64,000 nucleotides of DNA from Ascaphus truei (Eukaryota; Chordata; Amphibia; Anura; Ascaphidae). Under the pieces are notes generated by a model that did not search any database, had not been told where the DNA came from, and was given only the letters and a program-made list of their open reading frames with translations. Of the stretch, positions 1 to 64,000 are shown piece by piece; within the stretch, counting starts at the first letter, position 1, and each line of letters starts with the position of its first letter. The stretch is from the NCBI GenBank assembly GCA_036426205.1, contig WSYH01000213.1, forward strand, positions 99,501-163,500, in the 5' to 3' direction. Made by a program: the position numbers and the translations under genes.

Positions 1-1045
1 AAAGATCAATAAAAGAGTGCATTTGGGTGATGGTGCCTTTCCAGATAATAAGTAGGTCATCAATGTAGCGATGGTAAAAAGTGATGAGATGTCGATAGGG
101 GTTTTTATCTCCAAACACTTGGGACTGTTCCCCCCACCCCATGAACAGGTTGGCATAGAAAGGTGCAAAGCATTGCGATTCCACGTGTCTGGACATAGAA
201 CTGCCCATCGAACATAAAATAATTGTGAGTGAGAAGGAAGTGAATGCTGTCTAATAAAAATATGATGTGTGCTGAAGAAAATGTAGTGGATGTTTCTAAA
301 TAGTGTTGTGTTGCTGTTAAACCGTGTTCATGTGAATTGATAGTATATGGTGAAGATACATCTAAGGTGACCCACAGATAATTGGGTGACCAAGTGAAAT
401 TGGAAAAATGTGCCAACACGTGCGATGTTTCCAGAGGGGAGAGTGGAGATCAAGGGTTGTAAATTGTGATTGATGTAGTGATATAAATGTTCCCCCAGGG
501 ACCCAATGCTGGATACAATGGGCCTACCTGGAGGACAGATAAGAGACTTGTGAATTTTAGGTAGGTGGTGAAAAATGGGAATAATAGGGTTATTACAGTG
601 TAGATATTCAAATTCATGAATCCAGACTACTTGGAAATCCCTCCCCATATCTAATAATTTGTATAATTCCACAAGAAATTGAGTGGTGGGATCAGATTGT
701 AACAATGCATAGGAATGGTGATCGTTAAGTTGGCGGTACACCTCCATATTATAATGTAAATGGTCTAAGACTTCAACCGCTCACCCTTTATCGGCATTTT
801 TCACAACAATAGATGTGTTGTCTTTGTGGCTCTTCATAGCCTCACGTTGTTCAAAGTCCAGATTGCATGATATTGTCTAGTTTGTGACGTTGTAGATATG
901 CCTTTTGTGAAGAGGATTAAGTCATTTTCGACTGCTGCTTGGAAAACATCAACAGCATGTCCCTTTAAAAATGTAGGACAGAACTTAGAGTTGTTTCTTA
1001 GTCCGGAGTCCTTTCTACCGAGAAAAGATTGAATCTGGACATCCA
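1..1045 (-). pseudogene. Penelope-like element reverse transcriptase, 5' part, running off the left edge
   Basis: Read on the minus strand, this encodes the finger and palm part of a Penelope-like RT, which copies element RNA into DNA. Near 780-850 there is a NADKG block, at 540-600 a LPKIHKS motif followed by PPGRPIVSS, near 360 a VTLDVSS-type motif A, near 200 a QTRGIAM motif, and at about 55-66 the catalytic YIDD. These blocks are in the order expected of Penelope-like RTs. The frame is broken by a stop near 782 and by frameshifts near 330-420 and near 180, so it is a dead copy. The C-terminal GIY-YIG nuclease would lie beyond the window start. The family assignment rests on motif order and similarity to the copies at 23-25 kb and 54-56 kb. 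Confidence 0.8.
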
Positions 1046-1359
1046 GTAGTTAAACTACTACTGTATGTCTGTATATGACATTGATCTTTAAAACTGAATT
1101 GATTAGTGATATAAAATAAAGGAACCCTTCTCCCCCTCCTTCCCTTTCAATGTAGACTTTATTACATCAAGATAGATGTTCATAGGTCTATTTACATTTT
1201 GAACATCAGGTCCTGTCTTGTTCAATGTATTTTGGGGATGTTTATTTCCTGGAGTGGATATACTAGAAACGATCATGTTTAGTCTGATATGTCTACACAT
1301 AAAGTCGTATATAATGCTCACATAATTTAGTGAGCATTATATATTTCTTTTTTTGTTTA

Positions 1360-2050
1360 TATGTCTACACATATCTTCATATAACTCCTTAGGAGTTTAA
1401 CCATTGTGAGTTCTTTTTTCATTCTTGATGATTTTGCATTTAAGTGATGTTGATACTTTTTGGATACATGTCTTGCAATACATTTAAACATGTTGATACA
1501 TTGTTTTGCCTGTTTTGTTTACAAGATGACGAATAACCACAGTTAAATTACTATGGAGCACTATACAACTGTTTTTTTTAGTGCTCTTTAAGGGGTGTTC
1601 TGTTTATAGGTGCATATATATATATACATCTTGGTTTCAGTATATCTATTTCATATATTAGCTCATAACTTATGGACTTTTTTTCTAAATACTTGTCCAG
1701 AGGTTCAATTAATCATAACACTTCATATATATAACATGAGGTTATACCTGTATATATACTCTATCTATATATGCACTTCTATTACAAAATCTGTTTCTGA
1801 AATAGATGTTACCTCAATTAACCATGTCCAGCCTTTTTTCTTTATTAAGTGTTAACAGTTGTTTTACTGTTCTTCATTATGCAGGGGGAGAGGCTTAAAT
1901 AGTACCTTCTCTCCCCAACTACCATACTCCTTGAAAAAGTGCCAGGGTGGGCGTGAAATGCGTGGGAGGAGGATTCTTTTTTGTTTGTGTATTTTTTTTG
2001 TATCATTGTATGTAGTTTAATAAATTGTTTTTAACTTAATTTTTGCTGTT
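1360..2050 (+). mobile_element. Possible Penelope-like 3' tail in opposite orientation
   Basis: This AT-rich stretch ends with a hammerhead-like motif at about 1931-1972 (CTTGAAAAAGTGCC, then GGGC, then GTGAAATGCGTGGG) followed by AATAAA near 2020. The same arrangement closes the Penelope-like copies at 54 and 57 kb. It points the opposite way to the RT remnant at 1-1045, so this may be a second, truncated, inverted copy. No protein remains. The assignment is inference from the tail motif. Confidence 0.35.
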
Positions 2051-2618
2051 GAGTTCTGAAACACTTCAGGGGCGGCTGTACAACTGATCTTTTTTGTTCC
2101 TGCTTACTGTACAAACTAGGCTTGGAAAGAGTCGGTATTAATTATCCAGAGCTGATTTGAAAGCATGGTAAAGTGCAGGTTAGCATTCTCATTTCGCAGC
2201 TAGCAATGAAGACTGGAAAATGTCTGCTATTTAGAGGCAAATCTCCACTGGGATTAATTAGTCAGCTTGCTGCCGTAAGGTATGCTGAAAGCCTGTGATG
2301 GAGTACCTACTCCCCCCACACAACAATCCTTCCAATTATCTCCCACTCTTATCATATTGTTAAATACTCTAAAATAAGTATTTCACCTTAAATATAGCTT
2401 GTTTGTCACTAGAGATGGTCAAATTAGTGAAAATGTGATCTGAAGATTATTTTCGAAGGATATCATGAGCACTCCCCAAGTCTTCATTCCTATAGTTGCA
2501 TATATTAGCATATCTCCCAGGTATCTCAAGTGTGGAAGTGGGCTGCTTTTAAAAGAAGCCAGTGGAGTGTCCATGAGTATGATTACCTACAGGCGTGAGC
2601 AGTGAAAGTGGAACTATC
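2051..2618. other. No feature recognised
   Basis: Moderately AT-rich sequence with no persuasive reading frame, inverted repeat or RNA gene. Confidence 0.5.
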
Positions 2619-2700
2619 CAGCATCTGGTTTAGCTCACTGCTAGAGATGCAGTCCTGAATAGCAGAGGTTGTGGGTTGTCATCCTGTTACACCTGACAGT
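2619..2700 (+). repeat. tRNA-like sequence, possible SINE head
   Basis: There is an A-box-like stretch (TTTAGCTCACTGCTAGAG, 2629-2646) and, 26 bases after it, a B-box-like stretch (GGGTTGTCATCC, 2673-2684), spaced as in a tRNA gene. The acceptor stem does not pair well and the B box lacks the GTTCGA core, so this is a tRNA pseudogene or the head of a tRNA-derived SINE rather than a working tRNA. Confidence 0.35.
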
Positions 2701-3570
2701 ACCCCATCCTCACAAAGATTTTTAAAACTTGGCTTCTCAGCCATTTGGAATTCTTATACGAGGCATGGGGCGTGCATAATTTAAATATTCTTGGCATATA
2801 CTATTTGCATATCTCCTACTATAGGTGAGTGACCTCCTTTTTTTGTAGTTTCAGGACATAAATATATATAGCAATTTTGACTAAAGCAAAATATCTCTCT
2901 CTCAAGCAAAACCCATATTTCAGGGTCTGGAAATAGAACATTTGTTTTTGGATGTTCCCCATTTTTTGTTTTGTTTTTATAAATGCAGTTGTTCCTTGCC
3001 TTTTACGGAAATTCAATTAACTAAGCTGCCGATCGATCTGTTCCCCTGTTATCAATCAGAAAAGATCATGCTTCTCAGAGCACACAATATGGCTGCCTAT
3101 TTTAAAAGAGGAAGTGGTGTGGCTTCCTAAATAGTGGCTGTAGCAACCCAACCAAATACATTTCAAATTATTAAAAAGGGCATAAAATGTGGGGGGAGAA
3201 GGGATGCAGTAAATATTATCTAATACTGTACTACACAACTGATTTATTATAATAACACATAGAATGATTAATCAATTTCTATTTCAAGCTAAAAACTGAA
3301 GAGTAGTTAATATAATATCTATATATAAAACCTGATCCAAACCATCGTGTATAAATAAATATTAAAAAATGTGTCCAATCATGGAGTCAATGGATTTGTG
3401 TGCCCTTTATTGAATTACATAATATGAAGCCAACAAGTTTCCACAAGTAATGTCCAAAAAAAACCCATTTAATACTATCCGAATGTACATTATATGAGGC
3501 CTTGAGTCTGTATGTAACAGGGTTATTTTGTTTATCCCTGAAAATGCACAGATTAAATTTTACATACAGT
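2701..3570. other. No feature recognised
   Basis: AT-rich DNA. The short reading frames here have no recognisable domain and overlap on both strands, as expected by chance. Confidence 0.5.
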
Positions 3571-3574
3571 GTAC

Positions 3575-5240
3575 ATGTCACGGGAGACCAGGCAATTTCA
3601 CCTTTAAACCGGAATCATTCATTGAGCAAAACCAAGGAGTAAAATAAATTGTCATTTATTCCATTGAAACAGACGTACTCACAGTGAATTACAATTATAC
3701 AGAGGGATACAATTATACTTACTGGGGGATCTGGGCTAAAAACTAACCTTTCCTAGCTCAGATAGTCCTTAAAACAAAGTCTGTGGTTGACCGGGATGTA
3801 CCCGCAAAAGTCCTGGAACTCGACTCGGCATGCGTTAGCAGACGCCACTGCTGTATCTGCTCCGGAGATGCCAAAATCCCTTGACCGGAAGATATTACCA
3901 AACGTCCTGGAACTCTTTTCGGCTTGCAGTTCCAGCCGCAACCGCTACGTTCTATTCTGAGAACATGGCCCCGAAAAGTGGGACTCGCCTTGAAATTTCT
4001 GAAGCCGGCTCGTGTCTATTTCTCTCAGAGCATCTTTTGGTCAATTCAAATCTGCCGCTGCTGTCTTGGCGCTTAGAATCTCTCGACCTAATTGGCTGCT
4101 AGGTTTCTTATAGAATTTTGACTCCCATTCACAAAACGCTACAGCCAATCTGCGTGTGGGAATTTTCCTACCAGCCTATCACAAAGTTGCCGGTACTCTG
4201 ATGCCGGACGGCACTGATTTCAATTCTGCTAAGGGGCATGCACCAACATGGCACCTCTGCCACTAAGCATTTTGAATCCCCCGTTATGCCAGGATCCTCA
4301 GAGTCTGTGCTGGGCAAATAGTTGCCAGATAGCCCTTATTCATGTCAGGACATGGGTACTTGAGTGTAACTCCAGTACTCCGCCCGCTCTAACACCATGG
4401 CATCTCTGAGACTTTCAAGTCCAGGACCCGACCAGCCACAGTGGCACCAAGCTTGGTGACCATTTGGTCTTTCGGAACCACGGACTTGGAAATTCCCCAG
4501 TTCATATACAGGGCATATACATATACAATGTTTAACACCATGTTCATAAAAATCATACACAATTCTTCCAAGTCCCTTATCCCCTAGGATCTACTGAAAA
4601 GATGCGCACGTTAATTTTCAGAGCTCCTAGACCTCCCTATAAGAAGTTTTAATTAAAGTTGCTTCAAATAACGCGTAGGTTCATTTTCAGGGTTGCTTCA
4701 ATTGTACCGAAGCTGGACTTAGAAATAATTTCACTCTCGCAAGCTTATACATGGTTGAGGATACCCTGAACCCCTATACCGGGTCTGGGAGTTTGGGGTA
4801 TATACCATTGGGGACTCCCTCCTAGACCAGGGACCCCTGACTATACCGGGATACACAAATCCCTATGTCCCTTTTTACCTCTCTGCTCGGTGCTGAATCA
4901 GGGACTCCTGGTGGTGAGCTGCAAGAACTTTTCAGGGTAGGTGTTTTGACCTGAGATTTGTTCTTCAATGTATCCGAGAATATTACCTGATTCCAGGGTA
5001 CATCTTTGGGGTATCCTGTAACTCGGGAACCCTGCCACAACCTGTTAAGACTTTCTCCATCAAACCCACCCTGAAACTCATAGCAATTCCTGCTTGCTGG
5101 CACTCCTGGAAAGGCAAAAACACCAAATTCTTTATTGTCGCATATTTTCATACAATGCATAGTAGTACATACACGACAGCCCGGTCCAAGAGCTGGCACT
5201 CTAGGACCCCACCACGTGACTCAGGGGCAACCAAGAGGGC
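3575..5240 (-). other. LTR-like or retroelement leader region
   Basis: A block of higher GC than its surroundings. It has poly(A)-signal-like TTTATT (minus AATAAA) near 3655, several GTCCTGGAACTC-type short repeats at 3810-3915, and long pyrimidine/purine stretches. The texture resembles an LTR plus leader of a gypsy-type element read on the minus strand, but I found no matching second LTR, no primer-binding site and no gag or pol. The longest frame (4822-5199, minus) is unrecognisable. Confidence 0.2.
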
Positions 5241-6370
5241 TTGACCTTTATTAGTGAGCCTGGTTAACCCCTCACCGTCACAGTACAGTGTCAGGTTTCA
5301 GTCAGTGCTTACATATTATAAATACATACTGTACATTTCACTGAAAGCTTTGTATTTTAGATTCCTTTTACTAATACATGGTGACAAGCCCAATAGCTCA
5401 TCTCCCTGTAAACATTCAATTTCCCCTCCTAAATGGGGTAAGATGGGTAAAATCTAACCTTTTTGGTGGCTTGAGATTGAAGGAAGGGAGAGCCCTCCCA
5501 ACATAGCTGCCCCCATTGGCTTTAACTCCTGTAGCAACACGAGTGTCCCATCTTACTGTGTTACTGTAGATATGGTGTGTGCTAAAGGAGGGGGGTACGT
5601 CACTCTTTGTGATCATACCCTTCATGGATTTATGGGTTTAACCCAAAATATTGGGAGGGGTGGGTGGTGTCGCTCTTCATCTTGGGGTTATGTGTCCCCC
5701 TCATCATACTTCAAAATATCAGAGTTAGATTTATTTATAGGTTATTTATTGATAGGTTATCTTTGTTTGACATTGATAGTGCCCTCTCTGATTTGGGATA
5801 TACAGTACCCATATTTGTAAGAAGAATAAGTTTCCTTTGAGCTTGGTATTAAAGTACACACCTACTCATGCACTGGAGAATCTAAAATCGTTTATTTTTT
5901 TTTCTGTAATGTACAGTATAGTGACAATCTGCATGGTCTGCGTTTGTATGAACGTTCATAGGATACAGTACCAATCGCGTCTACTTTCAGAAAATATAAG
6001 TTGTGTTACTGTAATTACATAAAAAAAATAGCAGTGTGTCAACATTTGTCTAATTCTACAATGCACCTTCTTTTTCTTATGTTAAAGGAATGTATTGGAT
6101 GTTATACTTTCTTAAAGGACACACAATTACAGTTTATATGGTTTGTAAAATGACTTATTCAGAAACATTTGGAAAGCCATATTACATACTGCAAAGAATA
6201 GTAAAATACAATACTTTTTTTCATGTCAATGAAATTGGTCATGTCACACACATGGCAGCAATGATAAGAATGATTGGATGTATGCCATGTGTCTTATTAG
6301 CTATAATTTTATCAATTTGCCTATGCACTTCTTCCTCTGTTAACCAATTGCTACAGTAGTTAATATAGAA
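5241..6370. other. No feature recognised
   Basis: AT-rich DNA with many TACTGTA-type words, a recurring sequence texture across the window. No gene or repeat boundary is visible. Confidence 0.5.
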
Positions 6371-6375
6371 GTTTT

Positions 6376-6905
6376 GGTTTCCTCCTGCGACACTTTTATT
6401 GCAATTGACTCTTCCCTGGTAAATTCAGAGGCAAAGAATTTGTATAATACCTCATTTTTTTTCTCCAATAATTTGTCACACTGAAAGGGTCCTATATTTT
6501 TGTTTTGAATTTTTTTTGTTATTAAGGTACTTTAATAACTTTTTAGGGTTGATCTTACTTTCTATTGCAGTCCTTTTTTCATTATCCATTTTTGCTAATT
6601 TGATTGCCCTGTTGCAACTTTTGTTACATTCCTTATAATTCTGATATAAGGCCTCTGTCCCTTCTGACTTTAAGAATATAAATGCCTGCCTCTTCTATTC
6701 CATTTCCTCCCCTACCTGTTTATTTAGATTGGTTTTGACTTTTTTTTAAATATATTTATTGCACAAGGGTATACATTGATAAGTGTGCTTTTCTAACAAT
6801 GTTTTAAAGATTGCCACCTTATCTTCCACATTTTCAATGCAAAAACATAATCCTAATTTATTCCTTGTAGATTATTCCTCAGTTTATTCAAATCCGCCTT
6901 TCTAT
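6376..6905 (-). pseudogene. CR1-like LINE ORF2 fragment, endonuclease-RT linker
   Basis: A minus-strand frame reads through about 6390-6720 as the linker between the endonuclease and RT domains of a CR1/L2-type LINE. Visible blocks are YKECNKSCNRAIKLAKM, then SKINPKKLLKYL, then VLYKFFASEF, matching the usual order 'KY...NRAIR.AK..YE', 'NPK.FFKY' and 'LN.FFASVFT'. Upstream sequence (6720-6905) gives a diverged endonuclease C-terminus with stops. There is no RT palm here, so this is a 5'- and 3'-truncated dead fragment. The RT remnant at 18.5-19.3 kb may come from the same family. Confidence 0.6.
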
Positions 6906-6912
6906 AATTTTA

Positions 6913-7345
6913 AGGGGCCTATTCTATAAACCTTCATAATCCACTTAGAGGCCTTTTCGCCCAACATGCCTACTGCTATTCTGAAGCCTCGATAAGTGGG
7001 CTATAAAAACATAAATCACCCATTTTTTTCAACCTTCCAAAACAGAACGTCGGGTGAGGGGCGATAAGCCACTTATCGGCAGGTTTTGAAACTCGTGCAA
7101 TTCCAGTAGCCTAGATTAGTTTGTCGAGGCTAATCACAGGTCTAGAATGGCGAGTTTCTCCCACAATCCTCACGCCAGGAAAAGTTGGTGTGAGGCTGGG
7201 GAGAACCTGCAGAGAAGGCGGTGACAGAGGACTTAGAAAAAAAAATGCATTTTTCCTGCATCAGATTGATGCCGGGAGTCTCCAGAGCTAATACCCATTA
7301 ATATCAGCACAAAAGGAGAAGTTTGCAAATTGACAGGATTATCTA
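6913..7345. mobile_element. Non-autonomous foldback element, GGGGCC...TTATCG family
   Basis: Starts with GGGGCCTATTCTATAAAC and carries repeated CTTATCG and GATAAG words. Its distal part (7240-7300: TTTTTCCTGCATCAGATTGATGCCGGGAGTCTCC) reappears inverted and diverged at 17,430-17,880. It has no coding capacity. Two copies sharing several blocks make a MITE-like family the simplest reading; the superfamily is not determined. Confidence 0.5.
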
Positions 7346-7830
7346 TTCCACAATGCTGCAAGATCTCAAAATGGCTACCCTGCATCAACATAGCCTGAAG
7401 GATACACCCACTCAACAGCTCCTGCTGTCTGTTTCCAGCTCACTTCAAAACCATTGGACACTGACAATGTGAGCCAGGCCATAACAATTTTAACTGTTTA
7501 AATGCCTTGTACAGTGGTAAGTTTAGATTGAAAGTCAATTTGACCAATTCTTAGCTACTTAAATGATGTGTCTTTTGGATTCTGTTAAAAAGTGAAAAAG
7601 GTAAACAAAGTAATCAACTAATTGGTAAAAGATCGTTCATATGATTAAATGTCCTAAAATTTACAATCATTTTGGTTTTAATCTAAGTGTTTGCTTTGTG
7701 TGGTTAATGATTGCAATTAGTAATCATGTACATTTATTTAAACTGATGAAAGCATGAAGAAATATACACTGATACTTCTTCAGTTGTATAGATATATGTG
7801 TATATCTACATTGGCTGTCTATCCATATTT
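7346..7830. other. No feature recognised
   Basis: Unremarkable AT-rich spacer between a foldback element and a microsatellite. Confidence 0.5.
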
Positions 7831-7842
7831 ATGCGACTGCAT

Positions 7843-7857
7843 TAACACACACACACA

Positions 7858-7931
<74 letters not shown>

Positions 7932-7946
7932 ACACACACACACACC
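7843..7946. repeat. (CA)n microsatellite with CCACAC interruptions
   Basis: About 100 bases of CA dinucleotides interrupted at regular points by CACCACAC, which suggests internal duplication of an interrupted block. Confidence 0.95.
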
Positions 7947-7990
7947 GAAGCACGATGAATAACCTAAAGCAATATGTGGTACATATATTG

Positions 7991-7999
7991 AATAATAAT

Positions 8000-8043
<44 letters not shown>
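7991..8043. repeat. (AAT)n microsatellite
   Basis: A run of ATA/AAT trinucleotides following closely on the CA array. Confidence 0.95.
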
Positions 8044-8044
<1 letters not shown>

Positions 8045-8880
8045 TCCCACCCCATATAGAATTGGCTCTAAATAACTAGTAAGGGATTAAATGTAATAAC
8101 AGGAGTTTAAGTGATAGGAGTAATTAGCTTAGCATCTTATAATTTGGAGAAACCCACATCCAAAATGGTAGATACAAAAAAAGAAAAATAGAAGAACTTA
8201 ACTTCAATTAATATATGAAATACATTTAATAGATATAGTATTGGCATATGTGAACAATTGTAAACATAATAATAAGGCAAGAATATATGTGAAACTTGAT
8301 AAGAACCACAAAAACTAAAATAGTTCATTCAAAAATGACCAAGCAGTCAAAATGTAATTTTCCACTATAATGTAGAATACATGAATAGAGAAAGAGAGTT
8401 GTCTAATGCCTGTAGGAGATGGGTGTTAATTATAAGTTCATCCTACGGTTCTTGACAGATAATAAGTATATGACCAGGTCTCTGACAGATGGTGTAAGTA
8501 CTCTGTTCGTTGGAGGGGGAGAAATACAGGAACTAACCCTGAAAGATACTCGCTCTACCCCAATGGAAAGCCCAAATCTTATGCACATCGGTTCTATATA
8601 TAATCACACGGGTGAATGGGAGGGGAATCCCTTAAGTGCAGTCTCCTCTTTCTGGAAGGAGATATGAAGGAGATTTACTTTCCGTCCAGACCAACCTCGA
8701 TCTCGCGTAGTCGTCAGGACCACACTGAACTAGCATCTTCCGACAGTTAGAAGAAAGGGTAAATCCCTTGCCAAACAAAATGGAAAAGCTGAGGTTCAGA
8801 TTGTTGCTTTAAGACACTGGTCCTTCCACCCCCCAGACCCCCCGCCCCACATTGGAAACACATGGAGACAGACAGACACA
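8044..8880. other. No feature recognised
   Basis: An open plus-strand frame at 8419-8667 shows no domain and has no partner. No repeat ends were found. Confidence 0.45.
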
Positions 8881-8883
8881 CGC

Positions 8884-9290
8884 CTTAAACCTTTCCCACT
8901 GACTGCCCCGCACCTCTGGAATGCCCTTCCCCTCAATACCCGACTAGCACCCTCTCTAGCCACCTTTAAGACCCACCTTAAGACACACTTGCTTAAAGAA
9001 GCATATGAATAGCACTGTGGATAATCCTGGACACATGATACATAAAGCTTGGCCCCCTGCAGATGCACTTACCAGAATTCCCTCCTACGTTCCCCTACCT
9101 ACCAATTAGATTGTAAGCTCCTCGTAGCAGGGACTCCTCTTCCTTAATGTTACTTTTATGTCTGAAGTACTTATTCCCATGACCTGTTATTTATATTATT
9201 TGTTATTTATATGATTACCACGTGTATTATTACTGTGAAGCGCTATGTACATTTATGGCGCTATATAAATAAAGACATACATTACAATAC
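8884..9290 (+). mobile_element. L2/CR1-type LINE, 3' end only
   Basis: The first about 130 bases encode the RT-domain C-terminus, ending LLKEAYE then stop, very close to the longer copy at 22.5-23.3 kb. The 3' UTR ends with a stem-loop-like GCGCTATGTACATTTATGG, then CGCTATATAAATAAAG, and a short ACATACAT tail. This hairpin-type tail is typical of L2-like LINEs, where RT recognises the RNA 3' end. It is 5'-truncated within a GACAGACA microsatellite. Confidence 0.7.
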
Positions 9291-9352
9291 GGAGACAGAC
9301 AGAGACACACAGACAGACACATGGACACAGACAGACACACGGATACAGACAC
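9291..9352. repeat. (ACAG)n-rich microsatellite
   Basis: Degenerate GACAGACA/CACAGACA repeats follow the LINE tail. A shorter patch (8858-8883) precedes the same LINE end. Confidence 0.85.
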
Positions 9353-9379
9353 AGTGCTCCGGGTAAGTCTGTGTGGGGG

Positions 9380-9499
9380 TGCCACCGGGTCCCCTGATTG
9401 TGGTGGCCATTTTTTTTTAATTAATTTTTTCGCGATCCCGGTTATAATGCGATCGTATCGGGTTGACCCCGAGCACCGCGTTACACCGGGGTTCAGCTG
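9380..9499 (-). mobile_element. Tigger/pogo-like terminal fragment
   Basis: The sequence ends ...GCACCGCGTTACACCGGGG then TTCAGCTG, followed by TA. Reversed, this is CAGCTGAACCCCGGTGTAAC, the same end as the 638-bp element at 32,723-33,360. The CAG...CC-GG-T-TAACG style terminus next to TA resembles pogo/Tigger ends. The partner end was not found; the LINE tail and microsatellite may have displaced it. Confidence 0.5.
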
Positions 9500-9501
9500 T
9501 A

Positions 9502-10460
9502 TAGATGTCTATACAAATCTGGTGTCCCTTGGCATTAAGGACACAGAGATATGGCCTAAATGCCCTGGTGTCACTAGGAGTAAAGGACACACACGTGTGG
9601 TCTTACGCAGACCAGGGAGGGACAGATAAACAGTTCCTTTTTCTGCCTTTTAAACCCCTTTCTAGACTCAGCTGGCCTTGTTAGTAGTCTAGTCATCCTC
9701 CAGGCAGGGATTAACCACTGCCTGGCCGACAACCAACAGCTCTAGCTATTGTAAATAGGCTTGCCCCTGTTACAGTTAACAATTCCCTTGCCCTTATACC
9801 ATTTGAACATATACATCAGGTAAGGATTTGGAGAGCAGTAAAACTAATTAATGTAGAGTCTGAAAAGATACATTTAGCAAACAAAAAGCAGCTGCTCCAA
9901 TTACACTAGTCCAAAGCAAAGTGAACCATGCTACACTAAAGCAGTTTGTATGTTGTATGCTGGGGTCATGAAGAGTAGAGATGTGCAAAACGTGTGTAGA
10001 TACTATATGTGCTTTTTTCTCTTCTCAAAATTTTACAACCTTGTTTGAGTTTGTGTGATATTTGGAAGATTTTTGCAAATTTTCAAGCAATGCGTAATGT
10101 CACAAATTTGACTAAAGGCTAAGTAAAAAAAAATGGGTGGACCACTTTTGGACACATTTACACATAACTAATCATTACTAAAGATTAGTGATATTCAAAT
10201 GTGTCCAAAAGTAGAATAGGGATAACTTTACCAAAAGCTTAGAGCTTCTTCCTTGAGGATCCAATATGAATTATAATTTCAAAGGACCACTATGAAAATG
10301 TACATTATTTTATGTTCAAAACAGCAGTAGTTTATACTTTACTGAATGAATACATTTAAAAAAAGCATACAAATGCAACTGAGGCTGTAAAAGTGATCAA
10401 AATAATACTAATCCCAACTACTATAAATTGAGGTACAGTACAGATGAGACAACGAGTATT
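9502..10460. other. No feature recognised
   Basis: AT-rich spacer without coding signal. A weak inverted pair (AAATGTGTCCAAAAGT near 10,196 against ACTTTTGGACACATTT near 10,143) is the only local structure. Confidence 0.5.
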
Positions 10461-10466
10461 CTAAAG

Positions 10467-10700
10467 CTTGCCTTAAACTAGCCCAGTTACATTCTGAGTA
10501 TGTGCTGGGTGTAACCTGGCTAGTTTAAGGCAAATTTAAGGCATTTGTGCATTGAATAATGACCCATAGGATTAATACAGCAGGGGTCCCTGGCAGTCCC
10601 ATTCAGTTTGAATTGGATTGCCAGGGACCCCTGCTGTTAATCTGATGGGCCACTAATCAATGCAGAAATGCTGGGTCTAGTTTAAGGCAAGTTTAAGGCA
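10467..10700. mobile_element. Nested foldback MITE
   Basis: The outer arms are GCTTGCCTTAAACTAGCCCA on the left and TGGGTCTAGTTTAAGGCAAG on the right. Within it lies a perfect 18-bp inverted pair, CAGCAGGGGTCCCTGGCA at 10,578-10,595 and its complement at 10,619-10,636. A third palindrome uses GCCTTAAACTAGCC and GGCTAGTTTAAGGC around 10,470-10,533. It has no coding capacity. Confidence 0.65.
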
Positions 10701-10820
10701 TGTATCCAGCATGTACCTGGGTGTACCTGAGTCTTTTTGGCGATTGCCACTGGTATGTGTTAGAATAACCGTGTTCACTACAATACATGGTCAGTTGATC
10801 ACAAGAGGTTACAGCATCTT

Positions 10821-10822
<2 letters not shown>

Positions 10823-10861
<39 letters not shown>
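10823..10861. repeat. (TA)n microsatellite
   Basis: An uninterrupted TA run of about 38 bases. Confidence 0.95.
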
Positions 10862-10863
<2 letters not shown>

Positions 10864-11460
10864 TGTCCCCCTTAGCTAATTTGTATGAAGTCTCTGGAGC
10901 TAAAATCAACGCGGTTCAGCTCCAGAGACCCCCTACTTCCCAACTAGCGGGGATTTTTTTTTAAGAGCTTGGGCTGTATTTGCCATTAAACACTGTGATA
11001 CACTGTTACCTCTTGACCAAGTACCTCAGCTTTTAGTAGTGGTGATTAGTATAACTTTTATCTCTGTTATTGACAGGGATGCTTTTATATGCTTTTTTGT
11101 ATTCAGTCAGTTTAATATATTCTATCACGGTTTTGAACATATAATTCTGTACTTCATCTGTAACCTTCTCCCCGAGATAAATACCTCTAAAGGGACTACT
11201 GGTATCTCGTACTTGTTTAAATGTCTTGCATCACACGGGCCAATTGGAAGCCGCAAGTGATGATTGCGCCTCCATTTGGCCTGCAGGAACTTTAAAGATA
11301 TATTTTCCTAGCCCAGCAGGGGCTGTTTCCGGCAGTTCTGTACAGGTGTGTATCTCGGAAAGCAGAAGGTCCCCAGAGCTGAAATTACAGGCTGAGATGA
11401 AACATCATCGTGGAAAAGAAAGGGAGTGAAGCCAGCCAATCAGATAGGCTCAGCTTCCTT

Positions 11461-11830
11461 TCCCTTTAAGATGACATCACAAAAACCAGAATGGCTGGCA
11501 TCACATGGTACTGGAACAAATAGGATTGGGAGTCATCCTATATGTTCTAGTAAACCGTGTGATGCCAGCCATTTTTTAAGAGGATGTGACATCATCAAGG
11601 GATGATGTCACATCCTTTAAAAAACTGGAAGTTGACACATGGTTTACTAGAACAATAGGATGACCCCAAATCCTATTGATTCTATTAAACCATGTGATGC
11701 CAGCCATTATTGTTCTTGGGACATCATCTAAAGGGAAGGGAAGCTTGGCCTTTCTGATTAGCTGGCTTCAGTCCCTTTTGATGACGTCACATCCTAAGGG
11801 GAAAAAAACTGTCACATGGTTATCACAGCC
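11461..11830. repeat. Foldback repeat cluster
   Basis: A perfect 16-bp inverted repeat with a 4-base loop sits at 11,581-11,616 (AGGATGTGACATCATC, AAGG, then its complement). Around it, ATGGCTGGCATCACATGGT and its complement occur several times, with intervening TAGGATT...TCCTAT words. The pattern is that of a long imperfect hairpin. No protein. Confidence 0.6.
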
Positions 11831-12354
11831 AATCAGATGGCTGGGAACCATTTGTCGGTCAAATGTGATGTCACAGGCTGTATAAAAGCCTGTGCAGCCT
11901 CATTTGAAGGCAAGAAGCTGAAGGAGCAACATCTCCTCCCAATTGGATTGACAGTACAAGTACAGATGAAGCTAAAGAAGAACCCAAAATGGATTATAAA
12001 TTACAGATGAAGAAAAGAAAGAAGAAAAGAAAGATGAAAATATTTAAAGATTTTACCTGTGGACGGTGGCTGTTGAGGAGCATTGCGTTGTGAACCAGAA
12101 GTTACAGCTGCTGTTGCTGGTGTTGGTGCTGGAGTCGGATTCAGTGGGTGAAAACATCACAAAAGTAAGAAAAAGATGGATTGTATTTTAATGTTGTATT
12201 TTTTTTTTAGGTTGGCATTTGCATTGGCATACTGTAACTTTTGTTTTGCAATGTAAATGTCCTTTGTTTGGTGATTGTGTTTTTATTTGCTGGGTTTTTC
12301 TTTCAGGTTGGTACTGTATTGGCATTTGTATTAATTCAAATGTACAGTAATGTC

Positions 12355-12690
12355 TTTTTTATTTGATGCATGTATTTATTTTTTTGTAGGTTGCTAATTG
12401 ACTGACAGAGTGACAGACCATGCCCACAGGCAATTTTTGGATTAAAATGTAATGTGTTTTTAATTTGAGGCTTGTTTTGGTGATTAACAGGTTGCATATT
12501 GCCTGGCCTAGTGGCAGCTCATGCCCACAGAGCATGGTGTGCCACTGTGCCAATCAATTGTTGTTGTTTTTTGGCATTTGTTGATTAAAATTCAATGTGT
12601 TTTTAATTTTAGGCTTGTTTTGGTGATTGGTAGGTTGTATATTGCCTGCATTGTGGCAGCTCTTGCATTTGTAATGGGGGTTTTTCCTAT
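12355..12690 (+). repeat. Diverged tandem repeat, period about 125 bp
   Basis: The block AGGCTTGTTTTGGTGATT with GGTTGCATATTGCCTG and GTGGCAGCTC recurs at about 12,465-12,530 and 12,611-12,666, with a weaker first copy from 12,385. Confidence 0.55.
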
Positions 12691-12747
12691 GTAATACTGT
12701 GTTTTATTTTGGGCCTGTTTTTTTTTTTAGCTTGACCATTTATTGCT

Positions 12748-12795
12748 ATAGTGTTAAAGCATGCTCATATTTATATAGGCATGCTTTAACACTAT
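12748..12795. repeat. 17-bp perfect inverted repeat
   Basis: ATAGTGTTAAAGCATGC at 12,748-12,764 is mirrored exactly at 12,779-12,795 with a 14-base loop. Confidence 0.9.
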
Positions 12796-12999
12796 GCCAA
12801 TCAATGGGTAGTAGGGGTAGTGTCCCCGGTAGGGTGGTTAGGCCTCCTTGGTTGGTAGTGGGGAACCCACCCTGGGGCTATTACCCTCAATCTGCCCTCA
12901 ATAAACCTGGTAGTTTGCCCCTTCATTGCCTTAGTGTTTAGTCGCTAAGGTAATTAAGCTGCTTACATTTTATTTTTTATTAATAGTGTGCGTGTGAAC

Positions 13000-13420
13000 A
13001 AGGGGTCTCCTGAGCTGAACCACATTGATTTTAGCCCCGGGGACCCCCTGCTTCCTGAGATACAGGCCCCAGTATGGGGTGCTGGTATCTCCGCTATTTT
13101 AAAATCCTGTGCGTCACGTGACCGGAGATTTTTTCTTTGGGGGGGTGGTCGATACTAGTGTGCAGGAGCAGGGGGTCTTATGATCTGAACAGAGTTGATT
13201 TCAGCCTCGGGGGCCCCCTACTTCCCAAGATACATGCCCCTTTATGGGGTGCTGGTATCTCCTGCAATGTTAAAATCCCACGGTCATGTGACCCACAAGA
13301 TTTTAACATGGCGGGGATACTGGCACCTCATAACGAGGCCTTTAACTTGGAAAATAGGGGGTCCCTGGACCAGAAATAAATGCGGTTCAGCTCCGGAGAC
13401 TCCCTGCTACAATACTATAA
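13000..13420 (+). repeat. Diverged tandem repeat containing GAGCTGAACC...GGGGACCCCCTGCTTCC
   Basis: Three related blocks (about 13,010, 13,175 and 13,345) share an 'opened with (A)GCTGAAC, then TTGATTT, GCC, CGGGG(A/G)CCCCCT, CTTCC(T/C)' pattern and a GATACA(G/T)GCCCC...GGGGTGCTGGTATCTCC core. A relic occurs at 10,905-10,950. Probably an internal region of an old non-autonomous transposon. Confidence 0.5.
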
Positions 13421-13798
13421 TATTAAATTAAATAAAACCTCCATGGTCACCTGTTAGAGGCACGCAGGTAGAGTGACTGATTCAGTCTATCTCTTACTGC
13501 GTGTCTCTTACAGACTGGTAGACCCGGTAGGATTCACACCGCAGGGACCCCTGTTGTGTTAATATGATGGGCCATTAGTCTGCCACAGACTACCATGCTT
13601 GGTATTTGGCAAAATTGCTAAAATCCAGATCGAGATGTGGTCGGACAATGACCGCTGCATCTGTATGTAACCATTTACTGTCACTCCAAATATTTTGAAA
13701 TGCATATTTGTACAAACATACATTCAAACACGGCAAATAGTTGCAAGATATTACTTCACAGGAGCTGTGACCTGTTTCAAACCATATGTCATCTAGAG

Positions 13799-14149
13799 CA
13801 GGGGTGCGCAAACTGGGGGTTGCGGCACAAGACTTTAATTGGGGGAGTGGCTGTTTCAGAGGTCCCGCGCTCTTCCCCAAACCATTCAAATTAAATGCTG
13901 GGGAGTGCACGAAGCCTCTGTAACTCACTTACCTTCTCTCCGTCTTCGGGCGACACGTCACCATAGCAACGCGGAATCAAATAACCCCGTCGCCATGTAA
14001 ATGCACTGTCAAATGCTGCCGCTGGGGCAATGTGACATGACTGCACGGCGTCATTTGACACCGAATACCAGGTAGGGGTAGGGGGGGGGGCGCGGGCACT
14101 GGGACTGAGCAGGCAGAGGGGCGAAGGGTCAAAAGTTTGCACACCCCTG
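13799..14149. mobile_element. Non-autonomous hAT transposon (MITE), 351 bp
   Basis: The element begins CAGGGGTGCGCAAACT and ends AGTTTGCACACCCCTG, a 16-bp terminal inverted repeat with one mismatch. It is flanked by an 8-bp target duplication, ATCTAGAG (13,791-13,798) and ATCTAGAA (14,150-14,157), one mismatch. An 8-bp duplication and a CAGGG(G/T) terminus are the hAT signature. The GC-rich interior has no transposase. Confidence 0.9.
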
Positions 14150-14157
14150 ATCTAGAA

Positions 14158-14743
14158 AACTTTTATTATCAACATGTATACAGTAAATGTCATCTAAATA
14201 CTTTGAAAAAAAACATTGGCCTTTTATCTGTTTAATGAATCAAAAGTTGTAATAATAATAATAGCAATTTTTAACATACTATTATTGTTTCAAAACAAAT
14301 AATTAGCACCCCTTATAAGTAATGCGCCTTGGAAGGTTGTAGAAAACAGCATTTGCTTTCTTAATGAAGTCAACAAGTCAATGTACTAAATATACAGTAG
14401 TAAAACATAATCAGTGGGTTACCATGCAGTTCTGTCAGAGAGATGTGAAGAGAAATAATTATTTGTTTGTTACATTAAAATATCTTAGTAAATAATAGAG
14501 ACACACAATACTGAATGTCTAGTAATTATATATAAAAACTATGCTATTGTATAAAAATATCGGAAAGAGGGAAATACAGTGCAGTTCATAGTCCCATATT
14601 CACTAAATGGTGCTACACTTTAGTACATCCTAATTCCTTAACATTATTTATTGTATATGGGCCATAGCATTTAAACAGATGCCAGATGTACTAAGCTCTG
14701 GTAGGCGCTTTAACCTAACTTTAACACAAATTAAAGTCAGGTT
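14158..14743. other. No feature recognised
   Basis: AT-rich spacer. Confidence 0.5.
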
Positions 14744-14790
14744 AAGTAGCACTGGGTTAACATTAGCCTAACCTTAACCCAGTGCTACTT
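14744..14790. repeat. 17-bp perfect inverted repeat
   Basis: AAGTAGCACTGGGTTAA at 14,744-14,760 pairs exactly with 14,774-14,790 across a 13-base loop. Confidence 0.9.
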
Positions 14791-15344
14791 CTTTAAATAA
14801 TGTATAGCTACATTTTTATGACCGTTGGTACTAATAATATTCAAAAGCAGCCATCGCACTAACATCGCATATCCACAAAAGGCCATTCAGGGTAACGAAT
14901 GGAATTAATGTTAGGTTATGTACTGTACAGTAGGTCATACTTAAAAGTGGGATTACTCCCATGCAGAGCCTGAAATGTGAGTTTTGCAGAAGAGAGAGAG
15001 GTAGGTGGAGAGAGCCACATTGTTAAAGTTCAAAGTATAACCCCAAACATACCTTTAGACAACACGCTGAGAGAAGCGCACCTGAGATACCTGGGATACA
15101 TGTTAATGTGGATATGCAAAGTATATTTAAATGACTTCACTTAGCATATATCCACGGTAGAGATGAAGCAAGACTTACTGTTTTCAGCACTGGGGAAAGC
15201 CACACGACTGCAATTGCCCAGGTTTCGAAGGATTATCGCGGTTTCGTTGCAAGCCAAAAGCATGGACCACCTGCAGCGAAGCATCTGCGGACCTGTGGCT
15301 TTAAGCTTTTAAGCTGCAACTCCAAAGACAGCAAGTCTTGCTAC

Positions 15345-15708
15345 TAATGCAATGGCCGTTATTCGAACACTTCACGCGTCATGTACATCGGAATCCCGAT
15401 TTGAAACCGCGGGATGAATTCCAGCCTTCCCGCACTAAGATGCGAGCACGGCGAGTGCAGAAAAAACGAATTTTAGTGTTCTGGCTTTTAAAAACATGAA
15501 ATTGACACAGTAGCACAGTAGTACAGTACTGTACACATTACAATTCATCCATTTTATTGCAAACGAAGAAACAGAATCCATGAAATTCAAACAAAACATC
15601 TGCGATAAGCGCGGGTGCCTGGGGCGATTGACCACGTTCATGCTGCATGGGGAACAGCAGAGAACTCAAAATCTGCGCCGTGATGTGTTCGAATAACGAC
15701 CGCTGCAT
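15345..15708. mobile_element. Non-autonomous DNA transposon candidate with about 28-bp TIRs
   Basis: The left end reads TGCAATGGCCGTTATTCGAA then CACTTCACG; the right end (15,676-15,708) is its near complement, CGTGATGTGTTCGAATAACG then ACCGCTGCA. The interior has a GC-rich start, AT-rich middle and no transposase. I could not fix the target duplication, so the superfamily is open. Confidence 0.55.
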
Positions 15709-15776
15709 CAGTATATCTGTATGTCAGCTGTGTTCCTTTTTGCACAGATGTCTCTTCACATGTTATCTAAAGGTGT

Positions 15777-15869
15777 TCTCTCTCTCTCTAATCCTCTCTC
15801 TCTCCTCTCTCTCTCCTCTCACTCTCCTCTCTCTCTCCTCTCTCTCTCCCCCTCCCCCCCTCTCTCTCT

Positions 15870-15906
<37 letters not shown>
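15777..15906. repeat. (CT)n microsatellite with CCTCTC and CCCTCC interruptions
   Basis: About 130 bases of pyrimidine repeats. Open frames through it are artefacts of the repeat. Confidence 0.95.
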
Positions 15907-15909
<3 letters not shown>

Positions 15910-16079
15910 CAGACTTTTTTTTAAACCAACCTGGTCTTTTTGGTCAGATAATCACTGGCATAGCTCACATGCACTTATGTACAGTACTGTTTTGACTGAG
16001 CACGAGCACTTATTGTTTTATCAAATTAGCTTTATTGGCATGACGAAAGAACATTTCAGTATTGCCAAAGCGTGAATAA

Positions 16080-17030
16080 TAGGGGTGGGGGACAATGATT
16101 ACATGAATACTAGGGGGGAAAGGGTATAATGGTTAATTATTGGGGGTAGAGTATAATGATTACATGGGTAACAGTTTCACACAGGGATGTGGGGGTTAGT
16201 GGTCGTCTCAGTCTGTGGCAGGTGCTGATATAGTGTGCAGCCAATTCTGCTGTGGTTTCATCTTCTCCCAGGAGGATCGCTATTTTTTTGTTCTCTTCTA
16301 TATCACTTTGTGTTGTATTTGTTTATGGTCACTGTCTCTCCATGAGAGTAAAGACTGTGGGCGATTAAGCTTCAGGCTGAAAGCTGTTGATCCTGGACAT
16401 TTTTGTCTGTCCTTGTGACCGAAGTGACTCTCTGTGTATCAAGAAAAAAAGTAGAAAATGGATGTGATGGAATAAGACTGGACCTCCCAATGATATAGAA
16501 GGGAAAAATATCATAGTACAGATCAATTTTATAGTTAAAAATACATAGGCAGTGAGCTACAAACAATTCACATACTCCCAAAGGTTCACAGGCAATTTAA
16601 TCACTTAGGGTCCCGCTATTCTGGCATCTCAATTAAGGTACAGATAAATACATTATTAGCCCATTTATTTTTGGACAAATGATTGCTATGTATTGAGTGT
16701 TCTTTTCTCTATGTGTGATTATTCTGTGGATGTGTTTTTATGTCATTTTGTTGGCTGTAGTTGTATTTTTGTTTTGGCTTGATTAGCGTTTTTAATTAAT
16801 GATTTCTTGTGTTGGCTCCTTGATTTTAAGTGTTGTGTTGGAGAGTGGATTTAATAATGAATTGATTTTGTTGGCTAATGTTTGAAATTAATTAATTGAA
16901 TTGTTGGTTACTGCTTCTTTTTATTTAATTGGTTGACTACTGTTTTTAATTATTGAATAGTGTTTTTTAGGTGCTTGTGTTGTTGAATTTTGGTCTTCTT
17001 GCTTTTGGATTAGAGTTATCATTGAGTGCT
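16080..17030. other. No feature recognised
   Basis: AT-rich with T/G-rich stretches (16,680-17,030). Nothing coding. Confidence 0.45.
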
Positions 17031-17287
17031 ATAATGGCTTATCATGCCAGACACCCGTGGGGCTGACCCGGGGATACCCAGACAACTGCGGGGACCACCT
17101 GGGGACCCCTTGTGAGGCCCACGAACACCTGCAGGAACCACCTGAGGACCCCCGGACACCCGTGGGGACCACCCAGGGACACACGCCAGACTATGTTATC
17201 AATATTGTATGAAATTAAATAAAAATGATTTTATTTGGGGGTACAGGGTGTGGGTTATATATTGGTGCTTAATACATATTGTAATGT

Positions 17288-17412
17288 TTATTGGGGGCAG
17301 AGAGGGGGAGTGGAAGGCCAAGTATCCCCTTCACTCACCCCCTCTGCCCCCAATAAAGCTGCTGTTGACCCTTAACCCCTTCATTGCCTTAGTGGTTAGC
17401 CGCTAAGGTAAT
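17288..17412. repeat. Two adjacent hairpins
   Basis: TATTGGGGGCAGAGAGGGGG pairs with the complementary CCCCCTCTGCCCCCAATA at about 17,338-17,355. Next to it CATTGCCTTAGTGGTTAGCC, then GCTAAGGTAATG, forms a second hairpin, closely matched by a copy at 12,925-12,955. This suggests a shared repeat family. Confidence 0.65.
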
Positions 17413-17429
17413 GAAGTTGACTGTAAATT

Positions 17430-17876
17430 CATTTTTCTTGCATGAGATTGATGCCAGGGGTCTCAGGTGCTGATATTAATTGATATCCACTCCGGAGACT
17501 CCCGGCATCAACCCGATGCAGGAAAAATACTTTTTTTCCCCCTAAGTGCCGTCTCGTCGCTTATCGGAAGCTTCTCACCACCTTCTTGCCAACTTTTCCT
17601 GGCGAGACGATTTAGAGAAGAAATCACAATTCTAGAGCGGTGAATAGCCTCAATAAGCTTATCGGGGCAACTAGATTGCGAGAGTTCGACAAGCTGGCGA
17701 TAAGCAGCGATAAATGGCTTCTCGCCGCGCGTTTGGCGATTTTTTTTCCCCGGCAAAAAAATATACCGAAATGCTCCCTTATCACCAACTTATCAGGGCT
17801 TACTGAATAGCAGTAGGCTTTTTGTTGGCAATAAACAGGTGATAAGTGACTTATCGCTGCTTACGGCATGAGGCCC
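17430..17876. mobile_element. Second copy of the TTATCG foldback family
   Basis: Contains a hairpin of TTTTTCTTGCATGAGATTGA...GATGCAGGAAAAA (17,430-17,530), followed by many CTTATCG/CGATAAG words, ending TTATCGCTGCTTACGGCATG then AGGCC. Blocks match the element at 6.9-7.3 kb in opposite order. Another short relic (19,706-19,800) has GATAAGGGCTTACAGAATAGC. Confidence 0.5.
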
Positions 17877-18499
17877 TGTGTCTGAATTCGGGAAGACGGT
17901 CTTAAATGGACAAGCAGCTGAATCACAAAGATTTTGTGATTCAAGCACTAGAGGAGTACTCCACTCAGGACTACAAACAAAAATAAAGTGGTTACAAGAG
18001 CAATGTTATTTGAAGCTATTCATTGGTGTTTCACAATATTCATCAAGTACCATCTTCACAGAAAAATCACACCATATCACAGCTTATCTGCATGTATTTT
18101 TCTCCTGATTTGATGCAATATCTCCCACATTTAGAGAGAGAAGTAACGTGAGATTGATTCCTTGGAGATATACAAATAAATATTTTGAATAATTGTAACA
18201 TATTTGTATATTTACCAGGCATCACTGTTTCTCGAGTATCTTTTTTAGGTATCATTGGTCTCTCTTTTTTTCTCTCTCCCTCTCTTTTCTCTTCTCTAAA
18301 TGAATGTCTCAGAAAGATGAATAGCCTGCAAATATGTAATTTATCGGGTTTTCCTAATCTGCATATCATAAAGAATTGCACAGCTAGAAGCAACTGTGTC
18401 CAAAAACACAGTACACCTAATGAATACAGCGAGATAAAATTCTGTGATGAAACAGCTGTTTTTTTAATGACAATGCCATTATCACAGATTGATGAATAG

Positions 18500-19262
18500 A
18501 TTCCATAGAGCCGAACTGGAGTGCAGCAATGGTCAGACACCATTTACCTGCCCCAGTTTCTATAGAGAAATTACATCCTACTCTGATTCTACTACTGTAC
18601 CTTACACAATTTAGTGTCATCAGCAAAGATGGAGACTTTACTCTCTATGCCAACCTCAAGGTCATTAATACACATATTAAAAGCAGGGGTCCCAGTATCA
18701 ATTACGGTGGAACTCCACTCAGAACTTTAGCAACTTGGAAAGTTTGCATTTATGACAACCCTCTGTTGTCTATCTTTCAACCAGTTTTCAATCCAGGTGC
18801 AAATATTTTTACAGAGTCCAATTTACTTTATTTTGTTCACTAACCACTTGTGTGGAACAGTACAAAGAGCCTTTCAAAATCTAAGTAGACCACTTCAACT
18901 GCATTACCATGGTCTAAATTCCTACTTAACTCCTAAAAGAAACTAATAATGTTAGTTTGGTATGACCTGTCCTTCATAAATTCATGCTGACTATTACTAA
19001 TAATTTTTTTTTCCATTTGGTATTGCTGAATATTAACCCGTACTAAAACTTCACGTAGCTTCCCCACTATTGATGTAAGGGTTACAGGTCTGTAATTCCC
19101 CGGTTGTGATCTTGCTCCTTTTTTTAAATATAGGCACCACATTTGCTTTAAACCAACCTTGTGGTACTAAGCCTTTATTGATGTTTATACTGTAAGTGAA
19201 GTCACCCTGTTTGATAAAATAATATGAAATAAACATAAATAGTTTTGTGGTGAATGATCTCA
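18500..19262 (-). pseudogene. CR1-like LINE reverse transcriptase remnant
   Basis: Minus-strand frames give, in order, GWFKANVVPIFKK, PGNYRPVTLTSIVGKL, QHEFMKDRSYQTNI, then after decay a SGVPP...GPLLL block (normally SGVPQGSVLGPLLF) and a degenerate ADDTKL block near 18,620. These are RT motifs 1-5 of CR1/L2-type LINEs. Several stops and frame changes show it is inactive. The endonuclease upstream and the 3' UTR are missing. Confidence 0.7.
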
Positions 19263-19264
19263 CA

Positions 19265-20220
19265 CAGTGCTTATTTGTTTAAGTATGGTACTGTTTTCTG
19301 TAAGCCGTTTATCTCTAAATTCACCTGGGTGTCTATGTACAGTATCACGACAAAAAGGGAAAATAAAACCCTGCTCCATATCATTCAAAACACTTCTTGG
19401 GGGATTCTGCCTGATTTACCTGCTCCATTGTGAGTAGTCATTCTGGGATTTATTTCACTTGTTTGCATTTACTGCACTACAATATTGTATGTGATTTTCT
19501 TTCTTTTTTATTTGGTATCTACCACCGCTCCCCTTACGTTTGGAGATACAGTACATTTTTAGAATTGGTTGGCATACCTGATCTACGAGATTTGCAGTTT
19601 TTGACAAAAAAGCAAGTTGGAGGCTTTCTTAACAAACCAATTGAATTACTAGAGCCAGAGTGTTGCTGCTTCTAAAAAATGTCTTTTAGACACGACTTGG
19701 ACATACGATAAGGGCTTACAGAATAGCAAAGGATGCCAATCGGAAAGGGCACTTTAGAAGCGGTTTGTTACACTTTGGAGCTACTAAAATAGACCCCATA
19801 ATATCCAACCAAATCTGATAAAGAGATAACTGAGTACTGCACATTATGAGTAATTTCAATAAGAATAAAAAATATTAAATTATAGATTTTAGCGTTCTGG
19901 AAAAGAGAATAGTTTTGTAGCAGCATAACATTTTCAATCTATAAATATAAAATTAGTTTTAGTATCTAAATAGAAATCAATGTCAGCGTTTATAAACAGG
20001 CACAGCTGTGTGGAATCAAAAACTGCTGACATTTGTGAATTAGAATGGCTGTCATACATGGATTTGCAAAGCCAATTATTTTCAAACAGAATGTAACAGC
20101 CATGTGAGAATTATATTTTATTTAATATTTTACTTTTTTTCTCACACTGATGGGTAATATCACTTCTTACATGCTTGTTATATTTTACTTCTACCATTTA
20201 TAGTATAGGGACTTTTGTAA
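19265..20220. other. No feature recognised
   Basis: AT-rich. A MITE relic lies at about 19,700-19,800. Confidence 0.45.
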
Positions 20221-20394
20221 TCTTTACTGTCTCTACCGCGGCTTTCCGCAGTAGAGAAAGAGAGAACTAACATGAGTGTTGGGGGCGGGTAGTAGGGAAC
20301 AATGCTCTTACCTTATCTGGCTTTTTCTTCAGGAGCGGTAAGTCTGTAGCATAGATAGTTTTATTTATGTGTAGCACTAAGGTTCCGGTGACCC

Positions 20395-21060
20395 TTTCTC
20401 AACTCTGCGCGTGCCAGGGAGGGCTGTGTGGGCGGCTGTGTCGTCGGGGGCACCCGGTGACTGCAGATGCAGGGCGCTGCCATGTTGGTTCAGTTTGCGC
20501 ATGCGCAGGGGCCCGAGAGCTGCGGGGGTCCTTGTAGGGAACTTGGGCATGCACAGTGGAAAGCACGCAAAGCGGGACCAATGAGGAGTCTGGGACTACG
20601 ATTCCCATGAGCCTCTGGATAGTCACGTGTCCCCGGAGAGCTAATAGGTTTGTGAGACTGTGGCTGACAGGATAGGGAAGTGTGCAGCTGGGACCACGCT
20701 TCTCAGAGGAGACTGGGAAAGCAAGGGGAGAGGAGGTGCGTGAGTGCAGGGGTCAGGGACCCACTGCATAGGCCAGTATTCCCACTAGGCCCAAGTGCAG
20801 GCCCTGAGACATCACTAGCTTGTGGTTGCTGCAGGAAACAGCCATTAGATAGGTACTTTGCCTGATTAGTATGTAGAGCTAGTCAGGGACTCAGCGCTGT
20901 GGTGAGGAGCCTGTCATCATTACAGGCTATTGGAAGTCACGGCATGTGGAAGCCTCTCCTGCAGTGGTGAACTTCTTGTGAGAGACTACGCTGGATCTGC
21001 GGATCCTACGCTGGATCTGCGGATCCTTTTTGAAGAATCAGCGACCGGGGTATTGGAAAG
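20395..21060 (+). promoter_or_regulatory. GC-rich promoter-like block
   Basis: Within 130 bases are an NRF1-type palindrome TGCGCATGCGCA (20,496-20,507), GACCAATGAGG (CCAAT box, about 20,577), an ACTACGATTCCCATGAGCC motif like the ZNF143/THAP11 site (20,595-20,613) and TCACGTG (E-box, about 20,622). CpG density is well above the surroundings. Downstream there is an exact 20-base duplication around 20,989-21,026. No coding exon was recognised, so this may be the promoter of an unseen gene or of an LTR element. Confidence 0.4.
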
Positions 21061-21266
21061 CCGGCAGGTATTTAACACGTGCACCAACAAACCGGTACCT
21101 TACAGGTGCAGATCCCGCCTTAGGGGGTGGTGGGTTCCTTGGGGACACTTGGGAGGTTAAGTGACCAAGTGTCTGGTCGGTTATACTGGACACGGAGTGG
21201 GATATACACGGTGGTGGGGGAACACTACTCAAGGTGACGTGTGGCAGAGGCCACTGGTATATCAAG

Positions 21267-21269
<3 letters not shown>

Positions 21270-21306
<37 letters not shown>

Positions 21307-21331
21307 CATGTATTCTATATAGTAAAGTATT

Positions 21332-21370
<39 letters not shown>
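21270..21370. repeat. Two (TA)n microsatellites
   Basis: TA runs at about 21,270-21,302 and 21,337-21,370, separated by 35 bases. Confidence 0.95.
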
Positions 21371-21373
<3 letters not shown>

Positions 21374-21479
21374 AGCTGTTATGGTTGTTCTTGTTCAGGT
21401 GAATCTCACATATTGGGGATCCTGGCCAAGTGGAGGCGCTGCCCGTCATATTGTTGCCCCAGGCTCCCAGTAGTGGAGG

Positions 21480-22480
21480 CTCAGATCTCTGTGAGCCAGC
21501 AGGTAAAGATAGCACCAGTAGACCCGTCTAGTCAGAGGATAGAGGGCTAAATATGTAACACCTCTTTCCCCCCAGCAAACAGAAGAGGGCCACTCCAAAG
21601 GGATCCAATGTCTATTTAGATGTTGTTTATGTGCAGGAGATGCTCAGTGCCTTAATTGTATCTTGTTTCTCAGGGTGCTGGGATTTGTGCAGGGCTGGTA
21701 GGGTTAGCATTTAGAAAAATGATAGAGGGGGCACCAGGAACTTTTACTTTTATTACTCTGGAAAAACATACAAACTTATTCCTTAGGGTGCTCATGCAAC
21801 ATTCTCCAGAGGCACCTTCTTTCCTTTGTTGTCACTATCTGTAGCAATCCAATGCCTGGCCGTGGGCTGTTTGTTCCCTAAGCAGGGATCCCTAGGCAGG
21901 GTTCCCTCTTGCATGAAGATTCCCACCCTAAAAGAGCTACTCTTGAGTGATACTCTGAGGCCCTTACTGAGAAACCTCTTATAGAGTACCTGGCCATCCC
22001 CTCTTGTGGGTGGAACATGCCTTAGGGCCATATAGAGGAGCCCTAGTATTTAGGAGTGACACTTTCCCTAAACTAGAAAATAACAAATCAGTCCTCACAC
22101 TACCACACATAAGTACCGACTTACAAGACTGACACTATATACATTGAGATCCCCGTCTCTGACTCCTCCTGGGATCTGAACTAAAATGTTTATATATTTC
22201 TATATCTTTTAAGATTTTATGTTCACTAGTGTGTACATAAGATGTTTTTTTATGTATAAAGAAATTCAGCCTCCTATTTATAACTAATATTTTAGTTATA
22301 GACAATATATAGTACTCTATGAAATATCATTTCTTTTGCTTTATGATTTATACAATGAGTCAGATATACTTTTTTTTAGTTTTATTCTGTCTTACTATGT
22401 TCCTCCTATTGTGTGTGTGTGTGTGTGTGTGTACACACATTATATTGACTAGTTTTTTATATAACAAAGATACGCCCTTT
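21480..22480. other. No gene recognised; short (GT)n at 22,410-22,432
   Basis: Has GC-rich patches (21,840-22,060) like those in LTR leaders, but without paired ends or coding motifs. Confidence 0.4.
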
Positions 22481-22483
22481 CCT

Positions 22484-23285
22484 CTGTTGCTCGACTGCTA
22501 AAACTCTGACTCAGGCCCTCATTCTCTCCCATCTTGATTACTGTAACCTCCTGCTGTCCGGCCTTCCTGCCTCTCACCTGTCTCCCCTACAATCTATCCT
22601 AAATGCTGCTGCTAGAATCACTCTACTCTTTCCTAGATCTGTCTCAGCATCTCCCCTCCTGAAATTCCTCCCCTGGCTTCCAATCAAATCCCGCATCTCA
22701 CACTCCATTCTTCTCCTCACTTTTAAAGCTTTACACTCTTCTGCCCCTCCTTACATCTCAGCCCTAATTTCTCGCTATGCACCATCCCGACTCTTGCGTT
22801 CTGCTCAAGGATGTCTTCTTTCTACCCCCTTTTTATCTAAAGCCCTCTCCCGCCTTAAACCTTTTTCACTGACTGCCCCACACCTCTGGAATGCCCTTCC
22901 CCTCAGTACCCGACTAGCACCCTCTCTATCAACCTTTAAGACCCACCTTAAGACACAATTGCTTAAAGAAGCATACGAATAGCACTGTGAACATTCTGAA
23001 CACATGATACATAAAGCTTGGCCCCCTGCAGACGCACTTACCAGAACTCCCTCCTACTGTCTCTGTACGTTCTCCCTACCTACCAATTAGATTGTAAGCT
23101 CCTCGGGGCAGAAACTCCTCTTCCTTAATGTTATGTTTATGTCTAAAGCACTTATTCCCATGATCTGTTATTTATATTATCTGTTATTTATTCGATTACC
23201 ACATGTATTACTACTGTGAAGCGCTATGTACATTAATGGCGCTATATAAATAAAGACATTCAATACAATACAATACAATACAATA
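22484..23285 (+). mobile_element. L2/CR1-type LINE, 3' 0.8 kb
   Basis: 5'-truncated LINE. Positions 22,490-22,981 read as the last 160 or so residues of an RT protein: LSHLDYCNLLLSGLP, then LNAAARIT, WLPIKSRI, LTFKALHSSAPPYIS, HLWNALP and a LLKEAYE end. These are hallmark C-terminal motifs of the jockey/L2/CR1 group. The 3' UTR ends in the GCGCTATGTACATTAATGGC-type stem-loop, AATAAAG and an (ACAAT)n tail. It has inserted into or beside the Penelope-like RT on its right. The 8.9-9.3 kb copy is the same family. Confidence 0.75.
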
Positions 23286-23299
23286 TTTCTAGTGTGTTT

Positions 23300-25430
23300 C
23301 AGATCCTAAACCTCACCTCCCTTGCTGTTATCCATACATAAATGCGTTTAAACGAGCAGGTGAAATAGTACACCATTCCTTCAGACATACAATTCAGAAA
23401 TTGTTGTTTCCTTAAAATATGTTTTCCTGCTGTGTCTGCAAAGGTGTTAGTCTGAGTCATGGAGTTACATGCAGAACAATGTTCACACTTAAAAAAGCCT
23501 TTTTTGTATCAACATTTGAAAGAAAGGTAGTGAGCACGAGTGGAATATAGTGACTATGGACCAGTTTGTCCCCGAGGTTAGGTGATCTTCTATTGATCAA
23601 ACTTATCTTATCCCCCAGGGCAGTCCTTAAATCTACATCAGACATCAAAATGTAGCAATGTTTTGGAGAATATTCCGGAGGTTGAACCATTGATGATTAT
23701 AGGTGTCAATGAATCTAATCTGATTGTCTCCAGAATTTTTCATTTTAGATTACAGTTGTGATTCCCTATCTTGGTTTAGGTTGCTCTTTAAAACCACAAT
23801 TGATACACGTCCCACTATAGCTCCTGCTCTGAAATCTGGTTCTAAGCTCATCTGCTCTACCATCAAAGATTTCGTCTGTGAAAATGTACGCTTGCGTCAG
23901 AGAAACTCACTTAAATTTATTAGGCGTATAGGAGCTAGAGGCTTCAGAACCAAATTACTGGATATGTCCTTACGGTGAATATCCATCAGAAGACGTTTAC
24001 CCAGGTTAATAGCTATTCTCAGATCCAAAAAGTCCACGTGTTGAGCTGTAGATGAATGTTAATTTAATGTTGAGATCGTTGTGATTGACGAACTGCACCA
24101 AACCTGGCATGGTCGCCAACCAGAGAATAAGGATATCGTCAATGTACCTTAACCACAACAAAACATGTGCCATCGTGTCCACATTAGCCTCTGAAAATAC
24201 CACCCCCCACTCTTGCAAAAGGTGCGGAATTGGTGCCCATTGCCCTTCTGTGTTTTTGTAAAAAATAAGAATTCTTAAATACAAAATAATTATGTGTTAG
24301 CACAATGTTTACATATCCATAAGAATTGTAATTAGTTCACAACTAAGGTTTTGCTTGGACAAAAGTAGTTTATAGCAAGCAAACAATTCTGATGATGGAT
24401 GCCCACGTATAGTGACTCAACATCACATGTACAGTAGCAATGATAGTAATGCTATCCACTATGATCTGATCTAGTCTAAGAAGTATGTCCATGATATACT
24501 TTAAATAGCAAGGGAGTGTTTCAACTGGGGAATGCAAAAAACGAATCCTAGAAACGGCAAATGGGCTCACACAACCATCCTATACCCGATACAATCGGGA
24601 ATACGGGGGTGGGAGAGGTTTTGTGGATCATAGGCAACAGATTAAAGGTGGGGACTCTTGGATACCTTGATACAAGGCCGTTATGATTGTGGCGTATAAT
24701 AATGCTTGTGTATAGGCCAAATGTAGCATGTAGTCCAAGTCATATTTGTTGGTTGGATAATTCGACAACTCCACATAGCAACTGCTATCACAGCGTTTTT
24801 GTGAATGCTTTCTTTTAGGACATATGCTTGGCCACATTACCCCCTTTATCAGACGGCTTGATCTTGATAGTTGTCCTATATTGCATGTCCTTAATTGCAT
24901 CCCATTCATATTTAGTAAGGTTGTTGGGACCGGAAATCCATTGTAGTCCTGAAATTTCTTTAGTAACAAGATTTACAAAGACTTCGAATTGAGAACAAGT
25001 TTGTAGGGGGGACAGAAAGTAGATTGTGGTTTTATTTGTTATACAATCCTTCGCTCATTACTAGCCTCATGATCATCCAGTAGGGAAAGCATGTCATTAG
25101 GAGTCTGTTCAGTCTCATTCCATATTGGAGAAACGATTTCCCCATCCACACACCCGCAGGTCTAGAAAATGTTTTGAATAATAACTTGACAACAGAAGTG
25201 TTGAAGGTCCTTAATCCATTCAAATTTGTCAAACACATGAGTGAGTGAAAAGGACAGACCACATTGTAAAACAGTCTTTTAGTCCTGGTAAAGGATAATA
25301 TCAAAAGATTCACAATTGTCAGTTCATCTGTTTCCTCTGTGACCAGAGTCTTTTCTCCCATCTATAAACCTAGCTATCTCAACCTCTTAAATGCCTTGTG
25401 TCCCCTTCTCGTCCGCCTTCTTTTTTTTTT
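23300..25430 (-). pseudogene. Penelope-like element RT, decayed, lacking the nuclease end
   Basis: On the minus strand the order is: N-terminal region with DDHEASNERR (about 25,060), a DKGGNV block (about 24,840), LPMIHK with PIVSGIG (about 24,600-24,640), a diverged VDVESLYT-type motif A (about 24,400), RYIDDIL catalytic motif at 24,135-24,146, then FRK..S and LGDKLVHSHY, and a cysteine/histidine cluster CEHCSAC (about 23,480). Multiple frameshifts and stops are present. The GIY-YIG segment is lost where the L2-like LINE begins at 23,285. It is a different subfamily from the copy at 54-56 kb. Confidence 0.75.
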
Positions 25431-25560
25431 AAACGGACACTGGAACATACCATTCTAGCTTTTTTTCCTGCATTATGCATTGCAATAGATCACATTACAT
25501 TGCATTTTATGTTCAGTTTACAGTTCTGTATTACAGTGCTCAGAGGAGCTCACTATTTTT

Positions 25561-25575
25561 CTCTTATGAGATTTT
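25561..25575. repeat. Left target-site duplication of the L1-type element
   Basis: CTCTTATGAGATTTT, identical to 32,282-32,296; it abuts the poly(T) that is the poly(A) tail of the minus-strand element. Confidence 0.9.
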
Positions 25576-25739
25576 TTTTTTTTATAACTTTTACTTTATT
25601 GGGTGAGACATTACAAATATGATATCACAGCCCACTGGCTTACATCGAATCACCTTAATTCCGCTTTCCACCTCCAACGAACCAACACTGAACGACAGGA
25701 CTCACAGGACTCACAGGACTAACACGGAGACAGGGACGG

Positions 25740-25800
25740 GGTGGGGATTGGAAGGGGGGGGGGGTGACGGGGGGGGGGGGGGGGAGGGGCGACGACTCCG
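25740..25800. repeat. G-run tract in the LINE 3' UTR
   Basis: On plus there are three long G runs (25,747-25,756, 25,762-25,781 and following) broken by TGAC and A. In element sense the tract is C-rich. It could form a G-quadruplex on the plus strand. Confidence 0.85.
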
Positions 25801-25995
25801 ATGCTGAGAACTGAGAGCTACTGCCTCTTCCGCTTGTTCCTCCAAATCCTGCACAGGATCCCTTCTTGTGGGAATAGCTCGGGCCTAGGTCCCGGACCCT
25901 CGGCGGCACCCTAATTTTTAAGATTACGCTCAAGTCTTTCGTCTGCCCTAACGTCCAGGATCCGTTTCGTTACCGGAGAACGCATCTTCTAACTA

Positions 25996-28900
25996 TCATT
26001 GCAGTATATTGGTACCGTCTATCCCCGGAATGTCTGTTTGTGCCAACCATGGCGACCAGACTTTTAGGAAATTTGTGCCGGAGTCGTTGACCAGACTTGT
26101 CAACTGTTCCATCCGGCAAACAAACCAAATTCTGTTTCTAATCTTGGGTAGAATCGGGAGCTCTGGTTTCTTCCACAGCGCTGCTATCTCACACCCGGTG
26201 GCCGTGGCAAAATGTGCAATCAGTTTATGAGTTGCGTTCGATAACCCCCGGACCCGTCTTCCCAGAAGGAACAGCCATGGATCAAGGGGGACGTCGAGCC
26301 CAATCAGTCGCTGCAGCCACTCTTTAATTTCCGCCCAAATCGGAGCCACCTTCGTGCAGGACCACAGCATGTGGCGCAGGTCCGCTTTTTCGCCACATTG
26401 CTTGGGGCAAAGCGGCGAATAGCCTTTGACGAATTTAGACAGTTTAGTTGGGTGTAGTACCAACGCATCAGGACTTTATATGTGTTCTCCTTTAACGTAG
26501 TACAGATAGAGCTTTTCGCCGCTGCCTGTAGGATCCTATCCCAGTCGTCGTCCTCTAAAGTTTCCCCGAAGTCCGCTTCCCATTGCCTCATGTAACTAAG
26601 TCTGGGATCGTCTGTCGTCCCGGGGCAGATCACTTCCTTGTACATTCTAGAGGTTAGTCCCCTCGTGTCCGTTTCTCTGGAACACATCTGCTCAAAATTT
26701 GCCGAATAGGGGCTTTCTTGTAGAAAGCCCTGATCTGTAGATATCTAAATAATTCAGCGTTCAGAATTTTTTTCCCTCTTTTATATGAGCAAAGGTTTTA
26801 ATTACCTCGCTGCCTTCCAGATCTTTTAGTCGGAGATACCCTGCCCACATCCAATTAGAAAAGTTAGCGCTATCCAGGCCTGGAGCGAAATCCGGGTTGC
26901 CCCATATGGGGGTCATCAGTGAGTTTTGTGTTGTAAGAGAACTTCTAAATTTGGTGGCCTCTCATACTTTCAGGGAATTCATCATGGCCTGCAGCGGTGT
27001 TCGCATCCTCGAACGGCTGTTCCTGGGCAGCCATATCAGGTTCTTCAAATCTACCGGAGTGCAACACTCCCTCTCCAGTGCCACCCATCGCCGAAGGGTC
27101 GGGTTGGTGTGCCACTGCAGGATCTGCGTTAGTTCAGCTGCTTCGTAGTAGGCGAGCAAGCACGGCACCCCCAGCCCTCCTCTTGAGGTCGGCCTCCTCA
27201 AGATATCTTTTCTAATTCTGGGGCCTTTTTTATTCCAGATGAATTTCGTTATTGCGGACTGTAAGGAGAGGATCTCATCTTTTGGCAGGGGGATCGGGAG
27301 GGTCTGGAAAAGATATAGCACCCGTGGAAGGAAATTCATTTTTACGCTTCGAATTCTGCCTATCCAGGAGATGCCACATTCCACCCATCGCCGCAGATCC
27401 TCCCTTAGAGTCTTAAACAACTTGGGATAATTCGCCCTGTATAGGGTTTTATAGTCTTTAGTGAGATTTACCCCTAGGTATTTGATCGTGGAGGGCTGCC
27501 ATTTAAAGTTAAAATTGAGTCCAATTAGCTTTTCTATTGGTTTAGGTAGATTTAGATTGAGGGCTTCCGATTTGGCCTGGTTAATTTTGAACCCCGAAAT
27601 TTGGTTGAATTTCCCCAGGATTGAAAACACATTGGGCAGAGAGGTAAGAGGCTGGGATAATGTCAGGATCACATCATCCGCGTACAGGGCCACTTTATGT
27701 GACTGCTCTTTTAATGTTATCCCGAGATATCCGGGTTACTCCTTATATGCGCCACCAAGGGTTCAATACAGAGGGCGAACAACAAGGGGGACAACGGGCA
27801 TCCCTGTCTTGTGCCACTGCGGATCTGGAAAAGTTCCGATGGGAACCCCTGATGTCGCACCCTTGCTGCTGGCCCCTCGTATAGTGCCATAATGGCTCCC
27901 AGTATGCATCCCTCAAAGCCGAATGCCCCCAGCGTCTCTCTCAGGTAGGGCCAGTCTATCCGGTCAAAGGCTTTTTCGGCGTCCAGACTCAGCACCAATG
28001 ACGGAATATTTTGCTTTTGGGCCAGATCGATTAAGTCAATTATTTGTCTGGTGTTGTCTGCCGCTTGCCTGCCACTTATGAACCCCACCTGATCTGGATG
28101 TACCAGCCCGGTAAGAACGATACCCACTCTATTGGCTATTAGTTTAGAGAAAAATGTTATGTCCGTATTAATTAGAGAGATGGGCCGGTAGCTCTTACAG
28201 TCTGCCGGGTCCTTTCCTGGTTTATAGATCAGCGAGATTGACGCCTGGAGCATCTGTGCTGGGAACGAGGCCCCTTGTAAGACCGAATTAAAGAGTTTTA
28301 ACAAATGTGGGGCTAGAAGTTTTAGATATTTTTTGGAGTAAAGGTGTTAGAGTAGCCATCTGGGCCGGGCGCCTTGGCAGGCTTGAGAGACTTTACAACT
28401 TCTGTTAACTCTTCTAAAGAGAAGTCTTCCTGTAGTGCCTCTCTCTCCGCTCCGCTCAATGTTGGTAGGTTTGCCTCTTTTAAAAATTCTCTGAGATTTT
28501 CCCTCGTTTTCTGATTATGGATGACCTTACCCCCATCATAGAGTGACTCATAGTAGTTCTTAAATTCCGCTACGACCCGCTTAGGATTCGAGGCAAGTTC
28601 CCCCCCCTGCGTGCGAATAGAGTGGATGTGGTAGTTTGGTTTTTTGTTTCTAAGTCTATTTGCTAGAAGGGTGTCTGGCTTGTTCGCCTTCTCAAAGAAT
28701 CGACGCTTAGTCCAACTCATCTCCTTTTCAGCCTGAGACGCCAGTCACAGATTTAACTGTTTTTTAGTATCTTGAATTTGTTCCAGGACCTCTTTTTTGG
28801 ATCTTTTGTGTATTGCGGTGAGGGACACCAATTTCCCTTTTAGCTCTTTTATCTGGCTCTCCTGTTCTCTTTTGCGTCTAGCGGCTAGCCACATAAGAGA

Positions 28901-29787
28901 TCCTCTGAGGGTAGCCTTATGGGCCTCCCACAACGTGGCAGGTGAAGATACACTCCCCTCGTTCTCTTTAAAATACTCACTGCTTTTGTCCGCGATCTCT
29001 GATTCTAATTTAGGAATTTTTAACAGCAACTCATTTAGCCTCCAACACGCTCCAGGTCTGTCCAGCAAATTTAACATGCACAGCAGCTCTATAGGTGCGT
29101 GGTCTGACCACAAAATATCGTGTATTCCCGAATGGGAGACCACTGGGACCAGTCTATTAGATACCAGGAAGTAATCAATCCGGCTGTACCGGTTGTGGGG
29201 GTGGGAGTAAAATGTATAGTCCTTGGTCTGTGGGTGCTGCTCCCTCCAGATATCCACTAATTGGCAGTCTCGGAGTCCTTGGGCAATGGTTAGTACGTCC
29301 CGTCTGGGGGGGGGGATAGGTGCTGTACATCGGTCTAGTGTGTGGTTCAGTGTCCTATTCAAGTCTCCAGCTACAATTAACTGGCCCTTCGCTTCCTGCT
29401 GCAGACGCCGGAAGAAGAGGGCAAAGAAATCTGTTGCCCGCTCGCACGGGGCATAAACTGAGACCAGTGTGAGGGCCTGACCCTGTATGGACCCCACTAA
29501 TATGATAAATCTGCCTTCAGCGTCTACCACCCTTTTTTCTTACTCAAACAGTAAGTTTTTGTGAATAACAATGGCCACCCCTCTTTTTTTTCTGGTGCTG
29601 ATGCTAGGTGTATCATATTAAAGTCTTTATCTAAATATTTTGGAAAGCTAGCTTTGGAAAAGTGGGTCTCTTGGAGGAAGAGAACGTCCGCTTTGTATCT
29701 TTTATAATCTCTAAAGGCCAACTTACGTTTTTTGGGGCTGCTGAATCCCTTAACGTTATGGGAGATGCATCTTATTTCTCTAATCAT
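25996..29787 (-). pseudogene. L1-type ORF2: endonuclease and reverse transcriptase, interrupted
   Basis: The likely start is the Met at 29,787 (MIREIRCISHNVKGF), the classic N-terminus of the apurinic-like endonuclease. Endonuclease motifs QETH, VYAPC, AGDLN, SRIDYFL and SDHAPI follow. RT motifs include KAPGPDGY, SYRPISLIN, SLDAEKAFDR, GTRQGCPLSP and YADD (27,673-27,684). The C-terminus has a CPKQC...H...C zinc knuckle (26,356-26,409). Breaks seen: a one-base shift in an A8 run near 29,600, TAA near 29,545, TGA near 28,743, frameshifts near 28,340, 27,725 and 26,450, and a stop near 26,962. Together they make a non-functional protein of about 1,260 codons. It would have nicked target DNA and primed reverse transcription. 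Confidence 0.9.
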
Positions 29788-31160
29788 TGGGATCGTCTTG
29801 GTATGGTTCTTTCTCAGTGTCCGCTGTGGCCGAGCCGTGCCCTTGCTGCGAGGCCTTGTCCATAGCTCTATCTTTTCCAGCGAAACCGTCTTCTGTGTTG
29901 GTCGCCATTGGAGCAGGTGGGGGGGGTGTGGGGTGGCCGGATGTGACACGAGAGGGAAGACACACAGGAAACACAAAGGAAAAAACAACATGTAAATACA
30001 AGTTTACTAACAACAACATGTTCTCAGCTCGAGGACCACCGTGTCCTGCAGCAGAGTCCAACGCCCTCTGGGAGTGGGGCCCCGTGGCCTCAAGGACCAC
30101 TTCCCACCGTCTCTCCCCAAAGGACTTTGACAGGATCTCGGGGGGCCCTCCCCTCCTGATCCCATCCGCAGCACATGCCGACCTTGGGATTTGAAGCTCC
30201 CTCCATCCGCCATGCCCGCGCTCTCTCTTTATCCACCCCCTTTAACTTTAATTGTCTAACCTTTATAACAAAACTGTAACTGTAACTGTAGACGGCTACT
30301 ATAGGCTGCTTTGGCTCTAGCCCGAGCTTCCAAGTCCAGGTCCCTATATTTGCTCCCTGGCATACTCCTCCCAGGACTCTCCCCTACCTCTGCTCTAGTT
30401 GCTTGAACTCATCTCCAATGTCTCCCCCTTTTTTCCCCTCTCCCCCCTCCTCTCTCCATCTTCCAGTCACCTGCGTTCTCTTTTGTACACCCCTCGTGTC
30501 TCTCCTACACCTCCCTCTCTCTCCGCTGGGGCTTGCCTATGTGGGAGTGCCCCTCGTCCCGATCCCCTCGGGCCTTCCCCTGTTTGCCCGCACTACTCTC
30601 CCCTGTGGCAGCCTGATCCCCGCTTAATGATAATCCATGTTTTGAGACGTGCCCGGTGACCTTTCATAGTCCTACGTGAGGGCTGCCCCCTTCCGCCTTC
30701 TTGTTCCGGCGCGCCTCCCTCTATCTCTGGGTACTTCCGCCTCCTCCAAGATGGCGCTGACTTCTCCGGCGCCTCCTGATGATAACATCCGGTTTCCGGC
30801 GGCCGACATTTTGAGACTCCTGCTGCCTCGTGGAGGACATGTAGCTCTCTTCTCCCGCTCACTCACCGCTTCCTGGTTCCGCGCCTCACGGTGGAATCTG
30901 TGAAGCGCCATTTCACCCGCCATCTTCCTCCATCCTCGTGGGCCGATTCGAAAGGTTAGTTTCCTTCCTTTTCTTTGTAGGGATTGCCGCTGACTTTGAC
31001 AGGTGACCGGGTAGGGTCTCTGGGTCCCCACAGGGGGCTCTTAGGAGCTCGTATGCCGGAGTATAGTGGCGGGGAAGCCCTGCCGGGTGGCCACACTTGG
31101 CCATCAACTTAGGCCCTCAACCAGGCAACCGTAACTTTATAACACTGAACCTTGCATGAG
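29788..31160 (-). other. Long ORF1-ORF2 spacer of the LINE, GC-rich and promoter-like
   Basis: About 1.37 kb separate the ORF1 stop from the ORF2 start; in mammalian L1 this gap is only tens of bases. The stretch 30,690-31,050 is CpG-rich and contains AAGATGGCG words on both strands (plus about 30,750; minus about 30,920), the core of YY1 sites. Reading frames here are numerous, but none has a recognisable domain. It could be an internal promoter, an inserted sequence, or a family-specific layout. Confidence 0.6.
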
Positions 31161-32141
31161 TCATTTAGTGACCTTTTTATTGTCCTCCTCACTTATTCCT
31201 CTTGGCTTTGGCGTGCCTGCTCCTCTGCTCCACTCTGGTTCTAGGGCAGCCTCCTCACCTACCGCTTCTGCTGGGGAGCCCCCCAGGCCCAGTTTAGCGA
31301 GGAAATCTGGCCCTTCCACCGGGTCTTTCAAGGTGAGGGATCTCCTGTTCCGCGTTACTTGCAACCCGAATGGGAAGGTCCAACGGTACCTCACGTTGTT
31401 CTCGCGGAGCACTTTGGTAACTGGAAGCAGTGATCTGCGTCTCATTAGGGTAAGCGGGGATAAGTCCTGGAATATCTGCATTTTGTTGGATGCAAATTCT
31501 ACAAACGGCAGGACCCTCGTATGGCGTAACACTGCCTCTCTTGTTGTATAATAGTGTAGCCGGAGGATAATATCCCGCGGCTGTTCATTTTGGACTGGCC
31601 GGGAGCGCAGGGCCCTATGGCAACGGTCCATCGCCAGGGCCTCTTTATTGCTGTCTGGCAACAGGGATTCTAGCCAGCGTGCAGTGTAAGCCTCACAATC
31701 CCCCACTTCTTCAGGGACCCCCCGGATTCTGATATTATTTCGCCTATCGCGGTTCTCCGCATCCTCCTGCCGCTCTTTTAGCTCATCTATTTGTTTCTGT
31801 AGGTCAGCGGTCTTTTTCTCCGTCTTTTTACCTGCCCTGATGGTGAGATCCACTTTGGCCTCCAGATCATCCGTTCGGGTCCCCTGCTTTGCGACCTCCC
31901 GCTTAACTTCCTTAATATCCACTTGCAGGAGCATTTTCAGGTCATTATAGAGCCTTGCGAAGTCACATCGCCGGACTGGGAGTTGGGACTGACTATTTGG
32001 TCCTTCGTCATCTCCTTCCAGTTCTGTGTCCATGTCTGGCGCCATTTCTCCTGTTTGTTCGCTTGCAGCTGCGGCGCCGAAGTAATCCCGCACATCAGCT
32101 AGCTTTTGTCTTTTCTGGCCGACCGGCTTCTTTGGGGCCAT
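31161..32141 (-). CDS. L1-type ORF1 protein, 326 aa
   Basis: An uninterrupted frame from MAPKKPVGQKRQKL to a stop at 31,161. ORF1 proteins bind LINE RNA as trimers and act as nucleic-acid chaperones in the retrotransposition particle. Layout: basic N-terminus (1-15); acidic/polar linker; predicted coiled coil (about 75-130, heptad-rich with KKTEKKTADLQKQIDELKER); an RRM-like domain opening RRNNIRIRGVPEEV (about 132-215); and a C-terminal domain with DIILRLHYYTTRE and QIFQDLSPLTLMRRR. Length and order match L1 ORF1p (L1 transposase-22 family). The intact frame contrasts with the decayed ORF2 downstream. Start is the first Met after a 140-base leader. Confidence 0.85.
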   Translation of the reverse strand: MAPKKPVGQKRQKLADVRDYFGAAAASEQTGEMAPDMDTELEGDDEGPNSQSQLPVRRCDFARLYNDLKMLLQVDIKEVKREVAKQGTRTDDLEAKVDLTIRAGKKTEKKTADLQKQIDELKERQEDAENRDRRNNIRIRGVPEEVGDCEAYTARWLESLLPDSNKEALAMDRCHRALRSRPVQNEQPRDIILRLHYYTTREAVLRHTRVLPFVEFASNKMQIFQDLSPLTLMRRRSLLPVTKVLRENNVRYRWTFPFGLQVTRNRRSLTLKDPVEGPDFLAKLGLGGSPAEAVGEEAALEPEWSRGAGTPKPRGISEEDNKKVTK

Positions 32142-32281
32142 CCTGGAGTATTTACTCAGCTGTGGGTTTAAGCTTATAAACCAGTTTTTATTTTTGGGGT
32201 GTTAGTTCTTTATATACTCTGAGCGCGAGACGGAGCTATTCAATCAAGCTTCCATACCCCGATCCTTCGCACATGCGCATC
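32142..32281 (-). promoter_or_regulatory. LINE 5' UTR
   Basis: Starts ATGCGCATGTGCGAAGG right after the target duplication. It includes TATATAAA (about 32,210, minus) and CGCGCTCAGAG. At 140 bases it is short for an L1 5' UTR. Confidence 0.6.
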
Positions 32282-32296
32282 CTCTTATGAGATTTT
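32282..32296. repeat. Right target-site duplication of the L1-type element
   Basis: CTCTTATGAGATTTT, exact match to 25,561-25,575. Confidence 0.9.
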
Positions 32297-32529
32297 GAGG
32301 TTCTTTAGGGGCTCTGTGTTCTTAAGCTGTCCATTTGTGTATTGAATACATTTTCTATTTTGGTAACCTGAGTACTTGTTTTGGGATTTTCTTCTCTGTT
32401 GTATTTGATTATTTGTTACCCTAAAGCACCGCCAGTATATTTATTATTGTAGATGTATTATTGTTTCTGTGGTACCTTTTATGAGGTTGTCTGATTGCTT
32501 AACTTTCTGTGTATTTGTAATATATAAAG

Positions 32530-32640
32530 GGATAGGCACACCATAAATATTCAAAAAAGATATTTTATTGGTCCAACGTTTCGGGTACCCTCAGGAGCCT
32601 TTATCAAGAGCTCTTGATAAAGGCTCCACTGGATACTCTT
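32530..32640 (-). mobile_element. Penelope-type tail with hammerhead-like motif and 34-bp palindrome
   Basis: On minus, TTGATAAAGGCTCCTGAGG then GTACCCGAAACGTTGG matches the layout of the motif seen at 54 and 57 kb (TGATAAAG, stem, CGAAACG). The 5' part is a perfect 34-bp palindrome (32,594-32,627), as if two such ends had been fused head to head. AATAAAA follows the motif on the minus strand. Confidence 0.45.
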
Positions 32641-32722
32641 ATAGGTACTCTGATATTAGCACCTCTCCAGTAGTCTGGCTTTTACTAGTTAAGTGTTTGA
32701 CCCAATCCCTTAACACTATATA

Positions 32723-33360
32723 CAGCTGAACCCAGTTATAACGTGGTGCTTGGGGTTCACATAATGCGACCGTGTTACAAAATGACAACCGCGATCATGT
32801 GTGTGTGTTGGCGGGGAGGCCGTGACTGAAGCAAGGGGGGGTGCCAGCTATGTGATCTACTGGCATGTGTCATTCCGGCACCCAAGTTATAACTTAGACC
32901 CAAATCCGGGATCCCTACAGGTGTCCCCCCTCTCCCAGCACCCTCCCCAGCAGAATCCACGAAATAATGCCCCGTGAGTCGCAGAACCTGGCTCGTGGAG
33001 GCCACACGAAGCCCTCAGTGAGGTGACTATCTTACCTCCTGCAGCTGGCACGGCATTGGAGTGGAGGAAAGTGCTCCTTCCCCGGGGGATCATACCCCAC
33101 CGAGGTGCTATGAGAGCTCGGCGGAGCCTCCCCAGGCAGGCGGGATCTCCACCAGAGGGCGGGGGAGATGTGAGAGCCATATTCAGCGTGCCCATTAAGC
33201 CTGCTTCACTCACAAGGGTGAGGGTGTGTGTGTGTTAGTAATAAAGTTTTTGGGGGGAAAAATGTAAAAAAAAAAAAAAACTTGGAGATGTTCTAAATCG
33301 GGAGCCACGATCTTCCCGCATTATGAGGATCCGCGTTCGCACAATTAAGGGGTTGAGCTG
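32723..33360. mobile_element. Non-autonomous Tigger/pogo-like transposon, 638 bp
   Basis: Left end CAGCTGAACCCAGTTATAAC and right end (complement) CAGCTCAACCCCTTAATTGT, each flanked by TA (within TATA). TA target and CAG..GAACC-type ends fit the pogo/Tigger branch of Tc1/mariner. GC-rich interior, no transposase. The fragment at 9,380-9,499 shares the terminus. Confidence 0.6.
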
Positions 33361-33398
33361 TATACTGTATATATTAATATATATATAAATATATAATA

Positions 33399-34906
33399 CA
33401 CACACACAGTGATGAGAAAAAGTTTGTGAACTCCTTAGGATTTTCACATATTTCAAGCCTAAAATGTTATTAGATCTTAATCTACTAATAGATAAAGATA
33501 ACATGTTCAAACAAATGACACAGAAACATGATACTTTTATTTATCCACAAATGATTTTTCATTCAATATACATATGTGAAAAAGTATGTGAACCTTTAGA
33601 TTCAGTACCTGGTGGAACACTCTTGAGGAATTTTAGCTCATTCCTCCTTACAGAACTGCTTCAACACAGTAATATTTTAGGGCTTCCTTGCATGGACAGC
33701 TCACTTCGGGTCCTGCCACAACATTTCAATCGAGTTTAGGTTCGGATTTTGATTAGGCCATTCTAAAATGTGGAATTTCTTCTTCTCGGCCATTCTTTTG
33801 TCGATCTGCTTGTATGTTTAGAATCATTCCTTGTTGTATTACCCACTTTCGGTTCAGCTTCAGCTCACAGACGGACGGATGGCCTGACATTCTCCTCTAG
33901 ATTCTTCTGATACAAAGCAGAATTTATGGTTGTATCAATGATGGCAAGCAGTCTAGGTCCTGAGGCAGCAAAGCAGCCCCAAACCATCACACTCCGACCA
34001 CCATGTTTGACGGTTAGGGTGAGGTTTTTCTGTTGAAACGCAGCGTTTTGCTGAACAACATTTCTCTTTGAGGCAAAAAAGTTCTACCTTTGACTCGTCT
34101 GTGCAGAGAACAGTGTTCCAGAAGTGTTATATATTATCTATGTGCTCTTTCATGAACTTCAGATGGGCAGCAATGTTCTTTTAAGAGAGCAGGGATTTCA
34201 TCCTGTCTATGCTTCCATAAACACCAATCTTGTTCAGTCTTTTTCTGATAGTTGAGTCATGAACACTCAGATTAGTGAAGATGTGAGTGGCCTGCAGATC
34301 CTTGGATGTCACTCTGGGTTTCTTTTTGACTTCCTGAATGATGTGCCGGTTTGTTCTTGGAGAGATTTTGATACTGCTCCTGGGTAAAATAACTGTGGTC
34401 TTGAACGTTCTCCATTTGGAGACTCTCTGTCTAACAATGGATTGGTGGAGCCCCAAATCCTTAGAAATGGTTTTGTAACCCTTTCTAGAGTAATGAGCAT
34501 CAATAACTGCTTTTCTGAGGTCCTCAGCCATTTATTTTGATTGTTGCATACAGATGTATAGTGGAGACCAAACACACAATGTTTCTGATATTTATATATG
34601 GTGGGGCTCACCCCAGAAGATCTACCTAAATTATTTAAACATATTATTCTAATTATCCCCTTTAATTTATCTGATAAAACCAGGATTTTGCTTACTTTTG
34701 CACATACCTTGACTCTTAATTACTTATTGTTTGTCTAACTCATACATCCTTTTGTTTAAAAAAAACAAAACAAAAAAAAACATTGAATTGTCCCTATTGG
34801 ACATTTAAAAGAATACTGGTTTTGATTCAAGAAGGTTATCATGGAAAAAATATGGAATTTCTGTAATTATCATTGGGGTTCAAACTTTTTCTCGCTACTG
34901 TGTGTG
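33399..34906 (-). mobile_element. Tc1 transposon, about 1.5 kb
   Basis: TA-flanked ends: left CACACACAGTGATGAGAAAA then AGTTTGTGAAC; right (complement) CACACAGTAGCGAGAAAAAG then TTTGAACC. The total length is that of a complete Tc1 unit. It encodes a decayed transposase on the minus strand. Confidence 0.85.
33590..34531 (-). pseudogene. Tc1 transposase
   Basis: The N-terminal 116 residues are open, from MAEDLRKAVIDAHY: a paired-like helix-turn-helix (KGYKTISKDLGLHQSIVR and a second helical part VTSKDLQ). Beyond 34,181 the frame is broken, but catalytic blocks persist: TDESK near 34,095 (first Asp), GGRSVMVWGCFAASG near 33,990, a KHTS block near 33,820 and SIEMLW near 33,725 (Glu). The normal length is about 340 aa. 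It once cut and pasted the surrounding element; this copy is dead. Confidence 0.8.
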
Positions 34907-36060
34907 TATATAATAGCCTCTCCTCCCCAATACACATAATAACCCTCCAATAACACACACACACACACACTCCAACCCTCTAAGTAATGTACCTGTTGGC
35001 GATAGGGCTGCTGCAGTTCTGTCTGGAGCTGCTGCAGTGCTCAGCTATGAGGGGAGTGGGAGGTAAAAGGCTGGGTGGGATTGGATGAGTGGAATGATGG
35101 CCCCGCTCCAGCTTCCAGCAGAGGTAACAGAAGCTGGTGTGGAGCTTGCGGTGGGAAAAAAAAAAAGTATTCGTTTCTAGCCAATACATTGGTAACCCAT
35201 TTCCATTTTTTTCTCACACAAAGATCTCTCGTCTCTCTCTTGGTCAAACTGTAAATTATTCTGCAAGATTATTATCACCTGCTGCAAAATCATATTACAC
35301 CCTAATTACCTACCTTTATAGAGCATTAAAAATGAAGACACACATGATTAAACAGAAGTTGGTCAGAAAATGGTGGCCGATGGCTATGTTAGACCCTGCC
35401 AAGCTCAGTACCACAGTCTATCCAGAGTCTTGTTTTGCTGGAGACACCAAAATGAGGCTTGGTCGAGTAGACGAGCAGGACAGTTGAACTTGCCATTCTG
35501 CATATAGCATCCTTGAGGTCTTAAAGAACCAGATCCTTGCGGATAGTGGAGGCTCTATACTTGGGTAGGCCTATTGAAGCACTGGTGTAAATTGTCCTGG
35601 TCTCGTGTGACAACAATATAAACAAGGTCAATTATCTCTCTCCACGAACACATTTTGATAGTAAATAGGCCAATATTCAAATGTCCATTGGACATTTGTT
35701 TCCCATAATGTTTTATACATTATGCACAGAGAAAAAACGTTTGAAAATATTTATTGCCTACAGTACATCTAGTTTTTATTGACTACAGAAAAAACATAGA
35801 TGATTGGAACTCCAGCTTGAGCAGTATTGCACAAAAGATGTACCTGTAATAATGTATCTCAATTTATTGAATAGATACCTTTAGAATCATACTCCATATA
35901 TCAACTCCAAATTTACAGAATAAAATGTCATTTTAGCATGTTTCTCTAAATTATTTGTGTCCATGGTTTGTGATTGAACTATATAATTGGGAGATCTGTT
36001 TTTTCATTAATTTAGCAGGATTGCTTTTTAAAGAAACTAAAGAGTTTTAACCTAAAAGTA
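34907..36060. other. No gene recognised
   Basis: Contains a (CA) patch at 34,952-34,970 and moderately GC-rich sequence at 34,980-35,170. No domain or paired ends found. Confidence 0.45.
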
Positions 36061-36080
36061 TTTTTTAAATCTATTATTTT

Positions 36081-36121
36081 TATAATAATAATAATTATTA
36101 TTATTATTATTATTATAAGTA

Positions 36122-36188
<67 letters not shown>
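36081..36188. repeat. (AAT)n/(ATT)n palindromic microsatellite
   Basis: Runs of AAT followed by runs of ATT, twice. The two halves are complementary and could form a long hairpin or cruciform. Confidence 0.95.
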
Positions 36189-36189
<1 letters not shown>

Positions 36190-36849
36190 TTTGTGTGTTG
36201 TAAATAGGTTGTAATTTATTCTGTAAATTTTTATGGAAAAAGTTATGCAATGTATTTTGAATTCTGTTCATATCAGCAGTAAAATCATTTTACGCACTCA
36301 GAACATCATAAATATTAATGTTGAAAAAATAAGGTTAATTGCAATCATTGTTTAATATTCATGTAGTTGGAAGATTTTCTATACTGTATGTGGATCTACA
36401 CTTAATCCAAAATATTTTTCTTTGAATAGTAGGAAATGCAGTGCTATGAACTGAGAGAAGTTGAGATTCATTTTCATCTTTGAACCTACTGTGTACCTGA
36501 TGGAACAGATTGTATAATGTCTAAACAATTGTATTCTTCCTTTTCTGACAGTAGAATCCCTAATGGGATATAGTCTTAAAAAGTCTTGCCTAGAGGAAAA
36601 ATGTCACACGAGGATTTAAGCCTTTTAAAAATACCTTCTCCATACTGTTCAGTTTGAAAGACGACTGAAGACAAAGCACAAGGGGATGTTTAACAAAAGA
36701 AACATAAAAAAATGACATTACAGATATGTGACTAACTTACACTGACATAATCACACTTTACCTATTTGTATTTTTTCATACTATAAATGCCAGTGTTTCT
36801 GCTGTTAAGGTAGTCATCTAAATAAGGACAACAGGTCAGCAAACTTATA
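36189..36849. other. No feature recognised
   Basis: AT-rich sequence up to the TA target of the 10-kb element. Confidence 0.5.
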
Positions 36850-36851
36850 TA

Positions 36852-36885
36852 CAGTGGCGGCCGCCTTTATCCTAATGCGGCTGTA
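36852..36885 (+). repeat. Left terminal inverted repeat of the 10-kb element
   Basis: CAGTGGCGGCCGCCTTTATC then CTAATGCGG. The core GCGGCC and TTTAT(T/C)CTA are shared with the right end and with both MITEs. Confidence 0.75.
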
Positions 36886-37396
36886 TCCGCGGTGCTCTGA
36901 TAATCTCGGGCAGATGCGTTTTTTTTATTTTGGTACGGAGAGAATTGCGTTATTTTGGCGCTCGTGATATTAGCATTTTATTATCGCTGTCTGCAATATT
37001 GCAAAACCGTCTAAAAACTCAGGGGGGCGTTCGCGAGCTGTTGTCTTGGAAGTCTAATACCTTAGCAGTTCAACCTACGTCAGTACATAGTCTGCGTGTG
37101 CGCGCACAGTAACTGTAAATTTGCATATTTACTGTATACATGCATTTGCAGTGCTGTATGTCTCATTTGAAAATTGTTGAAATGCATATGCGTCTACAGT
37201 ACTGTAACAGTGTCACATTTCGGCATATACTGTACAGCGCTCTCCCCTCGCTCACCCCCGCACACACACAGGATAATTCACTGCACTGCAGGGTATTTCA
37301 ACTTCTTATCTTATCTACAGTGCAGTACATCTCTCCCACACCATTCTGTTGAATGTGTGTATTTCTGGTTTCAATCACATTCCTGCTTGACAGCAG

Positions 37397-39560
37397 ATGA
37401 TTACTGCGCATGCGCCTGTAACTTCACCCACAACTGCTTGCTTGAGTGAGTGACCAAAAAAAAAAAAAAAAATCTCCTCATTTTTTATTTTTATTTTCTC
37501 CACAAGCCTGCAAAAACCATCTTGATATTACGATATTCAATCTGTGCTGTACTGTAGCTTTTGACTGCGACCCTGTGCGTTTGACTGCACATGGTTGATT
37601 TGTGTGCTTTTTATGTACTGTATTTGGGAGTGTAGGGATCAAATTATTATGATGAGCTGCCTTTTGAAATTATGCCATTTCTTTGAACTGCAGTACAACT
37701 AATCCTTCCTGCAGCAATACCCTGTGCCCCCCTCCCCCACGCACACACACAAGGCTCGCTGAAGGATTTGAAACTCTTATCGACAGACACCTCTACAGAG
37801 TCATTCATTTTCTATAGTTTTTCATTGTGTTTTGAATCCGTCCGTAGCCGAGCATCACCTCTCTCTCTGCACCTGCGTGTAATCCTCTTTGGGATAGGAG
37901 CTACAGTACATAGCTGATTACTGCGCATGCGTCTGTAAATTCACCACTGCTTGCTTGCAAAGTTCAAGAGTTAGTGACCAAAAAAAAAAAAAAAATTCTC
38001 TTAATTTTTTATTTTTATTTTCTCCACAAGTCTGCCTAGACAACCTTGATATTACGATATTCCATCTGTGCTGTAGCTTTTGACTGCGACCCTGTGCGTT
38101 TGACTGCACATGGTTGATTTGTGTGCTTTTTATGTACTGTATTTGGGAGTATAGGGATCATATTATTATGATGAACTGCTATTTGAAATTAAAGTATGTC
38201 ATTATCTTTGAACTTCATGCAGCTGTAGCCTGTATCCCCCCTCCCCCACGCACACACACAAGCCTCGCTCAAAGATTTGAAACTCTTATCGATAGACACC
38301 TGCACAGAGTCATTCATTTTCTGAAGCTCGCCATTGTGTTCTTAATCCGTCCATAGCCGAGCGTCACCTCTCTGCGCCTGCATGTAATCCTCTTTGAGAT
38401 GGGAGCTAGCTGATTACTGTGCATGACTCACCCAACCCCCCCGTCCCCAATCCTTTGAGGCTTTGTTTACGGTAACGCATTGGAAAAATCCCTTCTTGAA
38501 TTTGATATGTAAATCTGATTTGCACAGCATTGTGAGAATTGAGAGTTAAAAAAAACATTAACTGATTCAGGTTGTTTTGTCATTCATTCTTTTTCTTTGG
38601 TGTACTGTAGGTGTGGGAGGGGGGGTTGTTGTCAATGATTATGATTATCAAGAATGTAAATATTTATTTTATCAGGAACCAAAAAAAATATATAAAACGC
38701 TTGCCATTGTGTTTTTATTCCGTCCCTAGCAGAGCATCACCTCTCTATGCGCCTGCGTGTAATCCTCTTTGGGATGGGAGCTAGTTTATTACTGTGCATG
38801 CGCCTGTAAATTCACCACGGCTTGCTTGAGTGAGTGTCCAAAAAAAAAAAAAATTATTCCTCCTCATTTTTTATGTTTATTTTCTCCACAAGCCTGCAAA
38901 AACCATCTTGATATTACGATATTCAATCTGTGCTGTAGCTTTTGACTGCGACCCTGTGCGTTTGACTGCACATGGTTGATTTGTGTGCTTTTTATGTACT
39001 GTATTTCGGAGTGTAGGGATCAAATTATTATGATAACCTGCCTTTTGAAATTATGTCATTTCTTTGAACTGCTGCACAGCTAATCCTTCCTGCAGCTGTA
39101 CCCTGTAGCCCCCTCCCCCATGCACACACACAAGGCTCGTTCAAGGATTTGAAACTCTTATCGACAGACAACTCTACAGAGTCATTCATTTTCTGAAGCT
39201 TGCCATTGTGTTCTTAATCCGTCCATAGCCGAGCGTCACCTCACTGCGCCTGCGTGTAATCCTCTTTGAGATGGGAGCTAGCTGATTACTGCGCATGACT
39301 CACCCAACCCCCCTCCCCAACCCTTTGAGGCTTTGTTTACGGTAATGCATTGGAAAAATCCCTTCTCGAATTTGGTATGTAAATCTGATTTGCACAGCAT
39401 TGTGAGAATTGAGAGTTAAAAAAACCATTAACTGATTCATGTTGTTTTGTCATTCATTCTTTTTCTTTGGTGTACTGTAGGTGTGTGGGGGGGGGGGGGG
39501 GGTTGTTGTCAGTGATTATGATTATCAAGAATGTAAATAAATATTTATTTTATTTTATCA
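37397..39560 (+). repeat. Higher-order tandem array inside the 10-kb element
   Basis: A-type units start at about 37,397, 37,913 and 38,785 (about 500 bp each). They share TTACTGCGCATGCGCCTGTA, a poly(A) run, CTTGATATTACGATATTC and GACCCTGTGCGTTTGACTGC. B-type units start at about 38,408 and 39,283 and share GACTCACCCAACCCCCC, TTGAGGCTTTGTTTACGG and GGTGTACTGTAGGTGTG. The order is A-A-B-A-B. They lie just inside the left end, where transposase-binding repeats often sit. No protein is encoded. Confidence 0.85.
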
Positions 39561-39924
39561 GGAACAAAAAAAACAAATATAAAAATAATCATTAATAATA
39601 CATAATGCAGTCTTTAAGTTCTTCTGTCAGGCCGGTGGATAATGCACATTGATAATAATATGAATTAATAATATATAATATATAATATATAATAATATGT
39701 ATATACTGTATAGTAATATAATTTTTCCGTCTTTATCTTCTTCCTCATTCTGTGTACAGAACAGTAGTTCATTGAGAGAGGAGAGGTTTTCTGTACATCA
39801 TGACTGCATTTTACATACTGTACACTTAACTGTACAAACAGTTCACAGACTTTACACGATAACCCCCTCTCTCCCAGGCCATCCTTTTTTTCCGAAAAGA
39901 CAAGAAAACAAAAAATTAGTGCAG

Positions 39925-40215
39925 TTATGTGCATACTGTATTATGGCATTGTGTGCTGTGTAGTACTGTCAAACTACTCTATACTTGAACGGCTGTATAC
40001 TGTGACTACTGCTAAATACTTTGTAACCAGATGGCTGGTGCTGCTCTCTCTGGAAAGGAAAAAAATTGAGCAGTTACTGTAGGTGCATACTGTATTATGG
40101 CATTGTGTACTGTATAGCTTCTCCATATTGGACTACAGTATGCAGTTAGTACTGTCAAACTAGTCTATACTGGAACTACTGTATACTCTGACTACTAGGA
40201 AAGAAAAAAATCTGT
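39925..40215 (+). repeat. Two-copy tandem repeat, about 150 bp
   Basis: GTGCATACTGTATTATGGCA with TAGTACTGTCAAACTA and a GGAAAG(A/G)AAAAAAAT end occurs twice. Confidence 0.75.
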
Positions 40216-40793
40216 GCCATACTTACCTGTATCATTCTGTACTTACAATACTACAGTACAGTACTATACCATACTACCTTCCTGATGCTTGCCCATTACA
40301 CGCGATCACAATGGGCAACACAGTCGCAATATGGTCAATATATTTATTGCATCGTTCCATGGTGAGTACATCGTTCCAAAAACTCAGTATGCCTTGCGCC
40401 AACTCATCCTTTTTGGAGGTTTCACGACTTTTCGGATATGGTCCTTCAGCTGATGCCAGACCATTTCGATCAGATTGAAGTCTGGTGATCTGTCATTGGA
40501 AAAAAAGGACAATTAGTTAAACAGATACAGTACACAGTAAAAACAGTGGGGAAAAAATGAGACACGGTTACCGCACTTACTCCGCTGGCGTCTTTACCCA
40601 GTTGATTCCGGGCTCAAGGATATGCGCTGTTGACGCGGTGTGCTTCGGGTCGTTGTCCTGGTAGAAACGGTGACCATTCGGGAACTTGCGTGTGATGTAT
40701 TCCACAATCTCAGGCACAATTTTGTCTTGGAATAAAGCTTTCTTCATGATTCCTATAACAAGAAAAGAAAAGTGCTCAAAAAACTGCACACTA

Positions 40794-41151
40794 CACTGGC
40801 GGCACACTTTATTCTTACCTGGCTGGAGCCGCAAGCCGGGAGGTGTCCTGGCTTGCTTGTTTATTTCCCTCGGCGTGCCGCGCGTCATCGATGCGCGGTC
40901 ACGCTTCATCTGGAGTGTGCGCGCATGGCGCGCGTGCCCAGGGCTCCTTGAGGGAGCCCTGGTGTCCCGCGATGTGGGGATTGCGGTGGGGGGCTCCGGG
41001 GGACCCTGCGGACCAGAGAGGGGAGGGGGAAGCCCTGATCGGAGGACCGATCCTCCGAGGCTCCGGCGCGCACCCGGGACCCCTCGGCGCGCGCCCGGTT
41101 ACTGTCGCGGCCGAGACCGGGCAAAGGTTAGAATAAACTCGGCCGCGACAG
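40794..41151. mobile_element. 358-bp GC-rich MITE of the same family, inside transposase intron 3
   Basis: Left end CACTGGCGGCACACTTTATT then CTTACC; right end (complement) CTGTCGCGGCCGAGTTTATT then CTAACC. TA flanks at 40,792-40,793 and 41,152-41,153. Its base composition is sharply GC-rich against the AT-rich host element. It carries no protein and lies wholly within the intron, so splicing would remove it. Confidence 0.8.
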
Positions 41152-41789
41152 TAGTACAGTAAAGGGCATTAGGCTAAATTATATTTTATATATTTTACCT
41201 TCAATGATGACAATGCATCCTGGTCCACGCCTAGAGATGGCACCCCACACATGCATTTTTCCTGGGTGTTTTGGACGCGGCTTCATAGATGTGCGACCTT
41301 TTTTGTGGAATGCAAAGGTGGCAAATCTCTCCAGCGATGCAGTAGACTCGTCAGTGAAGATGCAATCCTGGAAAGTTTCTCCACTGTCGATCCATGCCTG
41401 GGCCTGGACCACTCTTTTGATTTTGTTAACGTCCCTTATCATGGGGTACGGTCTGTAATGACAAGGAATAAATAATTTTAGAGGTACAGTACAGTTTCTT
41501 AAACAACACTTTTACCTCCTGTACTGTCCAGTTCTAACCTCACAAGTCCATATTTCCATCCAATTCTGCGTCTCATCTTCTTTATGCTGGTCTCCGATAA
41601 AGTGAGATTGTGATTTTGCTGCAGAGTGTATTTGACCCTTAATGCACTCTCTTCATCATTCTCTTCACTTATTTTGTCGACCAGAAGAGTTGTCTCCCTA
41701 CAATGTACAGAAAAACAACAATCCGGTAAGTTACAGTGCAGTAGGCCACAAGCACAGCACATCATTTGGTGTAAAAATAGTATACAATG

Positions 41790-42125
41790 AGATATTGTTC
41801 TATTAATATGCAGCAATATAAACAAAATATATACTGTTGTTATATAAATATAACGAAACAACTATAAAATTAGATACAGTAGATCTACAGTACACAATAT
41901 ATTGTTCTATTAATATGCAGCAATATAAAAAATATACATATACTGTTATATAAATATACCGAAATAACTATAAAATTAGATACAGTAGATCTACAGTACA
42001 TAATATATTGTTCTATTAATATACACCAATATAAAAAATATACATACTGTTATATAAATATTCCGAAATAACTATAAAATTAGATACAGTAGATATACAC
42101 AATATATTGTTCTATTAATATGCAG
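41790..42125 (-). repeat. Four-copy tandem repeat in transposase intron 1
   Basis: TATTGTTCTATTAATATGCA starts at 41,793, 41,900, 42,006 and 42,105 (periods 107, 106, 99). Units also share CTATAAAATTAGATACAGTA. Confidence 0.9.
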
Positions 42126-42425
42126 CAATGATAGATATACTGTATACTTGAAAACGAGAGGTAACTCTCAATGTATTCCTTCCTGGTAAAATATTTTATA
42201 AATAAATAAATAAACATATTTATATAAATATACTTACGCTTTAGTTACCGTTGGTGTCCTCGTGCGTTGTCTGGTTTTTCCGTGTGCATGATAGTGCACG
42301 GTGGATGATGGCACAACGAGGCCAGAAGCAGCTAACCAGCATTGGATATCTTCAATTTGGTGTCCGCTCGTGTACATCTCCTTAATTCGCATGCTGAGAT
42401 CCTTTGAAATCTTTTTAACAGGCAT

Positions 42426-42678
42426 TGCTGCGAGTAGAATGAAATACAAACACAAGAATATATATTCGATGTTTAGTCGATGTGTATTCAATGTGCAGTG
42501 AATCCACAAAATGGATGGTGTATTTATACGTTAATGACCCACATTAGAGTACGCCCACTTTCAACACCTGTACCTCGTCGCCATGCATAAAAGGTTACAC
42601 ACTTTGCATAGCCCACCACTCAATGATCTTTATCTGAACTTGCCCTTGTCCAGATACTGCATTGTGACATCTGCTTCC
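42426..42678. promoter_or_regulatory. Shared divergent promoter of transposase and BEN-like gene
   Basis: TATAAATA on minus (42,521-42,528) lies about 96 bases before the transposase ATG. CATAAAAGG on plus (42,586-42,594) lies about 85 bases before the chosen BEN-gene ATG. With only 253 bases between the two start codons, the genes probably share control elements. Confidence 0.55.
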
Positions 42679-44119
42679 ATGTATCAACCCCGATTCTACA
42701 GACGCAGGAAGCCACTCGCCTCTGCCGTGCCTATCACACAGAAAAAGCGAAAGGCGGCAGCCGTTTCCAAGCCAAGGCCAAAGCGACAGGCTAAGGCCAA
42801 TAAAGAAAACATTCCGCTGACCCCAAAGGCTAAGGGTTTTAATAGACGTAAGCCTTATTATGTCCAGAAGAAATACGGTGATGAACACTCAATGCAAAAC
42901 AAATGGCAGCCAACCCATCAAACCCGCAGTCCACTTCCTCCAATACGCTTCGATGATTCTGCCGCCGCTCTCCCGGATATCTTCAGCCCGTCTTCTCCAC
43001 TACTCGTCCTCGACGCTGCCGCCGCCCCTGAAATCCACGGGTCACTTTTTCCTTTGCGCTTAGACGACTCTGCTGCTTCTCACCTGGAAATCCAGAGGTC
43101 AATTTCTACATCCCTCTTCGACGACGCTGCCGCTTCTCCTCTCCCGGATATATCCACAGGTCACCTCCTCCACCCTTCTTTGGCGATGCTGCCGCTTCTC
43201 TCCATGGAACCCCCATCTCATCCTCCGTAGCACCCATCCACCCAGATGTCCACAGCACGCCATGCACAAGAAGCAGCTCGTTAGACCGGATGCTGAATGG
43301 GATAAGTGTGGATATCCCCGGGAACTCTATTGTGCTGGCAAAGATAGATCTGCTTCTGGAGACCATGCTAAATATAGATCAACTGATGCAGAAGATGGAT
43401 CAATGGATGGAGAAGATGGATCGACGGATGGAGAAGATAGAGACTGACATAGCGGGGATACATAATTTGCTCGGTGTTCATGTCCCTGTATCCCCGACGC
43501 CAGAGCAGGAGGGTGGCATGGATGTGATGAATGGGACCTTCGACCACCTTCCATCACCAAGCGCACCCCCTCCACCAGAAGATTTTGTGTACATGTATGC
43601 CATTGAGGAGGAGTATAACATGACAACCCCGTCAAGACCACGCCAGGAGACAACACAGTGACCAAGACAGGAGGAAAGCTTCCTCCAAGACAACCTACCC
43701 TCGCCCGCCGCCACAAGCACACCCGCTCACAGAAGAACAGCCGCTTCCAGAACCCAACCTACATTCGCTTGCATCGATACGGTGCCCGACATCATCCTGC
43801 GCGATCTGCCACCGGCACTCAGGGAGAAGTATAGGGGATGAGTGCTGGTGTACCCCACAAGTATGCCTTGTTTCTTTTTAAGCACCATGTTCCCTACTCG
43901 TTGTACTGCGACTGGGCCTTCAAAGTGAATTACGACGGAAATCGCGAAAAAAAGGCGCTTCCTGACAATTTAAGAAAGACCATTCTGGAGGAATTGCGGC
44001 GCTTTTTTTCAATTACAGATCCTTTAATGAAAGGCGTTTGAGACTGCATTAATGGCATTTTGCGCCATGCAAGGCATCGGCCATGGAAGGACAATATAGT
44101 GGGGTACGCATTTGCGTGA
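42679..44119 (+). pseudogene. BEN-like, coiled-coil nuclear protein of the 10-kb element (decayed)
   Basis: I start at MYQPRFYRRRKP because the earlier ATG at 42,583 overlaps the TATA-like box. The N-terminus is very basic (KKRKAAAVSKPRPKRQAKAN), a likely nuclear signal. Residues about 90-180 hold five degenerate repeats built on (F/L)(D/G)D(S/A)AA with LPDI or LEI. A heptad-rich coiled coil follows (LLLETMLNIDQLMQKMDQWM, about 43,335-43,450). The C-terminus (about 43,780-44,090) has LRDLPPALREKY, then HKYALFLFKHHVP, LRKTILEELRRFF and DCINGILRHARH, a BEN-domain-like pattern. Breaks: frameshifts near 43,175 and 43,837, and TGA at 43,659 and 44,039, each readable as CGA before CpG decay. BEN domains bind DNA or chromatin factors. 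Confidence 0.6.
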
Positions 44120-44157
44120 GTGTTCAACTGTTGTAACTTTTTTGTAAATGTTTTGTT

Positions 44158-44239
44158 CCAGTCCCCGAGGGCCACAAACAGGCCCGATTTTCAAAGGTTA
44201 TCCTGAAAACCGGGCCTGTTTGCGGTCCTCGAGGACTGG
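44158..44239. mobile_element. 82-bp foldback MITE
   Basis: CCAGTCCCCGAGGGCCACAA...CGGTCCTCGAGGACTGG: arms nearly complementary over about 35 bases, including ACAGGCCCG and CGGGCCTGT. Resembles vertebrate hAT-type foldbacks with CAGTCCTCGAGGGCC ends. It lies just after the BEN-like reading frame. Confidence 0.6.
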
Positions 44240-44299
44240 AGTTGTGCAGGCCTGACTGACTGCTCTGCACACCATCCTACTGTAAATGTTTTGACTTGC

Positions 44300-44640
44300 T
44301 GTACTTTAATAAAGGAGATGTTGCGTTTTGTATATTGTATGAATAAAGAATTGTTTTTAATAACAGGTAAGACCATGCTGTTATGCTGTACTGTACATGT
44401 TTTGGCCTGCTGTACTTAAATAAAGGTAGATGTTGTGTTTTTGTATATTTTATGAATAACATGTGACTGTAAACGATACTGTACTGACTGACTGTAAATG
44501 TTTTTACTTTCTGTACATAAATGTTTTCACTAGCAGTAAACCATACACCTGTTGAAGTTTTGAATTGCTGTGCACTTAAAATGTTTTTACATTGTACAGG
44601 ATTTGTAAATAAATGTTTTTGTACTTACTCCACCAATAAA
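44300..44640 (+). terminator. Cluster of poly(A) signals after the BEN-like gene
   Basis: AATAAA at about 44,309, 44,342, 44,420 and more to 44,635, within short duplicated units (AATAAAGGAGATGTTGCG and TAAATAAAGGTAGATGTTG). Confidence 0.45.
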
Positions 44641-45189
44641 AGAAAATGTTGATTTTTTAAAATTGTTCCATTGTCTCCTTTGATACTGTAACAAAATACA
44701 GTGTTTCTAGAATGTACTGTCCAGGCATACTGTACTGTATACTGTAGGCATGCTCAGTACTGCACATCACAAAAGTATTAAAAAAAATACAAAACACATA
44801 CTGTACTGTATGTACTGGTATAGAAGACACGTACTGTATGTACTGGAATACATGTAGAATAAATGCATACTTTTTATTTTTTCGGGTTTATTATACAGTA
44901 TATATAAAAAAGTATTGTATAGGGTCTGAAAACATCAGCATACTGTTTCAGGTATTCTATCCTAATCTATAACAACAGCCACTAAACTGTAGACTCCGGT
45001 ATGTGGTTTTTTAAATCCGATTCAGCATTGAGCAGGCATTGTTACACAAAGTGATATTATCCATCGAAATCCCTCCATTTGCCGTTTTCTTTTGTGAGGA
45101 AAAACAAAAATAAAAGTTTTAGTGTAATGGTCAGTCCCCTAAAGAAGTTCCCAGTCAGTCCCACCAATAATTTTCTCCGGGGGCGTCTC

Positions 45190-45275
45190 CTGTTCACATG
45201 CGCATGCGCCTACCGTCGATGTGATGACACGCATATGCGTTTCAAGAAGGTTCCAATGCGCATGCGCCTAGCGTT
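45190..45275. promoter_or_regulatory. Paired NRF1-like palindromes
   Basis: TGCGCATGCGCC at 45,199-45,210 and again at 45,257-45,268. The same word is in the left array (37,405) and near the right end (about 46,632). It matches the NRF1 consensus and may be a binding site for host or element proteins. Confidence 0.45.
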
Positions 45276-45418
45276 CCACCAATTGTTCGGTATCTGCAGT
45301 ACTGTAGAAGCCGCTCAGCCAATGATATTGCTTACAGGAGAATCGCTTGACTTTTGAATCGCACCGATATTGTTTTTTTCAAAATAAAAAAAAACAGAAT
45401 AAAATACGACAACATTAC

Positions 45419-46033
45419 TCACCATAGAATTTCCCATTCAGCTGATGCCGGCGCCGGGCCACTGCCAGTCCAGTATTCTTGATCATACACGTTGACAGTT
45501 GACAGCAGGACTACTACACCTGTAGTCAGCTGATAAGGCTGGAAATCGCTTAGGTACATGCAAGCTTGCTCGAAACTGTACGCGAAATCCATCTCAGGCT
45601 GCAGGTATCCGTTCGTGGACAGACAGCAAGGGTTGTCACTGACGGTAGGACCGTTATTGGAAGCTGGTGCTGGTGCTGGCGCATTGCTTGCCAGCAACTG
45701 ACGTTTCTTACATGGTTTTAACACGACCTTTCGCCTTTTGCCGTCTGCATGATCATAGATACAGGAAAAACCCGGTGATATACACCAATACCCTCCAATA
45801 AATTCGGGATCAATAAGATAAAAACATGGATCGCTACATAACTTTTTCCTTATTGCACGCTTCCACACATGAGGAGCTGGCGAAAATTTGTAAAAGTCAT
45901 AGTTTTCGATAAAATACTGATAAATTTGAACAACTGTTGCCATATTATCATCTGTTGCATTAATCGCGGCCCATATTAAAAACGCGTACGTTCTGTCGGG
46001 TTTTTGGAACACGGGCTGCATTTGTACACTCAT
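45419..46033 (-). CDS. Forkhead (winged-helix) domain protein, 204 aa, inside the 10-kb element
   Basis: An intact frame starting MSVQMQPVFQ. Residues 11-88 align with a forkhead domain along its length: KPDRTYAFLIWAA (helix 1), IYQYFIENYDFYK (helix 2), WKRAIRKKL (recognition helix 3), SDPCFYLID and GGYWCISPGF (wing 1). Forkhead proteins bind DNA as monomers through helix 3. Here the usual Asn and His of WxNSIRHxL are Arg and Lys, so specificity should differ. A basic stretch (GKRRKVVLKPCKKRQ, 98-112) could be a nuclear signal; then Ala/Pro-rich and acidic regions. The stop codon overlaps GTGAGTAA, a good splice donor, so a short extra exon further left is possible. No close FOX subfamily is evident. 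It is the only unbroken gene of the element. Confidence 0.8.
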   Translation of the reverse strand: MSVQMQPVFQKPDRTYAFLIWAAINATDDNMATVVQIYQYFIENYDFYKFSPAPHVWKRAIRKKLCSDPCFYLIDPEFIGGYWCISPGFSCIYDHADGKRRKVVLKPCKKRQLLASNAPAPAPASNNGPTVSDNPCCLSTNGYLQPEMDFAYSFEQACMYLSDFQPYQLTTGVVVLLSTVNVYDQEYWTGSGPAPASAEWEILW

Positions 46034-46198
46034 GGCGACGAGACTGACTCTCTGGAGAATAATAGAAACTGGTGTTTGTCTTTCTTTAATATGAAAAGCC
46101 TAAATTGATACATTATTGTAACCTCTTCCTTCAGTTTCAAGGCCAAGTTACAATAGCCCACTGTGGTATCTTTTTTAAACGAAACACCTGCAAGTCGA

Positions 46199-46854
46199 CA
46201 CATTACTGAAGCGCATGTGCATTACAATTCATGAATATCTGCCATCTGGCGGACATGCGAAGAATTGCAACCTAATAAATCCGAACCATTCTCAATAAAC
46301 GCATCAACCGCGCGTCAACCGCACATGACCCGCGCATAACCTACGGCTGGGAACGCAAAATGAATGCGGCATGCTCCAGGTGAAGTGCGTCGCATTCCAG
46401 GAAAAAGCCAGGGAAAAAACGGCGATGTGTTAGACTCAAATGTGCCGCAGCAGTATCTTAGTTGTGTTCAATTCAACCCAGAGATATTTGGTGTATTATT
46501 ATAACCCCGTACTAGCTACCGTGACAGGCTTATCGTAAAACTATAGTAAAACATACATTTTGGCATCCTTAGGATCTTCTAACCACACTTAAATGGCTTC
46601 TGATATGTTACTGGTATGTAACATTACTGAAGCGCATGCGCATTACAATTCATGAATATCTGCCATCTGGCGGACACGTGAAGAATTGCAACCTATTAAA
46701 TCCGAACCATTCTCAATAAACGTATGAACCGCGGCTGAGAATGCAACATGAATGCAACATGAATGCGGCATGCACCCGGTGAAGTGCGTAGCATTCGGAA
46801 AAAAATCCAGGAAAAATGCGGTGATGTTGTAGAATAAAAGGGGCCGCGACAGTA
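46199..46854 (-). repeat. Duplicated right end of the 10-kb element
   Basis: Copies at 46,199-46,455 and 46,621-46,854 both start ACATTACTGAAGCGCATG and share CATGAATATCTGCCATCTGG, TGAATGCGGCATGC and GTGAAGTGCGT. The inner copy ends GTGCCGCAGCAG then TA; the outer ends GGGCCGCGACAG then TA. The inner one looks like a decayed former terminus. Confidence 0.8.
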
Positions 46855-47440
46855 ATTTTGAAGCAAAATTTTGATTAGAACCAAAACAAAATACAACTAC
46901 TGTACATATCCCTGACATGATGTAAAGCTGGAAAACTGATATTGTTTCTCTCTCTACTGCCTTTCCAGAGACAGTTTATATTTTAAAATGTTCCTTTTAT
47001 TATAAAAAATTACTGTGTAGTAGAATTCTCTAAAGCGAGAAATTGTATGTTCAGTAGCCAAAACATTCAGACCAGTATATGCCTTAAGAAGCTGCTGCAC
47101 TGCTTTTCCCCTGCCCTACTCCCCCCCACCCCTGGGAGATTGGCTGGCTACCAGGTGTGGTTTGGTGTATGGTACCTGTAGGCTGCAGGAATTCAGAGGG
47201 TCTGCGATGTTGTGGGGATAACAGGACAGGCTTTCGGATGTCTCAGGCTTCCTTCCTCTCTTGGTGCAAGCGCCTCCTTCCACTGCAGGCTCCAGCATGG
47301 CTGGATACAGTCCCCACAGTGGAACTCAAAATTCATACTCCCCCCAAATAGACTGTAGTCTTAGGCAGGGAGTATATGTAAAACAGGGCCTTCTTTATTC
47401 ACATCCACTGCAGGTGGTAATACAATGAATGCATTCTTCA
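46855..47440. other. No gene recognised
   Basis: Becomes GC-richer after 47,090 and may include the outer part of an LTR whose repeated portion starts at 47,445. Confidence 0.4.
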
Positions 47441-48000
47441 GCCAATGGTCCCCTCTTCTGGATGGTACCTAAGCCAGATATCAACCTTGAGGCCTGGGGT
47501 TTCTCTTCAGCCCCTTGAGGGGCTGAGGGCACATCTCAATCCCAAGAGGGAGAAACTCAGACCAACTATAATTTAGAGCTGCCTCTTCCTTAGTTCAGAA
47601 GGGGAGGGCACAAGGTCTGCACCCAGATTGGGCAACACACAGACCCTGTCACACCTCCACTCCTGCCACTCAAGGAAGCTGCAAGAGGAGGGGTAAACCC
47701 AAGATAGGGGGGGGGTGACATAGCCTGCATCTACCAGGACTTAAGTGACAGGGAAGGCAGACATTCTCCCTCTGGTGAAAGAAACCCATGTCCTCACTGG
47801 GAACCGAATTTGGGGTACCATCCATTCGCTTGGAACCTGAAGTACAATACAGATGTTAAACAACACATCACACACTACAATGCAAGGCAGACATTAATAG
47901 TGCAAGTTCGTCCACTGTTTACAACTATGAGAAAAATACTGGTACTGGTACTATGAGAAAAACACTGGTACCACTTCCAACAGGAAAGTGTCTATACTTT

Positions 48001-49228
48001 CTACTTATAAAACTTGGGGTCAGGCTTCTTAAGCACCCACCTATCAAAATCTTTGGTCCACACAAAGCATCTTTTCGGGGGACCTGGTCGGAGTTCTACC
48101 CAATCTTTAAAGATACTCCTGCCCACACACCACTCTCTCATAATAGTGCAGACCCTGGACTCATGAATAAATTCCTGTTGGGTAGTTTTGGACTGTAAGT
48201 ACTCCAATACCGCTTGTCTTAACCATTCAGACTTATTGTCCTCGATCTCTTCCATAATGGGTTGCAGCATGTATGGAAACTCATACCCATGGGACTCTCT
48301 GTAGCGGTGGATAATGGCTCTATCAGCCCTGCAAAATTGTAACAGTTTACGGGTACTGGCCTGGTCAGGCAAAACTTAAAATGTAGGCTCTTTAGGGGCC
48401 ACCTGTCGGTATAATATGGCAGGTCCCTTAGGTGTAACTGTCCCCAAGCGAATCTCCTCCACCCATTTACGAAGTGCCTCTGCAGTTTTTTTTAAGGAGA
48501 ATTGGCCCTCTCCCCACCAGTGGTCTACAGTGGGACCATCCACTAAGAGGAACCGGGTCCTCTGCATGGTAGGAGAATTACCACTAAACATGGTGTCCAA
48601 CCACTTAAGGGTTTCCCCGGACGTATTTTCTGGCTTAGGGCTACTGGACCTAGTGCCCATCTCAGATGACACTCCAGAGGTTTCGGATTGCTGTGACAAT
48701 GAGAATCCTCATTGTAAAGAAACAAGGGGATCTAGCCACGGGTATCCTGCTAGAGGCAGGTATTTCCCCCTCAGAGTCATCAGACCAACCCAAATTATCC
48801 CCAAAGGCCCAGTCCCTGAGATCCACGGAAAAGGTAGGGGATAGACCATAGCCTCCACTTCTTGGAGAGGCATCTGCTGATTTAGTAACTGCAGGAGAAA
48901 CAGCAGCAGCCCATACCATGGAGGTAGAATTGAGAGCAATGTCCTGAAGAGAAGAATCCTTGGTAGGGGCACTGGAAGCAGACACCGGGGTTTTGGGCCT
49001 AGCACTGTCCTTGACAAACCCTTCAATCTTGGGCCTACCCCGGCCCATTTGTGTGGTTACAGGAGGAGTAGCAAGGGCCACAGGGATCCTGCATTCCCTT
49101 CCTCTGGGTCGGGCCAAATATCGTTTGGTGTCGGCATAAGACAGTCCGGTACTTACAAGAAGGGGTACGGCACGGTTTCTATCAGCTCCATTCGAAGTCA
49201 TAATGGTGATGTCATCGCCGGTGGCCAT
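48001..49228 (-). pseudogene. Unrecognised gag-like protein, broken
   Basis: Start proposed at the Met of MATGDDITIMTSNGADRNRA (49,228). A Pro/Ser/Thr-rich segment runs to about 48,720, where the frame shifts into SQQSETSGVSSEMGTR. A TAA near 48,376 separates the last part, STRKLLQFCRADRAIIHRY...EFPYMLQPIMEEI, ending DPKFYK at 48,001. Total about 410 codons, mostly charged and helical at the C-terminus, no zinc knuckle or protease. Position inside paired repeats suggests a gag-like role, but I do not recognise the family. Confidence 0.4.
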
Positions 49229-49486
49229 TCTCGCAAGATCTGCTGGTTGGTACAGGTCCCACGTCAGAAGTGACATCACATCCGGCACCACCGGAAGCGC
49301 GTCACTGTAACGCTCGGCTTGCCCACAAGCCAGACGAGACCCCGGGACTGAGGTGGAAAGGAGTAATACCACACACCTAACAGTAAACGGGGGCACGGCC
49401 GGAGTGTGGAAGTAGCGTAGATGGTCCGGGTAGCAAAAAATAGAAAGGGTACCGTACTTGCCAACTCCAGCGGTGGAAGGTAAAGT

Positions 49487-49975
49487 CCGTAAGCCAATGG
49501 TCATGGAATGGAGAGAGCAGCGTAGTAGAGTGTCCGTAAGCCTGGGTCGTGGAGTGGAGAGAGCAGCGTAGTAGATTGTCTGTAAGCCGTGTCCAGGGGA
49601 TATAGAAGTCTGCAACGTAGAAAGCCCAATGCCAATTCCAAGGGGTACCAGAGAGCAGCATAAACGAAGTCCAAAGCCAAAGGTCAAAATCCAGGGAGAT
49701 CAGCAGAATATCTAGGGACAGGTACAGGAACTGAAAGACAAAAGGGGCCAGGCAACAGCAGACAGCACCAAGGTACAGAAGCTATGCAGAGCAAAGAGGA
49801 AATGGTGAGGGGAGACTAAATAGGGGGCTTGGACCTATCAGAGGAAGGGGAGGAACGGAGGAGTTGCCCGAGGGAGGACCTGATAGGGGAGAGGTGCCTG
49901 GGCATCTGGGGCCTGTGAAAGCAAGGGGAGGAGCGGAGGAGCGGCCCGGGGAAGGGCCTGATAGGAGAGAAGGGC
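49487..49975. repeat. Two short tandem duplications in the LTR-element leader
   Basis: GGAGAGAGCAGCGTAGTAGA occurs twice, 50 bases apart (49,487-49,590). GGGGAGGA(A/G)CGGAGGAG with CCTGATAGG occurs twice about 85 bases apart (49,836-49,975). Confidence 0.75.
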
Positions 49976-51690
49976 CTGGGGGGCGGACCTGACTGAGCAG
50001 GGGCAGGGAAGCGCGTGATGCGCGCGCCGCATCAGCGGATGTGGAGTCAGGCGCCCGGCGCCAGCAAATAGAAGCCTGGGTCCACGCGCGCCCGTAGGGG
50101 TGAGGCGCGTGACCCGGAAGTGTGGGAGAAGCCGTGGAGGGGGCTACAAGGAGTGAGGCACGCCGCCGGGGAGCCTGGGCGTCACGGAGCAAAGGTAAGG
50201 AGGCACTGGAAGCGGGTGTACCCGCAGCGCGGATCCTTTCAGCGATCGCTCTTCGAGTCGACCGAGGCACCGTCCGCACCTCGTCAGCATAGGCCGCAGC
50301 TGGAGCCTTGATGGGGTAAGCAGATAGAGCCTCACCACTCCAATGATGGGATGATTGCAGGCTCCTTCAGGTCCACATCAGGTGTGCCTCTCTCTCCGAT
50401 GGGAACAACATCCGCCGTTGGAATCTGCCGGGACTCCGGGCGCACCATGGCCTGTCGATGGGACGTCTCAGGATCTGGACTGCGCTGCAAGCTGCAGGTA
50501 GGGGATGTTCTCTCACAGGTGGGCTGGATTAGAAAGCAGTCAGATAGCGACCCACAGACTATTGGCTGCGCGTGTCATCTTATGAGGAGGGCGGGACAAT
50601 TCCTCAGTGGAACGTGTCGGGCGTCCCACGTTCCCTGGCGGCAATTGGCACGGAACTCTCCTGGATCCATGTCACCAGGGGAAGCACACCTAACTCTCCC
50701 TGGAGATCGGCTGGTAAAGCTTGCAGTCCTAGAACCAGGGGGGGGGGGCATCGCGGCTCGCACTGGTCTGGTACCGGACCACTTGGGCCTTCCAGCGTGC
50801 AGGGTAGGGCACACGATATCATCCGTGGATGGAAGAGCAATAGATGCTGCACTGGTTGGTGTAGCATCTCATTCTTCCTCTTTAATAGAGGCCACTGATA
50901 TTATGCCGGCCGCATGTTTTAGGCCCTGCAGTTTGGGCACATAGCGATGGAATTGGCTTCACCTCCAGGGAGCCGGCATTGGGACAGATGCACCGCAGGT
51001 GGCACTGTCCATTTATGGTGACCACCAGGTTGCCTCCTGGTAGAGGGAAAATAGATATCTCCAACGTAGACATTTTCTGCTTGCAGCACCTGGAGCTACC
51101 AGATTTAGAGCAGCAGTAATAGAGTAGCTCCTCTCACCAGCTCAGCTCTGGGGAACTGAGGATTGAGAAGCCTGTTGCCGGCTCCTCCCAAAACAGGAAC
51201 AGTCTCTGATTGGCTCTCGATTTGTGCCCCCTCCCTCTGGTCAAATTTGGAGAAGGGCATGAAAGAGCAATGTGGACTTGGCTCCGGCTAAGCCAGTCAC
51301 AGTAGGTGGGTGCGGTTTCGGTTTGGCGCCGAAAGCTTGCAACTTGTTGCAGGAAAAATAGCTTGCACTTTGCAGCAAGCCCTTGCGGTCACGGTTTTAG
51401 GGCGGGAACGAAATTGTAGATGGTCCGCTCCGTGTGGTGTGCCCCCTGATGCAAGAGCCACCATTTTGAGTGAACAGACAGTACAAGCAATCTTGAGAAA
51501 AGGTACACAGGTTTCTTGGTGACGCCTCAGGTGCCCGTCCCTTACGTTGAATTGAAGTAAAGATTGAAGGTAACCGCACTCCCTGAGAAAAGCCCAGGAT
51601 TACACCCCAGCAATTTTATTTCTGTAGAGAATGAGGGTACAAGTTACCTGGTGTAGCCTCAGGGTACGCACCAACATTTGTTTTCTTTGA
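49976..51690. other. GC-rich then mixed sequence without recognised gene
   Basis: CpG-rich at 49,980-50,280. Open frames on both strands have biased, low-complexity content and no domain. Confidence 0.4.
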
Positions 51691-52404
51691 AAGAAGGGTC
51701 CCCGCTTCTGGATGGTAGAGAAACTCAGACTGACTATAATTCAGAATTGCTTCTTCCTTAGTTCAGAAGGGGAGGGCAAAGGTCTGCACCCGGATTGGGT
51801 AACACACAGACCTCTCACACCTCCACTCCTGCCACTCAAGGAAGCTGCAAGAGGAGGGGATAAACCCAAGATAGGGGGCCGGACATAGCCTGCACCTATC
51901 AGGACTTACGTTACCGGGAGGCAGACTGGAAGCGACCAGGCATGGCTACAAAGCTTATTTTCTTCCACAAGTCTGTGTATTGATTATCAACTTGGCAGTA
52001 ATAATTGTAAAAAGTCTTTCAAATCAATTAGAGAATTTGAGAACTTGATTCAGTGTTTAGTAATGCTATAAATAGATTATTTTATTGTATTTGTTGTGAT
52101 CAGAGTTACATTAATAGCATGGTGACAAGAACCCTCTCCTGCACACCGGGCCGCAGACAGGGGTTGAGAGCTGCGACAACTGTTCCAGGGCCAGTGGCTG
52201 TGTGGGGTCCGGCTGGCCAATGCTGGAAGTTGGGCCTGGCCAGAGGTTGGCCCAATTTCTGCTTCTAACTGCTGGGCACCTTATTGTTGCAATGCGGGAC
52301 CAGCAGCCTGAGTACCACTCCCCACCATTTGGGTAAAAGTGTGTGTGTTTTGTATGTAGGGAGTATTGCATTGGTAGCTTTTGTGGAGGTATTGTGTAGG
52401 GGGA

Positions 52405-52643
52405 CAGGAGGTAGCAAGGAGGAGATCTATCACCAGGGGTGTCTTCCGGGTCTCACTCGCATCTAATGAGATCCCTGTTGCAAAATGCATTGGATTGTAA
52501 CTTACAGGCCACCGTAGCACTCGTGACATGTGGATCTCCCTTTGCCTAAGCTGTCAGCTGACTGCCCTACATTTAATGCAAATGGACGTGAACGCGACCC
52601 GGAAGACACCGCTGGTGATAGATCTCCTCCTGGCTACCTCCTG
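52405..52643. repeat. 48-bp inverted repeat (foldback element)
   Basis: CAGGAGGTAGCAAGGAGGAG through GTCTTCCGGGTC (52,405-52,452) is complementary, with about four mismatches, to GACCCGGAAGACACC through GGCTACCTCCTG (52,596-52,643). The spacer is 143 bases. Confidence 0.85.
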
Positions 52644-52649
52644 ACCGTG

Positions 52650-53300
52650 CACAAGGTACAGGAAGGATGGAGGGGCGACGTGTCTCCCCTTGATTGAAAT
52701 CCGAGGAGATGGGCTCAGTAGGGTTGTGAAGGTGAAAGGGGAAAAGATTGTTTGGATTCCATGGAGCCGGAACTGTGAGCAGGATTACTACGAGAGCAAG
52801 GAGTCCATTACAACATGCTGGGAAGCTATCCACAAACGCTGATTTATCAAGTGCTGTCTCCAAGTGCAATATTGTTCTAACCCATTCTAGTATAATAAAT
52901 TTACTGTGCCATGATATTCTCTCTTTTGTTTGTATCAAGTCAAGTATACTGAATAAGCTGAGACCTAGCCTCATCTATTCCATGTAACCTCTGAAACTCC
53001 ATATGGAAAAGAGTTTATAGATTGAAAATCACACTAATCTTTAAGGGTATAAGCTTAACTTAAAGTGTAATGAACACACTGGACATGTGCATTGGGAAAA
53101 GTATAATGCTGTTCCAATTAACGCACATGCATTCCAGACGCATAACATGTGTTACCTAAACGTAATTCCCCTGTGCACGTTCATATTCAAATAAATACAC
53201 AATTCTCAAGGACATTTTCCAGCAATATTAGCCTGAACCTACAGGTGTGAACGTGGCTGAGGAGGCTTCCACATGTGTTACTGCTTATCATGATCTTGCT
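52650..53300. other. No feature recognised
   Basis: No coding or repeat structure recognised between the foldback and the Myb-like fragment. Confidence 0.4.
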
Positions 53301-53305
53301 GCTGG

Positions 53306-53447
53306 AAGCAGCAGGAGCATAAAATACATGGAGGAGGAATTGGAGATCCTGATTAATGTGATGGTGGAACACTACACAAATTTGTATATGGCACTATGCT
53401 CAAAAACGAACACAGTGCAGAAAAAACACATATGGAGGAATAGCTGC
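53306..53447 (+). pseudogene. Harbinger-type Myb/SANT-like protein fragment
   Basis: The frame holds EEELEILINVMVEHYTNLY, then ...K..TVQKKHIW, the N-terminal trihelix of the Myb-like protein that accompanies Harbinger transposases (normally (F/Y)T.EELE.LV..V..HY..L(F/Y)...KT...K..IW). It ends after the motif; no transposase is nearby. Confidence 0.5.
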
Positions 53448-53459
53448 ATGAGGACATAG

Positions 53460-53930
53460 AGAATTTAGACCTCACTGTCATAGGATAACAACTTTTATTA
53501 ATATAGAAAAAATGGGGAATAAACCCCAAATCCTGATGCTTCAACTAGAGCAGATGTCCTTTTAATCCATAGTACACAGAGATAGAAGCAACTGAAGCAT
53601 GGATAAAAGCAATTAGTCCACAGTAAATGATCCAAGCGTGACCGAACTCACTCAGGGTGGGGGGACTATAAAGCAGAAACACTGGTAGAAGTATAAAGAT
53701 CACGCAAAAAACGTGACCCAGAATAAGTCACAGAATCCAGTAACTGCTATCCTCTCTTACGCCCTGTGTCCCACGCTACATAAATCAGCTGGCAAGTACT
53801 CACAGTATGATGATTGAACTGCCGGGTGATGCTGATATAGAAAAAGCGTTGCTCCAAGCTCAGGTTGTCTCGACGTGCTCCTGCCAATAGCTTTAGTATA
53901 GAAGAGAAAAAACAGCGTCTGGACGGTCAC
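53460..53930. other. No feature recognised
   Basis: Spacer before the inverted Penelope-like pair. Confidence 0.4.
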
Positions 53931-54017
53931 TGCTCTCCATAAACAATCCAAGCGCAATTATTAAAAGAAAAAAGCTTTATTTAATCAAAAATAGACATCA
54001 GTAGAGGGTAGAAAAAA

Positions 54018-54060
54018 ACTCTTACGCGTTTCGTCCTGACAAAAGGACTTTATCAAAGAC
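54018..54060 (-). ncRNA. Hammerhead-ribozyme-like motif, left Penelope copy
   Basis: On minus: CTTTGATAAAGTCC, loop, GGACGAAACGCGTAAGAG. The GTCC/GGAC stem II, GAAA and a following G-T-A fit a minimal type I hammerhead, but the core is TGATAAA rather than CTGATGA. Probably a degenerate copy. Confidence 0.4.
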
Positions 54061-54568
54061 TGCAAAAAACTTTACACACAGCTGATCTCTATATAGGCAA
54101 TGACACGATCTGATAGGATAAAGACAAAACGTATGCATGCAGCACATCTGATGGATAATGAGATCATCAAAAGACTAGTGCTGCAGTAACTTGTCGTGCA
54201 CATCCATACAGAGACTGCTATGTGTAACAGACATACAATGTTGCTTAAAGAAACATAATATACAAAAATAAGATATTGTAATCAAACAATTTAAAAACAC
54301 AAAAAGTATATATACAAACAGATACTAAAGTAATCCTACATGACGTCAAAGACTAAAGACAAAATGAATGGAAAAATTATTAAATATAACTTTAAGTTAA
54401 TATGACATAAGAAATAATAATAACTAAATCAAATATAAATATAATATGATACACAATCCCAAATATCTTAAGTATGTATGAATGAATTAAATGATCAAAC
54501 AGAGAACTAATGTACCGATAGACATATAAAGGAATACCATATACCCTGAACACTCCCCATGGGCAGCC

Positions 54569-55877
54569 TCAAGTTGACAAAAAATGTTTGAGCTCCCAAA
54601 CTATGTTAATACCTGAGGGGTGAAGAGAATTCAAGGTATATATCCAGTACATTTCTTGTTTATTTAATGTATTTTCCCTATCACCACCCCTTGGTTGACA
54701 GGGAATGTGTTCAATGGCGGAATATGAAAAATTCTCTATTCCGCCCATTGGGCACATAGAAAAGCATCTAGCCACTGGATGTAAAACACCTTTCTTTTTT
54801 ATCAATCGTACATGTTCCGCTATTCTGCACTTTAAAGGTCTAATAGTGCGACCTATATTTTTTTTCTCGCATCCACAGCATAAAAGATATATCACAAAAC
54901 TTGTGTTACAGTTCAAAAAACTTTTGATATAAATTTTATTCTATTCTCATTATGAAATATAAATTTAATAGAATGAGCATATTTGCACATAGAACAATTA
55001 CCGCAGGCAAAAAAGCCTTTATGTATGCCTTTAACCTGCGGGTAACTTGAATGGGAATCAAACAGGCTAGCTGACAAATAAGAGGCAAGTGTCTTAGCCT
55101 GTCAATACAGTATTTAAACCTCAGCCCTCCCTGAACATAACCAGAAATGTCCTTATATAATGACAAAGTTTGCCAATGTTTAAGAACTATGTCACGAATA
55201 GACATAGATTGTCAATTGTATGTGGTTATAAACAATGGACATATAGGGCCGGGTCTTACTCTTATGAACCCCTAGTTTTCTCTTTTTAATAAGGGACTTC
55301 CTATCACTTGAATCCACATAATCAAAGGCTTCTTGAATATCTGTATTGCCATAGCCTCTAGCCATAAATCTCTCTGCCATTTCTGCCATTTCTCTGACTG
55401 AAGAAGAAACATGTCATTGTCAGAGCATAATCTCTTTAACCTAATAAATTGAGCTTTAGGGATGCTTTTAACAAGTGGACATGGATGGCAACTTTGAGCA
55501 CAAAGGAGAGTATTCCTAGAATTGGCTTTTCTGAAGATTTCAGTTTGAATGGTCATTGTCAAAGTAAGGGGGCAAATCTAAATAGTTAACATGTGATGTA
55601 TATTGTGTTCAAAAGTGAATCTAATATTGAAATCATTCATATTAAGTTAATCCGTAAACGAAATCAATGATTGTTCATCTCCACCCACACCATTATAAGG
55701 TAGTCAATATATCTCTTAAATAATATAATAATAATTATATAATAATATTAGTGCGAAACAATTTATTTCTGTGATAAATAAATTGTGCTGCCCATAAACC
55801 CATAAATAAATTTGCATATGACGGTGCAAAACTCGAGCCCATTGCTGTGCCTAACTTTTGTAAATAAAAAACATTCA
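54569..55877 (-). pseudogene. Penelope-like RT C-terminus and GIY-YIG-like endonuclease (left copy)
   Basis: From right to left: VFYLQKLGTAMGSSFAPSY (about 55,800-55,860), a RYIDYL catalytic motif (YIDD expected, about 55,710), TEIFRKANSRNTLL, SKTRPYMSIVYNH (about 55,210), KDISGYVQGGLRF, a cysteine-bearing segment near 54,985-55,020, and the nuclease VIYLLCCGCEKKNIG then HPSGIN at the end. IYL and (N/Y)IG mark the GIY-YIG fold, which makes the priming nick. Frameshifts occur near 55,385, 55,195 and 54,930. The altered catalytic Asp adds to the evidence that it is dead. Confidence 0.75.
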
Positions 55878-55889
55878 GGGAGGGCAAAG

Positions 55890-56395
55890 GTTTATATATA
55901 GAAAGGCTAAGACACTTGCCTCTTATTTGTCACCTAGCCTGTTTGATTCCCGTTCAAGTTATCCCCAGGTTAAAGGCATACCTACAGGCTTTTTTGCCTG
56001 CGTAATTGTTTTATGTGCAAATATGCTCATTCTATTAAATTTATATTTAATAATGAAAATAGAAGAAAAATGTATATTAAAAGTTTTTTGAATTGTAACA
56101 CAAGTTTTGTGATATATCTGTTATGCTGTGGATGCGAGAAAAAATATATAGGTCACTCTATTAGACCTTTAAAGTGCAGAATAGCGGAACATGTATGATT
56201 GATAAAAAAGAAAGATGTTTTACATCCAATGGCTAGATGCTTTTCTATGTGCCCAATGGGTGGAAGAGAGAATTTCATATTCCACCATTGAACACATTCC
56301 CTGTCACCCAAGAGGTGTGATAGGGAAAAGAAATTAAATAAACAAGAAATGTACTGGATATATACCTTGAATACTCTTCACCCCTCAGGTATTAA
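55890..56395 (+). pseudogene. GIY-YIG-like endonuclease of the right Penelope copy
   Basis: Carries VIYLLCCGCEKKYIG (about 56,105-56,150) and RPLKCRIAEHV, with a TGA right after. The later part continues with SMCPM and EMYWIYTL in shifted frames. The RT is missing because the copy begins downstream of it. Confidence 0.7.
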
Positions 56396-56941
56396 AAAAA
56401 AATGTTTGGGCTCCCAAGCTATGTTAACTTGAGGCTGCCCATGGGGAGTGTTCAGGTATATGTTATTGCTTTATATGTCTATCGGTACATTAGTTCTCTG
56501 TTTGATCATTTCATCTATTCATATATACTTAAGATATTTGGAATTATGTATCATATTATATTTATATTTGATTTAGTTATTATTATTTCTTATGTCATAT
56601 TAATTTAAAGTTATATTTAATTATTTTTCCATTCATTTTGTCTTTAGTCTTTTGACGTCATGTAGAGTTATTTTAATATCTGTTGTTTGTATATATACTT
56701 TTTGTGTTTTTAAATTGTTTGATTACAATATCTTATTTTTGTATATTATGTTTCTTTAAGCAACATTGTATGTCTGTTACACATAGCAGTCTCTGTATAG
56801 GTGTGCACGACAAGTCACTGCAGCACTAGTCTTTTGATTATCTCATTATCCATCAGATGTGCTGCATGCATACGTTTTGTCTTTATCCTATCAGATCGTG
56901 TCATTGCCTATATAGAGATCAGCTGCGTGTAAAGTTTTTTG

Positions 56942-56985
56942 TACTCTTCGATAAAGTCCTTTTGTCAGGATGAAACGCGTAAGAG
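56942..56985 (+). ncRNA. Hammerhead-ribozyme-like motif, right Penelope copy
   Basis: ACTCTTCGATAAAGTCCTTT, then AGGATGAAACGCGTAAGAGT. ACTCTT and AAGAGT can pair as stem I around the core; stem II is GTCC/GGAT (one wobble). The core differs from the consensus CTGATGA. Confidence 0.4.
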
Positions 56986-57173
56986 TTTTTTTCTACCCTC
57001 TACTGGTGTTTATTTTTGATTAAATAAAGCTTTTTACTTTTACCAATTGCGCTTGGATTGTTTATGGAGAACTTTTATTAATACACCGTTGTCCCCTTTT
57101 TATATTTATCTATTCCATGCCTAACATCTGTACTTGAGTCAACGCGCTGGAGGACATCTGTCATTTTTGTCTT

Positions 57174-59029
57174 GATCCGGCATTTCTATGTAAAAAGCTC
57201 GGCTGAGTGAATTACCGAGTCTGTATAGAAATGATTTCACCCAAATTACATTACTGGCTTTCTAGCGGTGGGAATACAGTTTACTGGGAATAAACGTGCT
57301 TTTTTATATTTACATGTCACTTTCCCGGTTCCCTCACAATATACACAGATTTCCCTTTTCCAGATCATGGTTGTACTCACGGGCATCCTCTCTCTCAATT
57401 TCTCGGAAGGCCACCTGCGCCTTCCCGCTCAACTGAGGGGAGAGGTATTTCATCCACTCCCGCTCTGGCAAATCATGCCTCATGCACTGATTCTCAAAGT
57501 GCCTCAAAAACCCATCAATGTCGTTGGTGCGGTCCACAAACTTCACAAAGCTTTGGTATGACACCCGGGCTGGGCAGGAGCTCTGAGCTGGGACTGGGGG
57601 ATGCAGGGCTATATGGCCATATAGCAGGTGCTGCTCTTCCGTTGAGTCCGGTCCCAGCGTCGCATACAGCCACAAAATTGTCAGCTGTAGTAGCCACGGC
57701 TACTGGGGCAACCACGGGAGGGTCAGCATCCTCCTTCACTTTGGCATTGAGGGCTTCATAGTCCTCGTTAGCGGCCATTGCCACTACCGCCATGGGCGTC
57801 CCTGCCAAGCTAGCTTCGTACCGCTCAATGTCCTCCGCGAGGTCTACCTTGGCTCAGCCGTCTGTCGGCAGACCATAGCCCTCACAGTGGGCTACCACCG
57901 CAGGTCATGTCCAGATTCGAAAACATCCTGCCTTGTCAGATATCTCGGATTCACACAAACTTACTATAGGGACAATGAATGGCAAGGTACCCCAAAGTGT
58001 GCACTGTATCTTTGAATCAACTTGTCCCACAGTCTTGAAAATTCAAGACCGACTCAGAGCTGAGAGTGCCTGCAAGAATTTCAGCACTGAGCCTAGTGAT
58101 CCCACTGCTGCCACCAGTAAAAAGCCTGTCATGGGAAACCAGTACTTTTAACACCAAGATCACTATTACCAGATGGGACAAAGATGTTGAATAAACAGAG
58201 TTTATTCTGGCAAGCCAGCAAACATACAATTTACACAGTTACGGAATACACTCACCAACTGAGGGCCTGGGGGGAAATCTCTAGCCTCAACTAAGTGCAG
58301 GGCCCTGCTTCAGGTAGGCTTCATTTGTCTGCTTTGTCCTGGTTCTTCAAAGTGCGATTCTCGCAATAGCAACTTTGAAACTCCCGCCAGTCGAGTCTCT
58401 GTCAAACTCCAAAGTTGTTCTGGTACTCAGATCGGCAGCACTCCTTACATAGTTCTCAGTGCCTGCCTTTTCTATGGAGAATTAGCCGCCGGCCAATCAG
58501 AGTATGGATCAAGATGGTGCAGTCAATCCCACCCGGGGGCTCACGCTGCCGCCCCAAACAGCAGAGAGGGCATGATTAGGCACTCAGGACCGCTCCGTGA
58601 TGACGGAGCTGCTGGTGAGTGGGAAATTGAAACTGACCAATGGAAATTGCACCTAAGGGGCTCTGACCGGCAATGGCTTCCACTGGCCAGCCCTATACTT
58701 CCCAATGGGTGTCTCAGTATTTGTGGGGAGCAAAGACTCTACCCCGCTGAGAATCCATTCCCGGACCTGATACTCAGCCCTTCCCCGCTCACCATTTGTC
58801 CTTACACCTAATCACTCCCAGGCTTTTTCTCGATCCGGCATTTCTATGTAACCAGCTCGCTGAGTGAATTACCGAGTTTGTCTGCAAGGAAATGATTACA
58901 CCCATATGATTACACGCTTGCTAGTGGGGGGAATACAATTTACTGGGAATAAAAGGGCTTTTATATATTTACATGTTACGTTTCCGGTTCCCCCACAATA
59001 TACACAGATTTCCCCCTTTCTGATCATAC
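57174..59029 (-). mobile_element. Gypsy-type retroelement remnant with flanking direct repeats
   Basis: 57,174-57,370 and 58,832-59,029 are direct repeats (about 85% by eye) sharing GATCCGGCATTTCTATGTAA, GAATTACCGAGT, TTTACTGGGAATAAA and CACAATATACACAGATTTCC. They flank a gag fragment and leader. The AATAAA in each could be an LTR signal. Pol is absent. Confidence 0.5.
57366..57905 (-). pseudogene. Gmr1-like/SCAN-related gypsy gag fragment
   Basis: Minus frame: AKVDLAEDIERYEASLAG upstream, an acidic linker, frameshift near 57,665, then SYQSFVKFVDRTNDIDGFLR, HFENQCMRHDLPEREWMKYL, SPQLSGKAQVAFREIEREDA. This 'DDI..FL..FE..C....(L/V)P...W...L.P.L.GKA' pattern is that of the capsid domain of Gmr1-like gypsy elements, the source of vertebrate SCAN domains. 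Capsid proteins of this type assemble the virus-like particle. It stops abruptly at 57,366 where the repeat starts. Confidence 0.65.
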
Positions 59030-59775
59030 AGTGATTATGCTCTTTACACCACACAGAATTTACCGGCCATATGAGTTCACAGAGGCGACCAGTTACACAC
59101 GGTTTTAGGGGTAGCCAGCTGGGCTTCACATTAATTATGTGAGGCCGGCTACCCCTACCGTCACATTAATTTTTCCCAATATGTATTTGCTTGTACTTTG
59201 GATAATATCAATTGGAAAGGTTAGGGAGAAGTTACAGTCTGGGACATACTATTTTTGTATTACTCAAATGATGTGTCCTTCCCTTTTTGTTCTCCATTTC
59301 CTGCGCATCCAAAAAAATCAACCAGGTCAGGAGTGGCATAAACCTTATTTATTGTTTGAAGATTTGTCCTGAAATGTATGGCAACCGTTTAGAAAGCCTC
59401 TTATACTTAACAGTATATACAATTCATATTGTCTTAAGTGGGATAGACATTAAGTAATAGTCCCTAAAGGACATGGCATTGCCTGGGCAGAGGAGTTTAA
59501 GGCTGAGGCAAATATGAAGCCAGGCAATACCCAATTAAATGTTTAGCCTGTCTTCTCCACTAATGCCTAAGTGTGCCCCTCCCTCCTCCAGTTCACCAAT
59601 GACCTGCTGACTCACCCTTTCAATTAATCAGGCATGTGACCGGAAACTGAATAATGAAATCCTGTCCTCTGATTTCAATTAATTTCTGGGTGATTAATGC
59701 ACAGGATTTCATTATTACTTTCTAGCCTACTGTATAATTCTTGTTAATGTGAGCTAAGTTTAATAGAAGTGGTAC
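59030..59775. other. No gene recognised
   Basis: Includes a GTAGCCAGCTGGGCTTCACA / GTGAGGCCGGCTACCCC hairpin at about 59,110-59,157. Otherwise featureless. Confidence 0.45.
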
Positions 59776-59779
59776 AAAG

Positions 59780-60751
59780 AAACACAAACAGAGCCTAGTG
59801 CTACATCCAATGGCAAAAATACACAGTGAAATCCCTATATATCTCTTGAATAAAAGGGTAATTTAGTTTAACACTTTGGCCAAAGCATTGTAAGCATGTG
59901 AGCCCCTCCAAGGCATGACCATAATTCACAGGTCCTAACACTGATTAACATTCTTAATAACCTGTACAATACTAGGAAGAATGATCATAATTGATCTGTC
60001 ATAATCAGCTGCATGGTTCTAAATCTGATTGAAATTCTTATTTACCGGGACAATACCAGGAAGAATGCTCTGTATTACTGTCCCGGCCAGCTTTAATTTA
60101 ATGCGGCTTAAAAATAGCTGCGGACGGCGCGCGGCAATCTTCGGCCGTTTACGGATGGTTTTCCCGCGCCTCGGGCGCTTTCAATAATAAGCGCCATTAG
60201 CGCTCATCTATTGAAGCGGCCGCCGTGCGGGAAACTCCGTTTTAAACGGAGAAAAGACCTGCGGTTAGCCCGCAATACACCCGGCAAGCTTTGAATAAAG
60301 CTGGCCTGGACAGTAGATCTGTCGCAATCAGCTGCATGCAAAGACCTGTGCATATGGAAAGTGGGATGGGACGAGCTTTAAACCTGAGACCAGCTGGACA
60401 AAGTTAACAAATACACAGATACCCAGTAAGCTCATTTAAGCCCCAAAAGCTACCAATATATATATATATAAATGTCAAAAAGGAGTGCTACTGGGCATGG
60501 CAATATATACTACAAACAAACACAAACAGAGCCCAGTGCTATATCCAATGGCAAAAATACACAGTGAAATACCTATATATCTCTTGAATAAAAGGGTAAT
60601 TTGGTTTAAAACTTTGGCCAAAGCATTGTAAGCTGGTGAGCCCCTCCAAGGCATGACCATAATTCATAGGTCCTAAAACTGATTAAAATTCTTAATAACC
60701 TTACAATACTAGGAAGAATGATCATAATTGATCTGTCATAATCAGCTGCAT
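59780..60751 (+). repeat. Three-copy repeat, two complete and one broken by a MITE
   Basis: 59,780-60,014 and 60,519-60,751 are close copies (about 240 bp). They share TGGCAAAAATACACAGTGAA, CTTGAATAAAAGGGTAATTT, GAGCCCCTCCAAGGCATGAC and GATCTGTCATAATCAGCTGC. A partial middle copy runs 60,019-60,077 and resumes at 60,314-60,340, split by the MITE. Confidence 0.85.
60078..60313. mobile_element. 236-bp MITE related to the 10-kb element
   Basis: Ends CTGTCCCGGCCAGCTTTAAT and (complement) CTGTCCAGGCCAGCTTTATT, with TA on both sides (60,076-60,077 and 60,314-60,315). The TACTGTCnnGGCC(A)...TTTATT layout matches the right end of the 10-kb element. The interior is GC-rich and non-coding, with its own GCGGCCGCC and TTTTAAACGGAG words. 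Confidence 0.65.
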
Positions 60752-60754
60752 TTT

Positions 60755-61060
60755 GAAACACACCTCCTGTGTGGGTCCGCGGATTGGCTGCTGATTTTGG
60801 CTGCTATTGGGTATCACTCATGTTCCCTGCATCATCTGCGGCTACGTTATAGGGGGGCAGGGACTGAGTGGGGTGCCGATGCAGTCAATTAGCAATCAGG
60901 GACGGGCCTATAAAGACAGTGTGTGGGGAACACAAGGATACTCTTTAATAAAGTGCCTGTCGGCAAGAAACGCTTCAGAGGAGCCTGTTGTTTGTTATAT
61001 GTCTCGAGTCATTATGCCTGAATAAATTCGCCTTATTTTTAACCCGCCTCCAGCTGGGTT
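60755..61060 (+). promoter_or_regulatory. LTR- or promoter-like block
   Basis: GGATTGGCTGCTGAT and GCTATTGGGTA (inverted CCAAT boxes), GCCTATAAAGACAGTG (TATA box, about 60,908) and AATAAA at about 60,951 and 61,022 in LTR-like order. It adjoins the three-copy repeat. No partner LTR found. Confidence 0.4.
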
Positions 61061-63070
61061 CTTTGCTGTGATGTTCCAGTTCTTTTCAATATTTAGTAAA
61101 TAAATCATTAACTTCTAAGAGATTTTAGCATTCCTGTTTTCTTCTAACTCACTATCCTAAAGATGTAGCAGATTATTACCCACATTAACTCAAAATAACG
61201 CACACAATAACATCTTAAATAACACGTGGGTTATCTCCCTAGCTGTTGTTCTCTATAGCACTACTGTTAAATAAAGTGCCACGGTTAAAGCAGTGCAATG
61301 GGTGCAGAAACATTGGCTACATCTGTATACTGCCTACCTATATCTTACAATTACAGTATCTGACTTGTGTTTCTAGAACCATGTTTTGCGTAGTAGACCA
61401 GACAGTGGGTTTCCAGGCAGTTAAAGGCTTCTTTCTCACTATCGTGTTAAAACTCTAGAGCTATAGAACTGGATCTGATATTTATGAAGGATCTGTATAA
61501 GTATTCCTCCAGCACTGCCGCTGCAAATGTCCACAGGTAGGACTCCAGAATTTTCCATGCCGGTCCTGCACCACAGTTATGTATAATTTAACTAAAACAG
61601 CATGATTTACTTCCCGTTTATTCTCTTTAACTTTAGTTGAACACCCTTGTAGAATCGGGATGGGTGTAAGATTAAGGCATAATTAATATTAGGTTATTGG
61701 AAGCCAATGCAACATTGGACTTCAATAATATAATGTGAAGTTTATGAGATAAACAATGGCCTTTGTTTTTGCATGCAATTAGCTATGTGGATATATGCTA
61801 ATCTCGGGGAAACAAACATCCTTTACGGATTTAGGCAACGTGACATTTAACAGAGCTCTGTTGATCTGTCGGCAAAGCATCACATTTAAAAAATATAAAC
61901 AGCATTGGAGAGGGCAAAGATAAAATGCCAAAAAAAAAAAACCAACAACTGCGATTAACGTGATAAGTAATAAGTTAGAAATGTCACAATTTTTTTTAAG
62001 TTTGAAAAGCCTACAAACATAGCTGCTAGAGCATGAAAGTCAATTAAATAATAATTATAAAAAGCATGAAATGCCTTTATAAAAAGAAGCATCAATAGAA
62101 AATTAGAAAAAAAAATCTTTATAAAACATGTATTTGAATATTTGCTTTGGCTGTCACATACTGTACATTGTCAAACTCCCATTATTGATGTCGCTTTCAG
62201 AAATGATTTATTTTAGTCTATAATGGGGATCAAAAGCTTAAAATAAATTACGTCAATAGCTTCTCATGTGGTAACCACTGTTCATATTATCTCATTGGTC
62301 AATTTGTGTTTTTGTGGGATTTATTTTTAGCATTGTTAGCTTTTGACAAAAATAATACTGAATAATTTTGTTATGCTCCTTGGTCATACTCTTGAGTATT
62401 TCCTCTAATTGTTCTGGCCTATAAAGTACAATGTCCACTGGATGTCAAGAAGGATTTGTGGGGTAATCTTTGTAATGGGAATGATTTATTCTGAATATTA
62501 CTATTTTGGGGTTTACCTTCCTTTTTTAAATGTTATTTGTTTCTAACAGAAGCAAAAAAAGGATTGAATGTTTTAGGTAAAACGTTAGTAAAAATGAGAA
62601 AATCCAATAATTTCCCATATACTGTACAATAGCCAATTTAATAGGTGAGTTTTCATTAAAGTCTCAACTTTGCAGTATATGTGTGAATGCATTGCATTAC
62701 ATTGTTAGCAAAAAAAGGAAACCGTTAAAAATCACATATAAATGCAAAACAATACATGCAGTATTATTTGCCTTTTCAGAGTCCACTATAATTGAAACCA
62801 AAGAAGTTGGGGTTGATTATATAAAATAGATATACCATACTGTATTAGAGTAGAAAATGGAAAAATGCAAAATATAGGCAAATATGTATTGTGGTTATTA
62901 AATGCTAGAATTTACTTGTTAGGTTTTACAGTAATTGTTGTTATTTCTTATATTTTTGGCCATATCAAATTTGCAGAGATTTGATATTTTAGTTTCTTTC
63001 CATGCTTCACATCCCCATTTCTAGAAAAATATTATTTAAATTAAACATTAAGCATAAAACATGCCCAATA
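61061..63070. other. No feature recognised
   Basis: AT-rich. No motif, repeat edge or coding signal found. Confidence 0.5.
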
Positions 63071-63074
63071 ATTT

Positions 63075-63660
63075 TCAAGGAGTCAGTCCTGGCTGCCAAC
63101 GGGGCTACTGTCCTGGGCCCAGTGAGTCAGGGGGCCCAGCGACCCTAACATGTGCCAGATCTGCAGAGGTGCCTGTCAGTGAGGGCCTACTGGAGGGGGC
63201 CTACAGAGATGCCTGTCAGGAACCCAGTGGAAGGTAGGCACCTCTGCAGTCACCCTCCGGCAGGTAACTTCTGAGAAGCAGCTCATCAGGCCCCCAGGAC
63301 GGCCCCCTCCACCCCCCGAGGCTTCAGATAATCACACTCAACCCTCCCCCCCTCATATTTGGCCCTCCCTACCCAACAGCTTCATACCTTTTACCCCCAT
63401 ACCCATACCTCCTCCTCACCGCCAGGCACATGACTAGCCCCTCCTCGGCACATGACTACCCCCTTCACCCAGGAAAATAATTAACTCCCTCACCCAGGTA
63501 CATAATTACCCCCAACCCCCAGACACATAACTACCCCACACCACCACGCACATAACTGGCCAATGGCACATATTCACTTCACCCCCATTGCACATAATGG
63601 GATGGGGCTGTTCCCTTTGTCCTGGGCCCCAAGATTTATGTTGGAGGCCATGGAGTTAGT
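63075..63660. mobile_element. GC-rich repeat unit with GTCCTGGGCCC ends
   Basis: Begins with GGGGCTACTGTCCTGGGCCC and ends near GGGGCTGTTCCC...GTCCTGGGCCCC, so the same words recur in direct orientation. It is a GC island in AT-rich DNA; class unknown. Confidence 0.35.
63423..63565 (+). repeat. Minisatellite, six units of about 25 bp
   Basis: Units on the theme (G/C)(G/A)CACATAACTACCCCC.CACCCA, from GGCACATGACTAGCCCC to GCACATAACTGGCC. Confidence 0.8.
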
Positions 63661-64000
63661 ATATACCAATGAGCAGGTCTGACAGTTAGGTGAAACAAAA
63701 ACAAATCTAGGACTTTATATGCACTTAATACATGTTTGCAAATTCTTTTTTTACTATGAGTAGAATCTGAAAACAAATTCCAATCCTTAATCCTCTTTCA
63801 AAGAAACACACCATAATAAAGAGTTACCAACAACTACTAATAATTACTTTTTCTCCTTTCACCTCAAAATGTTTTAGATCTACAGATAGCAACATTGACA
63901 ATCCTTTAAATAATTTCCACTCCCAGAAGCCCCCTGCTTGTTTCATCCTCACAGTTTATTGGGTCTCTCTGCACTACAATCAGTATAGAATGTTAATTAT

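Follow-up and report, generated by a model that had tools for sequence, protein, structure and literature searches.

The window (the whole 64,000-nucleotide stretch of DNA that was analyzed) contains, at positions 36852 to 46852, one member of a large family of Tc1/mariner-type elements in its own 2.8-Gb genome. In several copies of this family, the same two ends enclose three genes in a constant order, and a two-ended copy with all three genes occupies the single TA of another repeat. We conclude that the family probably represents a multi-copy Tc1/mariner-type transposon that would move by cut-and-paste and includes a predicted DDE transposase, a forkhead gene whose product is a likely helper, and a third gene (hereafter gene 2).

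Results

Ends and state of the element in the window

The terminal bases of the element in the window are C36852 and G46852, with TA directly outside both (Table 1), and the left and right tips are identical at 18 of 23 positions when compared by eye. The ends go beyond a chance resemblance: genome searches yielded at least 40 scored matches each, the window included, for the left 260 bp (92–100%) and the right 232 bp (89–100%). The target site of Tc1/mariner elements is a TA dinucleotide that is duplicated upon insertion. TA precedes the left end in all 20 copies that were fetched by the left end alone, and it is present beside the right end of 8 of 9 two-ended copies, beside all 9 of the complete right ends that accompany forkhead loci, and in 5 of 6 cases at right-end loci. 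The empty sites that were read show a single TA.

Table 1. Features of the element and its flanks (positions are those of the window)
Feature	Position	Strand	Remarks
Target-site TA, left	36850..36851	.	Sequence; TA likewise at the left end of 20/20 other copies
Left terminal repeat tip (CAGTGGCGGC...)	36852..36874	+	Sequence, genome matches
Tandem-like long direct repeats, left non-coding part	37461..39495	+	
Transposase exon 5 (SPDFNLIE)	40277..40489	-	Frame change in window copy
Transposase exon 4 (QDNDPKHT)	40581..40752	-	
Nested 358-bp MITE in intron 3	40794..41151	.	Similar ends, TA outside; missing in other copies
Transposase exon 3 (FTDES)	41199..41452	-	
Transposase exon 2	41539..41697	-	
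Transposase exon 1	42238..42425	-	Start codon at 42425
Gene 2 (originally predicted to be BEN-like)	42583..44119	+	Broken here by two in-frame stops and two changes of frame
Forkhead gene	45419..46033	-	204 codons plus stop, open frame
Segment of about 400 bp that includes a second, diverged right end (to 46456)	46334..46733	.	Missing in three copies
Outer right terminal repeat tip (reverse strand CTGTCGCGGC...)	46830..46852	-	Form common among other copies
Target-site TA, right	46853..46854	.	Sequence

Note that the right end is doubled in the window copy. The outer right-end sequence (46852), rather than the inner one at 46456, is the common form among copies, and the region from ~46334 to ~46733 is missing from all three copies aligned there (L014, L016, and L020). 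The window copy may end at 46852, or it may end at 46456 and be joined by a neighboring end fragment. This copy is not intact because of the frame change in exon 5 and the frame changes and stops in gene 2. The nested MITE in its third intron corresponds to an empty site with one TA at 13 other loci. Palindromes (TGCGCATGCGC) recur inside the element as a promoter-like feature, and we take them to be of the NRF1 type. Neither an Rfam search at gathering thresholds nor a bacterial-code tRNA scan produced a match within the window.

Three genes are found together between the same ends

The original prediction described a Tc1/mariner-type element with three genes enclosed by TA-flanked ends, and a genome search for further copies with the same ends, gene set, and TA flanks recovered them: of the 20 copies retrieved with the left end, 5 possess both ends together with portions of all three genes. 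Copies that contain the transposase and these ends also carry the other two genes, contrary to what had been named as a refutation, and forms from which one or more of the three have been deleted exist as well. Whereas Tc1/mariner elements are usually 1–3 kb in length with one gene, these two-ended three-gene copies exceed that build, spanning 8,455 to 12,664 bp with nested inserts counted in. Genome-wide, we observed at least 28 gene 2/forkhead pairs, at least 12 transposase/gene 2 pairs, at least 11 forkhead/right end pairs, and at least 8 left/right end pairs (the window is one of each), and no wrong order or orientation of ends or genes was present among the matches listed.

One of the five two-ended three-gene copies, L020 (8,455 bp), sits inside another repeat. 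All 40 scored empty relatives of this host repeat continue across the junction, and a single TA stands at the site in the one relative that was inspected at base level. Because nested elements occur in the window copy and in others, it could be argued that separate elements, nested at one place by chance, brought the three genes together. This explanation has almost no probability in our estimation and was rejected, because gene order and orientation are constant genome-wide among the matches listed and because L020 broke into its host repeat as one unit. The same observations uphold the earlier proposal that all three genes are mobile together, and sequence comparison supports the conclusion that the genes between the shared ends travel as one unit.

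The transposase gene is predicted to be spliced and is under constraint

The predicted transposase would be encoded by five exons with GT-AG boundaries at four of four introns, and this structure is kept in most other copies. Its product matches DDE_3 (Pfam, 2.7e-16) and the Sleeping Beauty transposase (6.7e-14) and includes the motifs FTDES, DNDPKHT, and SPDFNLIE, in agreement with the spliced DDE transposase with Tc1-type motifs that had been proposed. The spacing between the second Asp and the Glu, as judged by eye, is 32 residues in the window protein; among the 17 relatives whose sequence spans this region, it is 32 in 12 and 34 in 5. At 32, the window transposase falls outside DD34E/Tc1, which is defined by 34 residues. 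In Tc1/mariner transposases, the N-terminal part is a paired-type helix-turn-helix region that binds DNA; here it gives a weak match to the PAI region of Sleeping Beauty (E = 0.37), and HTH_Tnp_Tc3_2 appears below the curated cut-off in relatives P0003 and P0004.

Constraint on all three genes was counted on copies found by end DNA. For the transposase, pN/pS in frame is 0.49 (n = 15, p = 0.0003), where this and the following p values derive from Fisher tests that count related copies as independent.

The forkhead gene has an altered recognition helix

A forkhead gene inside the element was also anticipated, and residues 10–88 encoded by its open 204-codon frame match the forkhead domain over the Pfam cut-off (PF00250, 1.3e-13). 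Comparison of the protein with FOXL2 gives 2.3e-8, and an NCBIfam search with the protein returned no match. Some 400 bp separate the gene from the right tip, and its position adjoining the right end is fixed among copies. In frame, pN/pS is 0.53 (n = 17, p = 0.005) versus 0.76 and 1.18 off frame, and between diverged subfamilies the domain has a value of 0.34 (p = 0.0009), whereas the tail is unconstrained (1.14). Values for a smaller set (0.62, n = 11, p = 0.20) and for the domain alone (0.61, n = 16, p = 0.28) are not significant. An earlier figure of 0.45 was replaced because it derived in part from loci ranked by protein similarity, which favors silent changes. The recognition helix reads RAIRKKLC in the window and is retained in most of 30 aligned copies, and a helix of the NSIRHNLS type is absent from the window protein.

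These data bear on whether the additional genes are passive cargo, namely a captured FOX-like gene and another sequence that hitchhiked with no role in transposition. Such hitchhiking would be consistent with the unconstrained forkhead tail, with the absence of detectable constraint on gene 2 (see below), and with the copying or survival of forms that have lost one or more genes. Nevertheless, we consider it unlikely, given that the forkhead gene is constrained in frame and its domain is constrained between subfamilies, that the altered recognition helix is kept among copies, and that the location beside the right end is invariant.

A somewhat stronger candidate, which we still hold to be the lesser possibility, is that the protein serves as a germline transcription factor for the element (or for host genes) and acts outside the transposition complex. 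Forkhead domains are transcription-factor DNA-binding domains, and the promoter-like palindromes, presumably of the NRF1 type, recur in the element. However, canonical forkhead sites exhibit no enrichment at the two ends of the element, and across the whole element only a loose forkhead motif is enriched (28 against 18.7).

Gene 2 is found in other copies but yielded no BEN match

The reading frame of gene 2 was found again in other copies, and its product has a probable coiled coil, as seen by eye. No constraint was detected (pN/pS 0.82 in frame, compared with off-frame values of 0.80 and 0.90; n = 7). In favor of the original prediction of a BEN-like protein, the residue pattern at the end of the protein loosely resembles, by eye, the BEN consensus. 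However, a BEN match was obtained neither in Pfam nor in the PDB by sequence or profile, and hhalign against three PDB BEN sequences gave a probability of 0.2%, a low-power comparison whose thin profile (Neff 1.15) is compatible with a distant relation. An NCBIfam search with the end of the protein produced no match, and a single-sequence fold was unusable (pLDDT 47), as was another structure prediction (pLDDT 31). A BEN identity for gene 2 is therefore unsupported by these searches, and we regard it as improbable. Of the two accessory DNA-binding proteins originally envisaged, only the forkhead protein, and not the gene 2 product, is predicted to bind DNA, and the accessory role is one that we infer.

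Discussion

Our preferred reading remains a cut-and-paste transposon with its own helper. As expected from family knowledge, the predicted transposase would cut the TA-flanked ends, and the DNA would re-insert at a TA. The forkhead protein is likely to be the element's own DNA-binding helper, which may bind subterminal DNA or promoters of the element and could thereby aid expression or help the transposition complex to assemble. The gene 2 product, with its probable coiled coil, may be a partner protein.

A broader proposal, which to us could as readily hold as fail, is that a FOX gene was captured by a Tc1/mariner lineage in vertebrates, that its recognition helix was rebuilt, and that, with a second accessory protein, it became part of a dedicated three-protein transposition system that spread to thousands of copies. 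This would be the first multi-gene Tc1/mariner system in animals and the first transposon-encoded forkhead factor; in the literature searched, we found no named Tc1/mariner element that carries a forkhead gene. Whether dedicated helper proteins can evolve in this superfamily becomes testable with a likely vertebrate Tc1/mariner lineage that has two extra co-mobile genes, of which one is a forkhead gene whose recognition helix is altered. Furthermore, new host regulators might arise from a developmental-type transcription-factor domain that a transposon carries at high copy number.

Tc1/mariner elements are textbook one-gene transposons, and they serve as tools for gene transfer since their transposase requires little besides itself. 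Sleeping Beauty (DD34E/Tc1) and Intruder DD38E share with the present element the TA target, short inverted ends, and a DDE_3 transposase. The gar P0004, coelacanth P0005, and zebrafish P0015 transposases, compared as transposases, belong to the same subgroup, being 39–51% identical with a spacing of 32.

The vertebrate Tc1-like transposons described in the consulted portion of PMC7731502 are 1.5–1.7 kb in length with a single uninterrupted transposase gene, whereas the copies here are 8.5–12.7 kb including nested inserts and have five transposase exons, a D..E spacing of 32, and two further genes. The ciliate elements TBE and Tec, according to the consulted portions of PMC7325037 and PMC4724952, are Tc1/mariner elements that carry three genes, and so small size and a one-gene build do not appear to define the superfamily. 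In those portions, the additional ciliate genes encode a zinc-finger/kinase protein, a site-specific recombinase, or a small unknown protein, none of them forkhead, and the elements have DD34E spacing, unlike the 32 residues observed here, and reside in ciliate hosts.

Finally, the element's protein has a forkhead domain in common with FOXL2 and FOXA2, and its recognition helix reads KRAIRKKLC where that of FOXL2 reads QNSIRHNLS. Unlike the genes for FOX transcription factors, the forkhead gene of this element is present at high copy number and lies inside a transposon.

Insertion of the element as one unit

The three genes of the window's Tc1/mariner-type element had been predicted to move together, and this reading is borne out by L020, another copy in the same genome (2.82 Gb, 19,235 contigs). 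This two-ended copy of 8,455 bp contains all three genes, with part of transposase exon 2 lacking a match, and it splits another repeat. Its joined flanks span the junction in 40 of 40 scored places (the best 40 of 2,896 candidates), and the one empty site inspected at base level carries a single TA. The deletion form L027 gave the same picture, with joined flanks spanning the junction in all 40 places scored (best 40 of 3,616 candidates) and three empty sites read. Judged by these sequences, the element with its three genes moves as a unit. Both L020 and L027 were inserted within other high-copy repeats.

Twenty copies (L011–L030) were picked by left end alone, the right side being lengthened for four, and TA precedes the left end in all 20. 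Copies with the same ends, TA and gene set were recovered: five of the 20 (L014, L016, L020, L026, and L029) are two-ended and hold parts of all three genes, with transposase exon 4 unmatched in L014. All three genes were also matched in L011, L018, and L025, in which the right end was not resolved and two matches are short (part of forkhead in L011, part of gene 2 in L018). Other copies hold forkhead with no transposase match (L012, L017, L019, and L027), transposase and gene 2 (L022), transposase and a reversed, diverged forkhead (L023), or transposase alone within the 10 kb fetched (L015, L021, L024, and L030); none of the three genes was matched in L013 and L028 as fetched. TA follows the right tip in eight of nine two-ended copies, the exception being L012. 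When the forkhead protein was used to select 11 further loci, nine proved to have a complete right end and then TA, and two a partial end. Forkhead sequence is present at all six loci picked by right-end DNA, spanning 414 to 612 of the gene's 612 bases, and five of them have TA at the right end.

Pair counts among the matches listed, which cannot be read as rates of co-occurrence since only copies ranking at the top of both lists are counted, came to at least 28 for gene 2/forkhead, at least 12 for transposase/gene 2, at least 11 for forkhead/right end, at least 9 for gene 2/right end, at least 8 for left/right end, at least 7 each for left end/gene 2 and left end/transposase, and at least 4 for left end/forkhead, the window being one in every case. 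No pair in another order or orientation occurred among the matches listed for ends and genes, and chance expectation was <0.04 in each of the six pairings computed. In the 10 listed forkhead/right-end pairs other than the window's, the forkhead gene lies 153–178 bp from the 232-bp right-end block, and therefore begins about 400 bp from the tip.

The left 260 bp matched at 92–100% in the best 40 of 2,627 first-look candidates, and the right 232 bp at 89–100% in the best 40 of 2,945. At least 150 matches each were obtained with the forkhead protein (best 150 of 17,604 candidates), the gene 2 end (best 150 of 9,550), and transposase exon 3 (best 150 of 9,261). Because first-look candidate numbers run that high, we infer that the family numbers thousands of copies.

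Structure of the window copy

The matching, TA-flanked ends noted originally are present, the tips being identical by eye at 18 of 23 positions. The copy is damaged, with a frame shift in transposase exon 5 and two frame changes plus two in-frame stops in gene 2. About 400 bp near its right end are absent from L014, L016, and L020 (the three aligned there), and a diverged second right end lies inside this segment. The true right terminus may be either 46852 or 46456, and the doubled end may stem from a duplication, from gene conversion, or from an end fragment lying next to the copy.

Intron 3 is free of the MITE, with one TA, in 14 alignments from 13 other loci. Relatives of the MITE (74–80% identity) sit elsewhere within family members L014, L018, and L026; because of these, and because its TA-flanked ends resemble those of the element, it may have been mobilised by a related transposase.

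Features of the window copy and its surroundings
Feature	Position	Strand	Remark
Window copy	C36852 to G46852		TA just outside each end
Transposase exon 1	42425-42238	minus	
Transposase exon 2	41697-41539	minus	
Transposase exon 3	41452-41199	minus	
Transposase exon 4	40752-40581	minus	
Transposase exon 5	40489 to about 40277	minus	
Gene 2	42583-44119	plus	
Forkhead gene	46033-45419	minus	near right end of element
MITE, 358 bp	40794-41151		GC-rich, TA-flanked, ends resembling the large element's; in transposase intron 3
Tandem right ends	46334-46854		diverged right end stopping at 46456, TA, ~160 bp, common-type right end to 46852
TGCGCATGCGC-like palindromes	37405, 37922, 38793, 45199, 45257, 46211, 46631		
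Long direct repeats	37461-39495		fill left non-coding part; units about 190-300 bp, 74-95% identity, spacing about 500 to 1,400 bp
L1-type retrotransposon-like open frames (by eye)	25996-32201	minus	ORF1 31161-32201, ORF2 pieces below ORF1

The transposase, gene 2, and forkhead genes

The predicted five-exon gene agrees with the spliced DDE transposase originally proposed: it has a DDE_3 domain (2.7e-16), similarity to Sleeping Beauty (6.7e-14), and GT-AG at all four introns. In alignable other copies, the donor GT is kept in 7/9, 13/13, 14/14, and 13/13 and the acceptor AG in 10/11, 12/13, 13/13, and 12/13 (introns in order), and the Ascaphus predicted proteins P0002 and P0003 cross the first three exon joins at the same places (by eye). 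Relatives were found in Ascaphus (best two 88 and 82%), coelacanth (51%), gar (48%), and zebrafish (39%). By eye, 32 residues separate the second Asp from the Glu in the window, as in 12 of the 17 relatives covering the region; the other five have 34.

A forkhead gene does lie inside the element (PF00250 at 1.3e-13; FOXL2 match at 2.3e-8), as predicted. Its recognition helix reads KRAIRKKLC, whereas that of FOXL2 is QNSIRHNLS. Each residue is kept in 27 to 30 of 30 aligned copies, some of which had been ranked by protein similarity, save at one position with K in 19 and R in 9. The sole database relative found is from Ascaphus truei (70%). Several diverged forkhead subfamilies occur in the same genome (L018, L023, L047, and L048; 57–70% protein identity to the window's), and one, with at least 150 matches, is close to the Ascaphus protein P0001 (82–93% among those listed).

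The BEN identity suggested for gene 2 was not upheld, every BEN test being negative, the last one weak because the gene 2 profile is thin. Its sole database relative found is likewise an Ascaphus protein (78%), and together with the forkhead relative this makes a frog the likely host. Fourteen of the 150 gene 2 matches listed, with no stop in the match, lie within open reading frames 403 to 552 codons long.

Constraint was assessed as pN/pS on copies found by end DNA, in frame versus two off frames, with p-values that are optimistic because related copies were treated as independent. The transposase gave 0.49 versus 0.97 and 1.01 (n=15, p=0.0003), and the forkhead gene 0.53 versus 0.76 and 1.18 (n=17, p=0.005), or 0.62 in a smaller set (n=11, p=0.20). 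For the forkhead domain alone the value was 0.48 (n=11, p=0.02), yet a set of n=16 gave 0.61 (p=0.28). When the diverged copies L018 and L023 were compared with the family consensus, the domain gave 0.34 (p=0.0009) and the tail 1.14. No signal was detected for gene 2 (0.82 versus 0.80 and 0.90, n=7) or its end (0.79 versus 0.61 and 1.30, n=9). By this measure the transposase seems to have been kept functional during family spread and, less firmly, so does the forkhead gene.

Proposed mechanism and comparison with known elements

As predicted from its family, the transposase would cut and paste the element at TA. The forkhead protein would probably act as the element's own DNA-binding helper, since its recognition helix is conserved and altered, its gene is constrained, and it holds a fixed place beside the right end. 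No enrichment of canonical forkhead sites was seen at the element's two ends, although over its full length a loose motif shows a mild excess (28 versus 18.7; 8 of 300 shuffles reach 28), so the protein may read another site. Palindromes resembling TGCGCATGCGC, which we take to be an NRF1-type motif, give 17 strand matches in the window versus 0.51 expected, 13 of them inside the element, and are also present in other copies; they are candidate sites for the element's forkhead protein or host NRF1.

No forkhead-encoding transposon is named in the literature surveyed, which was mostly without subscription papers and without Repbase and took in portions of two frog genome papers (PMC10794172 and PMC12822217); this is not proof of absence. 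The ciliate TBE and Tec elements are Tc1/mariner elements with three genes (PMC7325037; PMC4724952), and Intruder, a well-described animal family, has one gene in 1.5–1.7 kb (PMC7731502).
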